In this document: piece by piece, positions 1-64,000 of the stretch | Position numbering within the stretch: the stretch's first letter is position 1 | Layout: the number at the start of each line of letters is the position of its first letter | From: Marivivens niveibacter | GTDB lineage: Bacteria > Pseudomonadota > Alphaproteobacteria > Rhodobacterales > Rhodobacteraceae | Length of the DNA stretch: 64,000 nt | Direction of reading: 5' to 3' | Assembly (NCBI RefSeq): GCF_002150005.2 | Contig: NZ_MSPP01000001.1 | Coordinates: 496,001-560,000, forward strand | Made by a program: the position numbers and the translations under genes | Notes under the pieces: generated by a model | Databases searched by the model: none | The model's input: only the letters and a program-made list of their open reading frames with translations | Told to the model about the DNA's origin: nothing

Positions 1-357
1 CTTCAAGGTCACGAAAAACTGAACTCGATCAGCTATCCGCTGCACCCTAGCCACCCACAATACGAACTGGCCGCAGCGCAGTACGAAGGTGCGGGCACCG
101 TGTTTGCCATCGATATCAAGGGCGGCAAAGATGAATGTTTCCGTTTCCTGAACGCGTTGGAAATTTTCACGATCACCAACAATTTTGCGGACAGTAAGTC
201 GCTCGTGACGCATCCAGCGACGACTACGCACCAGCGTCTGCCGCAGGATCAAAAGGACACGCTGGGCATCACGCCTGGTCTGGTACGAATTTCGTGCGGT
301 CTAGAAGATGCTGACGATTTGTTGGCTGATCTGAAACAAGCATTGGACGCGATCTGA
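1..357 (+). CDS. metZ: O-succinylhomoserine sulfhydrylase, C-terminal part (5' end outside window)
   Basis: The reading frame is open from the first base and ends in TGA, giving about 118 C-terminal residues of a Cys/Met-metabolism PLP enzyme. The stretch THPATTTHQRL followed by GITPGLVRISCGLED is the typical C-terminal block of gamma-family transsulfuration enzymes, and the AIDIKGG and NNFADSKSL pieces fit the MetZ type, which makes homocysteine directly from O-succinylhomoserine and sulfide. The PLP lysine lies upstream of the window and cannot be checked. A related O-acetylhomoserine sulfhydrylase or cystathionine synthase cannot be fully excluded. The stop is about 107 bases before the preferred folE2 start. 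Confidence 0.85.
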   Translation, partial: LQGHEKLNSISYPLHPSHPQYELAAAQYEGAGTVFAIDIKGGKDECFRFLNALEIFTITNNFADSKSLVTHPATTTHQRLPQDQKDTLGITPGLVRISCGLEDADDLLADLKQALDAI

Positions 358-464
358 TGACTGATCCGCGCGACGGGTACAAACGTATTCCTTTCGAACG
401 TTATGGAAAACCGTCGCGCGCATCCCATATTGAGGATCAGACGCGACAGGGCGGAGACCTCGAA

Positions 465-1565
465 ATGAACATTCATAATCAGGACATGGAACGCGAACCT
501 ACTCGGGAAGAGGCAGAGGCCGCATTGGCGCTGTTGCGCCGTTGGGCCAAAGACGTGACCGCAGAAGAGGTCGCAACGCTGGACCCACTGGTGTCGCGCC
601 TGATCCCTGGCCAAGAGGTGTCGAACTATCCGGCGCTGGCCCGCGCATATCCCGAAGATTTCGAAGTCGACGATGCGTACAAAGCATCGATGCCCGATTT
701 GCAGAACGGTCCGTCCAGCCTGATCCGCGGCGCGAAACAGCAAATCCAGCACGTCGGCATTTCGAATTTCCGCCTGCCAATCCGGTTTCACACCCGCGAC
801 AATGGCGATGTGACGCTGGAAACCTCTGTCACCGGTACGGTCAGCCTAGAGGCGGAAAAGAAGGGCATTAACATGTCCCGTATCATGCGGTCCTTCTACA
901 AACACGCCTCTGATACCTTTAGTTTCGAAGTGATGGAAACCGCCCTAGACGCGTACAAAGCTGACCTAGAAAGCTTTGACGCGCGCATTCAAATGCGTTT
1001 CCGTTTCCCGATGAAAGTGGCATCCCTGCGGTCGGGATTAGAAGGGTACCAGTACTACGACATCGCGCTGGAACTGGTTGAAAAGGCGGGTGTTCGCAAG
1101 AAAATCATCCATCTGGATTATGTCTATTCGTCGACCTGCCCATGTTCGCTGGAACTGTCCGAACATGCGCGTCAGTTCCGCGGCCAATTGGCGACTCCGC
1201 ATTCGCAGCGGTCCGTATCGCGTCTGTCCGCCGTGATCGAAGATGGCGAGATGCTGTGGTTTGAAGATCTGATCGACATGGCCCGCGATGCGGTGCCGAC
1301 AGAAACTCAGGTTATGGTGAAACGCGAAGACGAACAGGCGTTTGCGGAACTAAACGCCGCCAACCCCATCTTTGTCGAAGACGCAGCACGACTGTTCTGT
1401 GAACAGCTGCAAAATGATCCGCGCGTCGGTGATTTCCGCGTTATCGCCAGCCATCAAGAAAGCCTGCACAGCCATGATGCGGTATCTGTCCTGACCGAAG
1501 GCGACACCTTTGACAGCGAGAGTTTGGATCCGCGAATGTTCAGCACGCTGATCCATGTTGGATAA
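465..1565 (+). CDS. folE2: GTP cyclohydrolase FolE2 (type IB)
   Basis: This 366-residue protein matches the FolE2/COG1469 family, the zinc- or manganese-independent alternative to FolE that converts GTP to dihydroneopterin triphosphate for folate synthesis. Visible family blocks are QHVGISNFRLP, SLEAEKKGINMSR, the STCPCSLELSEHAR segment with the metal-binding cysteine, HSQRS, and the C-terminal SHQESLHSHDAV. An in-frame ATG at 357 overlaps the metZ stop and would add 36 residues. I prefer ATG 465 because GGAG lies 8 bases upstream and the protein then begins at the usual family start (MNIHNQDM). folB and folP of the same pathway lie about 11 kb downstream. Confidence 0.93.
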   Translation: MNIHNQDMEREPTREEAEAALALLRRWAKDVTAEEVATLDPLVSRLIPGQEVSNYPALARAYPEDFEVDDAYKASMPDLQNGPSSLIRGAKQQIQHVGISNFRLPIRFHTRDNGDVTLETSVTGTVSLEAEKKGINMSRIMRSFYKHASDTFSFEVMETALDAYKADLESFDARIQMRFRFPMKVASLRSGLEGYQYYDIALELVEKAGVRKKIIHLDYVYSSTCPCSLELSEHARQFRGQLATPHSQRSVSRLSAVIEDGEMLWFEDLIDMARDAVPTETQVMVKREDEQAFAELNAANPIFVEDAARLFCEQLQNDPRVGDFRVIASHQESLHSHDAVSVLTEGDTFDSESLDPRMFSTLIHVG

Positions 1566-1575
1566 GGCAACAAAG

Positions 1576-1602
1576 TTGACTTGCTTTGCGTCTATGTAAA
1601 TG
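1576..1602 (+). promoter_or_regulatory. possible sigma70-type promoter before the DUF1127 gene
   Basis: TTGACT at 1576-1581 is a good -35 candidate, with TAAATG at 1597-1602 as a weak -10. The spacing of 15 is short. It sits in the 128-base gap between folE2 and the small DUF1127 gene. Confidence 0.25.
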
Positions 1603-1693
1603 CTGCGTTGCAGTATTGGCGCTACACGCAAGGCAGGTTTTGCCCTAAGTTTGGATCAAGGGGGGAAACAACCGAATTAACGGAGTTTCCAAA

Positions 1694-1921
1694 ATGGCCA
1701 ATCTGGCAGTCAACGTTCACCTACCTGAACTACACGTCGCAGACGCATTCAAATCGTTCTTCAAATCCATCGCGCATGGTTTGGAACTATATATGGAGCG
1801 CAAATCGCGTTTCGCGGAAATGCAGTCATTGCAGTCCAAAACAGACGAAGAACTGGCTGAAATGGGCATCCGCCGCGATAAAATCGCTGTGCACGTGTTC
1901 AACGACCTGTTCTACGTTTAA
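1694..1921 (+). CDS. DUF1127 (YjiS-like) small protein
   Basis: A 75-residue protein preceded by CGGAG about 9 bases upstream of its ATG. The C-terminal half (QSKTDEELAEMGIRRDKIAVHVF) has the spacing of DUF1127 proteins: a short helix, then L-x-D/E-x-G-I-x-R-x-x-I. Family members are short basic proteins, abundant in alphaproteobacteria; some bind RNA or influence phosphate, carbon or sRNA-linked regulation, but no function can be assigned to this one. It stands alone between folE2 and trkH and probably has its own promoter. Confidence 0.8.
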   Translation: MANLAVNVHLPELHVADAFKSFFKSIAHGLELYMERKSRFAEMQSLQSKTDEELAEMGIRRDKIAVHVFNDLFYV

Positions 1922-1997
1922 TCGATTTTCGATGCTGGCGGGGCTAACCCGCTGGCACCGCTTGACTTAGCCGCCTAGGCAAGCCAAGCCTTCGTCC

Positions 1998-3446
1998 ATG
2001 ATGGACTTGCGACCAGTTGGATATGTTATCGGTTTGCTGACCGCAGTCTTGGGCTGCGCGATGATCGGACCCTTGTTGTTCGATCTCGCTCATGGTGATC
2101 CTGAATGGCACACGTTTATGCAAAGTGCCGTTATCACCATATCCGCAGGGTTATTTACATCGTTGGCTTGTGCGAATGGCAAAGGCCACGGTCTGAACCT
2201 GCGCCAAAGCTTTATCCTGACAACAGGCGTCTGGATTGCACTGCCCACTTTCGGGGCGATTCCGTTTATTATCGGTGAAACACAATTATCGCTGGTCGAT
2301 GCGATGTTCGAATCCATGTCGGGCATGACCACGACGGGTGCCACGGCGATCGAAGGTTTGGAAACGCATTCCTATGGTATTCTGCTTTGGCGTGCGATTT
2401 TGCAGTGGCTTGGCGGTCTCGGGATCGTCATCGTTGCGATGATTTTCCTGCCTGTGATGAAAGTCGGCGGGATGCAGTTTTTCCAATCCGAAGGTTTCGA
2501 CACGCTGGGTAAATCGTTGCCCCGCGCGTTGGATATCGCAAAGGGTTTGTTGCAGATTTATATCGGGCTGACGATTGTTTGCGCCTTGGGCTATATCGTG
2601 TCGGGCATGTCGACATTGGAAAGTATTGTGCATTCCTTTACCACGATTGCGACAGGTGGGTATTCGACGACAGATGCGTCCTTTGCGGCATTTCCGGGCG
2701 CGCCGCAATATGTGGCCAGCCTGTTCATGTTTTTGGCCTCGGTCCCATTTATTCGTTTCTTGCAAATGATTGTTGGCGATCCAAAACCATTGTTTCAGGA
2801 CATGCAGTTGCGCGGTTACCTGACATGGAGCGCATATGCCGTTGCTTTGATCGTGGTGTATCGCATGAGCCTAGAGGGCGAATTCACTGAGGAAATGTTC
2901 CGATCAACCCTGTTTAATGTCGTGTCGATTTTTTCGGGCACTGGGTACGGCGATGGCGATGTTATGGCATGGGGGCCGTTTGCCTTTGCGATCTTGTTTT
3001 GCGTTGGCATGATTGGCGGTTGTTCTGGATCGACTGGCTGTTCGATCAAAGTGTTCCGTTATCAAATCATGCTGCGGGCGATTTCGGCGCAGATCAAACG
3101 CTTGTACAGCCCGAACCGCGTTGTGTCTGTTCGTTTCGAAGGCCGTTCTGTGTCGGACGATGTTATGTCGTCGATCATGCTGCTGTTCACATGCTTTGTC
3201 CTGACCTTTGGTATCTTGATCGTTTTGATGGGTATGACGGGCATCAGTTTTCTGGCCGCTGTGACAGGGGCTTGGACATCAATTTTCAACATTGGTCCCG
3301 TTTTCGGACCCGAAGTTGGCCCCTCTGGCGCGATACATTTGTTTCCTGACACCGCGAAATGGTTGATGATCGTGGGAATGCTGTTGGGACGTTTGGAAAT
3401 TGTATCCGTGCTGGTGCTGGTACTGCCGCGTTTCTGGCGCGCATAA
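1998..3446 (+). CDS. trkH: TrkH-family potassium uptake membrane protein
   Basis: This 482-residue, highly hydrophobic protein has the repeated membrane-pore-membrane pattern of TrkH/KtrB. The pore-like segments SMSGMTTTGAT, FTTIATGGYSTTD, FSGTGYGDGD and the C-terminal TSIFNIGPVFGPEVG provide the conserved filter glycines, and GGCSGSTGCSIKVFR matches the TrkH loop after the third pore. It would move potassium across the inner membrane with a cytoplasmic TrkA subunit, which is not in this window. An alternative ATG follows immediately at 2001; no strong ribosome-binding site is visible for either. The gene converges on the next one with a shared terminator between them. Confidence 0.92.
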   Translation: MMDLRPVGYVIGLLTAVLGCAMIGPLLFDLAHGDPEWHTFMQSAVITISAGLFTSLACANGKGHGLNLRQSFILTTGVWIALPTFGAIPFIIGETQLSLVDAMFESMSGMTTTGATAIEGLETHSYGILLWRAILQWLGGLGIVIVAMIFLPVMKVGGMQFFQSEGFDTLGKSLPRALDIAKGLLQIYIGLTIVCALGYIVSGMSTLESIVHSFTTIATGGYSTTDASFAAFPGAPQYVASLFMFLASVPFIRFLQMIVGDPKPLFQDMQLRGYLTWSAYAVALIVVYRMSLEGEFTEEMFRSTLFNVVSIFSGTGYGDGDVMAWGPFAFAILFCVGMIGGCSGSTGCSIKVFRYQIMLRAISAQIKRLYSPNRVVSVRFEGRSVSDDVMSSIMLLFTCFVLTFGILIVLMGMTGISFLAAVTGAWTSIFNIGPVFGPEVGPSGAIHLFPDTAKWLMIVGMLLGRLEIVSVLVLVLPRFWRA

Positions 3447-3476
3447 AAAAAACCGGCCCAAATCAGGCCGGCTTTT
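3447..3476. terminator. bidirectional rho-independent terminator
   Basis: A-rich tract, then ACCGGCC-loop-GGCCGGC, then a T-rich tract. The stem of about 8 GC-rich pairs works in both directions and separates convergent trkH and the SPOR/protease-like gene. Confidence 0.85.
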
Positions 3477-3499
3477 ATTCGTTTGGCTTGAACGCCTGA

Positions 3500-5254
3500 T
3501 TACCAGCAATTCACCAAAACTGTGACATCGGAAGCGGCAGAGGTCAGCGTTTCAGGTGCCATATAACCGCTGCTGGTCGATTGATCGGCGCGAACCGAAG
3601 CTTCGGCAAGGGCGCTAAGGATTGCACCAGCGTTTGCTGCAAAGGCCACGTTTTCAGGCAGCATTTGACCGTTATTCGCTGGGGTTGGAACAAGAACGCC
3701 CACAACAGCGCCGCTGGCATCAAATACGGGGCCACCAACGTCGCCTTGGGTCGTGGTTAGGTTCAGGCGCAGTTTGCTGGCATCGCCTGTCAGATCAGAA
3801 CCATCTGCGACAGTGCCGAACGTCACCGTCGGCAATGCCAATGCGCCGCCATATGGGTATCCGCCCACTGCGATTGTCGCATCGCGATTTGCGGCTTGGG
3901 TTTGGATGACCGCGTGACCTAGCGGTGCCAGCGCCGTTTCAGGGGTCAGCACGGCCAATGTGCCATCATTGAACACGACGTTTGCTGGATAATCTCCACC
4001 GGCAACTGTCACGCGTTCACATTGATCAACGTTGGCAGCAGCAGTGACGGTCGTGCCGCGCGCATCAACAAAGAACCCCGAGGCCGAGTTTTTCGGCGTG
4101 CGAATGGCCAGACCAGATACCATATCAACCGAACTATCGGCAGGGGCTGCCGCAGGGCTCAGCAGTCCATCAATTGCAACAAAGCTGTTTTTCATCTCCG
4201 ACAGGACGCGATTGCGGCGTTCGTTATCGCCTGCCGGCCAAACCAGAACAAAGCCTTTGATCTCGCCGTTTTCGTGGCGTGCGGTCGCGTAGCTATGGCG
4301 CGTTTCGGATAGGCCTTCGATTTCAAAACTGTCGCTGCCGCGTTCCCGTGGGCCCTCTAGCGGCATGATTTCCAGCGTTTGCAGGATTTCGTATAGGCCA
4401 TACAGGCGGGTGCGGTCGCCTGGTTGGGAAATGACCAAAACCTGAACACCTGAATCGTCGGTGGCAGTATAGCGGGCGAAAGGCGATTCATTGGCGTCAA
4501 ACTGGACCAAACCCATTGGAATTTGCATCGCTACGCCCGTGTTCGCGTCTTCGATCAGTGTCAGGTCTGTGCCTTCTAGGATCGCGTTGTACTGGCTGCG
4601 CAGTTCAGCGCGTTGCGCGGTGGTCAGAATGCCGGTCACTTCATAGCCGTTCGCCTCTTGCCATGCGGCCATGGAATTGCGGGTGCCGCGACCAAACGAA
4701 CCGTCGATGCCAGCGTTATAAAAACCGGCCCATTGCAGCATCACCTGCAGGTCCATTTTCTGTTCGCGGGTCAGCTGAGCTTCTGATGCGCGCGCCTCGG
4801 CGGGTGTTTCATCAGGCAGCGTTGGTTCAGGTGCTGCGATCGGTTCGGCGTCTTCGGGCGCCATTGGCGGCTCGATCTGGGTTGTGTCGGTGGGAGGCTC
4901 GGATGGCAGGGGTTTGGGCGTATTGCTGATGCCAACGCCTACGGGCCAGAATTGTTGGCCGTATCGCTGACCGTCGCTGACAAATGAATCGCGCGGAATT
5001 TGACCTGTGCGGCGCAGTTGACGCAGTAGGTTTTCGGCATCTTGTTCGGAATATGGGCCCAAAGCTACGCCGTACCAATTGGACCCCAGATGAAACCCGA
5101 CGACATCATCCAATTGCGCCGAAAATTTTCGCGCTGCGTCTTGGGCTGCCGATAGGGTGGGGTGCGCCTCGATCTGGAGCCAGCTTGCGCTTTGTGCATG
5201 GGCCTGCACAGCGATTACAGCCGCGAAAACAATTCCCAGAAGTCGTTTTAACAT
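3500..5254 (-). CDS. Exported SPOR / peptidoglycan-binding protein with a degenerate trypsin-like domain
   Basis: The 584-residue protein starts with a signal peptide (about 1-21, cleavage after AHA). A SPOR-like repeat region follows (about 24-100), then a Pro/Glu-rich linker (110-160), a PG_binding_1 domain (about 162-228, AGFYNAGIDGSFGRGTRNSM), a middle region, and a trypsin/DegP-like fold from about 385 to 560. The last domain keeps the frame of a secreted serine protease, yet the nucleophile motif is GDVGGPVFD where GDSGGP is expected, the His position reads TAAANVDQC where TNAHVV is usual, and the Asp position reads NDGTLAVLTP. All three catalytic residues therefore seem lost. I infer a cell-wall-binding pseudo-protease in the periplasm, perhaps a scaffold. 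Its divergent neighbour is glyQ. Confidence 0.85.
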   Translation of the reverse strand: MLKRLLGIVFAAVIAVQAHAQSASWLQIEAHPTLSAAQDAARKFSAQLDDVVGFHLGSNWYGVALGPYSEQDAENLLRQLRRTGQIPRDSFVSDGQRYGQQFWPVGVGISNTPKPLPSEPPTDTTQIEPPMAPEDAEPIAAPEPTLPDETPAEARASEAQLTREQKMDLQVMLQWAGFYNAGIDGSFGRGTRNSMAAWQEANGYEVTGILTTAQRAELRSQYNAILEGTDLTLIEDANTGVAMQIPMGLVQFDANESPFARYTATDDSGVQVLVISQPGDRTRLYGLYEILQTLEIMPLEGPRERGSDSFEIEGLSETRHSYATARHENGEIKGFVLVWPAGDNERRNRVLSEMKNSFVAIDGLLSPAAAPADSSVDMVSGLAIRTPKNSASGFFVDARGTTVTAAANVDQCERVTVAGGDYPANVVFNDGTLAVLTPETALAPLGHAVIQTQAANRDATIAVGGYPYGGALALPTVTFGTVADGSDLTGDASKLRLNLTTTQGDVGGPVFDASGAVVGVLVPTPANNGQMLPENVAFAANAGAILSALAEASVRADQSTSSGYMAPETLTSAASDVTVLVNCW

Positions 5255-5429
5255 AGTCTTTCCAAAATCCGAACTTTACCAATTGTGTGTCTATCGCACC
5301 TGATGCCGCATGAACATAGCCCCGAAACGGTTCAAAAACAGTGCGAATGGGTAAATGTGACCTGCATGCCCCAATTGACCCCATGCCCCATGCATCATAT
5401 TCAGGCGCGGAACCGAAAAGAGGGCGACC
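5255..5429. promoter_or_regulatory. divergent intergenic region (SPOR/protease-like gene and glyQ)
   Basis: This 175-base gap between divergently transcribed genes must hold promoters for both. I see no clear operator, riboswitch or T-box-like structure. GAGGG just before 5430 serves as the glyQ ribosome-binding site. Confidence 0.5.
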
Positions 5430-6362
5430 ATGGCCGATAAACCCCGTTCTTTCCAAGAGATCATCCTGCGACTCCAGAATTACTGGGCAGCAAAAGGATG
5501 CGCAGTGCTGCAACCCTACGATATGGAGGTCGGCGCTGGTACGTTCCACCCCGCGACCACCCTGCGTTCGCTGGGCGACCGTGCATGGGCCGCAGCCTAT
5601 GTTCAGCCGTCGCGCCGTCCGACCGATGGTCGCTATGGTGAAAACCCGAACCGTTTGCAGCACTACTACCAGTACCAAGTGCTGATCAAACCATCGCCGC
5701 CCGATCTGCAGGACCTGTATTTGGGTTCGCTCGAGGCGATTGGCATCGACAGTTCGCTGCATGACATCCGTTTCGTCGAAGACGACTGGGAATCCCCAAC
5801 GCTGGGCGCATGGGGTTTGGGTTGGGAAGTCTGGTGTGACGGCATGGAAGTGTCGCAGTTCACCTATTTCCAACAGGTTGGCGGCCACGACTGTAAACCT
5901 GTGTCGGGCGAATTGACCTATGGTCTGGAACGTTTGGCGATGTACGTATTGGGCGTGGATCACGTCATGGACATGCCGTTCAACGATCCTGAATCGCCAA
6001 TCGCACTGAAATATGGCGATGTCTTCCGTCAAACCGAAGAAGAATATTCGCGCCATAACTTTGACGTGGCCGACACCGATCAGCTGTTACAGCATTTCAT
6101 CGACGCAGAGGCCGAATGCCAACGCATTCTGGACAACCCTGCCGTTGATCCGAAAACGGGCAAACGCATCGTCATGGCGCACCCCGCCTATGACCAGTGC
6201 ATAAAAGCATCGCACCTGTTCAACCTGCTGGACGCGCGCGGCGTGATTTCGGTCACCGAACGTCAGGCTTATATTGGCCGTGTCCGCGCGCTGGCGAAAC
6301 TATGTGCTGACGCCTTTGTTCAGACCGAGGCAGGCGGCTATGTGGCCGAGGCTGCGGAATGA
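5430..6362 (+). CDS. glyQ: Glycyl-tRNA synthetase alpha subunit
   Basis: At 310 residues this has the usual GlyQ length. Family blocks are [18 protein letters not shown] at the start, [19 protein letters not shown], the class II aminoacyl-tRNA synthetase motif region with [22 protein letters not shown], and [12 protein letters not shown]. Together with GlyS it forms the alpha2-beta2 enzyme that charges tRNA-Gly in the cytoplasm; the alpha subunit carries the adenylation active site. The ATG at 5430 follows GAGGGCGACC. Its stop overlaps the start of the next gene by 4 bases (ATGA), so glyQ, the DUF6446-type gene and glyS are translationally coupled. Confidence 0.97.
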
Positions 6363-6892
6363 AACCGGTTCAAATGGCAATCACGGCAATTGTTGTGTCC
6401 GCCGCCGCTGCGGGTGGGCTGATGTATTACAATCAGGTCTACGCGTTCTATGACCGCGTGGATGCGGCTGATTTTGGCCAGATCGAACTGACTTCGACCA
6501 TCACTGGGCTGCCAGAACCGATCCTGACCAATGATTTTCAGGCCATCGATAGCGAAAGCTCTCCGATCCGGTTTCGTGCGTGTTTTACCACGCCGATCAG
6601 TCTGGGTACTTTGACCGATACCTATGAAATCTATGAAACGGCTGAACCGCTGAACGGCCCCGGTTGGTTTGATTGCTACGACGCCCGCACCGTGGGTCAG
6701 GCGATTGAACGCGGCGACATGATCGCATTCATGGGCACCGAAAACATTCAATACGGCATCGACCGCGTTGTCGCGTTTGATCAGGCTGGCAATGGCTATG
6801 TCTGGGAACAGATCAACGCATGTGGCGAAGCGAAATTTCAGGGTGACCCGCTGCCATCGGGCTGCGAACCCGCACCAGAGGGGGGCAACTAA
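6359..6892 (+). CDS. DUF6446-type membrane-anchored protein between glyQ and glyS
   Basis: This 177-residue protein starts with one N-terminal membrane segment (about 5-25, [17 protein letters not shown]), leaving a C-terminal domain in the periplasm. The domain contains the block PIRFRACF and four cysteines (in RACF, FDCYD, INACGE and PSGCEP) that could pair as disulfides. I recall the family as DUF6446, found in Rhodobacteraceae at this same place between glyQ and glyS, but could not verify this. It overlaps glyQ by 4 bases and glyS by 1 base, so it is co-translated with both. No link to tRNA charging is visible in its sequence and its function is unknown. Confidence 0.85.
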
Positions 6893-8952
6893 TGCCAAAC
6901 CTGCTAATCGAATTATTCTCCGAAGAAATCCCAGCGCGCATGCAGGCGAAAGCCGCTGATGATCTGCGCAAAATGGTCACTGATGGGCTGGTGGACGCAG
7001 GCCTGACCTATGCGGGCGCTGCCGCATTCGCAACGCCGCGCCGTTTGACCCTGTCGATCGATGACCTGCTGGCTGAATCAAAACCCGTCCGCGAAGAACG
7101 CAAAGGCCCAGCAACCTCGGCCCCTGAAAAGGCGCTAGAGGGTTTCTTGCGTTCCACTGGCCTGACCAAAGATCAGCTGGAAATCCGCGACGTGAAAAAA
7201 GGCCAAGCCTATTTCGCCGTGATCGAAAAACCAGGCCGCAAGGCGGCTGACGTGATCGCAGAGGTTTTGGAAAACACCGTTCGCAATTTCCCATGGCCGA
7301 AATCCATGCGCTGGGGCGCGGGCCCGCTGCGTTGGGTGCGTCCTTTGCATTCGATCATCTGCCTGTTGACCACCGATGACGGCAGCGAAGTTGTCGAACT
7401 GGACATCGACGGCATCAAATCGGGCAAAACCACCCGTGGTCACCGTTTCCTGTCGTCCGGCGAAATCTCGGTCAACAATTTCGACGACTACGAATCCAAA
7501 CTGAAACAGGCCCGCGTGGTGCTGCGTGCAGACGAACGCGCCGATCACATCTGGCATGACGCAACCAACATGGCGTTCGCCGCTGGTTTGGAAGTGGTCG
7601 AAGATAAAGGCCTGCTGGCCGAAGTGTCTGGTCTGGTCGAATGGCCTGTTGTTCTGATGGGTTCCATCGACGATCAATTCCTTGGCCTGCCGCCAGAGGT
7701 TCTGCAAACCTCGATGAAAGAGCACCAAAAGTTCTTCTCGGTTCGGAATCCGAAAACGGGCCGTATCGAAAAATTCATTACCGTTGCGAATAATGAAACC
7801 GCCGATAATGGCGCGACGATCCTTGCGGGTAACCAAAAGGTGCTGTCGGCGCGTCTGTCGGATGCGCTGTTCTTCTGGAACAACGACCTGCGCACCGTTG
7901 AACGTAACGGGTTCGAGGCAATGGGCGCCCCATTGGCGAACGTGACCTTCCACAACAAACTGGGATCGCAGGCTGAACGCATCGCGCGCATCGCGGCGCT
8001 GGCGTCTAAAGTTGCCCCAGTTGTCGGCGCAGACGCGACCGAGGCAGAGCTGGCCGCCAAGGTCGCAAAATGCGACCTGTCATCGGAAATGGTATATGAA
8101 TTCCCTGAATTGCAGGGGATCATGGGCCGTTATTACGCGAAAAGTGCAAGTCTGTCTGACGCCGTTGCTGACGCCTGCCGCGATCATTACAGCCCACTGG
8201 GCCCATCGGACGACGTGCCAACCGATCCCGTTTCTGTCGCTGTCGCGCTGTCCGATAAAATCGACACGCTGACTGGTTTCTGGGCGATCGACGAAAAACC
8301 AACGGGGTCGAAAGACCCGTTCGCCCTGCGCCGCGCGGCATTGGGTGTGATCCGTTTGATTTTGGAAAACGATCTGACGCTGTCGTTGACCGAATATTTC
8401 GGCGCTGCGAATACGGATGCTGATGCGGCTGACCTGCTGTCGTTCTTTCACGACCGTCTAAAGGTGTTCCTGCGCGATCAGGGTATCCGTCACGACGTGA
8501 TTGATGCGTGTTTGGCGATGCCGGGCAACGACGACATGACCCTACTGGTGAAACGCGCCCGCGCCTTGCAGGATTTCATGGCGACCGAAGACGGCGAAAA
8601 CCTGATCCAAGGTTACAAACGCGCGTCCAACATTCTGGCCCAAGCCGAAGAAAAAGACGGCGTTGAATATTCGTTCGGCGCGGACGTGAAATTTGCCGAA
8701 GGCGACGAAGAAAAGGCGCTATTCGCAGCGCTGGATAAAGCCGAGGCAGAGATCACCCCAGCGATGAACGCCGAAGATTTCGGTGCGGCAATGGCGGCCA
8801 TGGCATCGCTGCGTGCGCCGATCGACGGTTTCTTTGACGCGGTGCAGGTGAATTCGGACAACGAAATCATCCGTCGCAACCGTTTGAACCTGCTGTCGCG
8901 CATCCGCACGATCTGTTCGTCGGTCGCGGATATTTCACGCATCGAAGGTTAA
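6892..8952 (+). CDS. glyS: Glycyl-tRNA synthetase beta subunit
   Basis: The 686 residues open with LLIELFSEEIPARMQ, the standard GlyS start. Further family blocks include FATPRRL, KSMRWG, FIRPLH-like RWVRPLHSI, GHRFL, EVLQTSMKEHQKFFSV, the HD-like segment, and ADKIDTL-like LSDKIDTLTGFW followed by GSKDPFALRRAALGVIRLIL. The beta subunit binds tRNA-Gly and carries the C-terminal anticodon-binding region. Length is normal and the frame is intact. The start ATG overlaps the last base of the preceding stop (TAATG). Confidence 0.97.
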   Translation: MPNLLIELFSEEIPARMQAKAADDLRKMVTDGLVDAGLTYAGAAAFATPRRLTLSIDDLLAESKPVREERKGPATSAPEKALEGFLRSTGLTKDQLEIRDVKKGQAYFAVIEKPGRKAADVIAEVLENTVRNFPWPKSMRWGAGPLRWVRPLHSIICLLTTDDGSEVVELDIDGIKSGKTTRGHRFLSSGEISVNNFDDYESKLKQARVVLRADERADHIWHDATNMAFAAGLEVVEDKGLLAEVSGLVEWPVVLMGSIDDQFLGLPPEVLQTSMKEHQKFFSVRNPKTGRIEKFITVANNETADNGATILAGNQKVLSARLSDALFFWNNDLRTVERNGFEAMGAPLANVTFHNKLGSQAERIARIAALASKVAPVVGADATEAELAAKVAKCDLSSEMVYEFPELQGIMGRYYAKSASLSDAVADACRDHYSPLGPSDDVPTDPVSVAVALSDKIDTLTGFWAIDEKPTGSKDPFALRRAALGVIRLILENDLTLSLTEYFGAANTDADAADLLSFFHDRLKVFLRDQGIRHDVIDACLAMPGNDDMTLLVKRARALQDFMATEDGENLIQGYKRASNILAQAEEKDGVEYSFGADVKFAEGDEEKALFAALDKAEAEITPAMNAEDFGAAMAAMASLRAPIDGFFDAVQVNSDNEIIRRNRLNLLSRIRTICSSVADISRIEG

Positions 8953-9023
8953 GAATTACGCCTTCCCCCCCTTGCTGCGATTGTCGCTTTGTCTAAAGTG
9001 AACCGCAGCAAGGAGATGCCGCA

Positions 9024-11579
9024 GTGCAGCAAGAAAAACGATTTGATCCAGTTACGCTGATCACACCCACTGCGGCGATGTCGCCTTCGGTCCATGGTGG
9101 CCGTGCGAAATGTTTGCAGCGGTTGATCCGTCTGGACATGCCTGTTCCGACAACTGTGGCATTGTCTTTTGCCGCTGTGCGCAAAATTGCACGTGGTCAA
9201 ATGCCTGATATGGCTGGGATTTTAGACCCGTTCGGCGCAAATCCATTGTTGTCTGTGCGGCCGTCCAGCCAAGATCCCGATTGGGGCGGTCCATCGGCAA
9301 TTTTGAACATTGGAATGAACGACACACGCTATGCCCAGCTGATAGACAGTTTGGGTGCAGACGCCGCTACGTCAATCTATTTGCGGTTCATTCAATCCTA
9401 CGCGGTTCAAGTCGCGCGTTTGGATCCTGAACCTTTCCACCTGCCAGATACACCGACCGAAGAATCGCTTCGGGCGATGCTGGATGCCTATGAATACGAA
9501 ACCGACGAAGTGTTCCCCCAAGACCCTGCCGAACAACTGGGGCAGGTGCTGCGTTCGATGGCGCGGGCATGGGATGGCACGACGGCCCGTTTGCTGCGTC
9601 AGGCCAAAGGTGCGCCTGCAGATGCAGGGTTGGGGCTGGTCGTGCAGTCTATGGCTCTGGGTGTCGGTGAAGGCACGTCCGGGGCGGGCGTCATCCAATT
9701 TGTCGATGACGCGACAGGCGAACGTCGGATCAAAGGCCGATACCTAAGCCAGAGTCAGGGCCGTGATGCACTGACCGTTGCCAAGGGCGCGTTGTTCCTA
9801 TGCAAAGACGGTCGCGGCCCTTCTGTCGAAGAAGAATTGCCCGAAGTCTTTGAGCAACTCCGCAATTACGGGGACCTATGCCGTATTCGTCTGCGCGAAG
9901 AAATGCAGATCGAATTCACGATTGAAAACGGTCAATTGCACATTCTGGACGCGGTGCGCGTACAGCGGTCTAATCGCGCGTCTGTGCGTATTGCCGTAGC
10001 CTTGGCCGAGGATCAGGTCATCCCAACGGACGAAGCCGTTATGCGCGTCGATCCCGCTGTTCTCTCCGAACTGTTGCACCGTCAGGTCGACAGCGTTTCG
10101 CCACGTGATCGCATCGTACGCGGTATCGCCGCCAGTCCAGGCGCAGCGGTGGGGCGTATTGTGTTCACCGCAAACGAAGCCCAAGCCAGCGCAGCGCGGT
10201 CAGAGCCATGTATTCTGGTGCGCCGCGAAACAACGCCCGAAGATATCAGAGGAATGCACGCAGCGGCCGCCGTTGTGACCGTTCGCGGCGGGATCACCAG
10301 CCATGCTGCGGTGATTGGCCGTGGTTTGGGTCTACCTTGTGTGGTTGGGGCCTCTGATCTGGTTATTGATCGCAAGGGTAAGCGCCTGATTGCGCCTGAT
10401 GGCCGTAAATTCCACGAAGGTGACATGATCACAGTCGACGGGACGTCTGGTGATGTGTTGGCTGGCGCGGCGCCATTGTTGGAACCCGCGCTTGATGGTG
10501 CGTTCCAGCAGTTGCTGCAATGGGCGGATCAATATCGCGATATTGGTGTGCGTGCGAACGCGGATACGCCAGCCGATGCCCAGACCGCGCGTAATTTTAT
10601 GGCGCAGGGCATTGGGTTGTGCCGCACTGAACATATGTTCTTTGAGGGCGATCGTTTGGGCATGATGCGCGAAATGATATTCGCGGATACGGTCACGGAA
10701 CGACAGGCTGTTCTGGATCGCTTGTTGCCGATGCAACGCGGTGATTTCGCCGAATTGTTCCATATCATGCAGGGGCAGCCTGTTTGCATCCGACTGTTTG
10801 ACCCGCCTTTGCACGAGTTTTTGCCTGCGGATAAATCGGGCCACCGCGAATTGGCGGAACAGCTTTCTTTGCCCCTGTCCGAAGTTCACGCGCGGGTCGA
10901 AGCTTTGTCCGAATATAACCCCATGCTGGGGATGCGCGGTGTACGTTTAGGTCTGACCTATCCTGAAATCTATGACATGCAGGCGCGCGCTATTTTCGAA
11001 GCAACCGTCGAGGCGAGCCGTTCCGGTGATCCTGTGGTGCCAGAGATTATGATCCCACTGGTCAGCGCTATGCGCGAGGTGGAATTGGTCAAAGCACGCA
11101 TTGACGCCGTTGCTGGCCACGTCCGGGCAGAGACAGGCGTTCAGTTCAATTACCGCTATGGCGTGATGGTCGAAACGCCCCGCGCCGCCTTACGTGCCGA
11201 AGATATCGCGCAATACGCGGCATTCTTGTCGTTCGGTACAAACGATTTGACCCAGATGACGTATGGGTTGTCGCGCGATGACGCTGGTCGTTTCATGTCA
11301 GCCTATGTGAACGCGCATGTCTACGAAGAGGATCCGTTTCACACGTTAGACGTCGATGGCGTTGGCGAATTGTTGAAAATGGGCGCTGAACGAGGCCGCG
11401 CTGGACGCAGCGATGTGGTGTTGTCCATCTGCGGCGAACATGGCGGCAGTCGGTCTGCAATTGATTTTTGCCGCAAGCAGAATTTCAATTACGTGTCTTG
11501 TTCGCCGTTCCGTGTACCCGCCGCACGGTTGTCGGCCGCGCAGCTGGCAATTTCGGACGCTCGGGCCGAATTGCGTTAA
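9024..11579 (+). CDS. Divergent pyruvate, phosphate dikinase-like protein (PEP-utilising enzyme)
   Basis: 851 residues with the PPDK domain order: N-terminal ATP-grasp region (about 1-330), central phosphohistidine domain with RGGITSHAAV (catalytic His near 426), and C-terminal PEP/pyruvate TIM barrel ending in CGEHGGSRSAIDFC and NYVSCSPFRVPAARL with the general-acid Cys (near 824). The swivelling His and barrel motifs are intact. The N-terminal third is divergent: GGRAKCLQRL replaces GGKGANLAEM, and RPSSQDPDWGGPSAILN replaces the usual RSGA-x-x-MPGMMDTVLN. It is 30-40 residues shorter than typical PPDK. It may still interconvert pyruvate and PEP, or have a narrower phosphotransfer role. The GTG start at 9024 has AGGAG 8 bases upstream. 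It follows glyS by 71 bases. Confidence 0.85.
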   Translation: MQQEKRFDPVTLITPTAAMSPSVHGGRAKCLQRLIRLDMPVPTTVALSFAAVRKIARGQMPDMAGILDPFGANPLLSVRPSSQDPDWGGPSAILNIGMNDTRYAQLIDSLGADAATSIYLRFIQSYAVQVARLDPEPFHLPDTPTEESLRAMLDAYEYETDEVFPQDPAEQLGQVLRSMARAWDGTTARLLRQAKGAPADAGLGLVVQSMALGVGEGTSGAGVIQFVDDATGERRIKGRYLSQSQGRDALTVAKGALFLCKDGRGPSVEEELPEVFEQLRNYGDLCRIRLREEMQIEFTIENGQLHILDAVRVQRSNRASVRIAVALAEDQVIPTDEAVMRVDPAVLSELLHRQVDSVSPRDRIVRGIAASPGAAVGRIVFTANEAQASAARSEPCILVRRETTPEDIRGMHAAAAVVTVRGGITSHAAVIGRGLGLPCVVGASDLVIDRKGKRLIAPDGRKFHEGDMITVDGTSGDVLAGAAPLLEPALDGAFQQLLQWADQYRDIGVRANADTPADAQTARNFMAQGIGLCRTEHMFFEGDRLGMMREMIFADTVTERQAVLDRLLPMQRGDFAELFHIMQGQPVCIRLFDPPLHEFLPADKSGHRELAEQLSLPLSEVHARVEALSEYNPMLGMRGVRLGLTYPEIYDMQARAIFEATVEASRSGDPVVPEIMIPLVSAMREVELVKARIDAVAGHVRAETGVQFNYRYGVMVETPRAALRAEDIAQYAAFLSFGTNDLTQMTYGLSRDDAGRFMSAYVNAHVYEEDPFHTLDVDGVGELLKMGAERGRAGRSDVVLSICGEHGGSRSAIDFCRKQNFNYVSCSPFRVPAARLSAAQLAISDARAELR

Positions 11580-11728
11580 CTAAAACCTAGGATTGTATGC
11601 GGTAGGCGCAACTAAACACCCATTTGTGTAGGAGCTGCTACAAAAAGGTGGGTGGACTCTATTTGTGAAAATCTTGTAACACCCCGCCCGCTAGCGTGGG
11701 GCAAGCCGCGTGTATCCGGAGTTGGGCG

Positions 11729-12409
11729 ATGTTGCATTCGTTCGTCACTAAAATGACCAAGACCGCCGCGGCGGTTTTGTGTTTTGTATCGGCTGGCACC
11801 TTTGTGTCCGCGCAGGATCTGACCTCTGTTCGTCTGTCGTCTTTGTTGGGCGAATTCAGCACCGAGGTTCAGGAAATCCCATCGGTACAACTGGCGTTTT
11901 TGACGACCATTCCATCGCCTGCTGATCGTGACATTCAGACCGTGCCACGTGACCTTTACGACCGCGAAAAAATCGCGGCCATGCCCGAAGCGACCGGTGG
12001 TTCCCAATGGGAATGTTTGGCAGAAGCCCTTTATTTTGAGGCACGTGGCGAATCCGTGCGCGGTATGTTTGCCGTTGGCGAGGTTATTTTGAACCGTGTC
12101 GATAGCGCCCGTTTCCCTGACACCGTATGTGATGTGGTGAACCAAGGTACAGGCCGCCGCTACGCCTGCCAATTCACCTACACCTGTGATGGACATGCCG
12201 AAGTCATCAGCGAACCCCGTGCATGGGAACGCGTGGGTAAAATTGCCCGCCTATTGATCGATGGTGCACCGCGTGAATTGACCAACGGCGCGACCCACTA
12301 TCACACCCGTGCTGTGAACCCATCATGGGCCCGTGTGTTTACCCGCACAGCCGCGATTGATTCGCACCTTTTCTACCGTCAGCCGGTCAGAACCGCGTCG
12401 AACGGCTAG
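11729..12409 (+). CDS. Cell-wall hydrolase, SleB-like (Hydrolase_2)
   Basis: A 226-residue exported protein. MTKTAAAVLCFVSAGTFVSA near the N terminus is a signal peptide. The C-terminal domain (about 105-220) reads ECLAEALYFEARGES, then GEVILNRVDS, YACQFTYTCDG and GATHYHTRAVNPSW, the signature of SleB/CwlJ-type lytic enzymes with the catalytic Glu in YFEARGE. It probably cleaves peptidoglycan glycan strands in the periplasm; the spore-germination role of Bacillus SleB does not apply here. ATG 11729 is preceded by GGAG (11717-11720). An upstream in-frame GTG at 11696 adds 11 residues and is less likely. Confidence 0.88.
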   Translation: MLHSFVTKMTKTAAAVLCFVSAGTFVSAQDLTSVRLSSLLGEFSTEVQEIPSVQLAFLTTIPSPADRDIQTVPRDLYDREKIAAMPEATGGSQWECLAEALYFEARGESVRGMFAVGEVILNRVDSARFPDTVCDVVNQGTGRRYACQFTYTCDGHAEVISEPRAWERVGKIARLLIDGAPRELTNGATHYHTRAVNPSWARVFTRTAAIDSHLFYRQPVRTASNG

Positions 12410-12499
12410 TCGCTTTCAAAAAAGATATGGCCGCGGCTGGTCGCTTGTTCCTTTGTCCCTCAGCTAGTATGCGGGGACACGACAGATGAAAGAGCGACC

Positions 12500-13420
12500 A
12501 TGAATAACGACATCCGCATGGCTTTTGCCCATCCCGCCGAACGTGCCGAGGCCAGCGCGACCCAGCCGTGCGACCGTATTTCCCTAAGCGATTATGTCGT
12601 CGAGGTTGAAATCGGTGCGTTCCAACAGGAACGTGGCCATCTGCAACGCGTGCGGTTTAATGTTGTGGTCGAGGTTGCCCCGCAAACTGGTGACATTGAT
12701 GACGACGTTGATCGTATCCTTTCATATGACACGATCACAGAATCCATTCAGATCGAGCTGGGTGCAGAGCGTATCAATCTGTTGGAAACGCTCGCAGCGC
12801 GGGTTGCGGAACGCATTTTATCCGAACCATTGGCGCAGCGCGTTTTTGTGCGTATCGAAAAACTAGATCGCGGTCCTTTTTCCTTAGGCGTCGAGATTGT
12901 TCGTGCCAAGGGCGAAGTTGCGAGCAAAGGCCAAGACCACGTTCAAATTCCGCATCCACGCGTGGTTTTCATGTCGAATGCGGCGATCGGCTCTGACAAT
13001 TTGAAAACATGGATTGATCAGTTGGCAGCCGATCCGATGCCGCTGATCATCTGTGTCGGTGCCGACGATACGCCAGCGCCGCGATCCGGTGCCGCACTTG
13101 CGCAGCGCCGCATTGATTTGTTGGCGATTGAACAGAACGCTTGGGTTTTGGCGGGGCGCGACAAACGCTGTATGGTTGTTGGAACGCGCACCGAACTGGA
13201 TTGGGCGATGAAACATGACCAGATTTGCGTCTGGGCACCGTCCAAAATTGTTTTGGATGCGGTCGAAAGTCCCTCTGCAGGTCCCGATGATGCGGCGGCG
13301 TTGTGCGCGTGGTTTGCGGAACATATGGAAGCGGCCGAATTGCTGTTGATCGGGGATGATGCACCGCAAACAAAACTCCCCGTGCGGTCTGTGAAAGTTG
13401 GCACTATAGACGTCGTATGA
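12500..13420 (+). CDS. folB: Dihydroneopterin aldolase FolB with long C-terminal extension
   Basis: 306 residues. Residues about 26-135 form the FolB fold (RISLSDYVVEVEIGAFQQER, SYDTI, NLLETLAARVAERIL, FVRIEKLDRGPF), which cleaves dihydroneopterin to 6-hydroxymethyl-dihydropterin in folate synthesis. Ordinary FolB has about 120 residues; the remaining 160 or so form an extra alpha/beta-looking domain (PLIICVGADD, GRDKRCMVVGTRTELDW) that I do not recognise. Large FolB proteins of this kind appear typical of Rhodobacteraceae. The stop overlaps the folP start (GTATGA), so the two are coupled. No folK is seen in the cluster, raising the question of whether the extension fills another role. Confidence 0.88.
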   Translation: MNNDIRMAFAHPAERAEASATQPCDRISLSDYVVEVEIGAFQQERGHLQRVRFNVVVEVAPQTGDIDDDVDRILSYDTITESIQIELGAERINLLETLAARVAERILSEPLAQRVFVRIEKLDRGPFSLGVEIVRAKGEVASKGQDHVQIPHPRVVFMSNAAIGSDNLKTWIDQLAADPMPLIICVGADDTPAPRSGAALAQRRIDLLAIEQNAWVLAGRDKRCMVVGTRTELDWAMKHDQICVWAPSKIVLDAVESPSAGPDDAAALCAWFAEHMEAAELLLIGDDAPQTKLPVRSVKVGTIDVV

Positions 13421-14433
13421 CGACGCAATATTTCCGACCTATTCCGATGATGGATGCCGCGCGCCCTGCAAGTGCGCTTACGATCGCTGGCGGCTGGTGC
13501 TGGTTTGACCGAGTTGAGGTTTTAGAACGCGGCAGGAAACCCCAGATCATTTCGGACTCTGACGTACCGCAATGGGCGTTGGATGCGATCACCGCGCCTC
13601 GCGCTGATATCGCCGGGCTGTCGCTGGCCAAGCCGCAGATGATGGGCATTCTGAATGTTACGCCCGACAGTTTTAGTGATGGTGGGCAATTTGATGCGCC
13701 CGTAGCGGCGTTGGCCCAGGCCGCAGCCATGGCGGAACATGGCGCATCCATCATTGATATAGGCGGCGAAAGCACTCGGCCTGGCGCTGTTGAAGTGGCC
13801 GTTGATCAAGAAATAGAGCGCACGCAAGGCATTATCGCCCAAGTGGCCGGAACTGGAACGGTCGTTTCAATTGATACGCGCAAAGCGCCTGTAGCCAAAG
13901 CGGCAGCAGATGCTGGTGCGCTGATCTTGAATGATGTGTCGGCCATGGAATTTGATCCCGAAATGTCGAACGTTGCGGCCCAAACGCAATTGCCGATCTG
14001 TTTGATGCACGCGCAAGGATTGCCAGAGTTCATGCAAGACGATCCGCGCTACGATGATGTTTTGCTGGATGTTTACGATTACTTAGCTGGCCGCATTGAT
14101 GCGGCCGTCGCGGCTGGTGTTGATCGGTCGCGCATTATTACCGATCCCGGCATCGGTTTTGGGAAAACCAAGGGGCACAATTTGGCGCTGCTGCGCAGGT
14201 TGTCGCTGTTTCACACTTTGGGCTGTCCGATATTGCTGGGCGCCAGCCGCAAACGTTTCATTGGTGAAATATCCAATGCGCAGGATGCTGCCGAAAGAGC
14301 GTCAGGATCGGTATCCGTCGCGTTGGACGGCATTCGCCACGGCGTGCAGATCGTGCGCGTACATGATACGTTAGAGACCAAACAGGCGCTAAGCCTGATG
14401 TTCGCAGTAAATGGGGTAGGGCATGACTCGTAA
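13417..14433 (+). CDS. folP: Dihydropteroate synthase
   Basis: 338 residues. The DHPS TIM barrel begins at about residue 70 with [16 protein letters not shown], the pterin-binding signature, followed by [16 protein letters not shown] and later [13 protein letters not shown] and [10 protein letters not shown]. It joins 6-hydroxymethyl-dihydropterin diphosphate to p-aminobenzoate in the cytoplasm and is the sulfonamide target. An N-terminal extension of about 65 residues precedes the barrel. The gene overlaps folB by 4 bases and glmM by 11, giving a tight folB-folP-glmM operon. Confidence 0.96.
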
Positions 14434-15766
14434 GCTTTTCGGTACAGATGGAGTGCGCGGGACCGCAAACCAGTATCCAATGACCGCTGATATGGCGCTG
14501 AAAATTGGCGCTGCCGCTGGTCGTTATTTCCGTAATGACGGATCTAATGGCCACCGCGTGGTGATCGGCAAAGATACCCGTTTGTCTGGTTATATGTTTG
14601 AAAATGCGCTGACCGCTGGTTTGACCAGTACGGGTATGAATGCGCTATTGCTGGGCCCTGTGCCGACGCCTGCCGTGGGGATGCTGACGACGTCCATGCG
14701 TGCGGATCTGGGTATTATGATTTCGGCCAGCCACAACCCGCACCATGACAACGGCATCAAATTCTTTGGCCCAGACGGTTTTAAATTGTCGGATGACGCC
14801 GAGGCAGAAATCGAAGAAATGGTTTTTGCCGATATTCAGCCCGCGCAGGCGCTGAACATCGGGCGTGCGCGGCGTATTGATGATGGTCGTTTCCGTTACG
14901 CCGAACGTGTCAAATCCACTTTGCCCGCTGGCGTTGACCTAAAAGGTCTAAAGGTTGTTATTGATTGCGCCAATGGCGCTGCGCACCGTGTTGCCCCCGA
15001 AGTGCTGTGGGAATTGGGTGCGGATGTTGTGACCGTAGGGACCAATCCCAATGGCTATAACATCAATGAAAATTGCGGTTCGACGTCCCCGCGCACGGCA
15101 GCCGAAACCATTGTCAGCCATGGCGCTGATGTTGGCATCTGTCTGGACGGCGATGCGGATCGCGTGATGATCTTGGACGAAAACGGCCGCGTTGCAGACG
15201 GCGATCAGATCATGGCGCTGATGGCAGATCGTTGGGCGACTGAGGGGCGGCTCAAGGGCGGCGCATTGGTCGCGACTGTGATGTCGAATCTTGGACTTGA
15301 ACGTTTCCTTGATGGCCGCGGCCTATCGTTAGAGCGGACAAAAGTGGGCGACCGCTATGTTGTTGAACGTATGCGTCAGGGCGGTTTCAATCTGGGTGGC
15401 GAACAATCGGGTCACATTGTGATGACCGACTACGCGACAACCGGTGATGGTCTGCTGGCTGGTTTGCAATTTCTAGCTGCAATGGTTTGCACCGGCAAAA
15501 AAGCCAGCGAATTGACCCAAGTCTTTGAAACTGTTCCGCAAATGTTGAAAAACGTGCGCTACGGCGGCGGTGTGGATCCGTTAGACAACGCAGAGGTGAA
15601 AAAAGCGATTTCTGATGCAGAAATCAAACTGACAGGGCAGGGGCGGTTGCTCATCCGTAAGTCAGGTACAGAGCCTTTGATTCGCGTTATGGCGGAATGT
15701 GAGGATGACAATCTGCTAGGTTTGGTTGTGGATGGCATCGTCGATGTCATTCAAAAGGTCGCTTAA
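14423..15766 (+). CDS. glmM: Phosphoglucosamine mutase
   Basis: 447 residues, the normal GlmM length. [12 protein letters not shown] opens the protein; [17 protein letters not shown] carries the phosphoserine (the Ser in ASHNP); [12 protein letters not shown] binds the metal; GGEQSGH is the sugar-binding loop and [12 protein letters not shown] the phosphate-binding loop. It converts glucosamine-6-phosphate to glucosamine-1-phosphate for UDP-GlcNAc, peptidoglycan and lipopolysaccharide. ATG 14423 lies inside the folP 3' end. Confidence 0.97.
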
Positions 15767-15866
15767 TATATCCTTTTGGAATCTAAATTAGCCGTCTGAG
15801 TCCGCTGCTATTTCTGTCGGATCAGTTACCTTGTGATTGTGTAAATGGTGCTTCACGAGGTGGTTA

Positions 15867-16007
15867 ATGATTTCCTTGATTGAGTATGGGCGATCTTTGG
15901 CCGGTTTGGTTCGCAAAGGCGAAGACAATCGGTGGGAGAAGGAAACGTATGATCCGAAGGCTCGGATCATTCCGTTCAGCGCCTTAGATAAAAATCGTGA
16001 ACGTTAA
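15867..16007 (+). CDS. Small uncharacterised protein (46 aa)
   Basis: ATG 15867 follows GAGGTGG by about 4 bases, and the frame (starting MISLIEYGRSLAGL and ending SALDKNRER) closes directly before a strong terminator. The peptide is charged, without a membrane segment or signal peptide. The ribosome-binding site, stop and terminator form a complete small transcription unit between glmM and ilvC. I do not recognise a family. The opposite strand also has a short open frame (15788-15970), which I consider a shadow. Confidence 0.45.
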   Translation: MISLIEYGRSLAGLVRKGEDNRWEKETYDPKARIIPFSALDKNRER

Positions 16008-16038
16008 AAAAAGCGCCCCGAAATTCGGGGCGCTTTTC
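16007..16038. terminator. rho-independent terminator
   Basis: AAAAGCGCCCCG, loop AAATT, CGGGGCGCTTTT: a perfect stem of 8 GC-rich pairs flanked by A and T tracts, able to act in both directions. It ends the glmM-side transcript and the opposing ilvC transcript. Confidence 0.9.
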
Positions 16039-16076
16039 GTTTCGGTAGGTGGCGGGCACTGCCCGCCAAATCCAAA

Positions 16077-17236
<1,160 letters not shown>

Positions 17237-17692
17237 ATGCTTGATGATGTTGATCGACGAATATTGCGCCTAATGCAGGCTGATCCTGAAATGCCTTTGC
17301 CAGATTTGGCAGAAGCGTGCGGACTGACGGTTGGCCGCCTGACCCGCAGGATCGAAAAGCTGCGCGAAGCAGGCATTCTAATGGGGCAAGAGGCGATCAT
17401 CGACTGGACCGCGCTAGGGTTCGCTGTCGCGGTGTCTTTGCGTTGCACGTTAGATAAAACCGTCCCGCGTGCGTTCGATGATTTCATGGACGCCGCCCGA
17501 CAGGTTCCCGAAGTCATCGAGATCCAAACATTTTTAGGCCGCGTGGACGTTCGTTTGCACATCGTGGCGCGGGATTTGGCGCATTGGCAGGCAATCTATC
17601 GTGATCGGGTTCTTACGTTGCCACATATTGCCGAACTTGAATCATTGCTGACAATCGCCACCCTCAAACGCGAAGAAGTACTGCCTGTATGA
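17237..17692 (+). CDS. Lrp/AsnC family transcriptional regulator (first of a pair)
   Basis: 151 residues. The N terminus is a winged helix (DDVDRRILRLMQADPEMPLPDLAEACGL, then RRIEKLREAGIL), and the C-terminal half is a RAM-type ligand domain (VAVSLRCTL, VIEIQTFLGRVDVRLHIVARD). It probably binds DNA as an octamer-type oligomer and senses an amino acid. The recognition helix differs from common Lrp (GLTVGRLTRRIEKL). It overlaps the next gene by 4 bases (GTATGA) and is divergent from ilvC, a plausible target. An in-frame GTG lies 9 bases upstream of the chosen ATG. Confidence 0.9.
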   Translation: MLDDVDRRILRLMQADPEMPLPDLAEACGLTVGRLTRRIEKLREAGILMGQEAIIDWTALGFAVAVSLRCTLDKTVPRAFDDFMDAARQVPEVIEIQTFLGRVDVRLHIVARDLAHWQAIYRDRVLTLPHIAELESLLTIATLKREEVLPV

Positions 17693-18144
17693 TTGATCTG
17701 GATGATATTGACCGTGATATCCTGCGGGCCATGCAAAAGGATGCTACGCAATCCGCCAGTCAGTTGGGGCGACGTTTTGGGATGTCTCAGCCCGCAATGT
17801 GGCGTCGTATCAAAAGGTTGCAGGACGCTGGCGTGATTGCTGGGCGACGCGTGGTTTTGGACAAAGACAAACTGGGATTTGGCGTCACCGTTTTTCTGGG
17901 CGTAAAACTCGCCGCGAAAGGGCGCGTGAGCCTAGAGGATTTTGAACGGGCAGTATCAGCAATCCGCGAGGTTCAGACCGTCGAACATGTGTTGGGACTG
18001 TACGACTATCGTTTGCGTGTGGTCGCAACGGATATTGCAGATTTCGAACGGGTGTTGCGGCGGCGCATTATGACGCTGCCCGGTGTTGGCAACGTCGAAG
18101 CGAACGTTTTGTTGACCGAAGAACGGTTGCCCGGCCCGTTATAA
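17689..18144 (+). CDS. Lrp/AsnC family transcriptional regulator (second of a pair)
   Basis: 151 residues with the standard Lrp layout: DDIDRDILRAMQKDATQSASQLGRRFGMSQPAMWRRIKRLQDAGVI forms the helix-turn-helix, followed by a RAM domain (VTVFLGVKLAAKG, EVQTVEHVLGLYDYRLRVVATD, LPGVGNVEANVLL). It is co-translated with the preceding Lrp gene, so the two may form mixed oligomers. Both are equal in length but clearly diverged, so the pair is an old duplication. Confidence 0.93.
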   Translation: MIDLDDIDRDILRAMQKDATQSASQLGRRFGMSQPAMWRRIKRLQDAGVIAGRRVVLDKDKLGFGVTVFLGVKLAAKGRVSLEDFERAVSAIREVQTVEHVLGLYDYRLRVVATDIADFERVLRRRIMTLPGVGNVEANVLLTEERLPGPL

Positions 18145-18206
18145 CATATTCGTAAGTTGTAATGTTTATGGCCTCTGCTATGGTCCGCCAAAGTGTTGGA
18201 GGTCCC

Positions 18207-18746
18207 ATGAAATTTGCCGTATTTGCCGCTATTCTATCCATTGCTACGCCTTCTTTTGCGCAGATGCATGGACATGAAGTAGATGAAAACGGCAATCTGA
18301 TTCACGACATGCGAGGTATGCCCGGCCTACAGGGACGGAACGCTGAACCGCACGAAAGTGAAGAGCTGGCGATCATGTTCAACAAATTCAACACGCTGTC
18401 GCGCACCGTTGAAAATCTGCCCAACGGTATTCGAACCCTGACGACCAGTTCCGACCGCGAGGTGATGGATGCGCTGGTGAGTCATGTCGTTGGAATGATC
18501 GGTCGCGTTGAGGCCAAAGACGACCCGCAGATTTTCATCCAAAGCCCGACCTTGGACATCTTTTTCGAACGGTCAGAAAAGATCGAAACGACCATTGATG
18601 TGACGGATGAAGGCATCGTCGTGGTGCAGACCACTGACGACCCCGAACTGATCGAAGCGATGCACATTCATGCCGCCGAAGTATCTGACATGGCCGCGCG
18701 TGGTATGCAGGCTGTCCACGAACAGATGATGGGACGGATGCACTAG
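18207..18746 (+). CDS. Met/His-rich periplasmic protein of unknown function
   Basis: 179 residues. ATG 18207 is preceded by GGAGGT at 18198-18203. Residues 1-19 are a signal peptide with cleavage after SFA. The mature protein begins MHGHEVDENG and ends GMQAVHEQMMGRMH, so both ends are rich in Met and His, as in copper-handling proteins. The middle contains the block DDPQIFIQSPTLDIFF and two helical stretches. Metal binding is only suggested by composition. The stop lies 3 bases from the convergent UbiH-type gene, with no terminator between. Confidence 0.75.
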   Translation: MKFAVFAAILSIATPSFAQMHGHEVDENGNLIHDMRGMPGLQGRNAEPHESEELAIMFNKFNTLSRTVENLPNGIRTLTTSSDREVMDALVSHVVGMIGRVEAKDDPQIFIQSPTLDIFFERSEKIETTIDVTDEGIVVVQTTDDPELIEAMHIHAAEVSDMAARGMQAVHEQMMGRMH

Positions 18747-18749
18747 GCG

Positions 18750-19949
18750 CTATCGCGCGCCTAGACCCATTTCCATCAATGCTTTGCGCACGGGTTTGAC
18801 CGAATATAGCGTTTCAACCGCCTTGGCCCTAAGATCGCGGACGCCTTGCGCACCAGCAATGGATGCGCGGTTCAATGCATCTACGCCTCGGACACGTAGC
18901 GCGATTTCGGAATGACGGCGGCGTTGGTATTCATCCAGCATTTTCGGACTGCCGATGTTTTCTGGATCTGCCTTTGCCAATTCCAATAGGCAGGTCATAT
19001 CGCCCATCGACATGTTTAACCCTTGGGCGCCAATGGGTGGGACGACATGCGCGGCCTCTGCCACCAGCGCCGTGCGCTGCGCGGTCAGGCGGTCAGCGAT
19101 TTGGGAAATAATGGGCCACGCTTGGCGTTTGCTACACAGCGTCAATTCGCCATAAACCCCAGCGGATCGAGTTGTTACGGCAGTGTTGAATTCGGCCTCT
19201 GGCATATCGCGAATATCCAACGCGGTCGGGCCATGTTCCATCCACACGACAGCAGACCGTGGTTTTCCATCCAGATCTGGCAATGGCACTAATGTGAACG
19301 GGCCGCCAGAACGGTGAACTTCGGTCGAAATATTGTTGTGGGGCTGGTCATGCGTTACGGCAAATACAACTGCCTTTTGTCCGTAGCGCGTTGTTTTGAC
19401 ATCGATGCCAGCGGCTTGTCGGACTGCAGAATTTCGCCCATCGGCACCGATCACCAATTTACAGCGAGCTTGGGTGCCGTCGGACAGCATGACGATCGCT
19501 TCGCCAGTGCGGGTGGTCATTGATTTGAAACCAACCCCAGCGCGGAAATCGACGTTAGGCAATTCCGTCAGCCGCGCGACCATTTCGCGCCGTAGCAGCC
19601 AGTTCGGTAAGTTCCAACCAAAGGGCAGATCCGAAATGTCAGAGGCGTCGAAATCTTTGATAACTCGGGGTTCTGGTTCAACGCCGCCGGCATCAACGAT
19701 CCGCATCACCTGTAGCGCAGCGGCGTGGTCTGTCAAACGGTCCCAAATGCTAGCATCTGCCAGAAATTGTTGTGACCCTTGGAAAAAGGCTGTGGTGCGG
19801 TGGTCGGTGCCATCGCTGTTCACATCTGTGACAGGCGGCGTTGGATCCACGCATAGCACCGAAAATCCGGCCGTTCCAAAGGCAGCAGCGCAGGACAAAC
19901 CTGCAACGCCGCCACCTGCGATCACTACGTCTGGGGTAATTCTTTCCAT
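18750..19949 (-). CDS. UbiH/UbiF/Coq6-family FAD-dependent hydroxylase
   Basis: 399 residues. VVIAGGGVAGLSCAAAFG is the N-terminal FAD-binding GxGxxG motif, VIGADGRNSAVRQAAGI the second FAD/NADPH (DG) motif, and GAQGLNMSMGD the third FAD motif, which is normally GQGLN. Members hydroxylate the aromatic ring in ubiquinone synthesis at the inner membrane. Which ring position is modified cannot be told from the sequence, so I give no symbol. A HAD nucleotidase gene lies just upstream on the same strand. Confidence 0.88.
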   Translation of the reverse strand: MERITPDVVIAGGGVAGLSCAAAFGTAGFSVLCVDPTPPVTDVNSDGTDHRTTAFFQGSQQFLADASIWDRLTDHAAALQVMRIVDAGGVEPEPRVIKDFDASDISDLPFGWNLPNWLLRREMVARLTELPNVDFRAGVGFKSMTTRTGEAIVMLSDGTQARCKLVIGADGRNSAVRQAAGIDVKTTRYGQKAVVFAVTHDQPHNNISTEVHRSGGPFTLVPLPDLDGKPRSAVVWMEHGPTALDIRDMPEAEFNTAVTTRSAGVYGELTLCSKRQAWPIISQIADRLTAQRTALVAEAAHVVPPIGAQGLNMSMGDMTCLLELAKADPENIGSPKMLDEYQRRRHSEIALRVRGVDALNRASIAGAQGVRDLRAKAVETLYSVKPVRKALMEMGLGAR

Positions 19950-19990
19950 ACGCCAGACATAGGCCTGTCTGCAGGCTTGGGAAAGGGTGG

Positions 19991-20635
19991 TCAGACGACC
20001 TGCGACAGAAAATCCGTCAAGTCATCGGTGTGATGATGAATATGGGGGGCAGGGTCGGGGTTGGGGCCGACCAGTACAGTGCGCATACCCAGCGCATGTG
20101 GCACCGACAGGTTGCGAACGTCATCTTCGAAAAACGCCCCTTTTTCGGGGGCCACACCGTCTAATGCAAAGACAGCCTCAAACGCGGCTTGATCCGGTTT
20201 GGGGCGGTATCCCGCATGTTCCACGCCATACACTGCGTCGAACACATCCGACAGACCGCGTGCCTTTAACACTTGATGCGCATAGGGTCGCGTGCCGTTG
20301 GTGTAGACGATTTTTCGGCCAGGTAGGGCCGCGATGTTCGCGGCTAAATCTGGCGCTGTCTGTAGATGTGAAAAGTCGATTTGGTGAACTTGTTCTAGAA
20401 ACGGGTCGGGGTCGATGAAATGTTCCCGCATCAACCCGTTCAGGGTGGTGCCGTATATTTTCCAGTATTTCCGACGCAGTTCGTCCGCAGCGTTAGGTTC
20501 CATGCCCAGATGATCGCAAATGTATTGGGTCATTTTGATTTCGATCTGCGCAAATAATGCGGAATCTGGCGGATATAATGTGTGATCCAGATCGAAAACC
20601 CAGACGCGAACATGTGAAAAAGATGCAGCAACCAT
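19991..20635 (-). CDS. HAD-family pyrimidine 5'-nucleotidase (SDT1-like)
   Basis: 214 residues. VWVFDLDHTLYPPDS carries the two catalytic aspartates of HAD motif I; IVYTNGT is motif II; the Lys in GYRPKPDQ is motif III; and FFEDDVRNL is motif IV. The LYPP signature and the helical cap match the yeast SDT1/PHM8-type pyrimidine 5'-nucleotidases. It probably hydrolyses UMP/CMP or related phosphates in the cytoplasm. The gene precedes the UbiH-type gene by 41 bases and may be co-transcribed with it. Confidence 0.88.
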   Translation of the reverse strand: MVAASFSHVRVWVFDLDHTLYPPDSALFAQIEIKMTQYICDHLGMEPNAADELRRKYWKIYGTTLNGLMREHFIDPDPFLEQVHQIDFSHLQTAPDLAANIAALPGRKIVYTNGTRPYAHQVLKARGLSDVFDAVYGVEHAGYRPKPDQAAFEAVFALDGVAPEKGAFFEDDVRNLSVPHALGMRTVLVGPNPDPAPHIHHHTDDLTDFLSQVV

Positions 20636-20722
20636 AGTTATTTGGTAGATACAGAATGACGCAAGCGCAACTGTTTGGGTTGATTGTTGCGCACACCCGA
20701 GTAGGGTGTGGCGATTAATTTG

Positions 20723-21382
20723 ATGAAGATAGACATGCTAGATCCGAAATCCCCGCAAAAAGACGCCTATCAACTGATCCTAGAGGCCATTGATAGTCAC
20801 ATCTACAAACCAGGCGATCGTCTGGTGGAAAGCGACCTAGCGGATCGTTTTGGCATGTCGCGCACTCCTATCCGCGAGGCGCTGCAACGTCTGGAAACCC
20901 AGAGCCTGTTGACCCGTGATGGACGTTCTTTGATCGTCGCATCGCTGGATCATACGCAAATGGCGGAACTATATGTCGTGCGCGGAGAGCTAGAAGGCTT
21001 AGCCGCCCGATTGGCCGCACGCCACGCCACGCCCGAAGAGGTCCGCGTTTTGCGGGATATGGTCGAGGCGGATCGCAGTCTATTGGGTGATCCAGCGGCT
21101 CTGGCGCGGGCGAACAAACGGTTCCATAAACAAATCCATCTAGCCTCTCATAACCGGTTCTTGGTGCAGCAGTTGGATCTGGTGCACCGTTCGATGGCGC
21201 TATTGGCAACAACGTCATTGGCGGCTGATGGTCGTGGGGATGACGCGTTGGCGGAACACGACGCCATCGTACGCGCAATCGAAGAAGGCAATGGTGACGC
21301 CGCTGACAAGGCATTGCGCGATCACATTTCAAAGGCCTTTGTGACCCGCCTGAAACTGGATGCCGTGGCCGACGAGGCCTAG
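20723..21382 (+). CDS. GntR family transcriptional regulator, FadR/FCD subfamily
   Basis: 219 residues. The winged helix is clear: LILEAIDSHIYKPGDRLVESDLADRFGMSRTPIREALQRLE. The C-terminal part is an all-helical FCD ligand domain with acid and His residues (ELEGLAARLAA, FHKQIHLASHN, EHDAIVRAIEEGN) that often bind a metal and a carboxylate. The effector and targets are unknown. Candidate starts are GTG 20708, ATG 20723 and ATG 20735; I use 20723 without a strong ribosome-binding site. The 3' end overlaps the convergent GT2 gene by 4 bases. Confidence 0.88.
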   Translation: MKIDMLDPKSPQKDAYQLILEAIDSHIYKPGDRLVESDLADRFGMSRTPIREALQRLETQSLLTRDGRSLIVASLDHTQMAELYVVRGELEGLAARLAARHATPEEVRVLRDMVEADRSLLGDPAALARANKRFHKQIHLASHNRFLVQQLDLVHRSMALLATTSLAADGRGDDALAEHDAIVRAIEEGNGDAADKALRDHISKAFVTRLKLDAVADEA

Positions 21383-23223
21383 TGTTTATCAAAAATACCG
21401 TGGCTGGTTTTATCCCAGTAAAATGGGCTGTGTAGCAGTTCCCATAACCCTTTGTACGCGGCCAGCGAGGCAAGGGGGAAATAGAATTGCAATGTCGGTA
21501 TCCAGACCGCCAGCCATCTGCGATCGGCCGCATTGATACCCCGCCATGCCGCAAAGATATTCACCGCCTCACACCCAATAAATATTAACGCAAGGGCGGT
21601 AATCGCGGCATCTGGTAGGACGGAAGAGACAGGGTGCCAAATACCAAACGGGATCAGCCAAAGTGACCACAGCAAAGGCGCCGTCACAAATTGGCACAAG
21701 GCGCCCAAAAACTGCACCTGAAGCCCCAGAAATTTTCGTAGCCCAAGGTCGCGCAATAACTGGCTAGGCCGCCGCATGTGAACGCCATAGGTTATGGCAT
21801 ATCCCTTTAACCAGCGGGATCGTTGTTTAACCCATGGCCATGGACGGCAATTGGCTTCTTCGTATGTCGTGGTGCGCACGATGCGGGTTTCAAACCCCGC
21901 ACGGGCCAACCGGATGCCTAGATCAGCATCTTCTGTGACGTTATGGGCATCCCAGCCGCCCAACGTTTCCAAAATGTGCTTGCGGAAAAATAGCGTTGTT
22001 CCGCCCAAGGGGATAACGAGCCCGAGCCGTTCTAAACCGGGCAAAATGACCCGAAACCACGTTGCATATTCCATCGTGAAACAGCGCGACATCCAGTTGG
22101 TGCGCGCGTTGTAGAAATCTAATCGCCCTTGTAGGCAGGCAACCCGGCTGCTGCATTGTGCGAAAGTGGAGACGACCCGTTTTATCTGGTCGGTTTCTGG
22201 GGCATCTTCGGCGTCGTAGATGCCAATGATCGACCCGCGCGCAAAATTTAGGCCATAGTTCATGGCTCTTGGCTTTGTTTTTAGCGCGCCATGTGGAACG
22301 ACGATTGCCCGCATGAACCGCGGCAAGTTGGCGGATTTGAGGGCCAGCCGCGTCATGTGATCGTCTTCTTCCAACAGCAGGCAAACATCCAACAATTCGG
22401 GCGGGTAATCCAATGCGGAGACCCGATCAATCAACCGCGTTGCGATTTCGCTTTCGCGGTACATCGGCAGCATAATGGTCACGATTGGCAGTTTTTCGGG
22501 TAACTTTATCGGGGCCGACGGCAGGTAATCTGGTGGTTTTCCTAGTAATGTCAGCGCCTTTAATGCGGTATTTACGCATGTCCAAAAAATGGGAAAGGCG
22601 ATAACCGCAAATGTCGTCCAAACCGGCCAGATCATCAGTAGGATTGCAATAAGAACCGCACACATGCCCACGATTAATCCAGCGCGCCGCGTATTCCAAT
22701 CGCGGCAACTTTGATCCGCTGACACTTTAGTTTCGGCGGCAAGGCGCAATTCTGTGACGCCGTTCGCGCAAAGTGCCCGTTCGATATCTGCTAACGGGCA
22801 AATGGTCATGCGGACGGGTCCGAAGATTTCGGTCAAATCGGGAAGGTGTTTGTCAAATTCTTCGGGTTTGGCGGTGAGTACGACGACTTCGCCCGAAACC
22901 CGACGCCATGGCATAATCCCGCGGGTAAGGCAGTTTAGAACCCCAAACTCTGATAACAACCGCAGGTCGGGCGGCGTATTTTTCAGATCAATACGGTCTG
23001 ATTGATAAAGCGTGGACTGAATATCGGTAAAGACCGATGGGGGAACAGACAGACTGCGGCGCAGGGCAGTGGGCACATGGTCGCCGCACCTATTTGCACG
23101 ATGTTCGATGTCGCAAATGCGGGTTGCCGATCCAAAACCGCGACGCAAAAGTTCCCGCCCCAATGCGGTTGTTGGTCCTGCCTGTTTTGCGGACTTAATC
23201 GTTGTCCAATCGACGTGCTGCAA
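21379..23223 (-). CDS. Membrane glycosyltransferase family 2 with GspE-N-like N-terminal domain
   Basis: 614 residues. TTG 23223 is the likely start, with GGGAG about 7 bases upstream. Residues about 20-165 resemble the GspE/MshE N-terminal domain (LLRRGFGSATRICDIE, DLKNTPPDLRLLSEFGV, GIMPWRRVSGEVVVLTAKPEEF). Two membrane segments follow (about 185-225), then a processive GT2 core: VTIMLPMYRE, IYDAEDAPETDQ (DxD-like), EDADLGIRLARAGF and KQRSRWLKGY (Q/RxxRW), and further C-terminal membrane segments. This suggests polymerisation and export of a polysaccharide, like cellulose-synthase relatives; the donor sugar is unknown. It lies 64 bases downstream of carA. Confidence 0.85.
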   Translation of the reverse strand: MQHVDWTTIKSAKQAGPTTALGRELLRRGFGSATRICDIEHRANRCGDHVPTALRRSLSVPPSVFTDIQSTLYQSDRIDLKNTPPDLRLLSEFGVLNCLTRGIMPWRRVSGEVVVLTAKPEEFDKHLPDLTEIFGPVRMTICPLADIERALCANGVTELRLAAETKVSADQSCRDWNTRRAGLIVGMCAVLIAILLMIWPVWTTFAVIAFPIFWTCVNTALKALTLLGKPPDYLPSAPIKLPEKLPIVTIMLPMYRESEIATRLIDRVSALDYPPELLDVCLLLEEDDHMTRLALKSANLPRFMRAIVVPHGALKTKPRAMNYGLNFARGSIIGIYDAEDAPETDQIKRVVSTFAQCSSRVACLQGRLDFYNARTNWMSRCFTMEYATWFRVILPGLERLGLVIPLGGTTLFFRKHILETLGGWDAHNVTEDADLGIRLARAGFETRIVRTTTYEEANCRPWPWVKQRSRWLKGYAITYGVHMRRPSQLLRDLGLRKFLGLQVQFLGALCQFVTAPLLWSLWLIPFGIWHPVSSVLPDAAITALALIFIGCEAVNIFAAWRGINAADRRWLAVWIPTLQFYFPLASLAAYKGLWELLHSPFYWDKTSHGIFDKH

Positions 23224-23287
23224 AAGAAAACTCCCAACCCTTGCGGATCAGGAGTTTCGGTAACTTTAGTTAAAACCGCGTTAACGG

Positions 23288-24448
23288 TTAGGCTTTGCGA
23301 GCTTCCATTGCTTCGGCAAAGCGTTCAAACAGATAGAAGCTGTCTTGTGGGCCTGGCGATGCTTCTGGGTGGTATTGAACCGAGAAGACAGGGCGGTCAG
23401 CCACGCGGATACCACAGTTCGAACCGTCAAACAGGGACACGTGAGTTTCCACAACGTTTTCAGGCAGCGATTGGCTGTCCACGGTAAAGCCGTGGTTCAT
23501 CGACGTGATTTCAACCTTGCCCGTATCGTGGTCTTTGACAGGGTGGTTTGCGCCGTGGTGGCCGTGGTTCATTTTCACAGTGCTTGCGCCCAGTGCCAGT
23601 GCCAGCATTTGGTGGCCCAGACAGATCCCGAATACAGGCAGGTCGGTGGTTTCCAGAACCTGTTTGATCATCGGAACCGCGTATTCGCCCGTCGCGGCCG
23701 GGTCGCCAGGACCGTTCGACAGGAACACGCCGTCAGGATTATGTGCCAGAACTTCTTCGGCGGTGGCGGTTGCTGGCAGAACGGTGACGTCACAGCCAGC
23801 CGATGCCAGACAACGCAGGATGTTGCGTTTCGCGCCGAAATCGACGGCGACAACCTTGTGTTTCGGCGCAAGGTTCGGCGCATAGCCATCAGGCCAAGCC
23901 CAACGCATTTCGTTCCATTTGTACGATTGTGCGCAGGTGACCTCTTTGGCTAGGTCCAAACCAACCAGACCTTTGAAACCGCGTGCCGCAGCAACCAGTT
24001 CTTCAGCGTCAAAGTTGCCTTCTGGATCAAAAGCCAATGCAACGTGCGGCGCGCCTTGCTGGCGGATTGCGCGGGTCAGGCGGCGGGTGTCGATACCACC
24101 GATACCGATGCGGCCCTTGCTTTCCAGCCACGCAGTCAGTTCTTCGGTCGCGCGCCAGTTGGATGGTTCGGTCGGATCCCATTTGACGACCATACCTGCC
24201 GAAACTGGATCGTTGGTTTCATCGTCTTCGGCGGTGACGCCGGTGTTCCCAATGTGCGGGAAGGTAAAGGTCACGATCTGGCCCGCATAGGACGGGTCGG
24301 TCATGATTTCCTGATAGCCTGTCATCGCCGTGTTAAAGCAAAGTTCGGCGGTGGTCATACCGGGGGCGCCAAAGCCCTTGCCGTAAAACAGCGTGCCGTC
24401 AGCCAAAGCAAGACAAGCGGTCGGTTTTTCGTTGGTTCCGTGCGGCAT
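23288..24448 (-). CDS. carA: Carbamoyl-phosphate synthase small subunit
   Basis: 386 residues. The N-terminal domain has the CarA blocks ALADGTLFYGKGFG, GYQEIMTDPSYAGQI and IGGIDTRRLTR; the C-terminal class I glutamine amidotransferase has LSNGPGDP, PVFGICLGHQMLALALGA with the catalytic Cys, and VQYHPEASPGP with the catalytic His and Glu. It supplies ammonia from glutamine to CarB for arginine and pyrimidine synthesis. ATG 24448 has GGGGAG 9 bases upstream; an upstream in-frame start at 24472 is less likely. carB is not in this window. Confidence 0.96.
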   Translation of the reverse strand: MPHGTNEKPTACLALADGTLFYGKGFGAPGMTTAELCFNTAMTGYQEIMTDPSYAGQIVTFTFPHIGNTGVTAEDDETNDPVSAGMVVKWDPTEPSNWRATEELTAWLESKGRIGIGGIDTRRLTRAIRQQGAPHVALAFDPEGNFDAEELVAAARGFKGLVGLDLAKEVTCAQSYKWNEMRWAWPDGYAPNLAPKHKVVAVDFGAKRNILRCLASAGCDVTVLPATATAEEVLAHNPDGVFLSNGPGDPAATGEYAVPMIKQVLETTDLPVFGICLGHQMLALALGASTVKMNHGHHGANHPVKDHDTGKVEITSMNHGFTVDSQSLPENVVETHVSLFDGSNCGIRVADRPVFSVQYHPEASPGPQDSFYLFERFAEAMEARKA

Positions 24449-24604
24449 GACAGCGACTCCCCTAATGGCCAAATTGATGCGGTATTAGGCAGGTCACGAC
24501 ATAGGGTCAAGGCGTAACCTGACAATGGTTTGTGAAGGTTGCCCCTAAAGTGATCTAAGGGTAAAGCTGAGCACTGTTATCGTTCGCAACCGGATGGGGA
24601 TATC

Positions 24605-25057
24605 ATGCGCGACCGGCTGAATACGGCCTTGAAAGAGGCTATGAAAGCAAAAGACGCGGGGCGTTTGTCGACCCTTCGTCTGATTAACGCTGCGATCAAA
24701 GACCGCGAAATTGCGGCTCGCGGCGAAGGTGATGAGACCGATATCACCAACGACGAAATTCTGGCGATCTTGGGCAAGATGGTCAAACAGCGCCAAGAAA
24801 GCGCCCGCCAATACGAAGAGGCTGGCCGTCTGGAGCTGGCTGAAAAAGAACGCGCTGAAATCAAAGTGATCGAAGATTTCTTGCCGCGTCAGTTGGATGA
24901 TGACGAAGTGTCGGCTGCGATCGACGCTGCGATCACCGAAGTTGGCGCAGAATCGATCCGCGACATGGGCAAGGTCATGGGCGCGCTGAAAGCCAAATAC
25001 ACAGGCCAAATGGATTTCGGCGCAGTAGGCCCGATCGTGAAATCCAAGTTGGGTTAA
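24605..25057 (+). CDS. GatB/YqeY domain-containing protein
   Basis: 150 residues, standard YqeY length, starting MRDRLNTALKEAMKAKDAGRLSTLRL. Typical blocks are the alternating helical EILAILGKMVKQRQESARQYEEAGR, EIKVIEDFLPRQLDDDEV, and DMGKVMGALKAKYTGQMDFG. The fold resembles the tail domain of GatB, which binds tRNA during amidation, but no enzyme activity is established for stand-alone YqeY. It is divergent from carA across 156 bases that hold both promoters. Confidence 0.92.
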   Translation: MRDRLNTALKEAMKAKDAGRLSTLRLINAAIKDREIAARGEGDETDITNDEILAILGKMVKQRQESARQYEEAGRLELAEKERAEIKVIEDFLPRQLDDDEVSAAIDAAITEVGAESIRDMGKVMGALKAKYTGQMDFGAVGPIVKSKLG

Positions 25058-25097
25058 ACATTTTGGCTCGTCCGTTTCAACGGGCGGGCCGTTTCGT

Positions 25098-25604
25098 TTA
25101 GTTTGATCGCGGACTATGAAACGCGATGTTCAATTCACTAAACAGTTGCTGGCGTTCTTCGGCGGATAGAAAACTGCCTATCTCGACCTCGCGCACCGAC
25201 TTTCCTTTTAGCGTTAGATAATGCGGTACAGGACCGCCTGTGTCGTGCTGCGTCACGCGCACCCAATAGGGATTCGCGGTCCACGTTTGCACCGGCTTTT
25301 TATGCGATGCGCGGGTGAGGATGACCTCTTCGTCCCAGATGCGCAGAATCTCCAGAATATCACCATCACGATAGCTCCGCTGTAGGGCGGCCCAAATCGC
25401 CCAAGTCACCAGTAGGATAAACGGCAGTAGCCCCCATAAAACCGGAGTGCCTAAAACGGCGCTAATCGGAAATAGGAACATAATCGCCGTGATGCCAATA
25501 AACCGGACAAAACCGGTTTTGGGCAAACTACGGTATGGCCAAAGATGCAGTTCGGCGCGGGGCGGCGTATCGCCGTCAGCGGGTTCTATCCATTCATAAG
25601 GCAT
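25098..25604 (-). CDS. DUF2244 domain-containing membrane protein
   Basis: 168 residues. Two closely spaced membrane segments (about 32-70: FVRFIGITAIMFLFPISAV and VLWGLLPFILLVTWAIWAAL) are followed by a cytoplasmic beta-rich domain (RSYRDGDILEILRIWDEEV, NPYWVRVT, HYLTLKGKSVREVEIGSFLSAEER). The order and the NPYWVRV block match DUF2244, usually found near cytochrome oxidase genes in alphaproteobacteria. Here ctaD is its downstream neighbour on the same strand, separated by a terminator. Function unknown. Confidence 0.88.
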   Translation of the reverse strand: MPYEWIEPADGDTPPRAELHLWPYRSLPKTGFVRFIGITAIMFLFPISAVLGTPVLWGLLPFILLVTWAIWAALQRSYRDGDILEILRIWDEEVILTRASHKKPVQTWTANPYWVRVTQHDTGGPVPHYLTLKGKSVREVEIGSFLSAEERQQLFSELNIAFHSPRSN

Positions 25605-25689
25605 GTGTGTCGTCTGATCTGTTCGCTGGATTGCAATCTAGCGGCAGGGCAGGGCGCGACAAGGTACAGGACGTCGCACTATCCCAAAG

Positions 25690-25720
25690 AAAAACCCCGG
25701 CGCAGTGGCCGGGGTTTTCG
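25690..25720. terminator. rho-independent terminator
   Basis: AAAACCCCGGC, loop, GCCGGGGTTTT: a stem of about 10 pairs with flanking A and T tracts, 6 bases beyond the ctaD stop. Confidence 0.88.
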
Positions 25721-25725
25721 TTATT

Positions 25726-27399
25726 TTAGTGAGCTGGTTGTTTGTCCCAGTCTTCGCGCTTTGGCAGCTGTTCGAACGTATGTTCTGGCGGTGGCGAAGG
25801 CAGTGTCCATTCCAGCGTGTCAGCGAATTCGCCCCATGGGTTCGGACGGGTTTCGCGGCGACCAGCCAGCAGAGTGTATGCCAACACACCGATGAAGAAT
25901 ACGAACGAGGCAAATGCTAGGAACGCACCGTAGGACGATACTTTGTTCCACAGAGCGAATGCGTCTGGGTATTCGATGTAGCGACGTGGCATGCCCTGAC
26001 GACCCAAGAAGTGCTGTGGGAAGAAGGTCAGGTTCGCGCCGATGAACATCATCCAGAAGTGCAGTTTTGCAGCCCATTCAGGTGCAGCGCGGCCCGAGAA
26101 TTTTGGCAGGTAGAAGTAGATACCAGCAAAAATCGCGAACACAGCACCCAGCGACATCACGTAGTGGAAGTGAGCAACCACATAGTAGGTGTCGTGGTAA
26201 GCGCGGTCGACTGCAGCTTGCGACAGAACGATACCGGTTACACCACCAACGGTGAAGAGGAACAAGAAGCCGAAAGCCCAAACCATTGGCGATTTGAATT
26301 CAACCGAACCGCCCCACATGGTCGCGATCCAAGAGAAGATTTTAACGCCAGTTGGAACCGCGATGACCATCGTTGCCAGCATGAAGTAGGACTGCTGGGT
26401 CAGCGACATACCAACGGTGTACATGTGGTGTGCCCAAACAACAAAGCCCAGAACACCGATTGCAACCATTGCGTAGACCATTGGCAGGTAACCAAAGATC
26501 GGCTTTTTCGAGAAGGTCGAAATGATGTGGCTGATGATGCCGAAGCCAGGAATGATGATGATGTACACTTCTGGGTGGCCGAAGAACCACAGGATGTGCT
26601 GATACAGGATTGGGTCACCACCGCCAGCAGGCTGGAAGAACGAGGTGCCAAAGTTACGGTCCATCAGCAGCATGGTGATTGCGCCAGCCAGAACAGGCAG
26701 CGACAGAAGGATCAGCCATGCGGTTACAAACACCGACCATGCGAACAGTGGTACTTTGTGCAGGGTCATGCCCGGCGTACGCATGTTCAGGAAGGTTGTG
26801 ATGATGTTGATCGCACCCAGAATGGACGATGCACCCGATACGTGGACAGCAAAGATTGCCAAGTCCATCGAGTAGCCGCCCTCGGAGGTGGACAGAGGTG
26901 GGTAAAGAACCCAGCCAACACCCGAACCCAGCTGACCGTTACCGCCTGGTGCCAGCAGCGATGCAACACCCAGTGCAACACCAGCAACATACATCCAGAA
27001 CGACAGGTTGTTCATACGTGGGAACGACATGTCAGGAGCGCCGATCTGCAGTGGCATCAGGTAGTTACCAAAACCACCGAACAGTGCAGGGATAACCACG
27101 AAGAACATCATCAGAACACCGTGGTAGGTGATCATTACGTTCCACAGGTGGCCGTTTGGCGTACATGGTGCCGAAGGATCGGCAATGAAACGTGCGCCTT
27201 CTAGGCACATGTATTGTACACCTGGATCCATCAGCTCTAGGCGCATGTACACGGTAAATGCGACAGAGATGAAACCTACGATACCTGCAACGAACAGGTA
27301 CATGATCCCGATGTCTTTGTGGTTGGTGGACATGAACCAACGGGTGAAGAACCCCCGGTTGTCTTCGTGTTCATGGCCATGGATGGCTGCATCTGCCAT
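25726..27399 (-). CDS. ctaD: Cytochrome c oxidase subunit I (aa3-type)
   Basis: 557 residues with twelve predicted membrane segments. [20 protein letters not shown] carries the CuB His and the cross-linked Tyr, HHMYTVGM the other two CuB His, and HFHYVMSLG the haem a/a3 ligands; the D-channel region [17 protein letters not shown] is present. It is the catalytic subunit reducing oxygen at the inner membrane while pumping protons. Subunits II and III and the assembly genes are not adjacent, so it is probably transcribed alone. Confidence 0.97.
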
Positions 27400-27670
27400 T
27401 TGGCTCTCCCATTATTTGAATTCCACAAACGGGGCCGAGTCAGACTCGTCCCGCAGCTTTGGTGGTGGTTCTAGTGCCAAACCGCCCTATCGGCAATATC
27501 CGAAAGGCCTAATGTTATGGGGTATTTTGGCGCACCCCATCCAACGGGGAGACAATGACGAAGCGCGCCTAAGGCCTTGTTTGTCCTAAAAATCGGGGGC
27601 TTACTTTGAGATAGGTCAAATACCGCGCCGAAATTTAGAAAAATGTAGGCGCGGCAATATGACCAAAGTC
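27400..27670. promoter_or_regulatory. intergenic region between ctaD and lipB
   Basis: 271 bases without a credible gene. It must contain the ctaD promoter (minus strand). I saw no riboswitch, clear operator or strong hairpin. Confidence 0.4.
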
Positions 27671-28330
27671 CTATTCGCAATAGGGCGTCACTACCCGATC
27701 GAAGGTAGATTTGAGTGCAACATCAACGTCTTCCATTGTCACAGGCAGGCCCAAATCAACCAAAGACGTCACGCCGTGCCCTGAAATCCCGCAGGGGACG
27801 ATTCCGCCGAAATGGGACAGGTCGGGTTCTACGTTGATCGACAGGCCGTGAAAGCTCACCCATTTTTTCAGGCGAATGCCGAGCGCCGCGATTTTGTCTT
27901 CGCGGACAGATCCGTCAAATAGCAACGGTTTTTCGGGGCGGGGCACCCAAACACCCACGCGTCCATCACGGATTTCGCCGTGAACGTTAAATTCTGCGAG
28001 TGCGGCGATCACCCATTGTTCCATGTCGCGCACAAAACAGCGCACATCGCGGCCGCGTTTGCCAACGTCCAGCATCACATAGGCTACACGTTGCCCCGGA
28101 CCGTGATAAGTATACTGTCCGCCGCGTTTTGATTGGTAGACAGGGAACCGATCCGGTTCCAACAGGTCCGCCACCTTTGCAGAGGTGCCAGCCGTATACA
28201 AAGGCGGATGTTCGACCAACCAAATCGCCTCTTCTGCGGTGCCATCATGAATGGCGGCTGCGCGCGCTTCCATGAAATCAACGGCGTCTTGATAATCGGT
28301 CAGACCCGTCGAGGTGATCCATTCAACCAT
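27671..28330 (-). CDS. lipB: Lipoyl(octanoyl) transferase
   Basis: 219 residues. [20 protein letters not shown] is the LipB signature with the conserved RGG-x-x-T-x-HGPGQ; [12 protein letters not shown] carries the catalytic Cys (in PCGI), and the Lys of the [21 protein letters not shown] block completes the active site. It moves octanoyl from acyl carrier protein to lipoyl domains of 2-oxoacid dehydrogenases. It begins 3 bases after the LytTR gene stop, so the two are probably one transcript. Confidence 0.96.
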
Positions 28331-28333
28331 ATC

Positions 28334-29119
28334 TTACGCGGGCAGTAGCCCGGCCTCTTTGATCGTGGGGATGTAGCTGCGGCTGACAGGAATATCCGTG
28401 CCGTGGGTCATCGTTAATATGGCGCGATCACCTTTGCGCTCGGCGCGCGTCACGGCACGTATCGCGACCCAATGTGATCGATGCACCTGAAGCCCGTCTG
28501 TATCGCCGGTTTCGCGGATCGCATCGGACAGGCGCATCAGCACGACAGCTTCCCCTTTTTCTGTTCGTATGCGGACATAATGATCTTCGACCGAAATTGC
28601 GACTAGGGGCGCACGTTTTTCCAATTCGATGCGATCTAGGATAGGTATGCCTCGCGATACCTCGGGGGGCGGCTGGTCATCAGATTGGGCGAAATGCAAA
28701 CTGACATGGGTGATCGTCGCGGTCACCACCGCTGATATTGTAAACATTGACAGCGCAGTGGGAATAAAGGTGTCGGCTGTGACCCATGGCCCAAAGACGG
28801 CATGGTTCAGGCCGAAAATGAAACAGGTTAATGCGGCAGCAACGATACAGGCCAGCTGTATGGTCTTTGCTATCGACATATCGGATGGAGTTTTGGGGCC
28901 GATGATGGTGCGCGACAATAAAAAACCGATGCTATAGCCGCCAAAGGTCACAAACGCCCAATATCCCAACCGTGGCAAAAACCGCATGACCGAAGCCGTG
29001 TCGAACGGACCTGATATGGTCAGCACGATTGTGACACCAATCAAAGCATAAATCGTAATTGGCTTTGAAAATTGGCGCCGCCATTCACGTAGCGCGAAAT
29101 GCGATCGGGCGTTGGTCAC
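28334..29119 (-). CDS. Membrane-anchored LytTR family regulator
   Basis: 261 residues. Residues about 20-140 contain four membrane segments (PITIYALIGVTIVLTIS, WAFVTFGGYSIGFLLS, IQLACIVAAALTCFIFGL, MFTISAVVTATITHVSL). After a linker comes a LytTR DNA-binding domain (about 160-260: APLVAISVEDHYVRIRTEKGE, LQVHRSHWVAIRAV, DIPVSRSYIPTIKEAGLLP). There is no receiver domain, so signal input would come through the membrane part. A gap of 100 bases separates it from the divergent DUF2306 gene, and lipB follows directly. Targets are unknown. Confidence 0.88.
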   Translation of the reverse strand: MTNARSHFALREWRRQFSKPITIYALIGVTIVLTISGPFDTASVMRFLPRLGYWAFVTFGGYSIGFLLSRTIIGPKTPSDMSIAKTIQLACIVAAALTCFIFGLNHAVFGPWVTADTFIPTALSMFTISAVVTATITHVSLHFAQSDDQPPPEVSRGIPILDRIELEKRAPLVAISVEDHYVRIRTEKGEAVVLMRLSDAIRETGDTDGLQVHRSHWVAIRAVTRAERKGDRAILTMTHGTDIPVSRSYIPTIKEAGLLPA

Positions 29120-29220
29120 GAATGCCTCGGTGTGGTTTGCGTATCAATGGTTGAGCCATCAATACCCGTCAGGCACGAAAATTTCCAGATCGACATTGTT
29201 TAGGCGAAAGGGAAATTACC

Positions 29221-29724
29221 ATGACGTTGCAGCCATTTATCGACGCAGGGTGGGTCATTCAAATTCACGCGGTCAGCGCAACGATTGCGCTGGTGCTTGG
29301 GCCGCTTGCGATTTATCGGCGCAAACGCGATCAGGTGCATAAGGTCGCGGGCTATATCTGGGTCGTCGCAATGGCGCTGACGGCGATGTCGTCATTTTGG
29401 ATTCATGATTTTGCAATCGTCTGGATCCTTAGCCCTATCCATGGGCTGGCGGTGCTGGCGCTATGGTCGTTGTTTGTTGGGATGCGTCATATTTTTCAGG
29501 GTAGGGTAGCCCAACACCGCGCTGTTTTCCGTAGTTTATATTGGAATGGCGCCTTGGTCGCGGGGCTCTTTAATTTCCTGCCGGGGCGCGTGGTGAACCG
29601 CATCTTTTTCGACGATTATCGTACGGCTGGTGTCTATGTGATTTTGATCGGCGCGACGCTCTTGGGCCTACGTTTGGTGCGGCAATTAGAGCAGCGAAAA
29701 TCGATGCTACCGGCTCAGAGTTAG
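29221..29724 (+). CDS. DUF2306 domain-containing membrane protein
   Basis: 167 residues with four membrane segments. The conserved histidines in IQIHAVSATIALVLGPLAI, VHKVAGYIWVVAMALTAMSSFWIHD and LSPIHGLAVLALWSL fit the DUF2306 family, whose His pattern resembles haem-binding cytochrome b561-like bundles. Biochemical function is not established. AAAGGGA lies about 8 bases before the ATG. It is divergent from the LytTR gene, which could regulate it. Confidence 0.8.
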   Translation: MTLQPFIDAGWVIQIHAVSATIALVLGPLAIYRRKRDQVHKVAGYIWVVAMALTAMSSFWIHDFAIVWILSPIHGLAVLALWSLFVGMRHIFQGRVAQHRAVFRSLYWNGALVAGLFNFLPGRVVNRIFFDDYRTAGVYVILIGATLLGLRLVRQLEQRKSMLPAQS

Positions 29725-29777
29725 GTCTTGTCTAGGTCAGGGTCTTCGGTTAGAGACCACCCACCATGTCAGGGCGT

Positions 29778-29863
29778 GCGGTCGTGGCGGAATGGTAGAC
29801 GCGCAGCGTTGAGGTCGCTGTGGGGTAACACCCGTGGAAGTTCGAGTCTTCTCGACCGCACCA
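29778..29863 (+). tRNA. tRNA-Leu (anticodon GAG)
   Basis: An 86-base class II tRNA with encoded CCA. The acceptor arms GCGGTCG and CGACCGC pair perfectly, the D arm is TGGCGGAATGGTAGACGCG, the anticodon GAG is at 29811-29813, a variable arm follows, and the T arm is GTTCGAGTC. No integrase lies next to it. Confidence 0.95.
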
Positions 29864-30011
29864 ATTTTCCAAGAAATCCCTGCGTATTACGCAAAAGACA
29901 ATGCCGATCGTATAGGTTTCGGTCTTGGTCGTATAGTTTTTGGAATAACGGCTAAACACCGTCAGTCAGGTCCCGTTTTCACGCTTTACCAGCAGTGTGA
30001 AAGAGTGGGTT

Positions 30012-32570
30012 ATGGCTGTTTATACGATTTATGGTTTTGGACCGGACGACCTGAACGGGTATTCAGGTGGGTTCCCGCAAGTCGGCACGACCATTACACT
30101 TGATGCAGACTGGTCAGCCTCTACCGACGCATATCGATTTGATATCGAAGACGCAGACCTGTTGCTGCTGGTGGAGACAACCGACGATTTTTTCAGCGGG
30201 GACGGATCAAACCAAGAAGTCGGTGACGATAGTTACAAGCAGACGCTGACTTTGCGTGACCCTAGTGGCAACGTTGTCGCGTCTGGGCGTGCGTATCTAG
30301 AAGACAAGATGACTCTGACCGGCTCTGACGGGTCGGTGATTGATGTTTATACTGTCGAAATCGGCGGCGTTTATGTTGGGTCGATCGCGACGGGCCAGAT
30401 GCAACCGGGTGTCACTTACGAAGTGACGGCATCGGGAAATACCAATGGCGCACCCTACAGCAGCTTTGTCGATCAAACGTTCGACTTGAACGCTGATAAC
30501 GAATTCACGGGCGAGGACAACGTCAACGACACACTGTACGGTGGTGGCGGAAATGATAAATTGTCGGGCCTTTCGGGCGACGACGTCCTGTATGGTGGCG
30601 CAGACAATGACATCATTGTCGGGAGCGAAGGAAACGACCAGCTGTTTGGTGGGACTGGTGCCGATCAGATCGTCGGTGACGGACAGCTATATGATTTATC
30701 GTTTCATGCCTCTGGCACGCCAGTAACGCCCACAACGCTGACTATCACGAACAGCTCTGATGGACCGATAACGCTTAGCCAAATTGGTACAGATGGATCT
30801 TCGACCAACATCTATGTCTTGGCCGAAGGTGAAACCTACGTCTTGGCCACCCACGCAGAGACGAATTTCGTCCTGCGTGACGAAAACGGTTACTTTCTGG
30901 ACAGTATCGAGGGCGGCCTAAACCTGAACGTCACCTATACGGGAACGTTCAATGACACGATCTACGGTGAAGATGGCACTGACGACCTGCGCGGTCAGAT
31001 GGGTAACGATATTATCTACGGCGGCAATGACACGGATACCGTTTATGGCGGCGCGGGCGATGACCAGTTGCATGGCGACGCAGGGACCGACACGATCTAT
31101 GGCGGGGATGACGCTGATACTATTTTCCAATTGGGCGCTGACATCATTGACGGTGGGTCGGGCGGAAACGATTGGGATACATTGGAGATGTCCGATGGTG
31201 GGGTGTCTATCACCTATTCATCGAATGAAACCGGTACCTTTAGCGACGACGGTGGTCTAACCACAGGGACCTTTTCCGATATCGAACGTGTCTTTGGCGG
31301 CGAAGGGGCCGACGCTATTGATGCCTCTGCGACGACAGGTTGGGTGAGCGTTTATGGCGGCGGCGGCGATGATACGATCACTGGCAGCAACAACACTGAT
31401 GTCATCGACAGCGGTGATGGGACCGATACGATCTATGCCGGTGGTGGCGACGACACCATCTATTTCCAATCTGGTAACGACGTTGTTTACGCCGGCGACG
31501 GCAATGACGTTATTGATGACGTTCCTGGGACCGAACTAGACGGCAATAACACCATCTACGGCGGCGCAGGGAATGATAGCGTTTGGACGGGCCGCGGCAG
31601 CGACACCATTTTCGGTGGTGATGGCGACGATTGGCTTTACGGCGAAGACGGCAATGACGTTCTGAACGGCGACGGCGGCAATGACGTTTTAGTCGGCGGG
31701 GCAGGGGATGACACTTTTGTCGTATCGTCGGGGTATAACTATGTCGGTGATTTCGACATGGGTGATGCCAATGCCGATGGTTTTACCAATGACCAATTGG
31801 ACGTCAGCGGAATTACCGATGCCGACGGAAACTCGATTGACCATAACGATGTGAGCGTTGGCGTTGATCCGAACACCGGCTTTGCGATGCTAACCTTTCC
31901 GAACGGAGAGGTCATGGTCTTGTACAACATTACGGCGGATCAGGTTGATACCGGCCCCGAAATGTTCAAGATCGGCATCCCTTGTTTCACCACTGGTACA
32001 ATGATCCTAACGCCAACTGGCGAAGTTCCGGTTGAAATGTTGCGTCCGGGCGATCTGGTAGTGACCCGTGATAATGGACCACAGCCGATTGTATGGGCAG
32101 GCGCACGCCAACTACAGGAAAATGAACTGCGTTCAATGCCGTCGTTACGCCCCGTTTTGATTCAGCCCGGTGATTGGGCGGGGGATCGTGGGTTGCTGGT
32201 GTCGCCTCAGCACGCGATATCAGCGCGCCATTCGGACGGGTCCGAACGTTTCATCCGCGCGACACATTTGGCGCGTATGAAAGGTGGCAAGGTGCGCAAC
32301 GCAAACGGGGTTAGGTCGGTCACCTATGTTCATCTGATGTTCGAACAGCATCAGGTTATTTTCGGAAACGGTATCGCATCCGAAAGCTTTTACCCTGGAC
32401 GGTTTGGTCTGACTGCACTAGGTCGCGAGTCGCTGACTGAAGTGCTGCAACTTTTCCCCGATGTTGGGCGACTCGGTGCGGTTGATGGCTATGGTCAAAT
32501 GGCTCGCCCAATCGCGCGATTTAACGACCTACCAAGACATATTCGCGACTTGTCCTTGGATACCATCTAA
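30012..32570 (+). CDS. Secreted RTX calcium-binding protein with C-terminal Hint domain
   Basis: 852 residues without an N-terminal signal peptide. After an N-terminal beta-rich domain (1-170) come blocks of GGxGxDxxx nonapeptides at about 178-225, 310-385 and 430-572 (GGAGDDQLHG, GGDGDDWLYG, GGAGDDTF), which fold as calcium-dependent beta rolls and normally direct type I secretion. Residues about 655-800 form a Hint_2-type domain starting GIPCFTTGTMILTPTGEV, with PVEMLRPGDLVVT and the block VSPQHAISARH. The Cys in PCFTTG could start an autoproteolytic acyl shift. The protein is acidic, rich in Asp/Gly and probably acts outside the cell. No type I secretion genes are nearby. ATG 30012 has GAGTGG upstream. 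Confidence 0.9.
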   Translation: MAVYTIYGFGPDDLNGYSGGFPQVGTTITLDADWSASTDAYRFDIEDADLLLLVETTDDFFSGDGSNQEVGDDSYKQTLTLRDPSGNVVASGRAYLEDKMTLTGSDGSVIDVYTVEIGGVYVGSIATGQMQPGVTYEVTASGNTNGAPYSSFVDQTFDLNADNEFTGEDNVNDTLYGGGGNDKLSGLSGDDVLYGGADNDIIVGSEGNDQLFGGTGADQIVGDGQLYDLSFHASGTPVTPTTLTITNSSDGPITLSQIGTDGSSTNIYVLAEGETYVLATHAETNFVLRDENGYFLDSIEGGLNLNVTYTGTFNDTIYGEDGTDDLRGQMGNDIIYGGNDTDTVYGGAGDDQLHGDAGTDTIYGGDDADTIFQLGADIIDGGSGGNDWDTLEMSDGGVSITYSSNETGTFSDDGGLTTGTFSDIERVFGGEGADAIDASATTGWVSVYGGGGDDTITGSNNTDVIDSGDGTDTIYAGGGDDTIYFQSGNDVVYAGDGNDVIDDVPGTELDGNNTIYGGAGNDSVWTGRGSDTIFGGDGDDWLYGEDGNDVLNGDGGNDVLVGGAGDDTFVVSSGYNYVGDFDMGDANADGFTNDQLDVSGITDADGNSIDHNDVSVGVDPNTGFAMLTFPNGEVMVLYNITADQVDTGPEMFKIGIPCFTTGTMILTPTGEVPVEMLRPGDLVVTRDNGPQPIVWAGARQLQENELRSMPSLRPVLIQPGDWAGDRGLLVSPQHAISARHSDGSERFIRATHLARMKGGKVRNANGVRSVTYVHLMFEQHQVIFGNGIASESFYPGRFGLTALGRESLTEVLQLFPDVGRLGAVDGYGQMARPIARFNDLPRHIRDLSLDTI

Positions 32571-32792
32571 AGGACAGCCGCCCACCGTTGCATGGGTAAG
32601 TGTCCGATTTTCCTGTAATCGCGTGATTTTGCGATGAAAAAGATCGCCATTTTGCCCTCTGGCGGGCATTTGTCTGTATATTGTGCGAATTCGGCGCTAA
32701 ATCGGTTTAACATGTTGCAATATATATGAACCACGGCTTTAGTTTGATGAGAACAGGCGGGCAAACCGCCGTAATCATCAGGGAGTGCCGTT
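32571..32792. promoter_or_regulatory. intergenic region upstream of the ABC importer operon
   Basis: 222 bases, AT-richer than its flanks around 32680-32735, ending in GGGAG before the TTG start at 32793. It probably holds the promoter of the four-gene importer. I could not define -35/-10 boxes with confidence. Confidence 0.4.
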
Positions 32793-33893
32793 TTGGCCGC
32801 AAGCGCAACGGACAAAGCGTTCGTCGAATTCGAACGTGTACAAAAAAGTTATGATGGCGAAACGCTCGTCGTCAAAGATCTCAACCTGACCATGCCGAAA
32901 GGCGAGTTTTTGACCATGCTTGGGCCTTCGGGTTCGGGTAAAACCACGTGTCTGATGATGCTGGCTGGTTTTGAAACCGCGACGCATGGTGACATCCGCA
33001 TCGGGGGCACGTCGATCAACAACATCCCGCCGCATAAACGCGGCATCGGGATGGTGTTTCAGAACTACGCCTTGTTCCCGCACATGACGGTTGCTGAAAA
33101 TTTGGCCTTTCCGTTGGAAGTGCGGAAGATTGGCAAATCCGAACGCGAAGAAAAGGTAAAGCGCGCATTGGATATGGTTCAGATGGGCCAATTCGGTGGG
33201 CGTCGTCCTGCGCAGCTATCGGGTGGTCAACAGCAGCGTATCGCGTTGGCCCGTGCGCTGGTGTTCCAGCCCGAATTGGTGCTGATGGACGAACCGCTGG
33301 GCGCGTTGGATAAACAGCTGCGCGAACATATGCAGTTTGAAATCACCCGTCTGGCGCATGAATTGGGTATCACCACCGTTTACGTGACCCACGACCAGAC
33401 CGAAGCCTTGACCATGTCCGACCGCGTTGCCGTGTTCAACGATGGTCGCATTCAGCAGCTGGCTCCGCCTGATAAACTGTACGAAGCGCCTGAAAACAGC
33501 TTCGTTGCCCAGTTTATTGGTGAAAACAACACATTGACGGGCAAGGTCGAAACCCTTTCGGGCGAACGCTGCACCGTGCGTTTGGACAGCGGCGAACTGA
33601 TTGATGCCCGCGCTGTGAATGTCAGCGCAGTGGGCGATCGTACCAAAGTGTCGATCCGTCCTGAACGCGTTGAAATCAACAAAGACCGTTTGTCGCCAGA
33701 TGCTCATACGCTGAAAGCCGAAGTTCTGGAGTTCATCTATATGGGCGACATTTTCCGCACGCGTCTGCGCGTTGCGGGAACCGACGAATTCGTCATTAAA
33801 ACCCGCAACGCCCCTGATCAGGTTCGCCTAGAGCGCGGACAGCAGATCGAAATTGGTTGGCTTGCGGAAGATTGCCACGCTTTGGACGCCTAA
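32793..33893 (+). CDS. ABC transporter ATP-binding protein (PotA-type)
   Basis: 366 residues. Walker A is GPSGSGKTT, the signature is LSGGQQQRIALARAL, Walker B is LVLMDEPLGALD, and the switch His is in VYVTHDQTEA. A TOBE domain follows (about 270-360, VSIRPERVEI). This layout is typical for polyamine/iron/thiamine-type importers. It powers the two permeases encoded downstream. The start is TTG 32793, preceded by GGGAG. A hairpin overlaps the stop codon before the binding-protein gene. Confidence 0.93.
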   Translation: MAASATDKAFVEFERVQKSYDGETLVVKDLNLTMPKGEFLTMLGPSGSGKTTCLMMLAGFETATHGDIRIGGTSINNIPPHKRGIGMVFQNYALFPHMTVAENLAFPLEVRKIGKSEREEKVKRALDMVQMGQFGGRRPAQLSGGQQQRIALARALVFQPELVLMDEPLGALDKQLREHMQFEITRLAHELGITTVYVTHDQTEALTMSDRVAVFNDGRIQQLAPPDKLYEAPENSFVAQFIGENNTLTGKVETLSGERCTVRLDSGELIDARAVNVSAVGDRTKVSIRPERVEINKDRLSPDAHTLKAEVLEFIYMGDIFRTRLRVAGTDEFVIKTRNAPDQVRLERGQQIEIGWLAEDCHALDA

Positions 33894-33903
33894 TCAGGCG
33901 TCC
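33884..33903 (+). terminator. hairpin at the end of the ATPase gene (possible attenuator)
   Basis: GGACGCC, loop TAATCA, GGCGTCC, then CTTTGCG. The 7-pair stem spans the ATPase stop codon; the T tract is weak, so partial termination or mRNA processing is more likely than full termination. Confidence 0.5.
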
Positions 33904-33983
33904 TTTGCGTATCAAAACGCGCCGTTCTTACCCGGGAGGGGCGGCGCAAATAAATCAACCGGGAACTTACGGGAGTTATGATT

Positions 33984-35093
33984 ATGAAACTGACGAAAAC
34001 CCTACTTGCAACTTCGGCTCTGACCGTTGCTGCGGGCGCCGCAATGGCCGAAGGCCACATGGCATCCGACATGACCCTGGTATCCTGGGGCGGCGCGTAC
34101 CAGTCGTCGCAGATCAACGCGTATTCGGACCCATATTTGGCGATGAACGACGGCGTATCGATCGTTTGGGATGAATCCTCGGCCGAGGCAGTTGCGAAAC
34201 TGCGTGCGATGGCAGAATCTGGCAACATCACCTGGGACCTGGTCGACGTAGAAGCCGCTGACGCAATCCGTCTGTGTGACGAAGGTCTGGCGATGGAAAT
34301 CGACCACGACGAAATGCTGGCAGCTGGCGACGACGGTTCGTCCGCATCGGACGACTTTGGCGACTCGATCATTTCGGATTGCTTTATTCCGCAGATCGTA
34401 TTCTCGACCACCGTTGGTTACCGCACCGACATGGTTGGTGACACCGCACCAGAATCCATCTGTGCGATTTTCGACACCGATGCATACCCAGGCAAGCGCG
34501 CGCTGAACAAACGTCCGCTGGCAAACATGGAATGGGCGCTGCTGTGTGACGGCGTTGCGAAAGACGAAATCTATGACGTTCTGGCAACCGAAGAAGGTCA
34601 GGACCAAGCGTTCGCAAAACTGGACACCATCAAAGACGACGTGATCTGGTGGACCGCTGCTGCGGAAACTCCACAGCTGTTGGCTGACGGCGAAATCGTC
34701 ATGGGTTCGACCTATAACGGTCGTCTGTTCGCTGCAATCGCAGAGCAAGACCAGCCAATCGGTATGCTGTGGGACGCACAGATGCTGGACTTTGACGGCT
34801 GGGTGATCCCTGCTGACCTACCAGAAGACCGTCTGGCACGCGTAATGGATTTCGTATCCTTCGCAACCGACACCCAGCGTCTGGCTGATCAGGCTGCATA
34901 CATTTCGTATGGTCCAGCACGCGCATCGTCGGCACCTCTGGTTGGTACCCACGCAACTCTGGGCATCGAAATGGCGCCACACATGCCAACCGATCCTGCA
35001 AACTCGCAGAACGTATTCGTAACCCAGTACGATTTCTGGGCTGATTACCGCGACGATCTGGATGCAAAATTCCAGGCGTGGCTGGCACAATAA
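33984..35093 (+). CDS. Extracellular solute-binding protein of a polyamine-type ABC importer
   Basis: 369 residues. Residues 1-22 form a signal peptide with cleavage after AMA. The mature protein reads TLVSWGGAYQSSQINAY, typical of the PotD/SBP_bac_8 superfamily; later blocks are NITWDLVDVEAADAIRLC, PGKRALNKRPLANMEWAL, MGSTYNGRLFAAI and a C-terminal YDFWADYRDDLDAKFQAWL. The ligand may be a polyamine, an amino-acid-like or an opine-like cation; several acidic and Trp residues would suit a cation. ATG 33984 sits 8 bases after GGGAG; an ATG at 33978 is too close to it. Confidence 0.92.
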   Translation: MKLTKTLLATSALTVAAGAAMAEGHMASDMTLVSWGGAYQSSQINAYSDPYLAMNDGVSIVWDESSAEAVAKLRAMAESGNITWDLVDVEAADAIRLCDEGLAMEIDHDEMLAAGDDGSSASDDFGDSIISDCFIPQIVFSTTVGYRTDMVGDTAPESICAIFDTDAYPGKRALNKRPLANMEWALLCDGVAKDEIYDVLATEEGQDQAFAKLDTIKDDVIWWTAAAETPQLLADGEIVMGSTYNGRLFAAIAEQDQPIGMLWDAQMLDFDGWVIPADLPEDRLARVMDFVSFATDTQRLADQAAYISYGPARASSAPLVGTHATLGIEMAPHMPTDPANSQNVFVTQYDFWADYRDDLDAKFQAWLAQ

Positions 35094-35131
35094 TCTGACC
35101 TGACAAACCTTTTGGGTTTGTAACGAATACA

Positions 35132-35159
35132 CCATGCCCCCTGACAACGGGGGGCATGG
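35132..35159 (+). promoter_or_regulatory. strong intercistronic stem-loop between binding protein and permease genes
   Basis: CCATGCCCCC, loop TGACAA, then CGGGGGGCATGG: about 10 GC-rich pairs without a T tract. In importer operons such hairpins protect the upstream mRNA and let the binding protein be made in excess over the permeases; here that is an inference. Confidence 0.6.
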
Positions 35160-35179
35160 TCACCGGACAGGACTATTTC

Positions 35180-36721
35180 ATGACAGACCAGACCTCGGGC
35201 GCCGATCTGCTGACGACAGCAGACGGGAAATCGCTCAAATCCAGTTTGAACCGAGCATTGCGCCGACAGAAAATTCGCGCGCTGATGCTGATCGCGCCTT
35301 TGCTGCTATTCATCCTGATCAGCTTTATTGCGCCGATCTTTGACATGCTTTTGCGGTCGGTCGAAAACCAGATCGTTCCCGATACCATCCCGCGCACCAT
35401 CGAAGCGCTAGAAGAATGGGACGCTGACACAGGCGAAGCACCGTCGGAAGAGGTTTTCGCAGCCTTTTACACTGACCTTGCGATTGCCGAAGAATACAAA
35501 ACGCACACCCGTTTGGGATCGCGTTTGAACTATGAAAAAACCGGTATTTCGTCGATGTTCCGTTCGACCGGCCGCCGTGTTGGCCGTTTCGATACCGACG
35601 CATATACCGATGGCTTTACCGATGCGGATGCCGCATTTGCCGATCCGGCGCAGTGGGCCGCGTGGATGGCGGATGACGCAGTACGCGCATCGCTGCCACT
35701 GACCACGGATGCCTATGACGCTTGGGCGCTGCTAACGGTCGAAGAAAACAACGACATCCCCGCCGAAGAAGACCCCGCCGATTTCGTCTACACCGCGCTG
35801 TATCGCGACCTGATGAACGGCAATACCGCTGCGGCCATGCCTGCCGTGGACGTGTCCGCGTGGGAACCTGTCGTCATCAGCGAACAGTTTATTGACGCTA
35901 ACGACGGCTGGGCCGACCCAGAGGTTTGGGCAACGATCAAAACCTATGGCGGTACTTACACCTCGGGGTACTTCCTGAACTCGGTCGATTTGCAGCTGAC
36001 CCCAGATGGCGTCGAAACCCGCCCCGAAGACGAACGCATCTACATCACGCTGTTTATCCGCACGATCGTTTTGTCGATCCTGATCACGGGCAGCTGTATT
36101 TTGCTGGGCTATCCTATAGCCTATCTGCTGGCCAACCTACCACTGCGCAGCGCAAACGTGCTGATGATCCTTGTGCTGTTGCCGTTCTGGACATCGCTGT
36201 TGGTTCGTACATCCGCGTGGAAAGTTCTGCTGCAAAATCAGGGTGTTATTAACGATATCCTCGTGTGGATTGGCATCGTTGCGGACGACAACCGGCTAGA
36301 ACTGATCAACAACGCAACAGGTACGATCATCGCGATGACCCACATCCTGCTGCCGTTCATGATCCTGCCGCTGTATTCGGTGATGAAAACGATCAACCCG
36401 TCCTATGTGCGTGCGGCAAAATCCATGGGTGCAACGGATTGGACAGCGTTCTGGCGCGTCTATTTCCCGAACTCCATACCAGGTATTGGGGCAGGGTCGA
36501 TCCTCGTGTTCATCCTTGCGATTGGTTACTACATCACTCCCGAACTTGTCGGCGGCACAAAGGGCGTGTTCATTTCGAACCGTATTGCCTACCATATCTC
36601 CAGCTCTTTGAACTGGGGTCTGGCGGCGGCTTTGGGCAGCATCCTTCTGGTGCTCGTTCTGGCGCTGTACTGGCTCTATGACCGTCTTGTCGGCATCGAT
36701 AACGTGAAACTCGGAGGCTAA
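35180..36721 (+). CDS. ABC transporter permease (PotB-type) with large periplasmic insertion
   Basis: 513 residues; PotB-like permeases usually have about 280-300. After a first membrane segment (about 37-57, LMLIAPLLLFILISFIAPIF) comes a hydrophilic, acidic insertion of about 220 residues (62-285) rich in Asp, Ala and Trp, then the usual core from RIYITLFIRTIVLSILITG onward, with the cytoplasmic EAA-like loop AAKSMGATDWTAFWRVYFPNSIPGI. The insertion would lie in the periplasm between TM1 and TM2, like the P2 loop of MalF, where it could touch the binding protein. Start 35180 follows GGACAGGA. Six bases separate it from the second permease gene. Confidence 0.9.
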   Translation: MTDQTSGADLLTTADGKSLKSSLNRALRRQKIRALMLIAPLLLFILISFIAPIFDMLLRSVENQIVPDTIPRTIEALEEWDADTGEAPSEEVFAAFYTDLAIAEEYKTHTRLGSRLNYEKTGISSMFRSTGRRVGRFDTDAYTDGFTDADAAFADPAQWAAWMADDAVRASLPLTTDAYDAWALLTVEENNDIPAEEDPADFVYTALYRDLMNGNTAAAMPAVDVSAWEPVVISEQFIDANDGWADPEVWATIKTYGGTYTSGYFLNSVDLQLTPDGVETRPEDERIYITLFIRTIVLSILITGSCILLGYPIAYLLANLPLRSANVLMILVLLPFWTSLLVRTSAWKVLLQNQGVINDILVWIGIVADDNRLELINNATGTIIAMTHILLPFMILPLYSVMKTINPSYVRAAKSMGATDWTAFWRVYFPNSIPGIGAGSILVFILAIGYYITPELVGGTKGVFISNRIAYHISSSLNWGLAAALGSILLVLVLALYWLYDRLVGIDNVKLGG

Positions 36722-36726
36722 AAGAC

Positions 36727-37620
36727 ATGTCCGCACTCCCCCCATATGCAAGCACAGGTCAACGCGCGTGGTTCTATAGCTACCGCGTGATCTGCGGGCT
36801 GATCTTTTTCTTCTTGATCGCGCCGATCCTTGTGATCATTCCGCTGTCGTTCAACGCGCAGGATTTCTTTACCTTTACGCCTGAAATGCTGCGTTTGGAC
36901 CCAGAGGGTTATTCGCTGAAACACTATCAGGATTTCCTGACGAACTCTGACTGGCAGTTGGCGCTGAGCAACTCGCTCAAGATCGCGCCGATCGCGACGT
37001 TGATTTCTGTATCGCTGGGCACGCTGGCAGCCATCGGTCTGTCGCAGTCCCACGTACCAGGCCGCCGCGCGATTATGGCGATCATGATTTCGCCAATGAT
37101 CGTGCCGCTGATCATTTCGGCAACGGGCATGTACTTCTTTTACTCGAACCCATACATCCCAACGCCATTTGGCAAAGTGTACCTGCCATTTACCCTGACG
37201 GGCACCTATGCGGGCGTTGTTCTGGCGCACGCTGCACTGGGTATTCCGTTTGTGATCATCACCGTGACCGCAACGCTTGTTGGTTTCGACAAGTCACTGA
37301 CCCGCGCGTCGGCCATGATGGGCGCAAATCCTGTCACCACGTTTTTCCGCGTGCAGATGCCGCTGATTTTGCCCGGCGTTATTTCGGGTGGCCTGTTCGC
37401 CTTCATCACATCGTTTGACGAAGTCGTGGTGGTGTTGTTCGTTGGGTCCGCCCAGCAGAAAACGCTGCCTTGGCAGATGTTTACGGGCCTTCGTGAACAG
37501 ATCAGTCCGACCATTTTGGCGGTGGCAACGATCTTGGTCTTTATCTCGATCTGTTTGCTGACAACGCTGGAAATTCTGCGGCGGCGGTCTGAACGGCTCC
37601 GCGGGATGAGCCCAGGTTAA
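36727..37620 (+). CDS. ABC transporter permease (PotC-type)
   Basis: 297 residues, normal for PotC. Six membrane segments, beginning VICGLIFFFLIAPILVIIPLSF; the EAA-like loop is RASAMMGANPVTTFFRVQMPLILPGVISG, which couples to the ATPase. It pairs with the preceding long permease to form the transport channel. A strong terminator follows the stop. Confidence 0.93.
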   Translation: MSALPPYASTGQRAWFYSYRVICGLIFFFLIAPILVIIPLSFNAQDFFTFTPEMLRLDPEGYSLKHYQDFLTNSDWQLALSNSLKIAPIATLISVSLGTLAAIGLSQSHVPGRRAIMAIMISPMIVPLIISATGMYFFYSNPYIPTPFGKVYLPFTLTGTYAGVVLAHAALGIPFVIITVTATLVGFDKSLTRASAMMGANPVTTFFRVQMPLILPGVISGGLFAFITSFDEVVVVLFVGSAQQKTLPWQMFTGLREQISPTILAVATILVFISICLLTTLEILRRRSERLRGMSPG

Positions 37621-37623
37621 AAG

Positions 37624-37649
37624 AAAGGCGGCCATTGGCCGCCTTTTTC
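37624..37649. terminator. rho-independent terminator
   Basis: AAAGGCGGCC, loop ATT, GGCCGCCTTTTT: a 10-pair stem and T tract that ends the importer operon and, in reverse, the AEC transporter gene. Confidence 0.9.
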
Positions 37650-38578
37650 TATGGTAGGATCGTGAGCCAGATCGACGCCGTTACCACCGTTGCGGCTGTC
37701 CCGATCAACACGGCAGATGCAGCGACCCTTTGGGCGTGGCCGTACATCGACGCGAATAGAAACGCATTCACCCCCGGCGCCATCGCGGCGGTGACCACAG
37801 CGGACCGGAAACTGTCGGTCGGCAGGTTAAATGCGCCACCCAGCAAGTAAACGACCACAGGGTGCACGATCAGGGACACGCCGACGATATAGGCGACGGT
37901 CAGCATGTCGCCTTCGGGTTTGTAGCGGTACAACACGCCGCCCAATCCGAACAGAGCGGTCGGCAGCGCCGCGCGGGCCATCAGGTCTACGGCTTCGGTG
38001 AATACGGTTGGTAGGGGCAGGTTGGTCACGTTCACCGCGATACCCGCCAGAATGCCCACAATCAGCGCGTTATGCAGCATCGCGTTGGCGACCTTGCCCG
38101 GAAGTTTCGCCAGCGACCCGCCACGGTTTTTCACGATCTCCATCGCCGTGATCCCTACGGCGTAGCAGAACGGCGAATGGATCGCGATGATGGCATAGTT
38201 CGCGGCCAGTGCGTCGGCCCCATATGCGCGTTCGGTGATCGGCAGACCCAGCAACAGGGAATTCGAAAACAACCCGATAAAGCCGATGGCAATGCAGTCT
38301 TCCCATTCGCGTTTGAACAGGAACCGCGCGCCGATAATCCCAGCGGCGAAACCGGACAGCGCGCCCGTATAAAACGCACCCCATAGCGCAGGGTCAAAGC
38401 TGGCCGCCAGATCAAGTTGCGTCATGGACCGAAACAGCAGCATCGGGATGGCGAAACCTTGGGCAAAGGTCATCAGCGCATCAACGGCGGCTTTGCTGAA
38501 ATATTCGCGCCACGCGGCTGCGTAGCCAAAGGCAATAACGATGAAAACAGGTAAAACGACCTGCAGCAGGGTGGCCAT
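37649..38578 (-). CDS. AEC (auxin efflux carrier) family transporter
   Basis: 309 residues with about ten membrane segments in two halves. VLPVFIVIAFGYAAAWR at the start, FSNSLLLGLPITERAYG and PTALFGLGGVLYRYK in the middle, and the C-terminal MAPGVNAFLFASMYG are typical AEC/mdcF-type blocks. Such carriers move organic acids or related anions; the substrate here is unknown. Its ribosome-binding site AAGGAG lies inside the 3' arm of a 7-pair hairpin (38582-38601), so its translation may be regulated by RNA folding. Confidence 0.9.
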   Translation of the reverse strand: MATLLQVVLPVFIVIAFGYAAAWREYFSKAAVDALMTFAQGFAIPMLLFRSMTQLDLAASFDPALWGAFYTGALSGFAAGIIGARFLFKREWEDCIAIGFIGLFSNSLLLGLPITERAYGADALAANYAIIAIHSPFCYAVGITAMEIVKNRGGSLAKLPGKVANAMLHNALIVGILAGIAVNVTNLPLPTVFTEAVDLMARAALPTALFGLGGVLYRYKPEGDMLTVAYIVGVSLIVHPVVVYLLGGAFNLPTDSFRSAVVTAAMAPGVNAFLFASMYGHAQRVAASAVLIGTAATVVTASIWLTILP

Positions 38579-38581
38579 ATT

Positions 38582-38601
38582 GGGCTCCTTCGGCGGAGCC
38601 C
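38582..38601 (-). promoter_or_regulatory. hairpin that contains the AEC gene ribosome-binding site
   Basis: Read on the minus strand: GGGCTCC, loop GCCGAA, GGAGCCC, then AAT-ATG. The perfect 7-pair stem contains the GGAG of the ribosome-binding site. Without a T tract it is a poor terminator. Confidence 0.5.
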
Positions 38602-38609
38602 GCCGGACA

Positions 38610-39407
38610 TTAAATATTAAACGACAGCTTTAGCCCGTCATAAGCGGGGATAATATGGTCAGGCGTTTCCGCTGCAACCGTTTCATAATCAAGGTCGATA
38701 TGCATGTTGGTCAATACGGCCTGTTTCGGCTGCACGCGGTCGATCCATTCCAGCGTTTGCGCCAGATGCGAATGGGTCGGGTGCGGATCGCGGCGCAAAG
38801 CATCAACAATCCAGCAATCCAGATTGTTCAGGATATCCCACGCATCATCATAGATCGTCGCAACATCAGGCAGGTAGGCCACATCGCCAATCCGGAACCC
38901 CAGCGCGTCGATCGACCCGTGGTTCACGCGGAACGGGGTCAAAACGATGTCACCGCCAGCGCCTGGAACTGTCACATCACCGTCGATGTAATTCAGTTCC
39001 AAAATAGGCGGGTAGGGCGACCCTTTGGGTTGGACAAAGGCATAGCCGAACCGCGACAGCAGGCTTTCGGACGTATCGCCGTCCGCCCAAACCTGAAGCC
39101 GTTGGCGCGTGTTAAACACCACCTGACGCAGGTCATCCAACCCGTGGGTATGGTCGGCGTGGGAATGGGTGAAAACGACGCCGTCCAGTGTTCCTGCGCC
39201 CGCATCAACCAACTGGTCTTTCATATCGGGGGAGGTGTCGATCAACACGCGCGTCACGGCGTCGCCGTCAAAACGTTCGACCAGAATGGAACAGCGACGG
39301 CGGCGGTTTTTCGGGTTGGCTGGATCGCAGTCACCCCAGTTGCCGCCGATACGCGGCACACCGCCCGACGACCCACAGCCCAAGATGGTGATATCCAGCC
39401 GCGCCAT
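38610..39407 (-). CDS. MBL-fold metallo-hydrolase (PhnP-like)
   Basis: 265 residues. The beta-lactamase-fold metal motif is FTHSHADHTHGLDDLR. ILGCGSSGGVPRIGG and GDCDPANPKNRRRRCS with its cysteines are typical of the PhnP branch, whose founding member is a cyclic phosphodiesterase. Later metal ligands are in GFRIGDVAYLPDV and CWIVDALRRDPHPTHSH. Its substrate is unknown. ATG 39407 overlaps the last base of the tatD stop (TGATG), so the two are coupled. Confidence 0.9.
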   Translation of the reverse strand: MARLDITILGCGSSGGVPRIGGNWGDCDPANPKNRRRRCSILVERFDGDAVTRVLIDTSPDMKDQLVDAGAGTLDGVVFTHSHADHTHGLDDLRQVVFNTRQRLQVWADGDTSESLLSRFGYAFVQPKGSPYPPILELNYIDGDVTVPGAGGDIVLTPFRVNHGSIDALGFRIGDVAYLPDVATIYDDAWDILNNLDCWIVDALRRDPHPTHSHLAQTLEWIDRVQPKQAVLTNMHIDLDYETVAAETPDHIIPAYDGLKLSFNI

Positions 39408-40192
39408 CACAGATGCGCCTTTGTGAACAGTCGGTCAAAGTTCGCGGTCGTGGCGGCGGCGAAATCATCATAGGTCATGCCGAACACATCCGCGCCAACT
39501 TGGGCCGTGTGGATGGTATAGCCAGGTTCGTTGCGTTTGCCGCGAAACGGTTTCGGGGCAAGGTACGGGCTGTCCGTTTCGACCAGAATGCGGTCAAGCG
39601 GGGCGGCTGCGAAAATATCGCGGACCTCTTGGGATTTGGGGAAGGTCGCGATGCCCGACATCGACAGATAAAACCCCATGTCCAGCGCAGCGCGGGCCAG
39701 TTCAGGCCCCGACGAATAGCAATGCATGACGCAGGTGTAGGCGCCGTTGTCCATACCTTCGCGCAGGATTTGGGCCATGTCGTCATCCGCGTTGCGGCTG
39801 TGAATGATTAGCGGAAGGCCTGTTTCGCGGGCGGCATCAATATGGATGCGCAGCGATTGTTTTTGGATGTCGGCGCTGTCGGGCGTGTAGTGGTAATCCA
39901 GACCCGTTTCGCCGATGCCCACCATTTTGGGGTGTTTGGCGTAGTCCGCCAATTGATCAACGCTGACCAAAGGTTGATCTGCGGCGCTCATTGGGTGGAT
40001 GCCGACCGCGTAGAAAACGGGGTCAAAGGTTTCGGCGATTTCGCGGACCTTTGGTTCGTTGTGCAGCTTTGTGCAGATGGTCACCATGCGTTCGACGCCC
40101 GCATCGACGGCGCGCTGGATCACCTCGGCGCGTTCTTCGTCAAAGTCGGGAAAGTCTAGGTGACAATGGCTATCTACGATGGCTGCGGTCAT
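39407..40192 (-). CDS. TatD family metal-dependent DNase
   Basis: 261 residues. IVDSHCHLDFPDFDEER is the N-terminal metal site; GIGETGLDYHY carries the bridging Glu; PLIIHSRNADDD and VMHCYSSGPELA the further His ligands; and ILVETDSPYLAPKPFRGKRNEP is the family signature. It degrades DNA from the 3' end in the cytoplasm during repair or turnover. The tmk-holB-tatD-MBL order is common in alphaproteobacteria. Confidence 0.95.
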   Translation of the reverse strand: MTAAIVDSHCHLDFPDFDEERAEVIQRAVDAGVERMVTICTKLHNEPKVREIAETFDPVFYAVGIHPMSAADQPLVSVDQLADYAKHPKMVGIGETGLDYHYTPDSADIQKQSLRIHIDAARETGLPLIIHSRNADDDMAQILREGMDNGAYTCVMHCYSSGPELARAALDMGFYLSMSGIATFPKSQEVRDIFAAAPLDRILVETDSPYLAPKPFRGKRNEPGYTIHTAQVGADVFGMTYDDFAAATTANFDRLFTKAHL

Positions 40193-40199
40193 GGGTGCC

Positions 40200-41330
40200 T
40201 CAGGTTGCGGCGGTGCTGCGCGCCGTTTCTTCGATCTTGAAAATCATATCTAGGATCAATGCAGCAGGGTCAAGGTTCACCGCCCGTCCGCGACGCACCT
40301 TGAGGCTCAGCTGCTGTTGCAGGTCGGCCCATTTGCGGGCGGCCTGATCGTGGGGGGCTAGGCGAGCCAGCAGGCGGGCTTCGCCGTTTGCGCCTTGGGA
40401 ATGGGGTTCGCCCAGCAGGCCCGCGCGGGCGGTGCGGGCAAGGAACAGGTCAATCAGGTCCAGCGCCATTTCAAACCGCACTTCGGCAGTTTTGCCGGTG
40501 CAGCTTTCGGCCAGTTTTAATGCTGCACTGCGGTCTACGGTTGGCAGGCGGTCGAACAGGTGAACCAATTCGCGATACAGCTGCAGCCCATCGTGGTTGA
40601 TCAAACGGATCGCTTCGCCGACCGATCCGCCTGATAATGTGGCAAGGCTTTCGGTTTCGTCCACGTGAATGTCCGCTTGGGCCAATGCGTCGTTCATATC
40701 GTCCGCGTTTAACGTGGTGCAGCGCAATTCGCGGCAACGGGACCGGATGGTCGGCAGTAATTTTGACGGCTGGTGCGATAGCAACAGGATCGTGGTGCGC
40801 GCGGGCGGCTCTTCTAGTTCTTTCAGGATCGAGTTTGCGGCGGTGACGTTCATTTCATCAGCTGCGTCCACGATCACCACGCGGCGTCCGCCATCGGTTG
40901 ATGACATGTGAAAGAATTTCTTTAGGTCGCGAACAGGATCGGCTGTGATTTCGGTTTTCAGCTTGCCCGTCTTTTCGTCGACGGGGCGGCGCACGATGGT
41001 CAGGCGCGGGTGGCTGCCCGCGCGGATCAGGCGCAGATCGGGGTGTTCTTCGCCAATGTCCAAAGTCGTCGGCAGGGGCGGGGCGTCGCCAAATAGGCCC
41101 GCATTTCCGTCAGGGTTTTCCGCCAACAAAAAGGCCGCGATTTTATAGGCTAGGGTTGCTTTGCCGATCCCTTTGGGCCCTGTGATCATCCAACCCGAAT
41201 GCAGACGTCCCGAATTATAGGCCTCTAGAAACGCTTCTTCGGCGCGGGATTGCCCGATCAACCGCGCGGTTTCACGCGGATGCGGTGCGCCTTCGATCCG
41301 ATCCGGTTCTGGCAGAGCGTCGTCGCTCAT
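40200..41330 (-). CDS. holB: DNA polymerase III subunit delta-prime
   Basis: 376 residues. An AAA+ clamp-loader subunit: TARLIGQSRAEEAFLEAY, a Walker-like loop ITGPKGIGKATLAYKIA, HMSSTDGGRRVVIVDAADEMNVTAANSILKELEEPP (Walker B and sensor region) and LLSHQPSKLLPTIRSRCRELRC with the SRC motif. It acts in loading the sliding clamp. It is longer than many HolB proteins and keeps an unusually complete P-loop. It overlaps tmk by 4 bases. Confidence 0.94.
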   Translation of the reverse strand: MSDDALPEPDRIEGAPHPRETARLIGQSRAEEAFLEAYNSGRLHSGWMITGPKGIGKATLAYKIAAFLLAENPDGNAGLFGDAPPLPTTLDIGEEHPDLRLIRAGSHPRLTIVRRPVDEKTGKLKTEITADPVRDLKKFFHMSSTDGGRRVVIVDAADEMNVTAANSILKELEEPPARTTILLLSHQPSKLLPTIRSRCRELRCTTLNADDMNDALAQADIHVDETESLATLSGGSVGEAIRLINHDGLQLYRELVHLFDRLPTVDRSAALKLAESCTGKTAEVRFEMALDLIDLFLARTARAGLLGEPHSQGANGEARLLARLAPHDQAARKWADLQQQLSLKVRRGRAVNLDPAALILDMIFKIEETARSTAAT

Positions 41331-41944
41331 GCGCGGTCCTCGAATATCGCTAGGATTTCGGCGCTGACCTGTTCGGGCGTGCGGTTGCCATCTACGATGA
41401 TGCAGCGGTCTTTGGCGCTATGCGCGATGGATAGAAACCCGTGACGCACGGTTTCCTGAAACGCCAGACCCATGTTTTCAAACCGCTCTTCTGCACCGAC
41501 ACGGGCAAGGCCACGATTCAGCGCGATTTCTGGGTCCATATCAATGATAAAGGTCAGGTCAGGTTCGTGTCCGATCATCAGCTCGTGCAACTTGTCGACC
41601 ACCGATCGTAGGTCGCCTCGGGTCGCACCTTGATAAACACGGGTGCTATCCGCGAAACGGTCGCAGACCACGATCTGACCGGCCTCGATGGCCGGAAGGA
41701 TCGTTTTTTCCAGATGGTCGCGGCGGGCCGCGGTGAATAGCAGGATTTCGGTTTCTGCTGACCAACGATCCGCATCGCCATTCAGGATCAGGGCGCGGAT
41801 TTCTTCGGCGCCAGTGCTGCCGCCCGGTTCGCGGGTATGGATTACGTCGTGCCCTTTGGCGCGAAGGCGTTCCACCAACATGCGCGCTTGGGTCGATTTT
41901 CCGGACCCGTCGATCCCTTCGAATGTGATCAATTGTCCGGTCAT
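41327..41944 (-). CDS. tmk: Thymidylate kinase
   Basis: 205 residues. LITFEGIDGSGKSTQARMLVERL is the P loop, HTREPGGSTGAEEIR the DR-x-like/TMP-binding block, and VVCDRFADSTRVYQGATRGD the LID region with the catalytic Arg. It phosphorylates dTMP to dTDP. The stop overlaps holB's start by 4 bases, and dacA lies 10 bases upstream, so SPOR lipoprotein-dacA-tmk-holB-tatD-MBL form one operon. Confidence 0.96.
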   Translation of the reverse strand: MTGQLITFEGIDGSGKSTQARMLVERLRAKGHDVIHTREPGGSTGAEEIRALILNGDADRWSAETEILLFTAARRDHLEKTILPAIEAGQIVVCDRFADSTRVYQGATRGDLRSVVDKLHELMIGHEPDLTFIIDMDPEIALNRGLARVGAEERFENMGLAFQETVRHGFLSIAHSAKDRCIIVDGNRTPEQVSAEILAIFEDRA

Positions 41945-41953
41945 AATCAGGCC

Positions 41954-43138
41954 TTAGGAATTGTCGGCAGAAGCTTCGGTTGGTTCTTGCACGATTTTAT
42001 CCAAAAGAACCAGAGCAGCCGTTTTGACACGGGTCGTAAACCCACCGCGAGCGACATCGGACTCGGCGATCAAAGGAAAACGACGTTCGGGTAGGTTATC
42101 GAGTTTGATCACCAGTTCGCCAACTTCTTGGCCTGCTACAATTGGCGCTTCTAGAGGAGCGCTGAATTCCACATCACCTGCGACTTCGCCTTGGTTCAGA
42201 ATCGGGATCAACATGGAAACATCTTCTGCGACGGTCAGGCCGACTGTTTCGGATTGGCCCATCCAAACATCTGCTTCGGCAACGCGCGTACCGGCTGCGA
42301 TCACGTCCTTTTGTGCGAATTGCCGAAAGGCCCAGTTCAGGATGCGTTCGGATTCTTCGGCGCGTGATGCTGCGCTTTCCAGACCCGTGATGACAAAAAT
42401 TACGCGGCGGTCACCTTGTTTAGCTGAACCAACCAATCCATATCCCGCCTCTTGGGTATGGCCGGTTTTCAATCCGTCCGCACCTAGGCCCAGACCCAAG
42501 ATCGGGTTGCGGTTCTGGCTGTTCGACGGAACGCGCCCGTCGAAAGCAAAGCTTTCTTCGGAAAAGATTGGGTAGAAGGTCGGGAAATCGCGGATGATCG
42601 CATTGGCAAGGATGCCCAAATCTTCGACCGACATACGCTGTAAAGGATGTGGCCAGCCGTTAGAGTTTGCAAAAGTCGAATTGACCATACCCATCTGCTG
42701 GGCACGGGTCGTCATCATTTGGGCAAAACCTGCCTCGGTTCCGTCTGGCGATAGGTTTTCCGCCAATACCGCGCTGGCATCGTTCCCTGATAGAACGATC
42801 ACGCCGCGGATCAGGTCCTCGACGCTGACGCGTTCGCCAGCCCGAAGAAACATGGACGAGCCTTGGTAATCCATTGCGTGCTGAGACACGAGCAGTTCGT
42901 CGTCGATGCTCAAACGTCCGTCTGCGATAGCCTCGAATGCCATGTAAATGGTCATGAGCTTCGACATCGACGCAGGAGGCAGCGCGGTTTGCGCGTTTTT
43001 CGACAGCAGGACGGTGCCGGTCGATACGTCATAGACATAAGCGGCACGCGCCGGCGTTTCGAACGTTTGTGCATGGGCGGATGCTGCAAATACGCCAAAG
43101 GTCAGCGCGGTCAGCAGTCGGGAAAGAATGCGGAACAT
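41954..43138 (-). CDS. dacA: D-alanyl-D-alanine carboxypeptidase (PBP5/6 type)
   Basis: 394 residues with signal peptide (about 1-23, cleavage after AHA). The transpeptidase-fold motifs are PPASMSKLMTIY (SxxK), SGNDAS (SxN) and LKTGHTQEAG (KTG). A C-terminal PBP5_C beta domain follows (about 280-370), ending in a possible amphipathic membrane anchor (TAALVLLDKIVQ). It trims the terminal D-Ala of peptidoglycan pentapeptides in the periplasm. It follows the SPOR lipoprotein gene by 9 bases. Confidence 0.95.
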   Translation of the reverse strand: MFRILSRLLTALTFGVFAASAHAQTFETPARAAYVYDVSTGTVLLSKNAQTALPPASMSKLMTIYMAFEAIADGRLSIDDELLVSQHAMDYQGSSMFLRAGERVSVEDLIRGVIVLSGNDASAVLAENLSPDGTEAGFAQMMTTRAQQMGMVNSTFANSNGWPHPLQRMSVEDLGILANAIIRDFPTFYPIFSEESFAFDGRVPSNSQNRNPILGLGLGADGLKTGHTQEAGYGLVGSAKQGDRRVIFVITGLESAASRAEESERILNWAFRQFAQKDVIAAGTRVAEADVWMGQSETVGLTVAEDVSMLIPILNQGEVAGDVEFSAPLEAPIVAGQEVGELVIKLDNLPERRFPLIAESDVARGGFTTRVKTAALVLLDKIVQEPTEASADNS

Positions 43139-43147
43139 AGGGACCTC

Positions 43148-43993
43148 TTAGTTCGTGACGGGGTAGGCGTCTTCGAAACCCAACCCTTTGATACGGTTTA
43201 GCAATGCGCTGCGTTCGTCGCTGGTTTGCGAAGGGCCAACAACCACGCGCCAGAACGCGCGCCCTGATGTTTCACCCGTCAGTACAGATGGCGTAATGCC
43301 GTTCGATGACAGCAATTGCGCGGTCCGATCTGCATTTTCTTTAATCGAAAAGATACCGATTTGAATGAAGGGTTTGGTCAAGCTGCTGCTGACGGGGGCA
43401 GGGGGCGTTGATGCTTGCTCTGCTTCGGCGTTTGCAATTGCAGCTTCGGCATTCGCGATCGGGTCAAGCGACATGGTTTCGACGGCAGGGGCTTCTAACG
43501 CTTCGGCTTCGTCGAAGTTTGCAATGGGCGCAGGGGCTTCGATAGGTGCTTCTTCGCGGCGCAGTGCGGTCACTTGCAAAGGCGTCGGTGCACCAGCCAG
43601 CAAATCAAGCGCAAGCGCTGCGTCCGATGACACCTGCAACGCTGGTCCCGGTTGCGCACGTTCGCGCCGGAACAATGCGCCGATCACAAATTTGCCGTTT
43701 GATTGGTTTCGAATGATGACCCGTTCAGGTTCGGCAACATCTGGGTGGGCAACCCAAACACCGCCCAGCGATGGGCGACCGTCCCACAGGCCTGATTCAG
43801 TCACCTGAAATACTTCTGGCGCTTCGACATCGCGTTCAACCAGTTGAACACTTTGGCCGCTGTCGTCTAGTTGCGCTTCTGCGCCGCCGAATTGCGGCAT
43901 CTGAAACGCTCCGGTTTCATCGCATCCTGCTAACGCCACCATGACGACCGCACCAATCACGCTGCTGCGTAACATGCCTTGAATGCCTGCCAT
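43148..43993 (-). CDS. SPOR-domain lipoprotein
   Basis: 281 residues. The N terminus VVMVALAGCDE contains a lipobox (LAGC), so the protein should be lipid-anchored after processing at Cys. A middle region with an Ala/Glu/Pro-rich linker follows, then a SPOR domain (about 205-280: FIQIGIFSIKENADRTAQLL, GRAFWRVVVGPS, ALLNRIKGLGFEDAYPV), which binds denuded glycan strands at division sites. As the first gene before dacA it fits a role in septal peptidoglycan maturation. An alternative ATG lies 18 bases further in (43975). Confidence 0.9.
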   Translation of the reverse strand: MAGIQGMLRSSVIGAVVMVALAGCDETGAFQMPQFGGAEAQLDDSGQSVQLVERDVEAPEVFQVTESGLWDGRPSLGGVWVAHPDVAEPERVIIRNQSNGKFVIGALFRRERAQPGPALQVSSDAALALDLLAGAPTPLQVTALRREEAPIEAPAPIANFDEAEALEAPAVETMSLDPIANAEAAIANAEAEQASTPPAPVSSSLTKPFIQIGIFSIKENADRTAQLLSSNGITPSVLTGETSGRAFWRVVVGPSQTSDERSALLNRIKGLGFEDAYPVTN

Positions 43994-44172
43994 TGCCTAT
44001 GCCCCTTTATTGAAACGATTTTCCGTTTGCCTGTACGTCGAAAATCGAGCCTGTTTTGTTTGTCTGTGACACTTTAGCCGTGAGAATACCGTTTTTGAAG
44101 CCTCCGCGGATAAGCATCGGCGGTTTTCCTCTTTTAGAATCGGAGCGGGGTATTTATGCACACCGAACGGTC

Positions 44173-44262
44173 GGAGGAGTGGCAGAGTGGTTTAATGCAC
44201 CGGTCTTGAAAACCGACGTACGTGGAAGCGTACCGTGGGTTCGAATCCCACCTCCTCCGCCA
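44173..44262 (+). tRNA. tRNA-Ser (anticodon TGA)
   Basis: A 90-base class II tRNA with encoded CCA. The acceptor GGAGGAG pairs with CTCCTCC, the D arm is TGGCAGAGTGGTTTAATGCA, the anticodon TGA is at 44207-44209, the long variable arm is TACGTGGAAGCGTA, and the T arm is GGGTTCGAATCCC. An integrase gene starts 140 bases downstream, so the 3' end is the probable attachment site of the adjacent element. Confidence 0.95.
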
Positions 44263-44402
44263 TTTCCAAAGTCGCAAATTTGGTGTTTGCCCTTGTAAAT
44301 AAGGGATTTTCGCTCTTGTTTGTGCGTTCGGGAAAATCGCCGCCGTTGTTTTGCTATACATTTTGCTATACATATCGCTGACACCAATGGGCTGGGGGCG
44401 GT

Positions 44403-45722
44403 ATGAAAGGTTTGAAGAAACGCCGATCGACGTGGCATTTAGTGCGCCGCGTTCCGACCGATTTTCATGATGTTGAACCGCGCCGTTTACTTACGCTTAG
44501 TCTTAGGACCGATTCCAAAAAGCTTGCCGCCGAAAAGGCCACGCAGGTGTGGGACAATTTGTTAGAGGGCTGGCAGGCTCTGAAAGATGGCCGTTCTGAC
44601 GATGCCGATGTTCGGTTTAAGGCCGCCCAACGTATTTGTGCAAACAAAGGTTTTCAATATCTGCCCGTGGCCGAGGTCGCCGACCTGCCACTGGTCGATC
44701 TGCTTAAACGGGTAGAGGCCGCCATTCAGTCGAACGGTCATGTCGATGCTGATGTGGCAGCGGCAACGCTGGGAACGGTATCAGAGCCACAGTTATTACT
44801 TTCACAGCTGGTAGATCACGTTGAAGGCCTGTCCGCGCATGAAAATCGGTTCAAAAATGATGCTCAGTTAAAGGCATGGCGTAATCCACGCAAACGCGCG
44901 GTTAAAAACCTAACGGCAGCGATTGGAGGTGACAAACCTGTAGCGCAATTGACGCGCGCTGACGTGCTGTTGCACCGTCGGTATTGGCAGGAACGCATCA
45001 AACAGCGCGGGTTGGATATCGAAACGGCCAACAAAGATTTTACGAACATGTCCGGGATGCTGTCACGCTATTATGACGATTTGGGGGTCGAGGATCCACC
45101 GCGTATCTACAACGGCGTTAATCTGACTGATCGACACAAAAAAAACACGCGCAAGGACGAAGTGCCTGTAGCATTTATTTTGGAAAAATGGTTTGCAAAT
45201 GGCGCGCTGGATTGCTTGAATACCGAAGCGCGCGACATTCTGTTAATCAGCATTGAAACAGGTTGTCGCCAAAGCGAAATCTACAACCTGCCAGCGTCCG
45301 CGTTTCAGTTAGATGCGCCCATCCCCCACATCGTCATCAAAAACGAAGAGGGCGTGCGCGAGATCAAGAACAAGCATTCCGCGAGATTGGTGCCGTTGTT
45401 TGGCGTGGCGCTCGCGGCGGCCAAACGAAACCCGAATGGGTTTCCGCGCTATCACGGCAAAACGAGCTACAGCAATGGGGTTCATAAAACGCTGCGCAAA
45501 AATGGATTGTTGCCCCGCGGTATTACAGTGGGCGGTTTGCGGCATACGTTCGAAAGCCGATTGAAAGGCGTCGAAGTGCAGTCGGATGACCGTGGTGAGC
45601 TGATGGGCCACTCTGTTGCCAATATCCGTGGTCGCGAATGGTATGGGGATGAAATGCATTTAGAACAGCGCGCCGCGATCATGCAGGCTATTGCATTTCC
45701 GGTTCCAGACTATCTGAAGTGA
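44403..45722 (+). CDS. Tyrosine-type site-specific integrase (DUF6538-type N terminus)
   Basis: 439 residues. The N terminus (RRSTWHLVRRVPTDFHDVEP...LSLRTDSKKLAAEKA) matches the DUF6538 arm-binding type. A SAM-like core domain follows (about 150-230), then the catalytic domain: ETGCRQSEI with the first Arg, IKNKHSARLVPL with the Lys, GGLRHTFESRL with the second Arg and following His, GHSVANIRGREWYGD with the final His and the Tyr nucleophile. The residue three before the second Arg, usually His, is Gly. It would recombine the element at the tRNA-Ser 3' end. The start, close to the tRNA, is typical for such elements. Confidence 0.9.
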   Translation: MKGLKKRRSTWHLVRRVPTDFHDVEPRRLLTLSLRTDSKKLAAEKATQVWDNLLEGWQALKDGRSDDADVRFKAAQRICANKGFQYLPVAEVADLPLVDLLKRVEAAIQSNGHVDADVAAATLGTVSEPQLLLSQLVDHVEGLSAHENRFKNDAQLKAWRNPRKRAVKNLTAAIGGDKPVAQLTRADVLLHRRYWQERIKQRGLDIETANKDFTNMSGMLSRYYDDLGVEDPPRIYNGVNLTDRHKKNTRKDEVPVAFILEKWFANGALDCLNTEARDILLISIETGCRQSEIYNLPASAFQLDAPIPHIVIKNEEGVREIKNKHSARLVPLFGVALAAAKRNPNGFPRYHGKTSYSNGVHKTLRKNGLLPRGITVGGLRHTFESRLKGVEVQSDDRGELMGHSVANIRGREWYGDEMHLEQRAAIMQAIAFPVPDYLK

Positions 45723-45912
45723 TTGCCGGTCGGTTTGCATCAACGATACGCCGCGCTTGCGCAAGCAGGTCGCGCTTTGCATGCATGGCAGAGAGTTCGT
45801 TGTTTAGTCTTTCGAAAATCGGCAGATAGGCTTCGTTTTCCAACGCCAGCTCTGCGATAGTGACCAATGCGCGTTCTAACTGCGCTGTGGTGATTTCCCC
45901 TGCTGTCACCAT
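45688..45912 (-). CDS. Small helical protein convergent with the integrase gene
   Basis: 74 residues from ATG 45912, preceded by a G-rich stretch (GGGGGT, 9 bases up). The sequence is mostly amphipathic helix (TTAQLERALVTIAELALENE, LPIFERLNNELSAMHAKRDLL). Its 3' end overlaps the integrase 3' end by 35 bases on the opposite strand. The frame is open further upstream to 46071, but that part looks non-coding. It could be a small DNA-binding or excision-type factor; no family is recognised. Confidence 0.5.
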   Translation of the reverse strand: MVTAGEITTAQLERALVTIAELALENEAYLPIFERLNNELSAMHAKRDLLAQARRIVDANRPAITSDSLEPEMQ

Positions 45913-46390
45913 CCCGAATAGACCCCCTGCGAATAGGGGGCTGCATCGAAATACAGCTTCTTGGGGGGATTGATCATTATGGCCTTTGTCGCGTTTTTTT
46001 CCGAAACTGATCAGATAGAGGAGTTTTGATTTGCGAATGCAAGACAATTCCCCAACTTTTCTGGTTTCCACGTTTCTTTTTCGAAATCAGTGTCGATCGG
46101 GGTGGTGAAAGTGCAAAACACTATCTCTGGCAAAAAATGTCGGCGATTGAGTTGAAATAGAAATCGCGAGCCATTATTATTCGATTATGCAAAGACAGGC
46201 CCTCATATCCGCGTAACGCACACTCCGTTCGTTTTTCGCGATATATGAAGGTATTCCATGACTGTTTTTCGTGTTCAGCGCCTTTTGGCGCCCATCCGAT
46301 ATTCTGCAAGACTGCTAAAATCTGCGACTGACCTGTACGAGGTCGGCAGCAGCTGTTTTGAAATCACCACAGCGTTCTGGGGGTGGTTCA
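45913..46390. other. non-coding stretch inside the element
   Basis: About 480 bases with stop codons in all likely frames and AT-richer stretches around 46090-46160. It may hold promoters for the rightward genes and arm-type integrase sites. I found no clear repeat or tRNA. Confidence 0.4.
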
Positions 46391-46570
46391 ATGACCTATT
46401 ATGAACCGCAGGACTTTATGGCAGGGTCAGGCGGCGACGATGATTTACTGGTAGATTCTGTGGGGATGGCGATGTGGCGCATGGCCGGTCACCTTGTCCA
46501 GATGGCGGAACCTGTGTCGCGCATTGGTATGAACCGATCGGATCAGCCGAGGAGTTGGTCCGTGCATTAA
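46391..46570 (+). CDS. Small uncharacterised protein of the element (59 aa)
   Basis: ATG 46391 follows GGGGGTGG by about 5 bases and encodes MTYYEPQDFMAGSGGDDD and onward. The peptide is acidic at first, then Met-rich (VGMAMWRMAGHLVQMAEP). Its end overlaps a second open frame (46474-46755) that looks more protein-like, so one gene split by a frameshift is possible. Confidence 0.35.
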   Translation: MTYYEPQDFMAGSGGDDDLLVDSVGMAMWRMAGHLVQMAEPVSRIGMNRSDQPRSWSVH

Positions 46571-46755
46571 CGCAAGAGGCATTGCGGAACGATCTATCTC
46601 TGCGCGCTTTGTTGCGTATTGCAACAACAGTCATTCACGATGCTGGTGTGGCGTTGCACCGATGGCCGTCTTTTGTGGAAAACGTCACCTGCTTTTCTGC
46701 TTTGTTTCTATACGTTCCAATCAGTACATCACTACAATACTACCATCAGATCTAG
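46474..46755 (+). CDS. Possible small protein or frameshifted continuation of the preceding gene
   Basis: A 93-codon frame from GTG 46474. The central part (WYEPIGSAEELVRALTQEAL, NDLSLRALLRIATTVIHDAG) has the alternation of a real helical protein, while the last 30 codons enter AT-rich DNA and look non-coding. No good ribosome-binding site is present, which favours a frameshift from the overlapping frame that starts at 46391. Confidence 0.3.
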   Translation: MAHGRSPCPDGGTCVAHWYEPIGSAEELVRALTQEALRNDLSLRALLRIATTVIHDAGVALHRWPSFVENVTCFSALFLYVPISTSLQYYHQI

Positions 46756-46963
46756 GAAATAAATTATCCCAAATTCATGTCCGATATAGGATCTGGAGAT
46801 GTTAGCAAAATTAACTGAATTGTTGTCAGATCGAATTGGTTCGATAAATCAAAGACCTGATATTTTATTTCCCAAGAATTTCGCAGTTTCGCCGAAAAAA
46901 CAGTTTGTAATGCGTGTTCGCGCGACCTTCATTTGTTTCAAATCGAACAACGAAGGTACTGGA
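46756..46963. promoter_or_regulatory. AT-rich leader of the replication genes
   Basis: A locally AT-rich stretch (about 46730-46870) directly before the primase-like gene. Its composition and position fit a promoter and possibly the element's replication origin, but I could not find a convincing iteron set. Confidence 0.35.
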
Positions 46964-47704
46964 ATGACGATCAGGTTCACGACATTTACGAGCGAAGCCC
47001 CGAAGCGGCTGACAAAGCATATCACTCTGCAGGACGGGGCACTGGTGACCGAGGCTGGCGGTTACATGACGCGCGGTATGTATGTGGTGGATGAATGTGC
47101 GAACATCTCTGAATTCGGGGACCATATCGCTTCATTGCGTACCAATCAGGCCCTGTCCTATGGCCTGCCCAAGGGTGCAGAAATGGGCATGGTCGTGACG
47201 CGCGCAGTGTATGAGGCGCTGCCCGTTGAACAGCGGGAGGGGCGTATCGCGCGGATCAACGACCATTTCGAATGGCCTGACGGTCCCGGCATTTTCATGA
47301 TCGATATTGATCCACCCAAAGATGCGTCGGCTTTGACGAAGTCCGAGGCGATCAACTTGATCCGCGGCGTTGCGCCTGAACTCAAGGATGTGCCCATGCT
47401 TTGGTATCCGTCATCCAGTAGCATGATCTATGCAGACGATGGCACTGAAATGTCAGGTCTGCGGGGGCAAAGGTTCTATGTTCCCGTGACCGATGCAAAG
47501 CAGATACCGGAGTTTGCGGAACATCTATGGGTGCGGTGCTGGGCGGCGGGTCATGGGTATATCGCCATCAGCAAATCGGGCAGTATCCTGAAGCGGACGA
47601 TTTTTGACAAAAGCGTCTATCAGCCCAGCCGCCTGGATTTTGCAGCGGGGGCGAGTACGGGCCCCCATTTGATCCAGCGCCGCGGCCAGCCGGAGGTAGT
47701 GTAA
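46964..47704 (+). CDS. Probable AEP-type primase (prim-pol) of the element
   Basis: 246 residues from ATG 46964, which has AAGG 7-9 bases upstream; the frame is open further up but AT-rich. FMIDIDPPKD gives the D-x-D metal motif expected for archaeo-eukaryotic primases (near residue 113), WYPSSSSMIYADDG resembles the small-residue motif before the second catalytic strand, and KSVYQPSRLDFAAG matches the third motif block seen in plasmid and phage prim-pols. The usual motif II His is not evident (GLRGQRFYV). The gene overlaps the helicase gene (TAATG), so both are co-translated. I infer a primase that starts replication of the element. Confidence 0.55.
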   Translation: MTIRFTTFTSEAPKRLTKHITLQDGALVTEAGGYMTRGMYVVDECANISEFGDHIASLRTNQALSYGLPKGAEMGMVVTRAVYEALPVEQREGRIARINDHFEWPDGPGIFMIDIDPPKDASALTKSEAINLIRGVAPELKDVPMLWYPSSSSMIYADDGTEMSGLRGQRFYVPVTDAKQIPEFAEHLWVRCWAAGHGYIAISKSGSILKRTIFDKSVYQPSRLDFAAGASTGPHLIQRRGQPEVV

Positions 47705-49680
47705 TGGGCGCGATGATCGATGATTTTCTGAATGTTGCCTCTGTCATGGTCGAAGAGGCATCAAAGGCCGAAGCGAAAAAGCGCGAGGATGAAGCGGCGC
47801 AGGCGGCTACAGATGACGCAGCTACGCAGCGCAAAATCTGGTTGGCGGAACGCCGCGATGAAATCATGCGCAAGCACGGTTTGACCGCAGCTGTCGCAGA
47901 TCAAATTCTGCTCCGCGCCGCCGATCAGCTGGAGTTGTCCGGAGAGTTTGAACTACATGTCGTCGATCCGAAAACCTTTGAGCCGGAAGTCGTAACGGTT
48001 CGGGACGTGCTGGAAAACCCGGACACATATCACAATCGCACGACGTTGGACCCGCTAGAACCAGAGTACTGCGATTACAAAAGCGTCGGTGTTTTGTTCC
48101 TGAAGGGTAGGGCGCCCAAACTTGTTTCGCAGGCTCATGGCGGCGCGACTTACGCATTGGTGCGCGGGATGTCCGAAAACACGATCGAGCGTATCCGGAT
48201 TGAATTCACGCCTGACAACCCTGCCGGTTTTGTCGATCGCTGTGTCGAGGCGTTGAGGGCCACTGGTCTGTATTACACGTCAGGATCGACGACGGTGTGC
48301 CGCAATGGTCAGCAATTCAAACCTGTCCGGACGGAACGTTTGGACTACGACCTGTCGCGGATCGTCGCGCCATTCAAATACGAGATGACTAAAAAAGGCC
48401 CCGCGCGCAAATCCATCGACATTCCGCGTCGGTTGCTGTTGCAGGTCGAAACGTTATGTGACGGCAAATTGCCGAAATTGGCGGGCACGTCGGACCATCC
48501 ACTGTGCCGCTTGGATGGAACCCTGATTGCCGATGCTGGCTATGATGACAAAACAGGCGTGTTTATTTTCAACGGGACCGACGCGGTGCCCGAGATTTCT
48601 CGCTCGTTCGACGCGCCCGCAATGAAAGCGGCGGTCGAAACCTGCCTGACACCATTTCGCGCCTATCATTTTCCGGACAAGGTGTTGGGGCGTACAGCGC
48701 TTCTTGCCGCTGTGATGACGGCCGTTTTGCGTCCGGCGTTAGATACCGCACCGATGATCGCTGTCAGCAGTCCCGAAGTTGGCGTGGGTAAATCGTTCAT
48801 CGCGCAGGCGCTTGGCGTGCTGGCGACTGGCGAATTGCCCCGTATGAAGAGCGTGGAAAGATCTGGCAGCGCGGAGATGCGCAAACTGCTGCACGCGGAT
48901 CTGCTCGAACAAAATCCGGTGATTATCTATGACAACATGGACGGCAATTTCCGGAACGAGGTGCTGACCAGCTTTATCGCGTCGCCGATTTGGTCAGACC
49001 GCATTCTGGGCGAAAGCCGGACAGGCGGTTCGATCCGTAACACCGCGCTATTGATTTCAAATGGCGTGAACATGACGTTTCCGCGTGGGATGAACCGTCG
49101 GTATCTGTTGATCGACCTCTTGCCAGCTTGCGACGATCACATCACTGCAGATTTCGGTTTCACGCCGCAGAGCGAGGCTAAACGCATGCGCGCAGACATC
49201 ATCTCGGCGGCATTGTCGATTGCGGTCGCGGCCCGCCCGGACAAAGCGTTGTCCGGAACTTTGGGATCGTTCGAAGGCTGGACACGCATGGTTAGGGACC
49301 CGATCCTGCGTCTGTCGCGGGAAATTCCCGAGCTGGGCCTTTGCGATCCACTGGACCTGTTCAAACAGGCAATCAGTGATGCATCCGAAGTCGAAACCTA
49401 TCATTCGTTCCTGTTCTCCTTGGCCGAAAAGTTCGGCCCAGAGGATTTCACGGCCGATCAAGTCCGCACTGCGATTTTCGCTGATGAGATGCTGGAACGC
49501 CTGTGCCGTGAAATCTCGGACTCTGATCCGTCGCTGTCGGTCCGAAGCGTAGCCGCGCTCATGTCGAAATTGAAAGGCGTCAACTATAACGGAGCCAAAC
49601 TAACCGCCCGCAAAAGGGCAGGAACCAACCTATGGCGCATCGAAGTGGAGGCGCCGAAAGCGATTATGAAGATCGTTTAA
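47704..49680 (+). CDS. AAA+/SF3-like helicase of the element (replication protein)
   Basis: 658 residues. The N-terminal third is charged and helical (VMVEEASKAEAKKREDEAAQ). The C-terminal part has a P loop AVSSPEVGVGKSFIAQ (near 359), Walker B VIIYDNMDG (near 405), a sensor-like NTALLISNGVNM and an arginine-finger-like RGMNRRYLLIDL (near 460). This is the layout of a D5/SF3-type or related primase-associated helicase. It probably unwinds the element's origin with the upstream primase-like protein. A winged-helix-like end follows (about 590-650). A strong terminator ends the pair. The specific family is not recognised. Confidence 0.6.
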   Translation: MGAMIDDFLNVASVMVEEASKAEAKKREDEAAQAATDDAATQRKIWLAERRDEIMRKHGLTAAVADQILLRAADQLELSGEFELHVVDPKTFEPEVVTVRDVLENPDTYHNRTTLDPLEPEYCDYKSVGVLFLKGRAPKLVSQAHGGATYALVRGMSENTIERIRIEFTPDNPAGFVDRCVEALRATGLYYTSGSTTVCRNGQQFKPVRTERLDYDLSRIVAPFKYEMTKKGPARKSIDIPRRLLLQVETLCDGKLPKLAGTSDHPLCRLDGTLIADAGYDDKTGVFIFNGTDAVPEISRSFDAPAMKAAVETCLTPFRAYHFPDKVLGRTALLAAVMTAVLRPALDTAPMIAVSSPEVGVGKSFIAQALGVLATGELPRMKSVERSGSAEMRKLLHADLLEQNPVIIYDNMDGNFRNEVLTSFIASPIWSDRILGESRTGGSIRNTALLISNGVNMTFPRGMNRRYLLIDLLPACDDHITADFGFTPQSEAKRMRADIISAALSIAVAARPDKALSGTLGSFEGWTRMVRDPILRLSREIPELGLCDPLDLFKQAISDASEVETYHSFLFSLAEKFGPEDFTADQVRTAIFADEMLERLCREISDSDPSLSVRSVAALMSKLKGVNYNGAKLTARKRAGTNLWRIEVEAPKAIMKIV

Positions 49681-49695
49681 TAATGGAGACCATGT

Positions 49696-49735
49696 AAAAT
49701 GCGCCCTTTTTACTGACGCGAAAGGGCGCATTTTC
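49696..49735. terminator. rho-independent terminator after the helicase gene
   Basis: AAAATGCGCCCTTT, loop of about 10, AAAGGGCGCATTTT: a perfect stem of about 13 pairs with a T-rich end. Confidence 0.85.
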
Positions 49736-49936
49736 TGTCTGATATTCGGTCAGTTCAAATTTGGCTTCGATCGCGTGTGATTTGTCGAATTTCAACCGCA
49801 TCGCTTGCCGCCAGGTTACGTTGATTGTCCCGTCAGGTATACATCACGAAGCAGGTGCATTTTATGCGAAGGGCACCCGCAGTCGTTTCCTTTCGGAACC
49901 AAGCCCTTGTGGAAGTGCTTCCCATGCTTGTCATGG

Positions 49937-49965
49937 TTGAAAAAATTGGTTTAAGTGAATGCATA
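49937..49965 (+). promoter_or_regulatory. candidate promoter of sat-cysC
   Basis: TTGAAA at 49937-49942, a 17-base spacer, and TGCATA at 49960-49965, in an AT-rich stretch just upstream of ATG 49983. The distance to the start leaves almost no leader, so initiation may be slightly different. Confidence 0.35.
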
Positions 49966-49982
49966 TTTTATAAGGTTTATTT

Positions 49983-51695
49983 ATGCATTCTACACATACC
50001 CCGATCCCCGAGCTGTATGTATCGTACGACTCTGCCCAGAAACTGAAAGTCGAAGCTGCTGATCTGACCAGCCACGACCTGACGCCGCGCCAGATTTGCG
50101 ATCTGGAGCTGTTGATGAACGGCGGTTTCAACCCGCTGAAAGGTTTCCTGTCGGAAGAAGATTACAACGGCGTCGTGGAAAACATGCGCTTGGCAGACGG
50201 CCAGCTGTGGCCAATGCCGATCACTCTGGACGTGACCGAAGATTTCGCATCGAAAATCGAACTGGGTCAGGACATCGCCCTGCGTGACCAAGAAGGCGTC
50301 ATTCTGGCGACCATGACTGTCACCGACAAATGGGAACCAAACAAATCGCGCGAAGCTGAAAAAGTATTCGGCGCGGACGATCTGGCGCACCCTGCGGTCA
50401 ACTATCTGCACAACACCGCTGGTAAAATCTATCTGGGCGGCCCTGTCACCGGCATTCAGCAGCCCGTTCACTATGATTTCCGCGGTCGCCGCGACACGCC
50501 AAACGAACTGCGCGCCTATTTCCGCAAAATGGGCTGGCGCAAGGTTGTTGCGTTCCAAACCCGTAACCCTCTGCACCGCGCGCACCAGGAACTGACGTTC
50601 CGCGCCGCACGCGAAGCGCAGGCCAACCTGCTGATCCACCCTGTTGTCGGCATGACCAAACCGGGCGACGTGGACCATTTCACCCGCGTGCGCTGCTACG
50701 AAGCGGTTCTGGACAAATACCCAGCGGCCACCACCACCATGTCGCTGCTGAACCTTGCTATGCGTATGGCTGGCCCGCGCGAAGCTGTCTGGCACGGCCT
50801 GATCCGTAAAAACCACGGCTGTACCCACTTTATCGTTGGTCGCGACCACGCTGGCCCTGGCAAAAACTCGGCTGGCGAAGATTTCTACGGCCCATATGAC
50901 GCGCAGGATCTGTTCCGCGAACACCAGTCCGAAATCGGCATCGAAATGGTCGACTTCAAACACATGGTTTACGTGCAGGAACGCGCACAATACGAACCAG
51001 CGGACGAGATCGCAGACAAAGACGACGTGACCATCCTGAACATCTCGGGCACCGAACTGCGTCGCCGTCTGGCCGAAGGTCTGGAAATTCCGGAATGGTT
51101 CAGCTTCCCCGAGGTTGTGACCGAACTACGCAAAACCAAACCGCCACGTTCGAAACAAGGCTTTACCGTGTTCTTCACCGGTTTCTCGGGCTCGGGCAAA
51201 TCGACCATCGCGAACGCGCTGATGGTGAAACTGATGGAAATGGGCGGCCGCCCTGTGACCCTGCTGGACGGTGACATCGTTCGTAAGAACCTGTCGTCGG
51301 AACTGGGCTTCTCGAAAGAGCACCGCGACCTGAACATCCGCCGCATCGGCTATGTAGCGTCCGAGATCACCAAAAACGGTGGTATCGCGATCTGTGCGCC
51401 TATCGCGCCATACACCGCAACCCGCCGCGCTGTTCGTGAAGACATCGAACAATACGGTGCCTTTGTCGAAGTCCACGTTGCGACCACGATCGAAGAATGC
51501 GAACGCCGTGACCGCAAAGGCCTGTATAAACTGGCACGCGAAGGCAAAATCAAAGAGTTCACCGGTATCTCTGACCCATACGAGACCCCAACGAACGCAG
51601 AACTGGTTGTCGAAACCGAAAACGTCGAAGTCGACAACTGCGCACATCAGGTTCTGCTGAAACTGGAAAGCATGGGTCTGATCTCGGGCAAATAA
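49983..51695 (+). CDS. Bifunctional sulfate adenylyltransferase / adenylylsulfate kinase
   Basis: 570 residues. Residues about 1-385 form ATP sulfurylase (PUA-like start ELYVSYDSAQK, QTRNPLHRAHQELTFRAA with the HxxH-type motif, GRDHAGPGKN, ISGTELRRRLAEG). Residues about 395-570 form APS kinase (FFTGFSGSGKSTIANAL P loop, DGDIVRKNLSSELGFSKEHRDLNIRRIGYVA, YKLAREGKIKEFTGISDPYE). It makes APS and then PAPS from sulfate and ATP. PAPS is used for assimilation or as sulfate donor, and a sulfotransferase gene lies about 5 kb away. The protein is usually annotated Sat/CysC fusion in Rhodobacteraceae. A terminator follows. Confidence 0.96.
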   Translation: MHSTHTPIPELYVSYDSAQKLKVEAADLTSHDLTPRQICDLELLMNGGFNPLKGFLSEEDYNGVVENMRLADGQLWPMPITLDVTEDFASKIELGQDIALRDQEGVILATMTVTDKWEPNKSREAEKVFGADDLAHPAVNYLHNTAGKIYLGGPVTGIQQPVHYDFRGRRDTPNELRAYFRKMGWRKVVAFQTRNPLHRAHQELTFRAAREAQANLLIHPVVGMTKPGDVDHFTRVRCYEAVLDKYPAATTTMSLLNLAMRMAGPREAVWHGLIRKNHGCTHFIVGRDHAGPGKNSAGEDFYGPYDAQDLFREHQSEIGIEMVDFKHMVYVQERAQYEPADEIADKDDVTILNISGTELRRRLAEGLEIPEWFSFPEVVTELRKTKPPRSKQGFTVFFTGFSGSGKSTIANALMVKLMEMGGRPVTLLDGDIVRKNLSSELGFSKEHRDLNIRRIGYVASEITKNGGIAICAPIAPYTATRRAVREDIEQYGAFVEVHVATTIEECERRDRKGLYKLAREGKIKEFTGISDPYETPTNAELVVETENVEVDNCAHQVLLKLESMGLISGK

Positions 51696-51713
51696 GCCCC
51701 AGACCGACATAAA

Positions 51714-51747
51714 AACAAAAGCCCCGGCCTTTCGGTCGGGGATTTGG
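51714..51747 (+). terminator. rho-independent terminator after sat-cysC
   Basis: AAAAGCCCCGGCC, loop TTTC, GGTCGGGGATTT: a stem of about 8 pairs with one interruption, with A tract before and T-containing tract after. Confidence 0.65.
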
Positions 51748-51954
51748 CGTTAGCGAGTTTTCCCTGTCGTGGTGTGGCCTGAGCCCCTGAAACACATCGA
51801 GTCTTGTGTAGAGTCAGTCCTGATATATGAAACAAGGTTCACCGACGAATAGATTACTCAAATGATCAAGTAGCAGGATGGGCTTGTGCCGTTTAAGTTC
51901 CGATCCTTTTGTGCAATATGTAGCCTTTCGTTCGAAGGCCAAGGGGCTTTTGTA
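51748..51954. other. non-coding stretch between sat-cysC terminator and first IS
   Basis: About 200 bases without a supported gene or regulatory site. It may be a remnant of sequence disrupted by IS insertions. Confidence 0.4.
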
Positions 51955-52036
51955 TGAGCTACCCCCCATTTATCGGATATTGAATAGCCCCGTGTATTGT
52001 GGACGCCTTCTTCGCTAACTTTGAGGCAAGGAGGCC

Positions 52037-52309
52037 ATGATGGGCACAGGAAATTTCACAGACGATTTCAAGCGCGATGCGGTCGCGCAGATTACTGAAC
52101 GAGGCTATCCGGTGAAGGAAGTTTCGGAACGGTTGGGTGTCAGCACGCATTCTCTCTATGCGTGGAAGCGCAAGTTTGCGGAGTCGGTGTCCGGCGACAG
52201 CGAGAAGGACGCCGAGATCCGCAGGCTGAAGCGCGAGCTGCTTCGTGTGACGGAAGAGCGGGATATCTTAAAAAAGGTCACCGCGTATTTCGCCAGGGAT
52301 GCAAAGTGA
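52037..52309 (+). CDS. IS3-family transposase orfA (helix-turn-helix)
   Basis: 90 residues. FTDDFKRDAVAQITERGYPVKEVSERLGVS followed by SLYAWKRKF is the IS3 OrfA HTH that binds the IS ends. A leucine-zipper-like tail follows (EIRRLKRELLRVTEERDILKK). The stop lies 11 bases inside orfB. An A6G run (CTTAAAAAAGG, 52267-52277) near the end is the classical slippery site for -1 frameshifting that produces the OrfAB transposase. Confidence 0.9.
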   Translation: MMGTGNFTDDFKRDAVAQITERGYPVKEVSERLGVSTHSLYAWKRKFAESVSGDSEKDAEIRRLKRELLRVTEERDILKKVTAYFARDAK

Positions 52310-53219
52310 GTGGAGCCATTGTGGCGCCATTGGTTCGAGCCAAATGGCGACCGCGTTCGTTGCCGAGCATCGCGAACTATTCTCAGTTCGTGCGATGTGC
52401 CGTTGTCTGAGGATACAGCCGAGTGGGTTCTATGCGTGGCTGAAGGCCCCGTTGAGACGACGGGCCATTGAAGACCAACGCCAGACTGCGATGCTGCAAG
52501 AGGCGTGGGTGGAAAGCTGTAAGGTCTACGGATATCGCAAGCTGCATGACGACCTGCTCGAGCAAGGTGAAAGTGTCTGCCTGAACCGTGTGGCCCGTCT
52601 GACCCGACTGGCCGGGATCAAAGCGCAAATTGGCTACAAGCGCCGCCCCCGCAGGTATGGTGGCAAGCCATCATTCATCGTGGATAACATACTGGACCGG
52701 CAATTCGACGTGGCCGCCGCCGACCAAGCCTGGGTCACCGATATTACCTATATCCGCACACACGAAGGCTTTGCGTATCTGGCTGTCGTCATCGACCTCT
52801 ATTCTCGGCTGGTCGTCGGATGGTCGATGCAAAGCAGGCAGACGACCGATATCGTCCTGCAAGCACTGCTGATGGCGATCTGGCGTCGCAAACCCCGCGA
52901 CAAGGTCCTGATCCACTCAGACCAGGGCAGCCAATTCACCAGCATGGATTGGGCTGCATTCCTCCGCACCCACAAACTGGAACATTCGATGAGCCGGAGA
53001 GGTAATTGCCACGATAACGCCGTTGCCGAGAGCTTCTTCAACCTGCTCAACCGCGAACGGATCCGGCGGCGGACATACCGCACACGCGCAGAAGCAAGGC
53101 AGGATGTGTTCGACTACATCGAAATGTTCTACAATCCGAAACGCAAGCACGCGCATAACGACATGCTGTCGCCGATTGAGTTCGAACGGCAACAGAAACT
53201 GAAAAACCAAGGCGTCTAA
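52299..53219 (+). CDS. IS3-family transposase orfB (DDE integrase)
   Basis: 306 residues in the frame as drawn; the functional protein is probably the OrfAB fusion. The DDE core has Asp in WVTDITYIRTHEGF, Asp in LIHSDQGSQFTS, and Glu in NAVAESFFNLLNRE. The HTH_21-type stretch CRCLRIQPSGFYAWLKAPL and YGYRKLHDDLLEQG precede it. It is full-length without internal stops, so the copy may be active apart from the missing right end. Confidence 0.92.
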   Translation: MQSEWSHCGAIGSSQMATAFVAEHRELFSVRAMCRCLRIQPSGFYAWLKAPLRRRAIEDQRQTAMLQEAWVESCKVYGYRKLHDDLLEQGESVCLNRVARLTRLAGIKAQIGYKRRPRRYGGKPSFIVDNILDRQFDVAAADQAWVTDITYIRTHEGFAYLAVVIDLYSRLVVGWSMQSRQTTDIVLQALLMAIWRRKPRDKVLIHSDQGSQFTSMDWAAFLRTHKLEHSMSRRGNCHDNAVAESFFNLLNRERIRRRTYRTRAEARQDVFDYIEMFYNPKRKHAHNDMLSPIEFERQQKLKNQGV

Positions 53220-53269
53220 GAAACGCGGGGGGTAATCCCCCCGTTTTTGCGGGGGCTTGGTCGTAGAAT

Positions 53270-54097
53270 TTACGCGGCCATTCTCAGTTTTTGGGCAGGG
53301 GTCATCCCGCCGTTGCCCATGTTGGGACGTTCGTTGTTGTAGGACCAGAGCCACTCGGTGGCAATATGCTGCACCTGGTCGATGCTCTCGAAGATATGTA
53401 GGTCCAGCCATTCGTGCCTGACCGTTCGATTGTAGCGCTCGACATAGGCGTTCTGCTGGGGTTTGCTGGGCTGGATGTGGGCCAGGGCGATGCCCTTGTG
53501 CTCTGCCCATTCCATGAGGGTGCCGCTGATGTATTCCGGGCCGTTGTCGACCCTGATCGTCTTGGGCGCACCGCGCCATTCGATGATCTGGTTCAACGCC
53601 CGGACGACCCGCTCGGCAGGCAGCGAGAAGTCGATCTCGATGCCCAGGCCCTCGCGATTGAAGTCGTCCAGCACGTTCAGCAGCCGGAACTGGCGCCCAT
53701 CCCCCAGCCTGTCGGCCATGAAATCCATGGACCAGACCTCATTCGCAGCTTCCGGAACCGCCAGGGCCTCGGGCTTGTCCCGCTTCAAACGCTTGCGGGG
53801 CTTGATCCTGAGGTTCAGTTCCAGCTCGCGGTAGATCCGGTAGACCCGCTTGTGGTTCCAGCCATGTCCCTGGACGTTGCGCAGGTACAGAAAGCACAGG
53901 CCGAAGCCCCAGGTCTTCTTCGCCGTCGTCAGTCCGAGCAGCAGATCGGCGATCTGCTCGTTCTCTTCGTCCAGCTTGGGGCTGTACCGATAGCACGTCT
54001 CACTGACGTCGAGCGCCCGGCACGCCAGCGCTATGCTGACGCCCTTCATCGCCAGCGCTTTCACGGCCAACTCTCGGCGCTGAGCTGGCCGTCTCAT
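53270..54097 (-). CDS. IS3-family (IS407-like) transposase orfB
   Basis: 275 residues. HTH_21-like [36 protein letters not shown], then the DDE core: Asp in [11 protein letters not shown], Asp in [12 protein letters not shown], Glu in [16 protein letters not shown]. The ending [11 protein letters not shown] is intact. The start overlaps the orfA stop by 4 bases next to an A7 run (54097-54103), a typical frameshift site. Confidence 0.92.
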
Positions 54098-54375
54098 TTT
54101 TTTCCGAGCGCCTCCTTCAGGAGGTCATTCTGCATGCTGACGTCGGCATACATGCGCTTCAGGCGGCGGTTCTCCTCCGCCATCGACTTCATCTCGCTGA
54201 TCAGGCTGGCGTCCATCCCACCGTACTTCGCCCGCCATTTGTACAGTGTAGCACTGCTCATCCCGTGCTCACGGCACAGCTCGGCTGCAGGTACTCCGCC
54301 TTCCATCTGGCGCAGCACAGTCATGATCTGCGCTTCGGTAAATCGTGTCTTCTTCATCAGAATCTCCTCGTTCAT
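54094..54375 (-). CDS. IS3-family (IS407-like) transposase orfA
   Basis: 93 residues. [20 protein letters not shown] and [24 protein letters not shown] form the HTH_Tnp_1 domain, followed by a helical zone [24 protein letters not shown] second possible start lies at the internal Met (MKKTRF). Confidence 0.92.
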
Positions 54376-54422
54376 CCTGCCGAGAAAATTCTACTTCCGC
54401 ATCCCCTTAAGATCGGGGGGGA

Positions 54423-55595
54423 TTACCTGACCATCCGGTTGCGATTTGCAATTGCTTCAACATAAATATCTTCAATCAATTTGAGATTCGTTTCGGCGCT
54501 ATAAAGGCCTTCAAACCGTTCGCGCGCATTAACTGATTTTCTCTGTAGATCGCCGTTCAGTAGCGTCGCAGCATTTTTAATAAGAGCCAGCGAGTCATCA
54601 GATTTATAAAGCGCTCCACATTTTTCATCGTTGAGGATTTCATGTGCCGCACCAATATTTGCCGCAAGTATAGGCGTCCCGCAAGCGAGTGCTTCCGCGA
54701 TTGTCATTGGGAAGCCTTCGTACCAAATCGAAGGAAAAACTAACAGACGTGCATTTTGTAATTTTTCAATGACCTGATTTCTAGGCTTAGCTCCCAAAAT
54801 GGAAACATGTGGTGGTGCGTTTTCACGAAGCCAATTTTCTTCAGGACCACTTCCTACTATGTCTAACGGCACGTCTGGTAAAGATTTCCATGCTTCCACT
54901 AGACGCCTAACCCCTTTTTCGGAAGATAGCCTCCCGACAAATAAAGCACTACCTTGCCGATCTTGTATAGGAGGGCCTGGGTCGATGCTTGAGACAAAGT
55001 TGGGCTTAACTGCTATCTTCGTTGGCGGTAGACCACCTTGGATAAATTTACTTTTTCCGAATTCCGTTAAAGCAATGAACTTATCCACCGAACTTAACCA
55101 GTTTTCGGAGCCTAATGTAGCTCTTTGCATTGCAACCACTGCTGCGGAAGCGATTTTGCTGTCACGATAACAACTATTTTTGATGGCTGCCAAGCGACTA
55201 TTTCCGAGGCAGTCCTCGCAAACGACTCCATCGCGTAGAAACATTGCCCCTGCGCAAAGTAAACGAAAATTATGTAGGGTCTGAACAACTGCTGCACCAC
55301 TCTTTGCAGCCGCAATATGGGCTGCTGGTGAAAGCAGCGGAAAAAAGTTGTGTATATGTACGACATCTGGTTTGAATTCTTCACAGATATTTATAACTTC
55401 TCGAACAGATTTGTGGTTCTTTTGGATCGAAGCGAAAGTTATAATTTTTTGAATATTTCCTGAGATACTATCATTTGAAAATCTGAAAGACTTCACTTCA
55501 TGATCGCCTGATTTAAGTAGTTGTTCTTCTTGTTCAACCACCGTATCTTCGCCGCCGCGTTGTTTGTAAGAGTTGTGCAAAATAAGAATTTTCAT
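54423..55595 (-). CDS. Glycosyltransferase family 4 (3' end altered by IS)
   Basis: 390 residues. A GT-B enzyme: KILILHNSYKQRGGEDTVVEQE at the N terminus, DVVHIHNFFPLLSP (acceptor side), GSALFVGRLSSEKGVRRLVEAW (start of the donor domain) and IWYEGFPMTIAEALACGTPILA, the EX7E region. It probably adds one sugar to the repeat unit of the surface polysaccharide at the cytoplasmic face. The stop codon TAA (54425-54423) lies inside the inverted repeat of the second IS, and Arg before it also comes from the junction, so the native C terminus has been replaced, by how much is unknown. The gene is AT-rich. Confidence 0.88.
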   Translation of the reverse strand: MKILILHNSYKQRGGEDTVVEQEEQLLKSGDHEVKSFRFSNDSISGNIQKIITFASIQKNHKSVREVINICEEFKPDVVHIHNFFPLLSPAAHIAAAKSGAAVVQTLHNFRLLCAGAMFLRDGVVCEDCLGNSRLAAIKNSCYRDSKIASAAVVAMQRATLGSENWLSSVDKFIALTEFGKSKFIQGGLPPTKIAVKPNFVSSIDPGPPIQDRQGSALFVGRLSSEKGVRRLVEAWKSLPDVPLDIVGSGPEENWLRENAPPHVSILGAKPRNQVIEKLQNARLLVFPSIWYEGFPMTIAEALACGTPILAANIGAAHEILNDEKCGALYKSDDSLALIKNAATLLNGDLQRKSVNARERFEGLYSAETNLKLIEDIYVEAIANRNRMVR

Positions 55596-55605
55596 TTTAT
55601 GCTTT

Positions 55606-56973
55606 TTAATAAAATTTATTATCTAAATGTGGTGCTCTTAGGAGGGCGATGAATACCAGCCAGAACACAAAGTAGGTTAAGACATTGTCTGTCATGAATA
55701 GTATTGAAGTGTAAGTTGAAAAATTTGATGATAGTCGGTCTTTGATGGCCAGTTTTAGTAAAAACAAAACCCCCACGAAAAGTCCTATGAGGCCGTAGTC
55801 TGAGAACATTCGGAGGAAGTCATTGTGAAGTAAAGGATAGTGTTTATCGAGAAGAAGGGATGATTCTCCCAAAAAGTATGTGGAATAACCCGCTCCGTTT
55901 CCAAAAAGGATAGTTGTAGTTGTGAGATTTTCAATTAAATTGTCTGTAAAAACAGACAAGGCAAAATATCTGCCGGATGAAAGATGATCTGGCGATACAT
56001 AATTTCCAGTTGTGTTGTAGTATATATTTGATATTATTTGATAAAATTCGGTGGGGAATAATCCAATTGTAGCCGTTGTTAAAATTATTGAAATCTTAAC
56101 GGTTGTGGCGGCGCTATGTGAAATTTTTAATTTTTTGAAGTAAGTATACTGCAGTGTGTCTATTAATAGTACAGTTAGTAGTGCGACAAGGCCAATTCTT
56201 TTGAACATTAGGACCGTTACAATGATAGCAAGAAAACCTAATACTCTTTGGCCTTTTGTGAACAGGAAGATTGCAACGAGTGGGGTGATTAAGCCTAAAG
56301 AAGTTTCTGTACCAATGTTAGATGATGCGAGGCCGAATTTTATTTCGGAAAGGGATAATCCATTGATCAAGCCTCGGATAGCAACGGTGATCAAGCAAGA
56401 AAATAGAAAATATGTCGGAAACCATTTTGGAGTTTTGAAGGCAATTGTGGCAACCGTTAGGCTTAATATTAGGAATACAGCTTCCTTTGTGTGTGCTTCT
56501 GTGTTGTTCGCTGAGTAGGGAAAGAAAAAAGTTAAGTAGATAATTAAAGTGGAAAGTAAATACGGTTTCAGTCGCAGCGATCCTCGTAGGGTTAACTCAA
56601 ATGCAACTGTTGCCGGTAGGATGTATATCAGTGGTCGAAGTGGATTTTGATCAGTAAAGCCGAAGTAAAGAATGTAAATAACGAGTATGATAAAAAATGA
56701 TACGCTTGCAACATCCTTTGACGGGTAATGTTCGTTGTTTGCGCTGCCGTCGTATGTTGTTAATGGATGCGTCATTTTGAAACTCAACGATTCCTTCTCA
56801 CGTTGTTCGATTGTTTGTGGGTAAAATAGCCGTGGTTTTCGACTTTGTGAAAGCGGTGTATCAAAGCTTTGGTGTGTTTTATATTTGATAATAAGTTGAT
56901 GGTACTGTTCGTTGCATTCTAATGTCGATGATTCAGGTTGAATAATAATGGGACATGGCTGACTGCGTTGCAT
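55606..56973 (-). CDS. Polysaccharide polymerase / O-antigen ligase-like membrane protein (Wzy)
   Basis: 455 residues from ATG 56973, or 389 from ATG 56775. About eleven membrane segments start around FFIILVIYILYFGF, and a large extracytoplasmic loop (FYQIISNIYYNTTGNYVSPD...GESSLLLDKHYPLLHNDFLRM) lies before the last segments. The HNDFLRMFSDYGLIGL motif is typical of Wzy/WaaL-type enzymes, which join lipid-linked repeat units in the periplasm. I keep the longer form because the frame is open and plausible through the extra part, although it overlaps the sulfotransferase gene by 41 bases. It is very AT-rich. Confidence 0.8.
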   Translation of the reverse strand: MQRSQPCPIIIQPESSTLECNEQYHQLIIKYKTHQSFDTPLSQSRKPRLFYPQTIEQREKESLSFKMTHPLTTYDGSANNEHYPSKDVASVSFFIILVIYILYFGFTDQNPLRPLIYILPATVAFELTLRGSLRLKPYLLSTLIIYLTFFFPYSANNTEAHTKEAVFLILSLTVATIAFKTPKWFPTYFLFSCLITVAIRGLINGLSLSEIKFGLASSNIGTETSLGLITPLVAIFLFTKGQRVLGFLAIIVTVLMFKRIGLVALLTVLLIDTLQYTYFKKLKISHSAATTVKISIILTTATIGLFPTEFYQIISNIYYNTTGNYVSPDHLSSGRYFALSVFTDNLIENLTTTTILFGNGAGYSTYFLGESSLLLDKHYPLLHNDFLRMFSDYGLIGLFVGVLFLLKLAIKDRLSSNFSTYTSILFMTDNVLTYFVFWLVFIALLRAPHLDNKFY

Positions 56974-57718
56974 CTTCAATTTTTGTAATTTGTTTTGCGT
57001 TTAGAACATTTTTCCATTCATCGATTCGTCCGGACCGAAAGGTGGGGCTTGCGGCTGAGAAGGCGTTTTCTACAATTATATCTATTTGTTCTGGTTTGAG
57101 ATCTATTCCCGCATGGTTGGCAATATCGACTACTGTTTTCTCCCGGTTTGGCCCAACTAGATCTTCAAATCTAACGGAGAAAATTTCAGGTTGTTTTGTC
57201 CACCCAGCGAATAGGTTCATGTTTGTTATGAAGTTCTCTCCGTTATCTTCTGGTTTTTCGTTGATTAAAAGATTAATCGCTTCTTCTACGCTCAAATTTT
57301 TAAGGCGCTGATGTTCCGCATGATCTGCTCTTTTTTGTACGTAATGCACATAGGAAAGCACCATGGCCCTTGGGTCTCGAGTCATGGCAAATGATCTAAC
57401 TTGTTTTTGTGATAATTTTTGTGCCCAGTCAGGATGAAAGTGAAGGTGTGAAACTATCAGTCTTCCATGAATAGCTGATTCAGCTATATTTTCGAAGCCT
57501 CCATATCTGCCAAGGTTATGTTCGTTTACGGTTCTCATTATAGGGCGATAAATGCCAGGCATTAAGCATAAAACGCGTTCTAGTAAGTGGGTCCCGCTCT
57601 TTGGTTGAGAGGTGATGAAAAAACCGTGGTCAGGTGTATTGAGTAATAGGCGTTCTTTTAAGATTTGTGGCGATAGGCCAAAGCGCCGTAAGTTCCAGGA
57701 TAGCTTTGAATTTGACAT
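56933..57718 (-). CDS. PAPS-dependent sulfotransferase
   Basis: 261 residues. FFITSQPKSGTHLLERVL is the 5'-phosphosulfate-binding loop with the catalytic Lys, and VRSFAMTRDPRAMVLSYVHY is the 3'-phosphate-binding motif; a third block is GSGRIDEWKN-like FRSGRIDEWKNVL. The protein should transfer sulfate from PAPS to a hydroxyl, here probably on a sugar of the polysaccharide or its precursor. It sits between wzx and wzy, and a sat-cysC gene making PAPS lies a few kilobases away. AT-rich. Confidence 0.87.
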   Translation of the reverse strand: MSNSKLSWNLRRFGLSPQILKERLLLNTPDHGFFITSQPKSGTHLLERVLCLMPGIYRPIMRTVNEHNLGRYGGFENIAESAIHGRLIVSHLHFHPDWAQKLSQKQVRSFAMTRDPRAMVLSYVHYVQKRADHAEHQRLKNLSVEEAINLLINEKPEDNGENFITNMNLFAGWTKQPEIFSVRFEDLVGPNREKTVVDIANHAGIDLKPEQIDIIVENAFSAASPTFRSGRIDEWKNVLNAKQITKIEDATQSAMSHYYST

Positions 57719-57735
57719 TTCGTTTCCAAATTTGA

Positions 57736-58998
57736 TTAATTTTTTTTGCGATTGAAGTAGAGGAAGGCCGATATTGACGATAGGTTGCCGATTGTTAAAG
57801 CGATAGGAACAGAAATCTCAATGAGTAGTTCTGCTAAAGCGAATGTTGAAAATATTGAAAGCATTGCGCCAAATATGTTGATGTGGAAAATACTTTTTGT
57901 TTGTTCGAATGTGTACAGTTTGACGTTCATTATTTGGCGGATTAATGATAATAATGTGGAGGCGCCAAAGAAAATCAATATGATCTTCGTGTTTGGCGAT
58001 TCTAGCTTCATCCAATTGTTTATTATTAATTCAGAAAGGGATGCTAGCGTTAGTATTCCAACAATTATAAGCGCCGTAGATGCTATTGCGACTTTTAATA
58101 GGAAGACTTTTAATTTATGTTCACCATGTTCAAATAATTGACGTGCAGCTATTGATGGAAGTATCTGTGAAAGTGTGTTAACCGGCAAATTTAAGAGGTT
58201 TGTGACTTGCTGGATTGCTCGCACTGTTCCAAGTGCGGAGGGTCCCATTATCGCCCCAAATATCATCATAGGGCCAGATCCGTGTAGGGAATCGAGTGCA
58301 GTTGCAGGCAGCATCCACTTGCTGAATTTCCAATGTCGCATCCACATTAATTTGAAGAATTGTCTTTTGTGCTTTAGTGTCCCATATCTAATGGTGCCCA
58401 AAATGACACCAAATAGGTTTGAGAATGCTAGCAAGTTTAGAGCGATAGCAACGTTCATTGGGTTGCTTGGTAATAAAAGATAAATTGTAATTGCGAATAG
58501 TTGGGTTGTGTTTCTAGTTAGGTCGATAAAAAAGGAAAATCCGGGTGATTGATAAACTACGTAATAACGTCTGAAAAAGTCTGATGCATTTGTAAGTGCG
58601 TTGGTGACCGCTAGTGTTATTGTAATTGAAGTAAGCCATTCGTAACCATTTAGCGAAGACAGAAGAGAAGCTAGCAACCCGATTGCTAAACTGGAGATTA
58701 GAAAAAATGCGGTTGCGTATATTAAGATGAAGCTTCGATACGCTGGCTCACTTATTTTATTTAATTTGGGTGCGAGCGCGGACATGGGTGCTAAAACCAT
58801 GGTATTAAGAAAGTTCCGCACAATCATTATTGTGAGAAAAGTTAATGTGTACTGACCGAATTCCTCTAGTCCCAGCATGCGCACGAGTAAAATAGCACTA
58901 ATGAAATTTGTCCCGCTTGTTATCAATTGACTTGAGAGGCCCCAAATCGCTTGTTTCCTAATGCTGGAGCGAGGTTTGTTGAGAGAGTTAATCGTCAT
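57736..58998 (-). CDS. Polysaccharide flippase (Wzx/MATE-like)
   Basis: 420 residues with about twelve membrane segments and no large soluble domain. The start IRKQAIWGLSSQLITSGTNFISAILLVRMLG and the EEFGQYTLTFLTIMIV block are typical of the MOP-superfamily Wzx flippases that move lipid-linked repeat units across the inner membrane. The start overlaps the preceding WecG-type gene's stop (ATGA). Strongly AT-rich. Confidence 0.85.
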   Translation of the reverse strand: MTINSLNKPRSSIRKQAIWGLSSQLITSGTNFISAILLVRMLGLEEFGQYTLTFLTIMIVRNFLNTMVLAPMSALAPKLNKISEPAYRSFILIYATAFFLISSLAIGLLASLLSSLNGYEWLTSITITLAVTNALTNASDFFRRYYVVYQSPGFSFFIDLTRNTTQLFAITIYLLLPSNPMNVAIALNLLAFSNLFGVILGTIRYGTLKHKRQFFKLMWMRHWKFSKWMLPATALDSLHGSGPMMIFGAIMGPSALGTVRAIQQVTNLLNLPVNTLSQILPSIAARQLFEHGEHKLKVFLLKVAIASTALIIVGILTLASLSELIINNWMKLESPNTKIILIFFGASTLLSLIRQIMNVKLYTFEQTKSIFHINIFGAMLSIFSTFALAELLIEISVPIALTIGNLSSISAFLYFNRKKN

Positions 58999-59804
58999 CT
59001 GGTTTCGCGCGATTCATCGGCATTTTCTTTCTTTTCACCAATGGTGATGCGCCAAACAAAACGTGGGGCCATAATTAAATATCGTCGCCATAGTCGGCTT
59101 GGTTCACTACATAATCTGTGTAAAAACTCTAAGCCGCTCCGCTGCATCCACTTCGGTGCTCGCTTTATACTTCCTGAGTGAAAATCAAATGCGGCTCCAA
59201 CTCCAATCATCGTCGCCTGGGTTTTATGCGCATTTTGTGCCATCCAGATGTCTTGTTTGGGTGAAGAAATTCCAACCCAGACCACATCTGCACCACTTGC
59301 CTTAATTTTTTCCAGAACAGCTTCATTTTCTTCATTGGTTAGTTCACGGAATGGTGGGCAGTGAGTCCCCACTACTTGTAATTGGTCGCTTCGTTTTGAA
59401 AATTTTTGCTTTAGAATATCTGCAACGCCTTCTTTCCCGCCGTAAAAGAAATGCTTGAGTGAAACGCCCGGTTCCTGGGTTAAAAGCTGTTCCATCAGGT
59501 CAGGGCCGCATGTTCGGGAAACATTCAATCCACGTCTTCTCCCGATCCAAACTAAGGGCATTCCATCAGGCACATTCATTGCTGCTCCCCGAGCAACGTT
59601 CAGGAGCTCCGAAGTTTCAGATAGTGCAACTGTGCTGGCAACCTCTCGAACACCGACATAGCGCCCGATTTTATCATTGGACCAATCGGCAATTAATTCA
59701 GACGCTTTATCGAGTGAAACTGCCATAATTGGAATGCCTAAAACTTCAAATGTTTCGTATGGCGGTTGTTCTAGCGGGGATTTTTTATTTCGATCAGGCG
59801 ACAT
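58995..59804 (-). CDS. WecG/TagA/CpsF-family glycosyltransferase
   Basis: 269 residues. The GT26 signature is ATMIGVGAAFDFHSGSIKRAPKWMQRSGLEFLHRLCSEP-like (I see VGAAFDFHSGSIKRAPKW and GLEFLHRL). Also present are ALSETSELLNVARGA, VPDGMPLVWIGRRRG and DVVWVGISSPKQDIWMA. Members add the second sugar (such as N-acetylmannosamine or a hexose) to an undecaprenyl-linked precursor. It overlaps the fcl stop by 11 bases and wzx by 4. Confidence 0.92.
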   Translation of the reverse strand: MSPDRNKKSPLEQPPYETFEVLGIPIMAVSLDKASELIADWSNDKIGRYVGVREVASTVALSETSELLNVARGAAMNVPDGMPLVWIGRRRGLNVSRTCGPDLMEQLLTQEPGVSLKHFFYGGKEGVADILKQKFSKRSDQLQVVGTHCPPFRELTNEENEAVLEKIKASGADVVWVGISSPKQDIWMAQNAHKTQATMIGVGAAFDFHSGSIKRAPKWMQRSGLEFLHRLCSEPSRLWRRYLIMAPRFVWRITIGEKKENADESRETR

Positions 59805-60726
59805 CCTTAAAAACCTTATAGGTGTGTAAAATGCCTTCTTCTAACGACCGCGCCTTGTCCCAGCCGAGCCGATGTAGCCGAGAGCTATCCATTAATTTTC
59901 GCGGTGTACCGTCGGGTTTGGTGTTATCGAAAACCAATTCGGCTTCATAGCCGACTACCTTAGCGATTGTCTCTGCTAATTCTCGGATTGTTACTTCAAC
60001 ACCTGAGCCGATGTTTATATGTTCAAAGTCGGAGTATTCTCGAAATACATATATGAGTGCATCGGCTAGGTCGTCTGCGTGGAGAAATTCTCTTAAAGGT
60101 GTACCTGATCCCCATATTGTGACTGATGGCAGCCCAGTTAACTTTGCCTCATGAAATTTGCGTAATAATGCAGGTAAAACATGCGATGAATTTAAGTCGT
60201 AGTTGTCGCCCGGCCCGTAAAGGTTGGTTGGCATTGCTGAAATCCAGTCTCGACCAAACTGCTTTCTGTACGCTTGAACCATTTTTATGCCAGCAATTTT
60301 GGCAACAGCATACCACTCGTTTGTTGGTTCAAGTGATCCTGTTAAAAGGCTCTCTTCAAGAATTGGTTGAGGTGCAAGTTTGGGATAAATGCATGAGGAG
60401 CCAAGGAACAGGAAACGTTCCACATTCGCTTCATGAGCGGCTGCGCAAATATTAGTTTGAATCTGCAAATTCTGAACTAAAAAGTCTACTGGATGTGTGT
60501 CATTCGCCAGAATTCCTCCTACTTTAGCGGCTGCCATAATAATCGCATTTGGCCGATGTTCCGCCATCCAATCTTTGACTTGTGATTGGTTAGTGAGGTC
60601 GACGGTGTCGCGCCCTACTGTGAGTATCTCACAATTCTCTGTCGCTAGTCGTCGAACAACTGCGCTTCCAACCATTCCGCGATGCCCAGCGACCCATATG
60701 CGTTTGCCTTCTAAGTTATAGGTCAT
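59794..60726 (-). CDS. fcl: GDP-L-fucose synthase
   Basis: 310 residues. An extended SDR: GHRGMVGSAVVRRL (NADP motif), GSSCIYPKLAPQPI with the catalytic Ser, and YAVAKIAGIKMVQAYRKQ with Tyr-x3-Lys; PTNLYGPGDNYDLNSSHVLPAL is the family block. It epimerises and reduces the product of Gmd to GDP-L-fucose. One base separates its start from the gmd stop. Confidence 0.96.
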   Translation of the reverse strand: MTYNLEGKRIWVAGHRGMVGSAVVRRLATENCEILTVGRDTVDLTNQSQVKDWMAEHRPNAIIMAAAKVGGILANDTHPVDFLVQNLQIQTNICAAAHEANVERFLFLGSSCIYPKLAPQPILEESLLTGSLEPTNEWYAVAKIAGIKMVQAYRKQFGRDWISAMPTNLYGPGDNYDLNSSHVLPALLRKFHEAKLTGLPSVTIWGSGTPLREFLHADDLADALIYVFREYSDFEHINIGSGVEVTIRELAETIAKVVGYEAELVFDNTKPDGTPRKLMDSSRLHRLGWDKARSLEEGILHTYKVFKDVA

Positions 60727-60727
60727 G

Positions 60728-61849
60728 TTATCCCTCCAAAGAAACCGGCAGATCTAAACCATGTTCTTTTAATAAGCGGTAGCGACGAGCTGTTTTCAGG
60801 TCCTCGGAGACCATTTCTGCACACATTTCTTGTGCTGTAATTTCTGGTACCCAACCCAGCTTTTCTTTAGCTTTGCTGGGGTCGCCTAACAGAGTGTCAA
60901 CTTCGGCAGGGCGGAAATAGCGTGGGTCGATACGGACAATGACATCGCCCACCTTTACTGATGGGGCGTTGTCGCCAGTGATAGATGCAACTGTTGCAAC
61001 CTCATCGACGCCTTCTCCTGAAAACTCTAGCTCAATGCCCAGCTCGCGCGCAGACCACGTGATGAATTCTCGCACCGAGTATTGTACGCCCGTCGCGATG
61101 ACGAAGTCATCTGGCTGCTCCTGCTGTAGCATCATCCACTGCATACGGACGTAATCTTTGGCGTGGCCCCAGTCGCGTAGGCTGTCGATATTGCCCATGT
61201 ATAGGCACTGTTCGAGGCCTTGTGCTATGTTCGCCATCCCCCTGGTAATCTTTCGGGTCACGAAGGTTTCGCCTCGACGAGGAGACTCGTGATTGAATAG
61301 GATACCATTGCAGGCGTACATGTCGTAACTCTCGCGGTAGTTTACCGTGATCCAGTACGCATACATCTTTGCAACAGCGTAAGGGGAGCGTGGATAGAAC
61401 GGCGTGGTCTCTTTCTGAGGTGTTTCTTGGACGAGGCCGAAAAGTTCAGAGGTCGATGCCTGATAAAAACGTGACTTCTTTTCCAGCCCAAGAAAACGGA
61501 TCGCTTCGAGGATACGTAGCGCCCCAGTTGCATCCACGTCCGCCGTGTATTCGGGTGCTTCGAATGAGACAGCAACGTGGCTCTGTGCGCCCAGGTTGTA
61601 AACTTCGTCGGGTTCAATGTCGCGCAGCAGACGGGTGAGGTTTGAGGTATCTGTTAGGTCCCCATAGTGAAGCTTGAAGTTCGCATTGTCAGTGTGGGGA
61701 TCTTCATAGATGTGATCAATCCGCTGAGTATTGAAAAGTGATGCACGGCGTTTGATCCCGTGAACTTCATACCCTTTTTCGAGAAGGAATTCAGCCAAGT
61801 AAGAGCCGTCTTGGCCCGTAACACCGGTGATGAGTGCTTTTTTCTTCAT
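60728..61849 (-). CDS. gmd: GDP-mannose 4,6-dehydratase
   Basis: 373 residues, normal length. [21 protein letters not shown] is the NADP motif, [18 protein letters not shown] the family block, the catalytic Thr/Glu region is in [19 protein letters not shown], and [12 protein letters not shown] gives Tyr-x3-Lys; [17 protein letters not shown] follows. It makes GDP-4-keto-6-deoxymannose from GDP-mannose. The gene is in the manC-gmd-fcl order that supplies GDP-fucose. Confidence 0.97.
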
Positions 61850-61862
61850 TTGTATTACCTAA

Positions 61863-63290
61863 TTAACCTTTTGCGCCTTGTCCGCGCGAATAAACGTCTT
61901 CGTATCTAATAATGTCGTCTTCACCGAGGTAGCTGCCGGTCTGAACCTCGATCAGTACCATTGGAACTTTGCCTGGGTTGCGCATTCTGTGAACTGCACC
62001 AAGCGGGATAAACACGGATTGGTTCTCGGTAACCAATTGTACCTTGTCATCTATTGTGACTTCTGCCGTACCTGACACGACGATCCAGTGTTCCGCACGG
62101 TGATGGTGCGATTGCAGCGAAAGAGCGGCGCCTGGGTGGACGTGAATTCGTTTCACCTGAAAGCGATCGCCGATGACTAGGCTTTCAAACCAACCCCAAG
62201 GGCGGTGATCTTTGGGGAACATTGTTGCCTGATCGGCATTTTTCGCCTTAAGGGCTTCGACAGCTTTTTTGACGTCTTGGGCGCGTGACATGTCTGCGAC
62301 CAAAACAGCGTCGTTCATAGCGACGGCCATAATATTTTTTAGGCCAATACCAACCACTTCGAGGCGTTCGCTATCTGAACGCAAAAGTGTGTCTTCGCAG
62401 TCGATGGCAGTGGCCTCACCGGAAGTTAAGACGCCGTTGTCACCCTTTGGACTTTCGCGCCAGACTGCATCCCAACCACCAAGGTCGGACCAGCCGCTAT
62501 TAAATGGCACAACCGATAGGTTGTCGGCCTTTTCCATCACTGCATAATCGATCGAAATGTCTTCCGCCTCAGACCATGCATCTGGCCCAAGTCTGCAGAA
62601 GCCTAAGTCCACGTGGCCCGTTTCCATTGCTTGCGCTACTGGCGGCAATAGGTCAGGTGAATGTTGTTCGAACGCAGCGATAATGTCTTTCACGCTGAAT
62701 AGGAAAATACCTGCGTTCCAAAGATAATTTCCCGCGTCCAACATTTCCTGCGCCCGAATTTCATTCGGTTTTTCAACGAACTGCTTGAGAGCGACTGGAT
62801 CACCATCGCTTTGGGTCGTTAGTTCCAAATAACCATATGCAGTTTCAGCGTGGGTCGGGGTAATGCCAAAGGTTACCAGTTTGCCTTCTTTCACAGCCTT
62901 CATGCCGGCGGCAACAGCGGCTTGGAACGCTTTAGTATCAGGTACGACGTGATCTGATGGTGCGACCAACATCACGGCATCGGGATCATTTTTTTGCAAA
63001 TAAAGAGCGGCAGCTAAAACGGCAGGCGCGGTGTTGCGGCCTTCGGGCTCAATCAGGATAGCACCGGGATCGATACCGACTGCTTGCAGTTGTTCTGTAA
63101 CGATGAATCGAAAATCGCTGTTCGTGATAACAACAGGTTTAGCAAACTGGTCGCCCTTCATTCGTACGGCTGAACCTTGGAAAAGTGTTTGTTCACCAAC
63201 AAGTGGAACGAATTGCTTGGGGTATGACTTGCGGGAAAGAGGCCATAGGCGAGTTCCTGAGCCGCCGCACAGGATCACTGGAGTAATCAT
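61863..63290 (-). CDS. manC: Mannose-1-phosphate guanylyltransferase / mannose-6-phosphate isomerase
   Basis: 475 residues. The N-terminal pyrophosphorylase has VILCGGSGTRLWPLSRKSYPKQF and FVEKPNE; the C-terminal type II isomerase cupin (about 350-475) has RPWGWFESL, FQVKRIHVHPGAALSLQSHHHRAEHW and VFIPLGAVHRMRNPGKVP. It makes GDP-mannose from mannose-1-phosphate and may also supply mannose-6-phosphate from fructose-6-phosphate. It follows manB by 160 bases. Confidence 0.96.
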   Translation of the reverse strand: MITPVILCGGSGTRLWPLSRKSYPKQFVPLVGEQTLFQGSAVRMKGDQFAKPVVITNSDFRFIVTEQLQAVGIDPGAILIEPEGRNTAPAVLAAALYLQKNDPDAVMLVAPSDHVVPDTKAFQAAVAAGMKAVKEGKLVTFGITPTHAETAYGYLELTTQSDGDPVALKQFVEKPNEIRAQEMLDAGNYLWNAGIFLFSVKDIIAAFEQHSPDLLPPVAQAMETGHVDLGFCRLGPDAWSEAEDISIDYAVMEKADNLSVVPFNSGWSDLGGWDAVWRESPKGDNGVLTSGEATAIDCEDTLLRSDSERLEVVGIGLKNIMAVAMNDAVLVADMSRAQDVKKAVEALKAKNADQATMFPKDHRPWGWFESLVIGDRFQVKRIHVHPGAALSLQSHHHRAEHWIVVSGTAEVTIDDKVQLVTENQSVFIPLGAVHRMRNPGKVPMVLIEVQTGSYLGEDDIIRYEDVYSRGQGAKG

Positions 63291-63449
63291 TTCAAAATAT
63301 CCAAAAGGCTTAAAAATATACCAAACGGGTAACTTATGGGCGCTATTTTTTCAAGTCTCGTGAGCCTCATGACGCGTCGCCGCTGTAACTTTCGCTACTT
63401 TGCATAAAAAATGGACGCTTCTCGCGCAGGGGGCTCACATATGGGCGGT

Positions 63450-64000
63450 TTAGTTTTGCAAGGTGTCTTCGACTTTGCCGAGCATCGATTTCAGTAGAAC
63501 CGAAGCGGCGTCTTTGGTTTTTGCTTGGGTGTAAACGCGGAATTCGGGCGCATTGCCTGACGGCCTAAGGTGGACCACTTCACCCGTTTCACCGAATTCG
63601 ACCCGTATGCCATCGGTAAGGTCTGTTGCTGAGATTGGGCCGACGAATCGAAAAAAGTCGGCCTTGATTGTTTCGTCGGTAATCAGTCGCTCCAGAAAAG
63701 CGGCTGCTTTTTCTTTGTCGATATTCTTGAGCCGATCGGCAGCAGTAAAGCATGGGGGTAAGGCATTCACCAATGTCACGAGTGATTGGCCTTGCGATTT
63801 TGCTGCGGCAAGCGAGGCAATGATTGGCAGCATGCAGTCGCGAGTGGGTAGAGGGGATAGCGGTTCTTTTAGCTGGGCGGTGAAGCCCAGTAGGTAGCCA
63901 CCATTTGCCTCGAAACCTACTACATTTTTGTTGCTGAAATTTTGCATTCCAGCAATTACGAAAGGGGATCCAATTCGCGTCAGGTCGACTTTCTCGAATT
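63450..64000 (-). CDS. manB: Phosphomannomutase, C-terminal part (5' end outside window)
   Basis: The frame is open to the window edge; about 183 residues are visible. GSPFVIAGMQNF then VVGFEANGGYLLG gives the sugar-binding loop (EANGG in place of EMSGH), and VVHLRPSGNAPEFRVYTQ is the phosphate-binding loop at the end. It converts mannose-6-phosphate to mannose-1-phosphate, the ManC substrate. The catalytic phosphoserine lies outside. It is the most upstream gene visible of the minus-strand polysaccharide operon, with GC content like the core genome. Confidence 0.9.
   Translation of the reverse strand, partial: FEKVDLTRIGSPFVIAGMQNFSNKNVVGFEANGGYLLGFTAQLKEPLSPLPTRDCMLPIIASLAAAKSQGQSLVTLVNALPPCFTAADRLKNIDKEKAAAFLERLITDETIKADFFRFVGPISATDLTDGIRVEFGETGEVVHLRPSGNAPEFRVYTQAKTKDAASVLLKSMLGKVEDTLQN

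Follow-up and report, generated by a model that had tools for sequence, protein, structure and literature searches.

Genes and features of the tRNA-Ser(UGA) locus

The window analysed here is a stretch of 64,000 nucleotides of the Marivivens niveibacter genome. In it, a tRNA-Ser(UGA) gene is followed by an integrase gene, a convergent small gene, a primase gene, a helicase gene and sat, in that order. The features are as follows (positions in the window, strand, description):

44173..44262, + strand: tRNA-Ser(UGA), Rfam tRNA 60.3 bits; presumably provides the attachment core with its 3' end
44349..44372, + strand: 12-bp repeat TTTTGCTATACA, twice in tandem; presumed arm-type sites of the integrase
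44403..45722, + strand: tyrosine recombinase (integrase), 439 aa, DUF6538 N-terminus, PHROG integrase
45688..46071, - strand: convergent small ORF, 127 aa, GTG start, with tblastn relatives at other integrase loci
46719..46773, + strand: conserved block outside coding sequence (ATCACTACARTACTAC ... GAAATAAATTATCC), which may be an origin or operator
46964..47704, + strand: PrimPol-type (archaeo-eukaryotic) primase, 246 aa, motif I MIDIDPP, PHROG 16593
47704..49680, + strand: D5/SF3-type AAA+ helicase, 658 aa, Walker A SPEVGVGKS, best Foldseek matches D5-type
49696..49734, + strand: perfect inverted repeat resembling a terminator (arms of 14 bp, loop of 11 nt), just after the helicase gene
49983..51695: sat (sulfate adenylyltransferase/APS-kinase), second copy

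The region from 44263 to a point between 49734 and 49982, about 5.4-5.7 kb directly past the 3' end of tRNA-Ser(UGA), looks like an integrative element. The initial annotation had described a tyrosine integrase 140 bases past tRNA-Ser and a D-x-D protein overlapping a 658-residue P-loop protein by one base; both descriptions were confirmed, the integrase ORF starting 140 nt past the tRNA gene and the helicase ORF at 47704, the last base of the primase gene. The strong terminator placed after these genes is indeed a perfect inverted repeat, but it is not listed by a consensus terminator scan, whose loop limit is 8 nt; overall, that scan returned 7 terminators against a shuffle mean of 7.7, hence no excess. 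Only about 250 bp separate this stem from sat, and two IS3-type elements lie to the right of sat. The designation of the downstream gene as a core gene had to be abandoned: this sat is a second copy, the other being located at G000:C1:418438-420132 beside genes that by eye resemble trxB and purK, and the two copies share 99% amino acid identity and 94.9% nucleotide identity over 1757 columns.

Three start-codon ORFs and 10 of 25 stop-to-stop frames in the gaps were scanned with profiles. Of the 'small unknown genes' announced there, the convergent ORF has relatives, but the other frames scanned gave no relevant family match (only phrog_6582 at 0.04 and an irrelevant sub-threshold Pfam match). 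As had been proposed, the scan of ORFs between tRNA-Ser and sat turned up no structural gene. P4-like satellites and PICIs are defined by packaging or capsid-remodelling genes; no PHROG match to such genes was obtained among the six ORFs scanned. An integrative and conjugative element is defined by relaxase and mating-pair genes; the ORFs scanned had no Pfam match to relaxase, mating-pair or conjugation genes, which leaves the proposed ICE remnant without support. Excisionase, AlpA and HTH_17 were also without match in the ORFs scanned, the 10 of 25 gap frames included. Except for the repeats that precede int, no short repeats (iterons) above shuffles were detected in the non-coding stretches of the element.

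The integration module

The integrase matched Pfam DUF6538 at 1.6e-9 and PHROG integrase at 5.7e-21, and its match to Pfam Phage_integrase was sub-threshold (17.9 bits against 27.1). Its catalytic boxes match those of its relatives, and the gene is apparently intact. Such relatives are present in 78 of 394 genomes of the family at E<=1e-20. The int gene directly follows tRNA-Ser(UGA) in G006 and G316 (55% and 54%), and elsewhere follows tRNA-Ser CGA or GGA or, once, tRNA-Arg; among 20 loci scanned, own included, tRNA-Ser lies beside int at seven and tRNA-Arg at one. Sequence comparison places the integrase in a tRNA-targeting family that mostly uses tRNA-Ser.

Two further features accompany these integrases. 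Period-12 repeats (at least 10 of 12) were found upstream of int in 22 of 30 regions, own included, compared with a mean of 0.2 and a maximum of 2 in 100 shuffles. Relatives of the convergent ORF 45688-46071, which overlaps the 3' end of int and has no Pfam or PHROG match, were detected by tblastn (E<=0.01) at 12 of the 29 other integrase loci. The 12-bp repeats and the convergent small gene mark the integration module in many Rhodobacterales islands with differing cargo, and should make such islands easier to find and delimit.

Attachment sites and the element-free layout

The right attachment site was sought by exact and fuzzy searches of the window and the genome. The 17-nt 3' end of tRNA-Ser, with up to two mismatches, has a single match in the whole own genome; a second core, and with it a right attachment site, was hence not found. 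The longest match, 12 nt at 54172-54183, was rejected as attR and taken as chance: one of 20 mononucleotide shuffles contained a match of that length, and the match falls within an open orfA of the IS3 family of which plasmid records have near-identical copies. A 9-nt match between the left and right flanks was at chance level (p 0.27).

No distal core was seen either in the stretches examined of eight of nine relatives with int beside a tRNA gene (5.7-40 kb, several ending at contig ends); the ninth, G314, shows one. These nine derive from 14 genomes, of which G055, G240 and G013 were omitted (no tRNA gene beside int in the stretch), and G009 and G267 were counted apart because int is at the far end; the elements of the latter two are flanked by repeated tRNA 3' ends, 23 of 24 nt identical. 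No attachment repeats above shuffles were found for G020, G212 and G590. Since most relatives show no distal core in these stretches, its absence at the own locus may not mean decay, and may instead be a property of the class or result from the limited stretches. The low identity of the tRNA-Ser to those of six congeners (only 74-75 of 90 positions) raised the idea that it was imported by the element; this was dropped because tRNAs of the own type, up to 97% identical, are frequent in the family and it is the congeners that deviate.

In the congener G249, tRNA-Ser is followed after about 160 bp by sat, an element-free layout. This is the layout that the empty site called for in the initial annotation would show, but it runs across a contig break and has no defined junction: the break falls inside sat, and by elimination the sequence continues into a contig with genes of polysaccharide type. 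For this reason the right boundary of the element is not fixed. By tblastn, no int, primase or helicase match was found in nine congener stretches (those of G249 and G252 are cut off by contig ends 0.37 and 0.75 kb past the tRNA gene), nor were helicase, primase or integrase matches found in G117, the one congener searched genome-wide. The G249 layout and the congener stretches without such matches support the proposal that an integrative element equipped with a primase-helicase sits at tRNA-Ser.

The primase and the helicase

For the D-x-D protein, ATG 46964 (246 aa) is the probable start rather than 46799 (301 aa), because relatives of the protein align from there and the model of the 246-aa version is confident (mean pLDDT 93.5). 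It matched PHROG 16593 DNA primase at 9.3e-55 and had no Pfam match at 0.1. Residues D114, D116 and D215 (the D-x-D of motif I and the Asp of motif III) are invariant in 19 sequences, and Cereibacter plasmid proteins 35% identical to it are annotated with a primase small-subunit domain. Foldseek matches were weak, none in PDB at E<=0.001, the best being a LigD polymerase domain (E 0.034, TM 0.38). Profile matches occur in only 12 of 394 family genomes; related primases were found in 24 phage records and, at 9 and 8 loci (partly identical sets), in IMG/VR contigs.

The helicase has no Pfam match at 0.1 and its model is moderate (pLDDT 71.8). Foldseek matched 94 PDB chains at E<=0.001 (best E 9e-7; TM-scores at most 0.32, normalised to the query), and 49 of the best 50 of these are D5-type or related primase-helicases. 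The P-loop G362 K363, the Walker B D410 and the arginines R465 R466 are invariant in seven sequences; in a more diverse set of 14, only G362 K363 are. Viral contigs scanned with the helicase as a single protein gave no match.

A split replication module with a conserved upstream block

In most of the relatives found (genomes were searched one by one within the class), primase and helicase form one fused protein. Pacificibacter marinus DSM 25228 (L155, L173) encodes them separately (65% and 54% identical, respectively), and since it shows the same split, with a 4-nt overlap, a recent frameshift was ruled out. Between the two species pN is 0.25 for the primase and 0.34 for the helicase, against pS of 0.78 and 0.74 (synonymous change being saturated), which suggests purifying selection on both. 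The pairs also share the 55-bp block upstream of the primase gene (local alignment score 39, reached by 0 of 1000 shuffles, maximum 28), located 190 nt from the primase start here and 191 nt in P. marinus. Its 16-nt core occurs once in the own genome at up to two mismatches; 19 matches of this core in viral contigs, none with primase, helicase or integrase profile matches, were taken as chance.

Further unfused cases are G141, where the pair is cut at another point, and apparently G331 (a 432-aa AEP frame, then an overlapping 457-aa frame) and G464 (a 292-codon frame close to a contig end).

A fused homologue is carried by the 6.5-kb circular plasmid pA32H2, with no other named replication gene among its four listed genes (PLSDB gene lists are incomplete). 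The replication module was absent from all 20 related-integrase stretches (19 genomes), and the combination therefore looks chimeric. G020 and G590 show a similar minimal layout with other integrases: tRNA-Ser, int, a small gene matching AlpA or HTH_17 below threshold, and a fused primase-helicase.

Nature of the element

We rather favour a compact integrative element at tRNA-Ser(UGA), a chimera of an integrase module and a split replication module that is probably unable to excise normally. The integrase module appears widespread and the split replication module rare, and the element looks like an uncommon form of an established type of mobile DNA. The replication genes look intact and selected; since no second attachment core was found, excision by the normal route has probably been lost, which would leave a minimal self-replicating integrative element, probably immobilised. 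In such an element, the integrase would carry out recombination between the 3' end of the tRNA gene and the identical core of a circular form. The helicase would load at the conserved block that precedes the primase gene and unwind the circle, and the primase would start DNA synthesis for host polymerases.

The same genes could be the end of a larger tRNA island whose right part and attR were deleted or replaced by the sat/IS3/exopolysaccharide region. This is rather unlikely: the lack of attR in the own genome and the two IS3-type elements agree with it, as does the P. marinus pair, which sits amid defence-like genes about 12 kb from a DUF6538-like protein by tRNA-Asn, but a terminator-like stem closes the helicase gene shortly before sat, and in G249 sat directly follows the tRNA, so that the element simply fills the tRNA-sat gap. 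It is less probable still that a phage satellite remains mobile here, a helper inducing excision and packaging the circle amplified by the primase-helicase. Size and gene order resemble those of PICMI (as outlined in PMC10803314), and related primases occur in phage records and IMG/VR contigs; against this, no helper is known, and no AlpA, attachment pair or packaging gene was found, whereas PICMI excision requires alpA according to the same outline. The initial annotation took an integrase beside a tRNA with a primase-helicase pair as the signature of self-replicating integrative elements and phage satellites, but there is no support for this pairing being enough to mark a satellite: the ORFs scanned gave no packaging, capsid-remodelling or AlpA gene, none of the 20 related-integrase stretches carries the replication module, and no right attachment site was found. 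That these are fixed host genes devoid of mobile function, such as a resident defence or repair primase-helicase, is highly improbable. Neither primase nor helicase has a Pfam match and no attR was found, which would fit such genes, but the primase profile is restricted to few family genomes, the pair adjoins an apparently intact integrase at a tRNA gene and has homologues on plasmids and in phages, and PADLOC gave no match at 0.01 for integrase, primase or helicase.

Beyond the chimeric element itself, we tentatively consider, as possible but doubtful, a previously undescribed Rhodobacterales lineage of minimal replicons: a two-gene PrimPol and D5-type helicase module with its own conserved cis block that swaps unrelated integration modules and tRNAs and travels alone, as here, or with defence-like cargo, as in Pacificibacter, satellite-like but without AlpA. 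The element would be close to the smallest set able to integrate and copy itself. Because primase and helicase are kept as two genes, both activities and the putative origin can be tested apart.

Comparison with known systems

P4-like satellites and PICIs, which frequently sit at a tRNA gene, carry an integrase and a replication gene of the primase-helicase type. The present element resembles them in having these genes at a tRNA, and differs in that no capsid-size, terminase or regulatory genes were found in its ORFs scanned.

The PICMI satellites of Vibrionaceae are 6.1 kb long, carry int, a gene overlapping int, alpA and a primase, and are modelled by int, alpA and primase together (PMC10803314). 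The element is likewise very small, with int, a small int-overlapping gene, a replication primase and a reduced gene content. It departs from them in that no AlpA was found, that it sits at tRNA-Ser where they use fis, that the gene overlapping int runs convergently and that primase and helicase are encoded by two genes; nor is a helper or a pair of attachment sites known for it.

PrimPol-PV1 and related AEPs, as described in PMC5862659, share the D-x-D motif, a variable motif II residue, AAA+ helicase partners and a location in integrated elements; here, unlike in PrimPol-PV1, primase and helicase are separate genes, and the primase is assigned as AEP-type only, to no family within AEP. The CCPol-MP/Cch2 pair of SCCmec also consists of separate primase and helicase genes forming the replication module of an integrative element, but involves an A-family polymerase with its partner, an unrelated primase and element, in the account of PMC7581432.

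A further counterpart is the P. marinus locus. There the stretch is larger and includes ZorA/ZorB-like genes as well as a gene for an FtsH-like protein, which matches IetA models too, and the pair lies about 12 kb from a different, 685-aa protein (sub-threshold DUF6538) adjoining tRNA-Asn, the nearest tRNA; yet both loci have the same split pair, overlapping genes and a shared upstream block.

Layout of the tRNA-Ser locus

The region from tRNA-Ser(UGA) to the sat gene is organized as follows:

44173-44262, tRNA-Ser(UGA), upstream of the integrase ORF
44403-45722, integrase ORF (int), beginning 140 nt past tRNA-Ser(UGA)
45688-46071, minus strand, small convergent ORF (127 aa), overlapping the end of int
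46964-47704, primase
47704-49680, helicase (658 aa)
49696-49734, terminator-like stem
49983-51695, sat/APS-kinase gene

The initial annotation placed small unknown genes after the integrase. The convergent ORF (45688-46071) answers to this description, and an ORF scan gave no convincing genes in the remaining gap up to the primase at 46964. Relatives of this ORF were present at 12 of the 29 other integrase loci, and neither a Pfam nor a PHROG family was found for it.

Integrase family and attachment sites

The integrase is a member of the DUF6538 integrase family, with relatives (E ≤ 1e-20) in 78 of 394 family genomes. The HxxR box of tyrosine integrases usually starts with His. Neither the window's integrase nor the aligned relatives have His at that position; by this measure the window's enzyme is therefore like its family. 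Upstream of int, tandem repeats of period 12 (at least 10 of 12) were observed at 22 of 30 loci, own included (44349-44372; others among loci L115-L143), compared with a mean of 0.2 and a maximum of 2 in 100 shuffles. Other periods gave none (9-11, 13 and 14) or one (15). The repeat unit is near TTTTGCTACACA, in either orientation, and, judged by sequence, conserved 12-bp tandem repeats of this kind characterize the Rhodobacterales integrase family in general.

A tRNA-Ser was found beside int in 7 of the 20 loci scanned (own included) and a tRNA-Arg in one. In G009 and G267, where int lies at the far end, a second copy of the tRNA-Ser 3' end adjoins int (23/24 nt identical). When int was directly beside the tRNA, a second core (the repeat of the tRNA 3' end at the other end of the element) was present within the fetched stretch of one of nine relatives (G314, tRNA-Arg, 2 mismatches in 20) and was not found within those of the other eight, nor in the own genome. 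The G314 tRNA-Arg locus (L232/L233) carries an element of about 6 kb that has the same integrase type, a relative of the convergent small ORF and a protein of 444 aa, relaxase-like by eye, and that is bounded by the tRNA 3' end on one side and a partial copy on the other.

The replication pair

The primase matched a PHROG DNA primase (9.3e-55), and the helicase matched phrog_29234 (1.8e-33) and, weakly (2e-5), a further part of the primase's fused PHROG family; a Pfam scan gave no match for either. The primase model was confident (pLDDT 93.5) and had weak PDB matches, the top one being the LigD polymerase domain (E 0.034). The helicase model, of moderate confidence (pLDDT 71.8), best matched D5-type primase-helicases (from E 9e-7, TM-scores at most 0.32).

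The primase was present in 12 of 394 family genomes (14 places) and in 3 of 385 genomes in the class search, own included in both. Its open frame has at least 772 codons in 11 of the 14 places, 304 in the own genome, and 433 and 505 in two others. Among seven named relatives in the GTDB collection, six carry the fused form, two of them taken to be the genomes G212 and G375, and the seventh, Pacificibacter marinus, has separate genes like the window. Primase relatives also occur in 24 phage and 12 plasmid records; a 6.5-kb plasmid has no other named replication gene among its four listed genes, and a 17.7-kb plasmid also carries an integrase gene. Compared with P. marinus, nonsynonymous differences are fewer than synonymous ones in both primase and helicase, synonymous sites being saturated.

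Ahead of the primase lies a 55-bp block that P. marinus shares, at almost the same distance from the gene. Its alignment score of 39 was reached by none of 1000 shuffles, and six fused relatives scored 17-21. In P. marinus the ATCACTACAGTACTAC half recurs as a second near-copy some 10 kb away, upstream of another gene. The block is a candidate origin or operator, both being possible.

A proposed combination of two modules

The initial annotation had suggested a search for the same three-gene set elsewhere. AEP and helicase profiles matched in none of 20 related-integrase stretches (19 genomes; 6-40 kb, several cut by contig ends), and likewise not in the G007 stretch, the eleventh of the first integrase set. 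The closest relatives of the replication pair are found in different surroundings. In G375 there is an integrase adjoining a dusA-like gene; in G212, whose short contig has no integrase, there is an excisionase-like gene close to tRNA-Ser. In P. marinus the neighbours are ZorA/ZorB-like and FtsH/IetA-like genes, and a protein of 685 aa (sub-threshold DUF6538 match) adjoins tRNA-Asn, some 12 kb away from the helicase. More distant fused proteins in G020 and G590 stand in the layout tRNA-Ser, int, small HTH/AlpA-like gene (both sub-threshold). Because the pair is absent from the related-integrase stretches scanned and its nearest relatives have other neighbours, we interpret the window element as putatively chimeric, assembled from two modules, rather than as belonging to a single conserved three-gene family.

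Positions 1550-6876 of the P. marinus locus (L155) may hold a Zorya variant: they encode a ZorB-like protein (4.5e-31) that includes an SNase domain, a protein with weak similarity to ZorA (3.4e-5) and the products of two genes without assignment.

The sat neighbour and a candidate element-free site

The gene beyond the terminator-like stem, initially called a core gene, proved not to be the core copy of sat: the other copy lies at G000:C1:418438-420132 in the own genome (proteins 99% identical, DNA 94.9%). To the right of the window's sat are two IS3-type elements and genes resembling, by eye, an exopolysaccharide cluster. Both here and in the congener G249, an exopolysaccharide-type cluster that includes a gene resembling a sulfotransferase (by eye) lies close to the tRNA-linked copy.

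In G249, sat starts about 160 bp past tRNA-Ser and contig C18 terminates within it; contig C10 opens with a sat end followed by polysaccharide-like genes, one of them sulfotransferase-like (by eye). Since contigs C7 and C19 hold relatives of the core copy's surroundings, C18 and C10 were joined by elimination. As assembled in this way, G249 shows an element-free layout of the tRNA-Ser/sat place, a candidate for the empty site sought at this locus, though across a contig break. The sequence past the tRNA differs in all six congeners (by eye). A tblastn search of nine congener stretches gave no match to int, primase or helicase, the G249 and G252 contigs ending 0.37 and 0.75 kb past the tRNA; genome-wide searches with the three proteins, which among congeners covered G117 only, gave no match there either. 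The window's tRNA-Ser(UGA) is identical to those of the six congeners at 74-75 of 90 positions, versus up to 97% identity to other genera.

Comparison with known systems

We favour, with moderate confidence, a minimal integrative element, most likely able to replicate when circular and probably stuck; the integrative nature first proposed is retained, and the satellite identity offered with it is less probable. Of described systems, PICMI (PMC10803314) comes closest; the window element differs from it in having no recognised AlpA and in occupying a different site.
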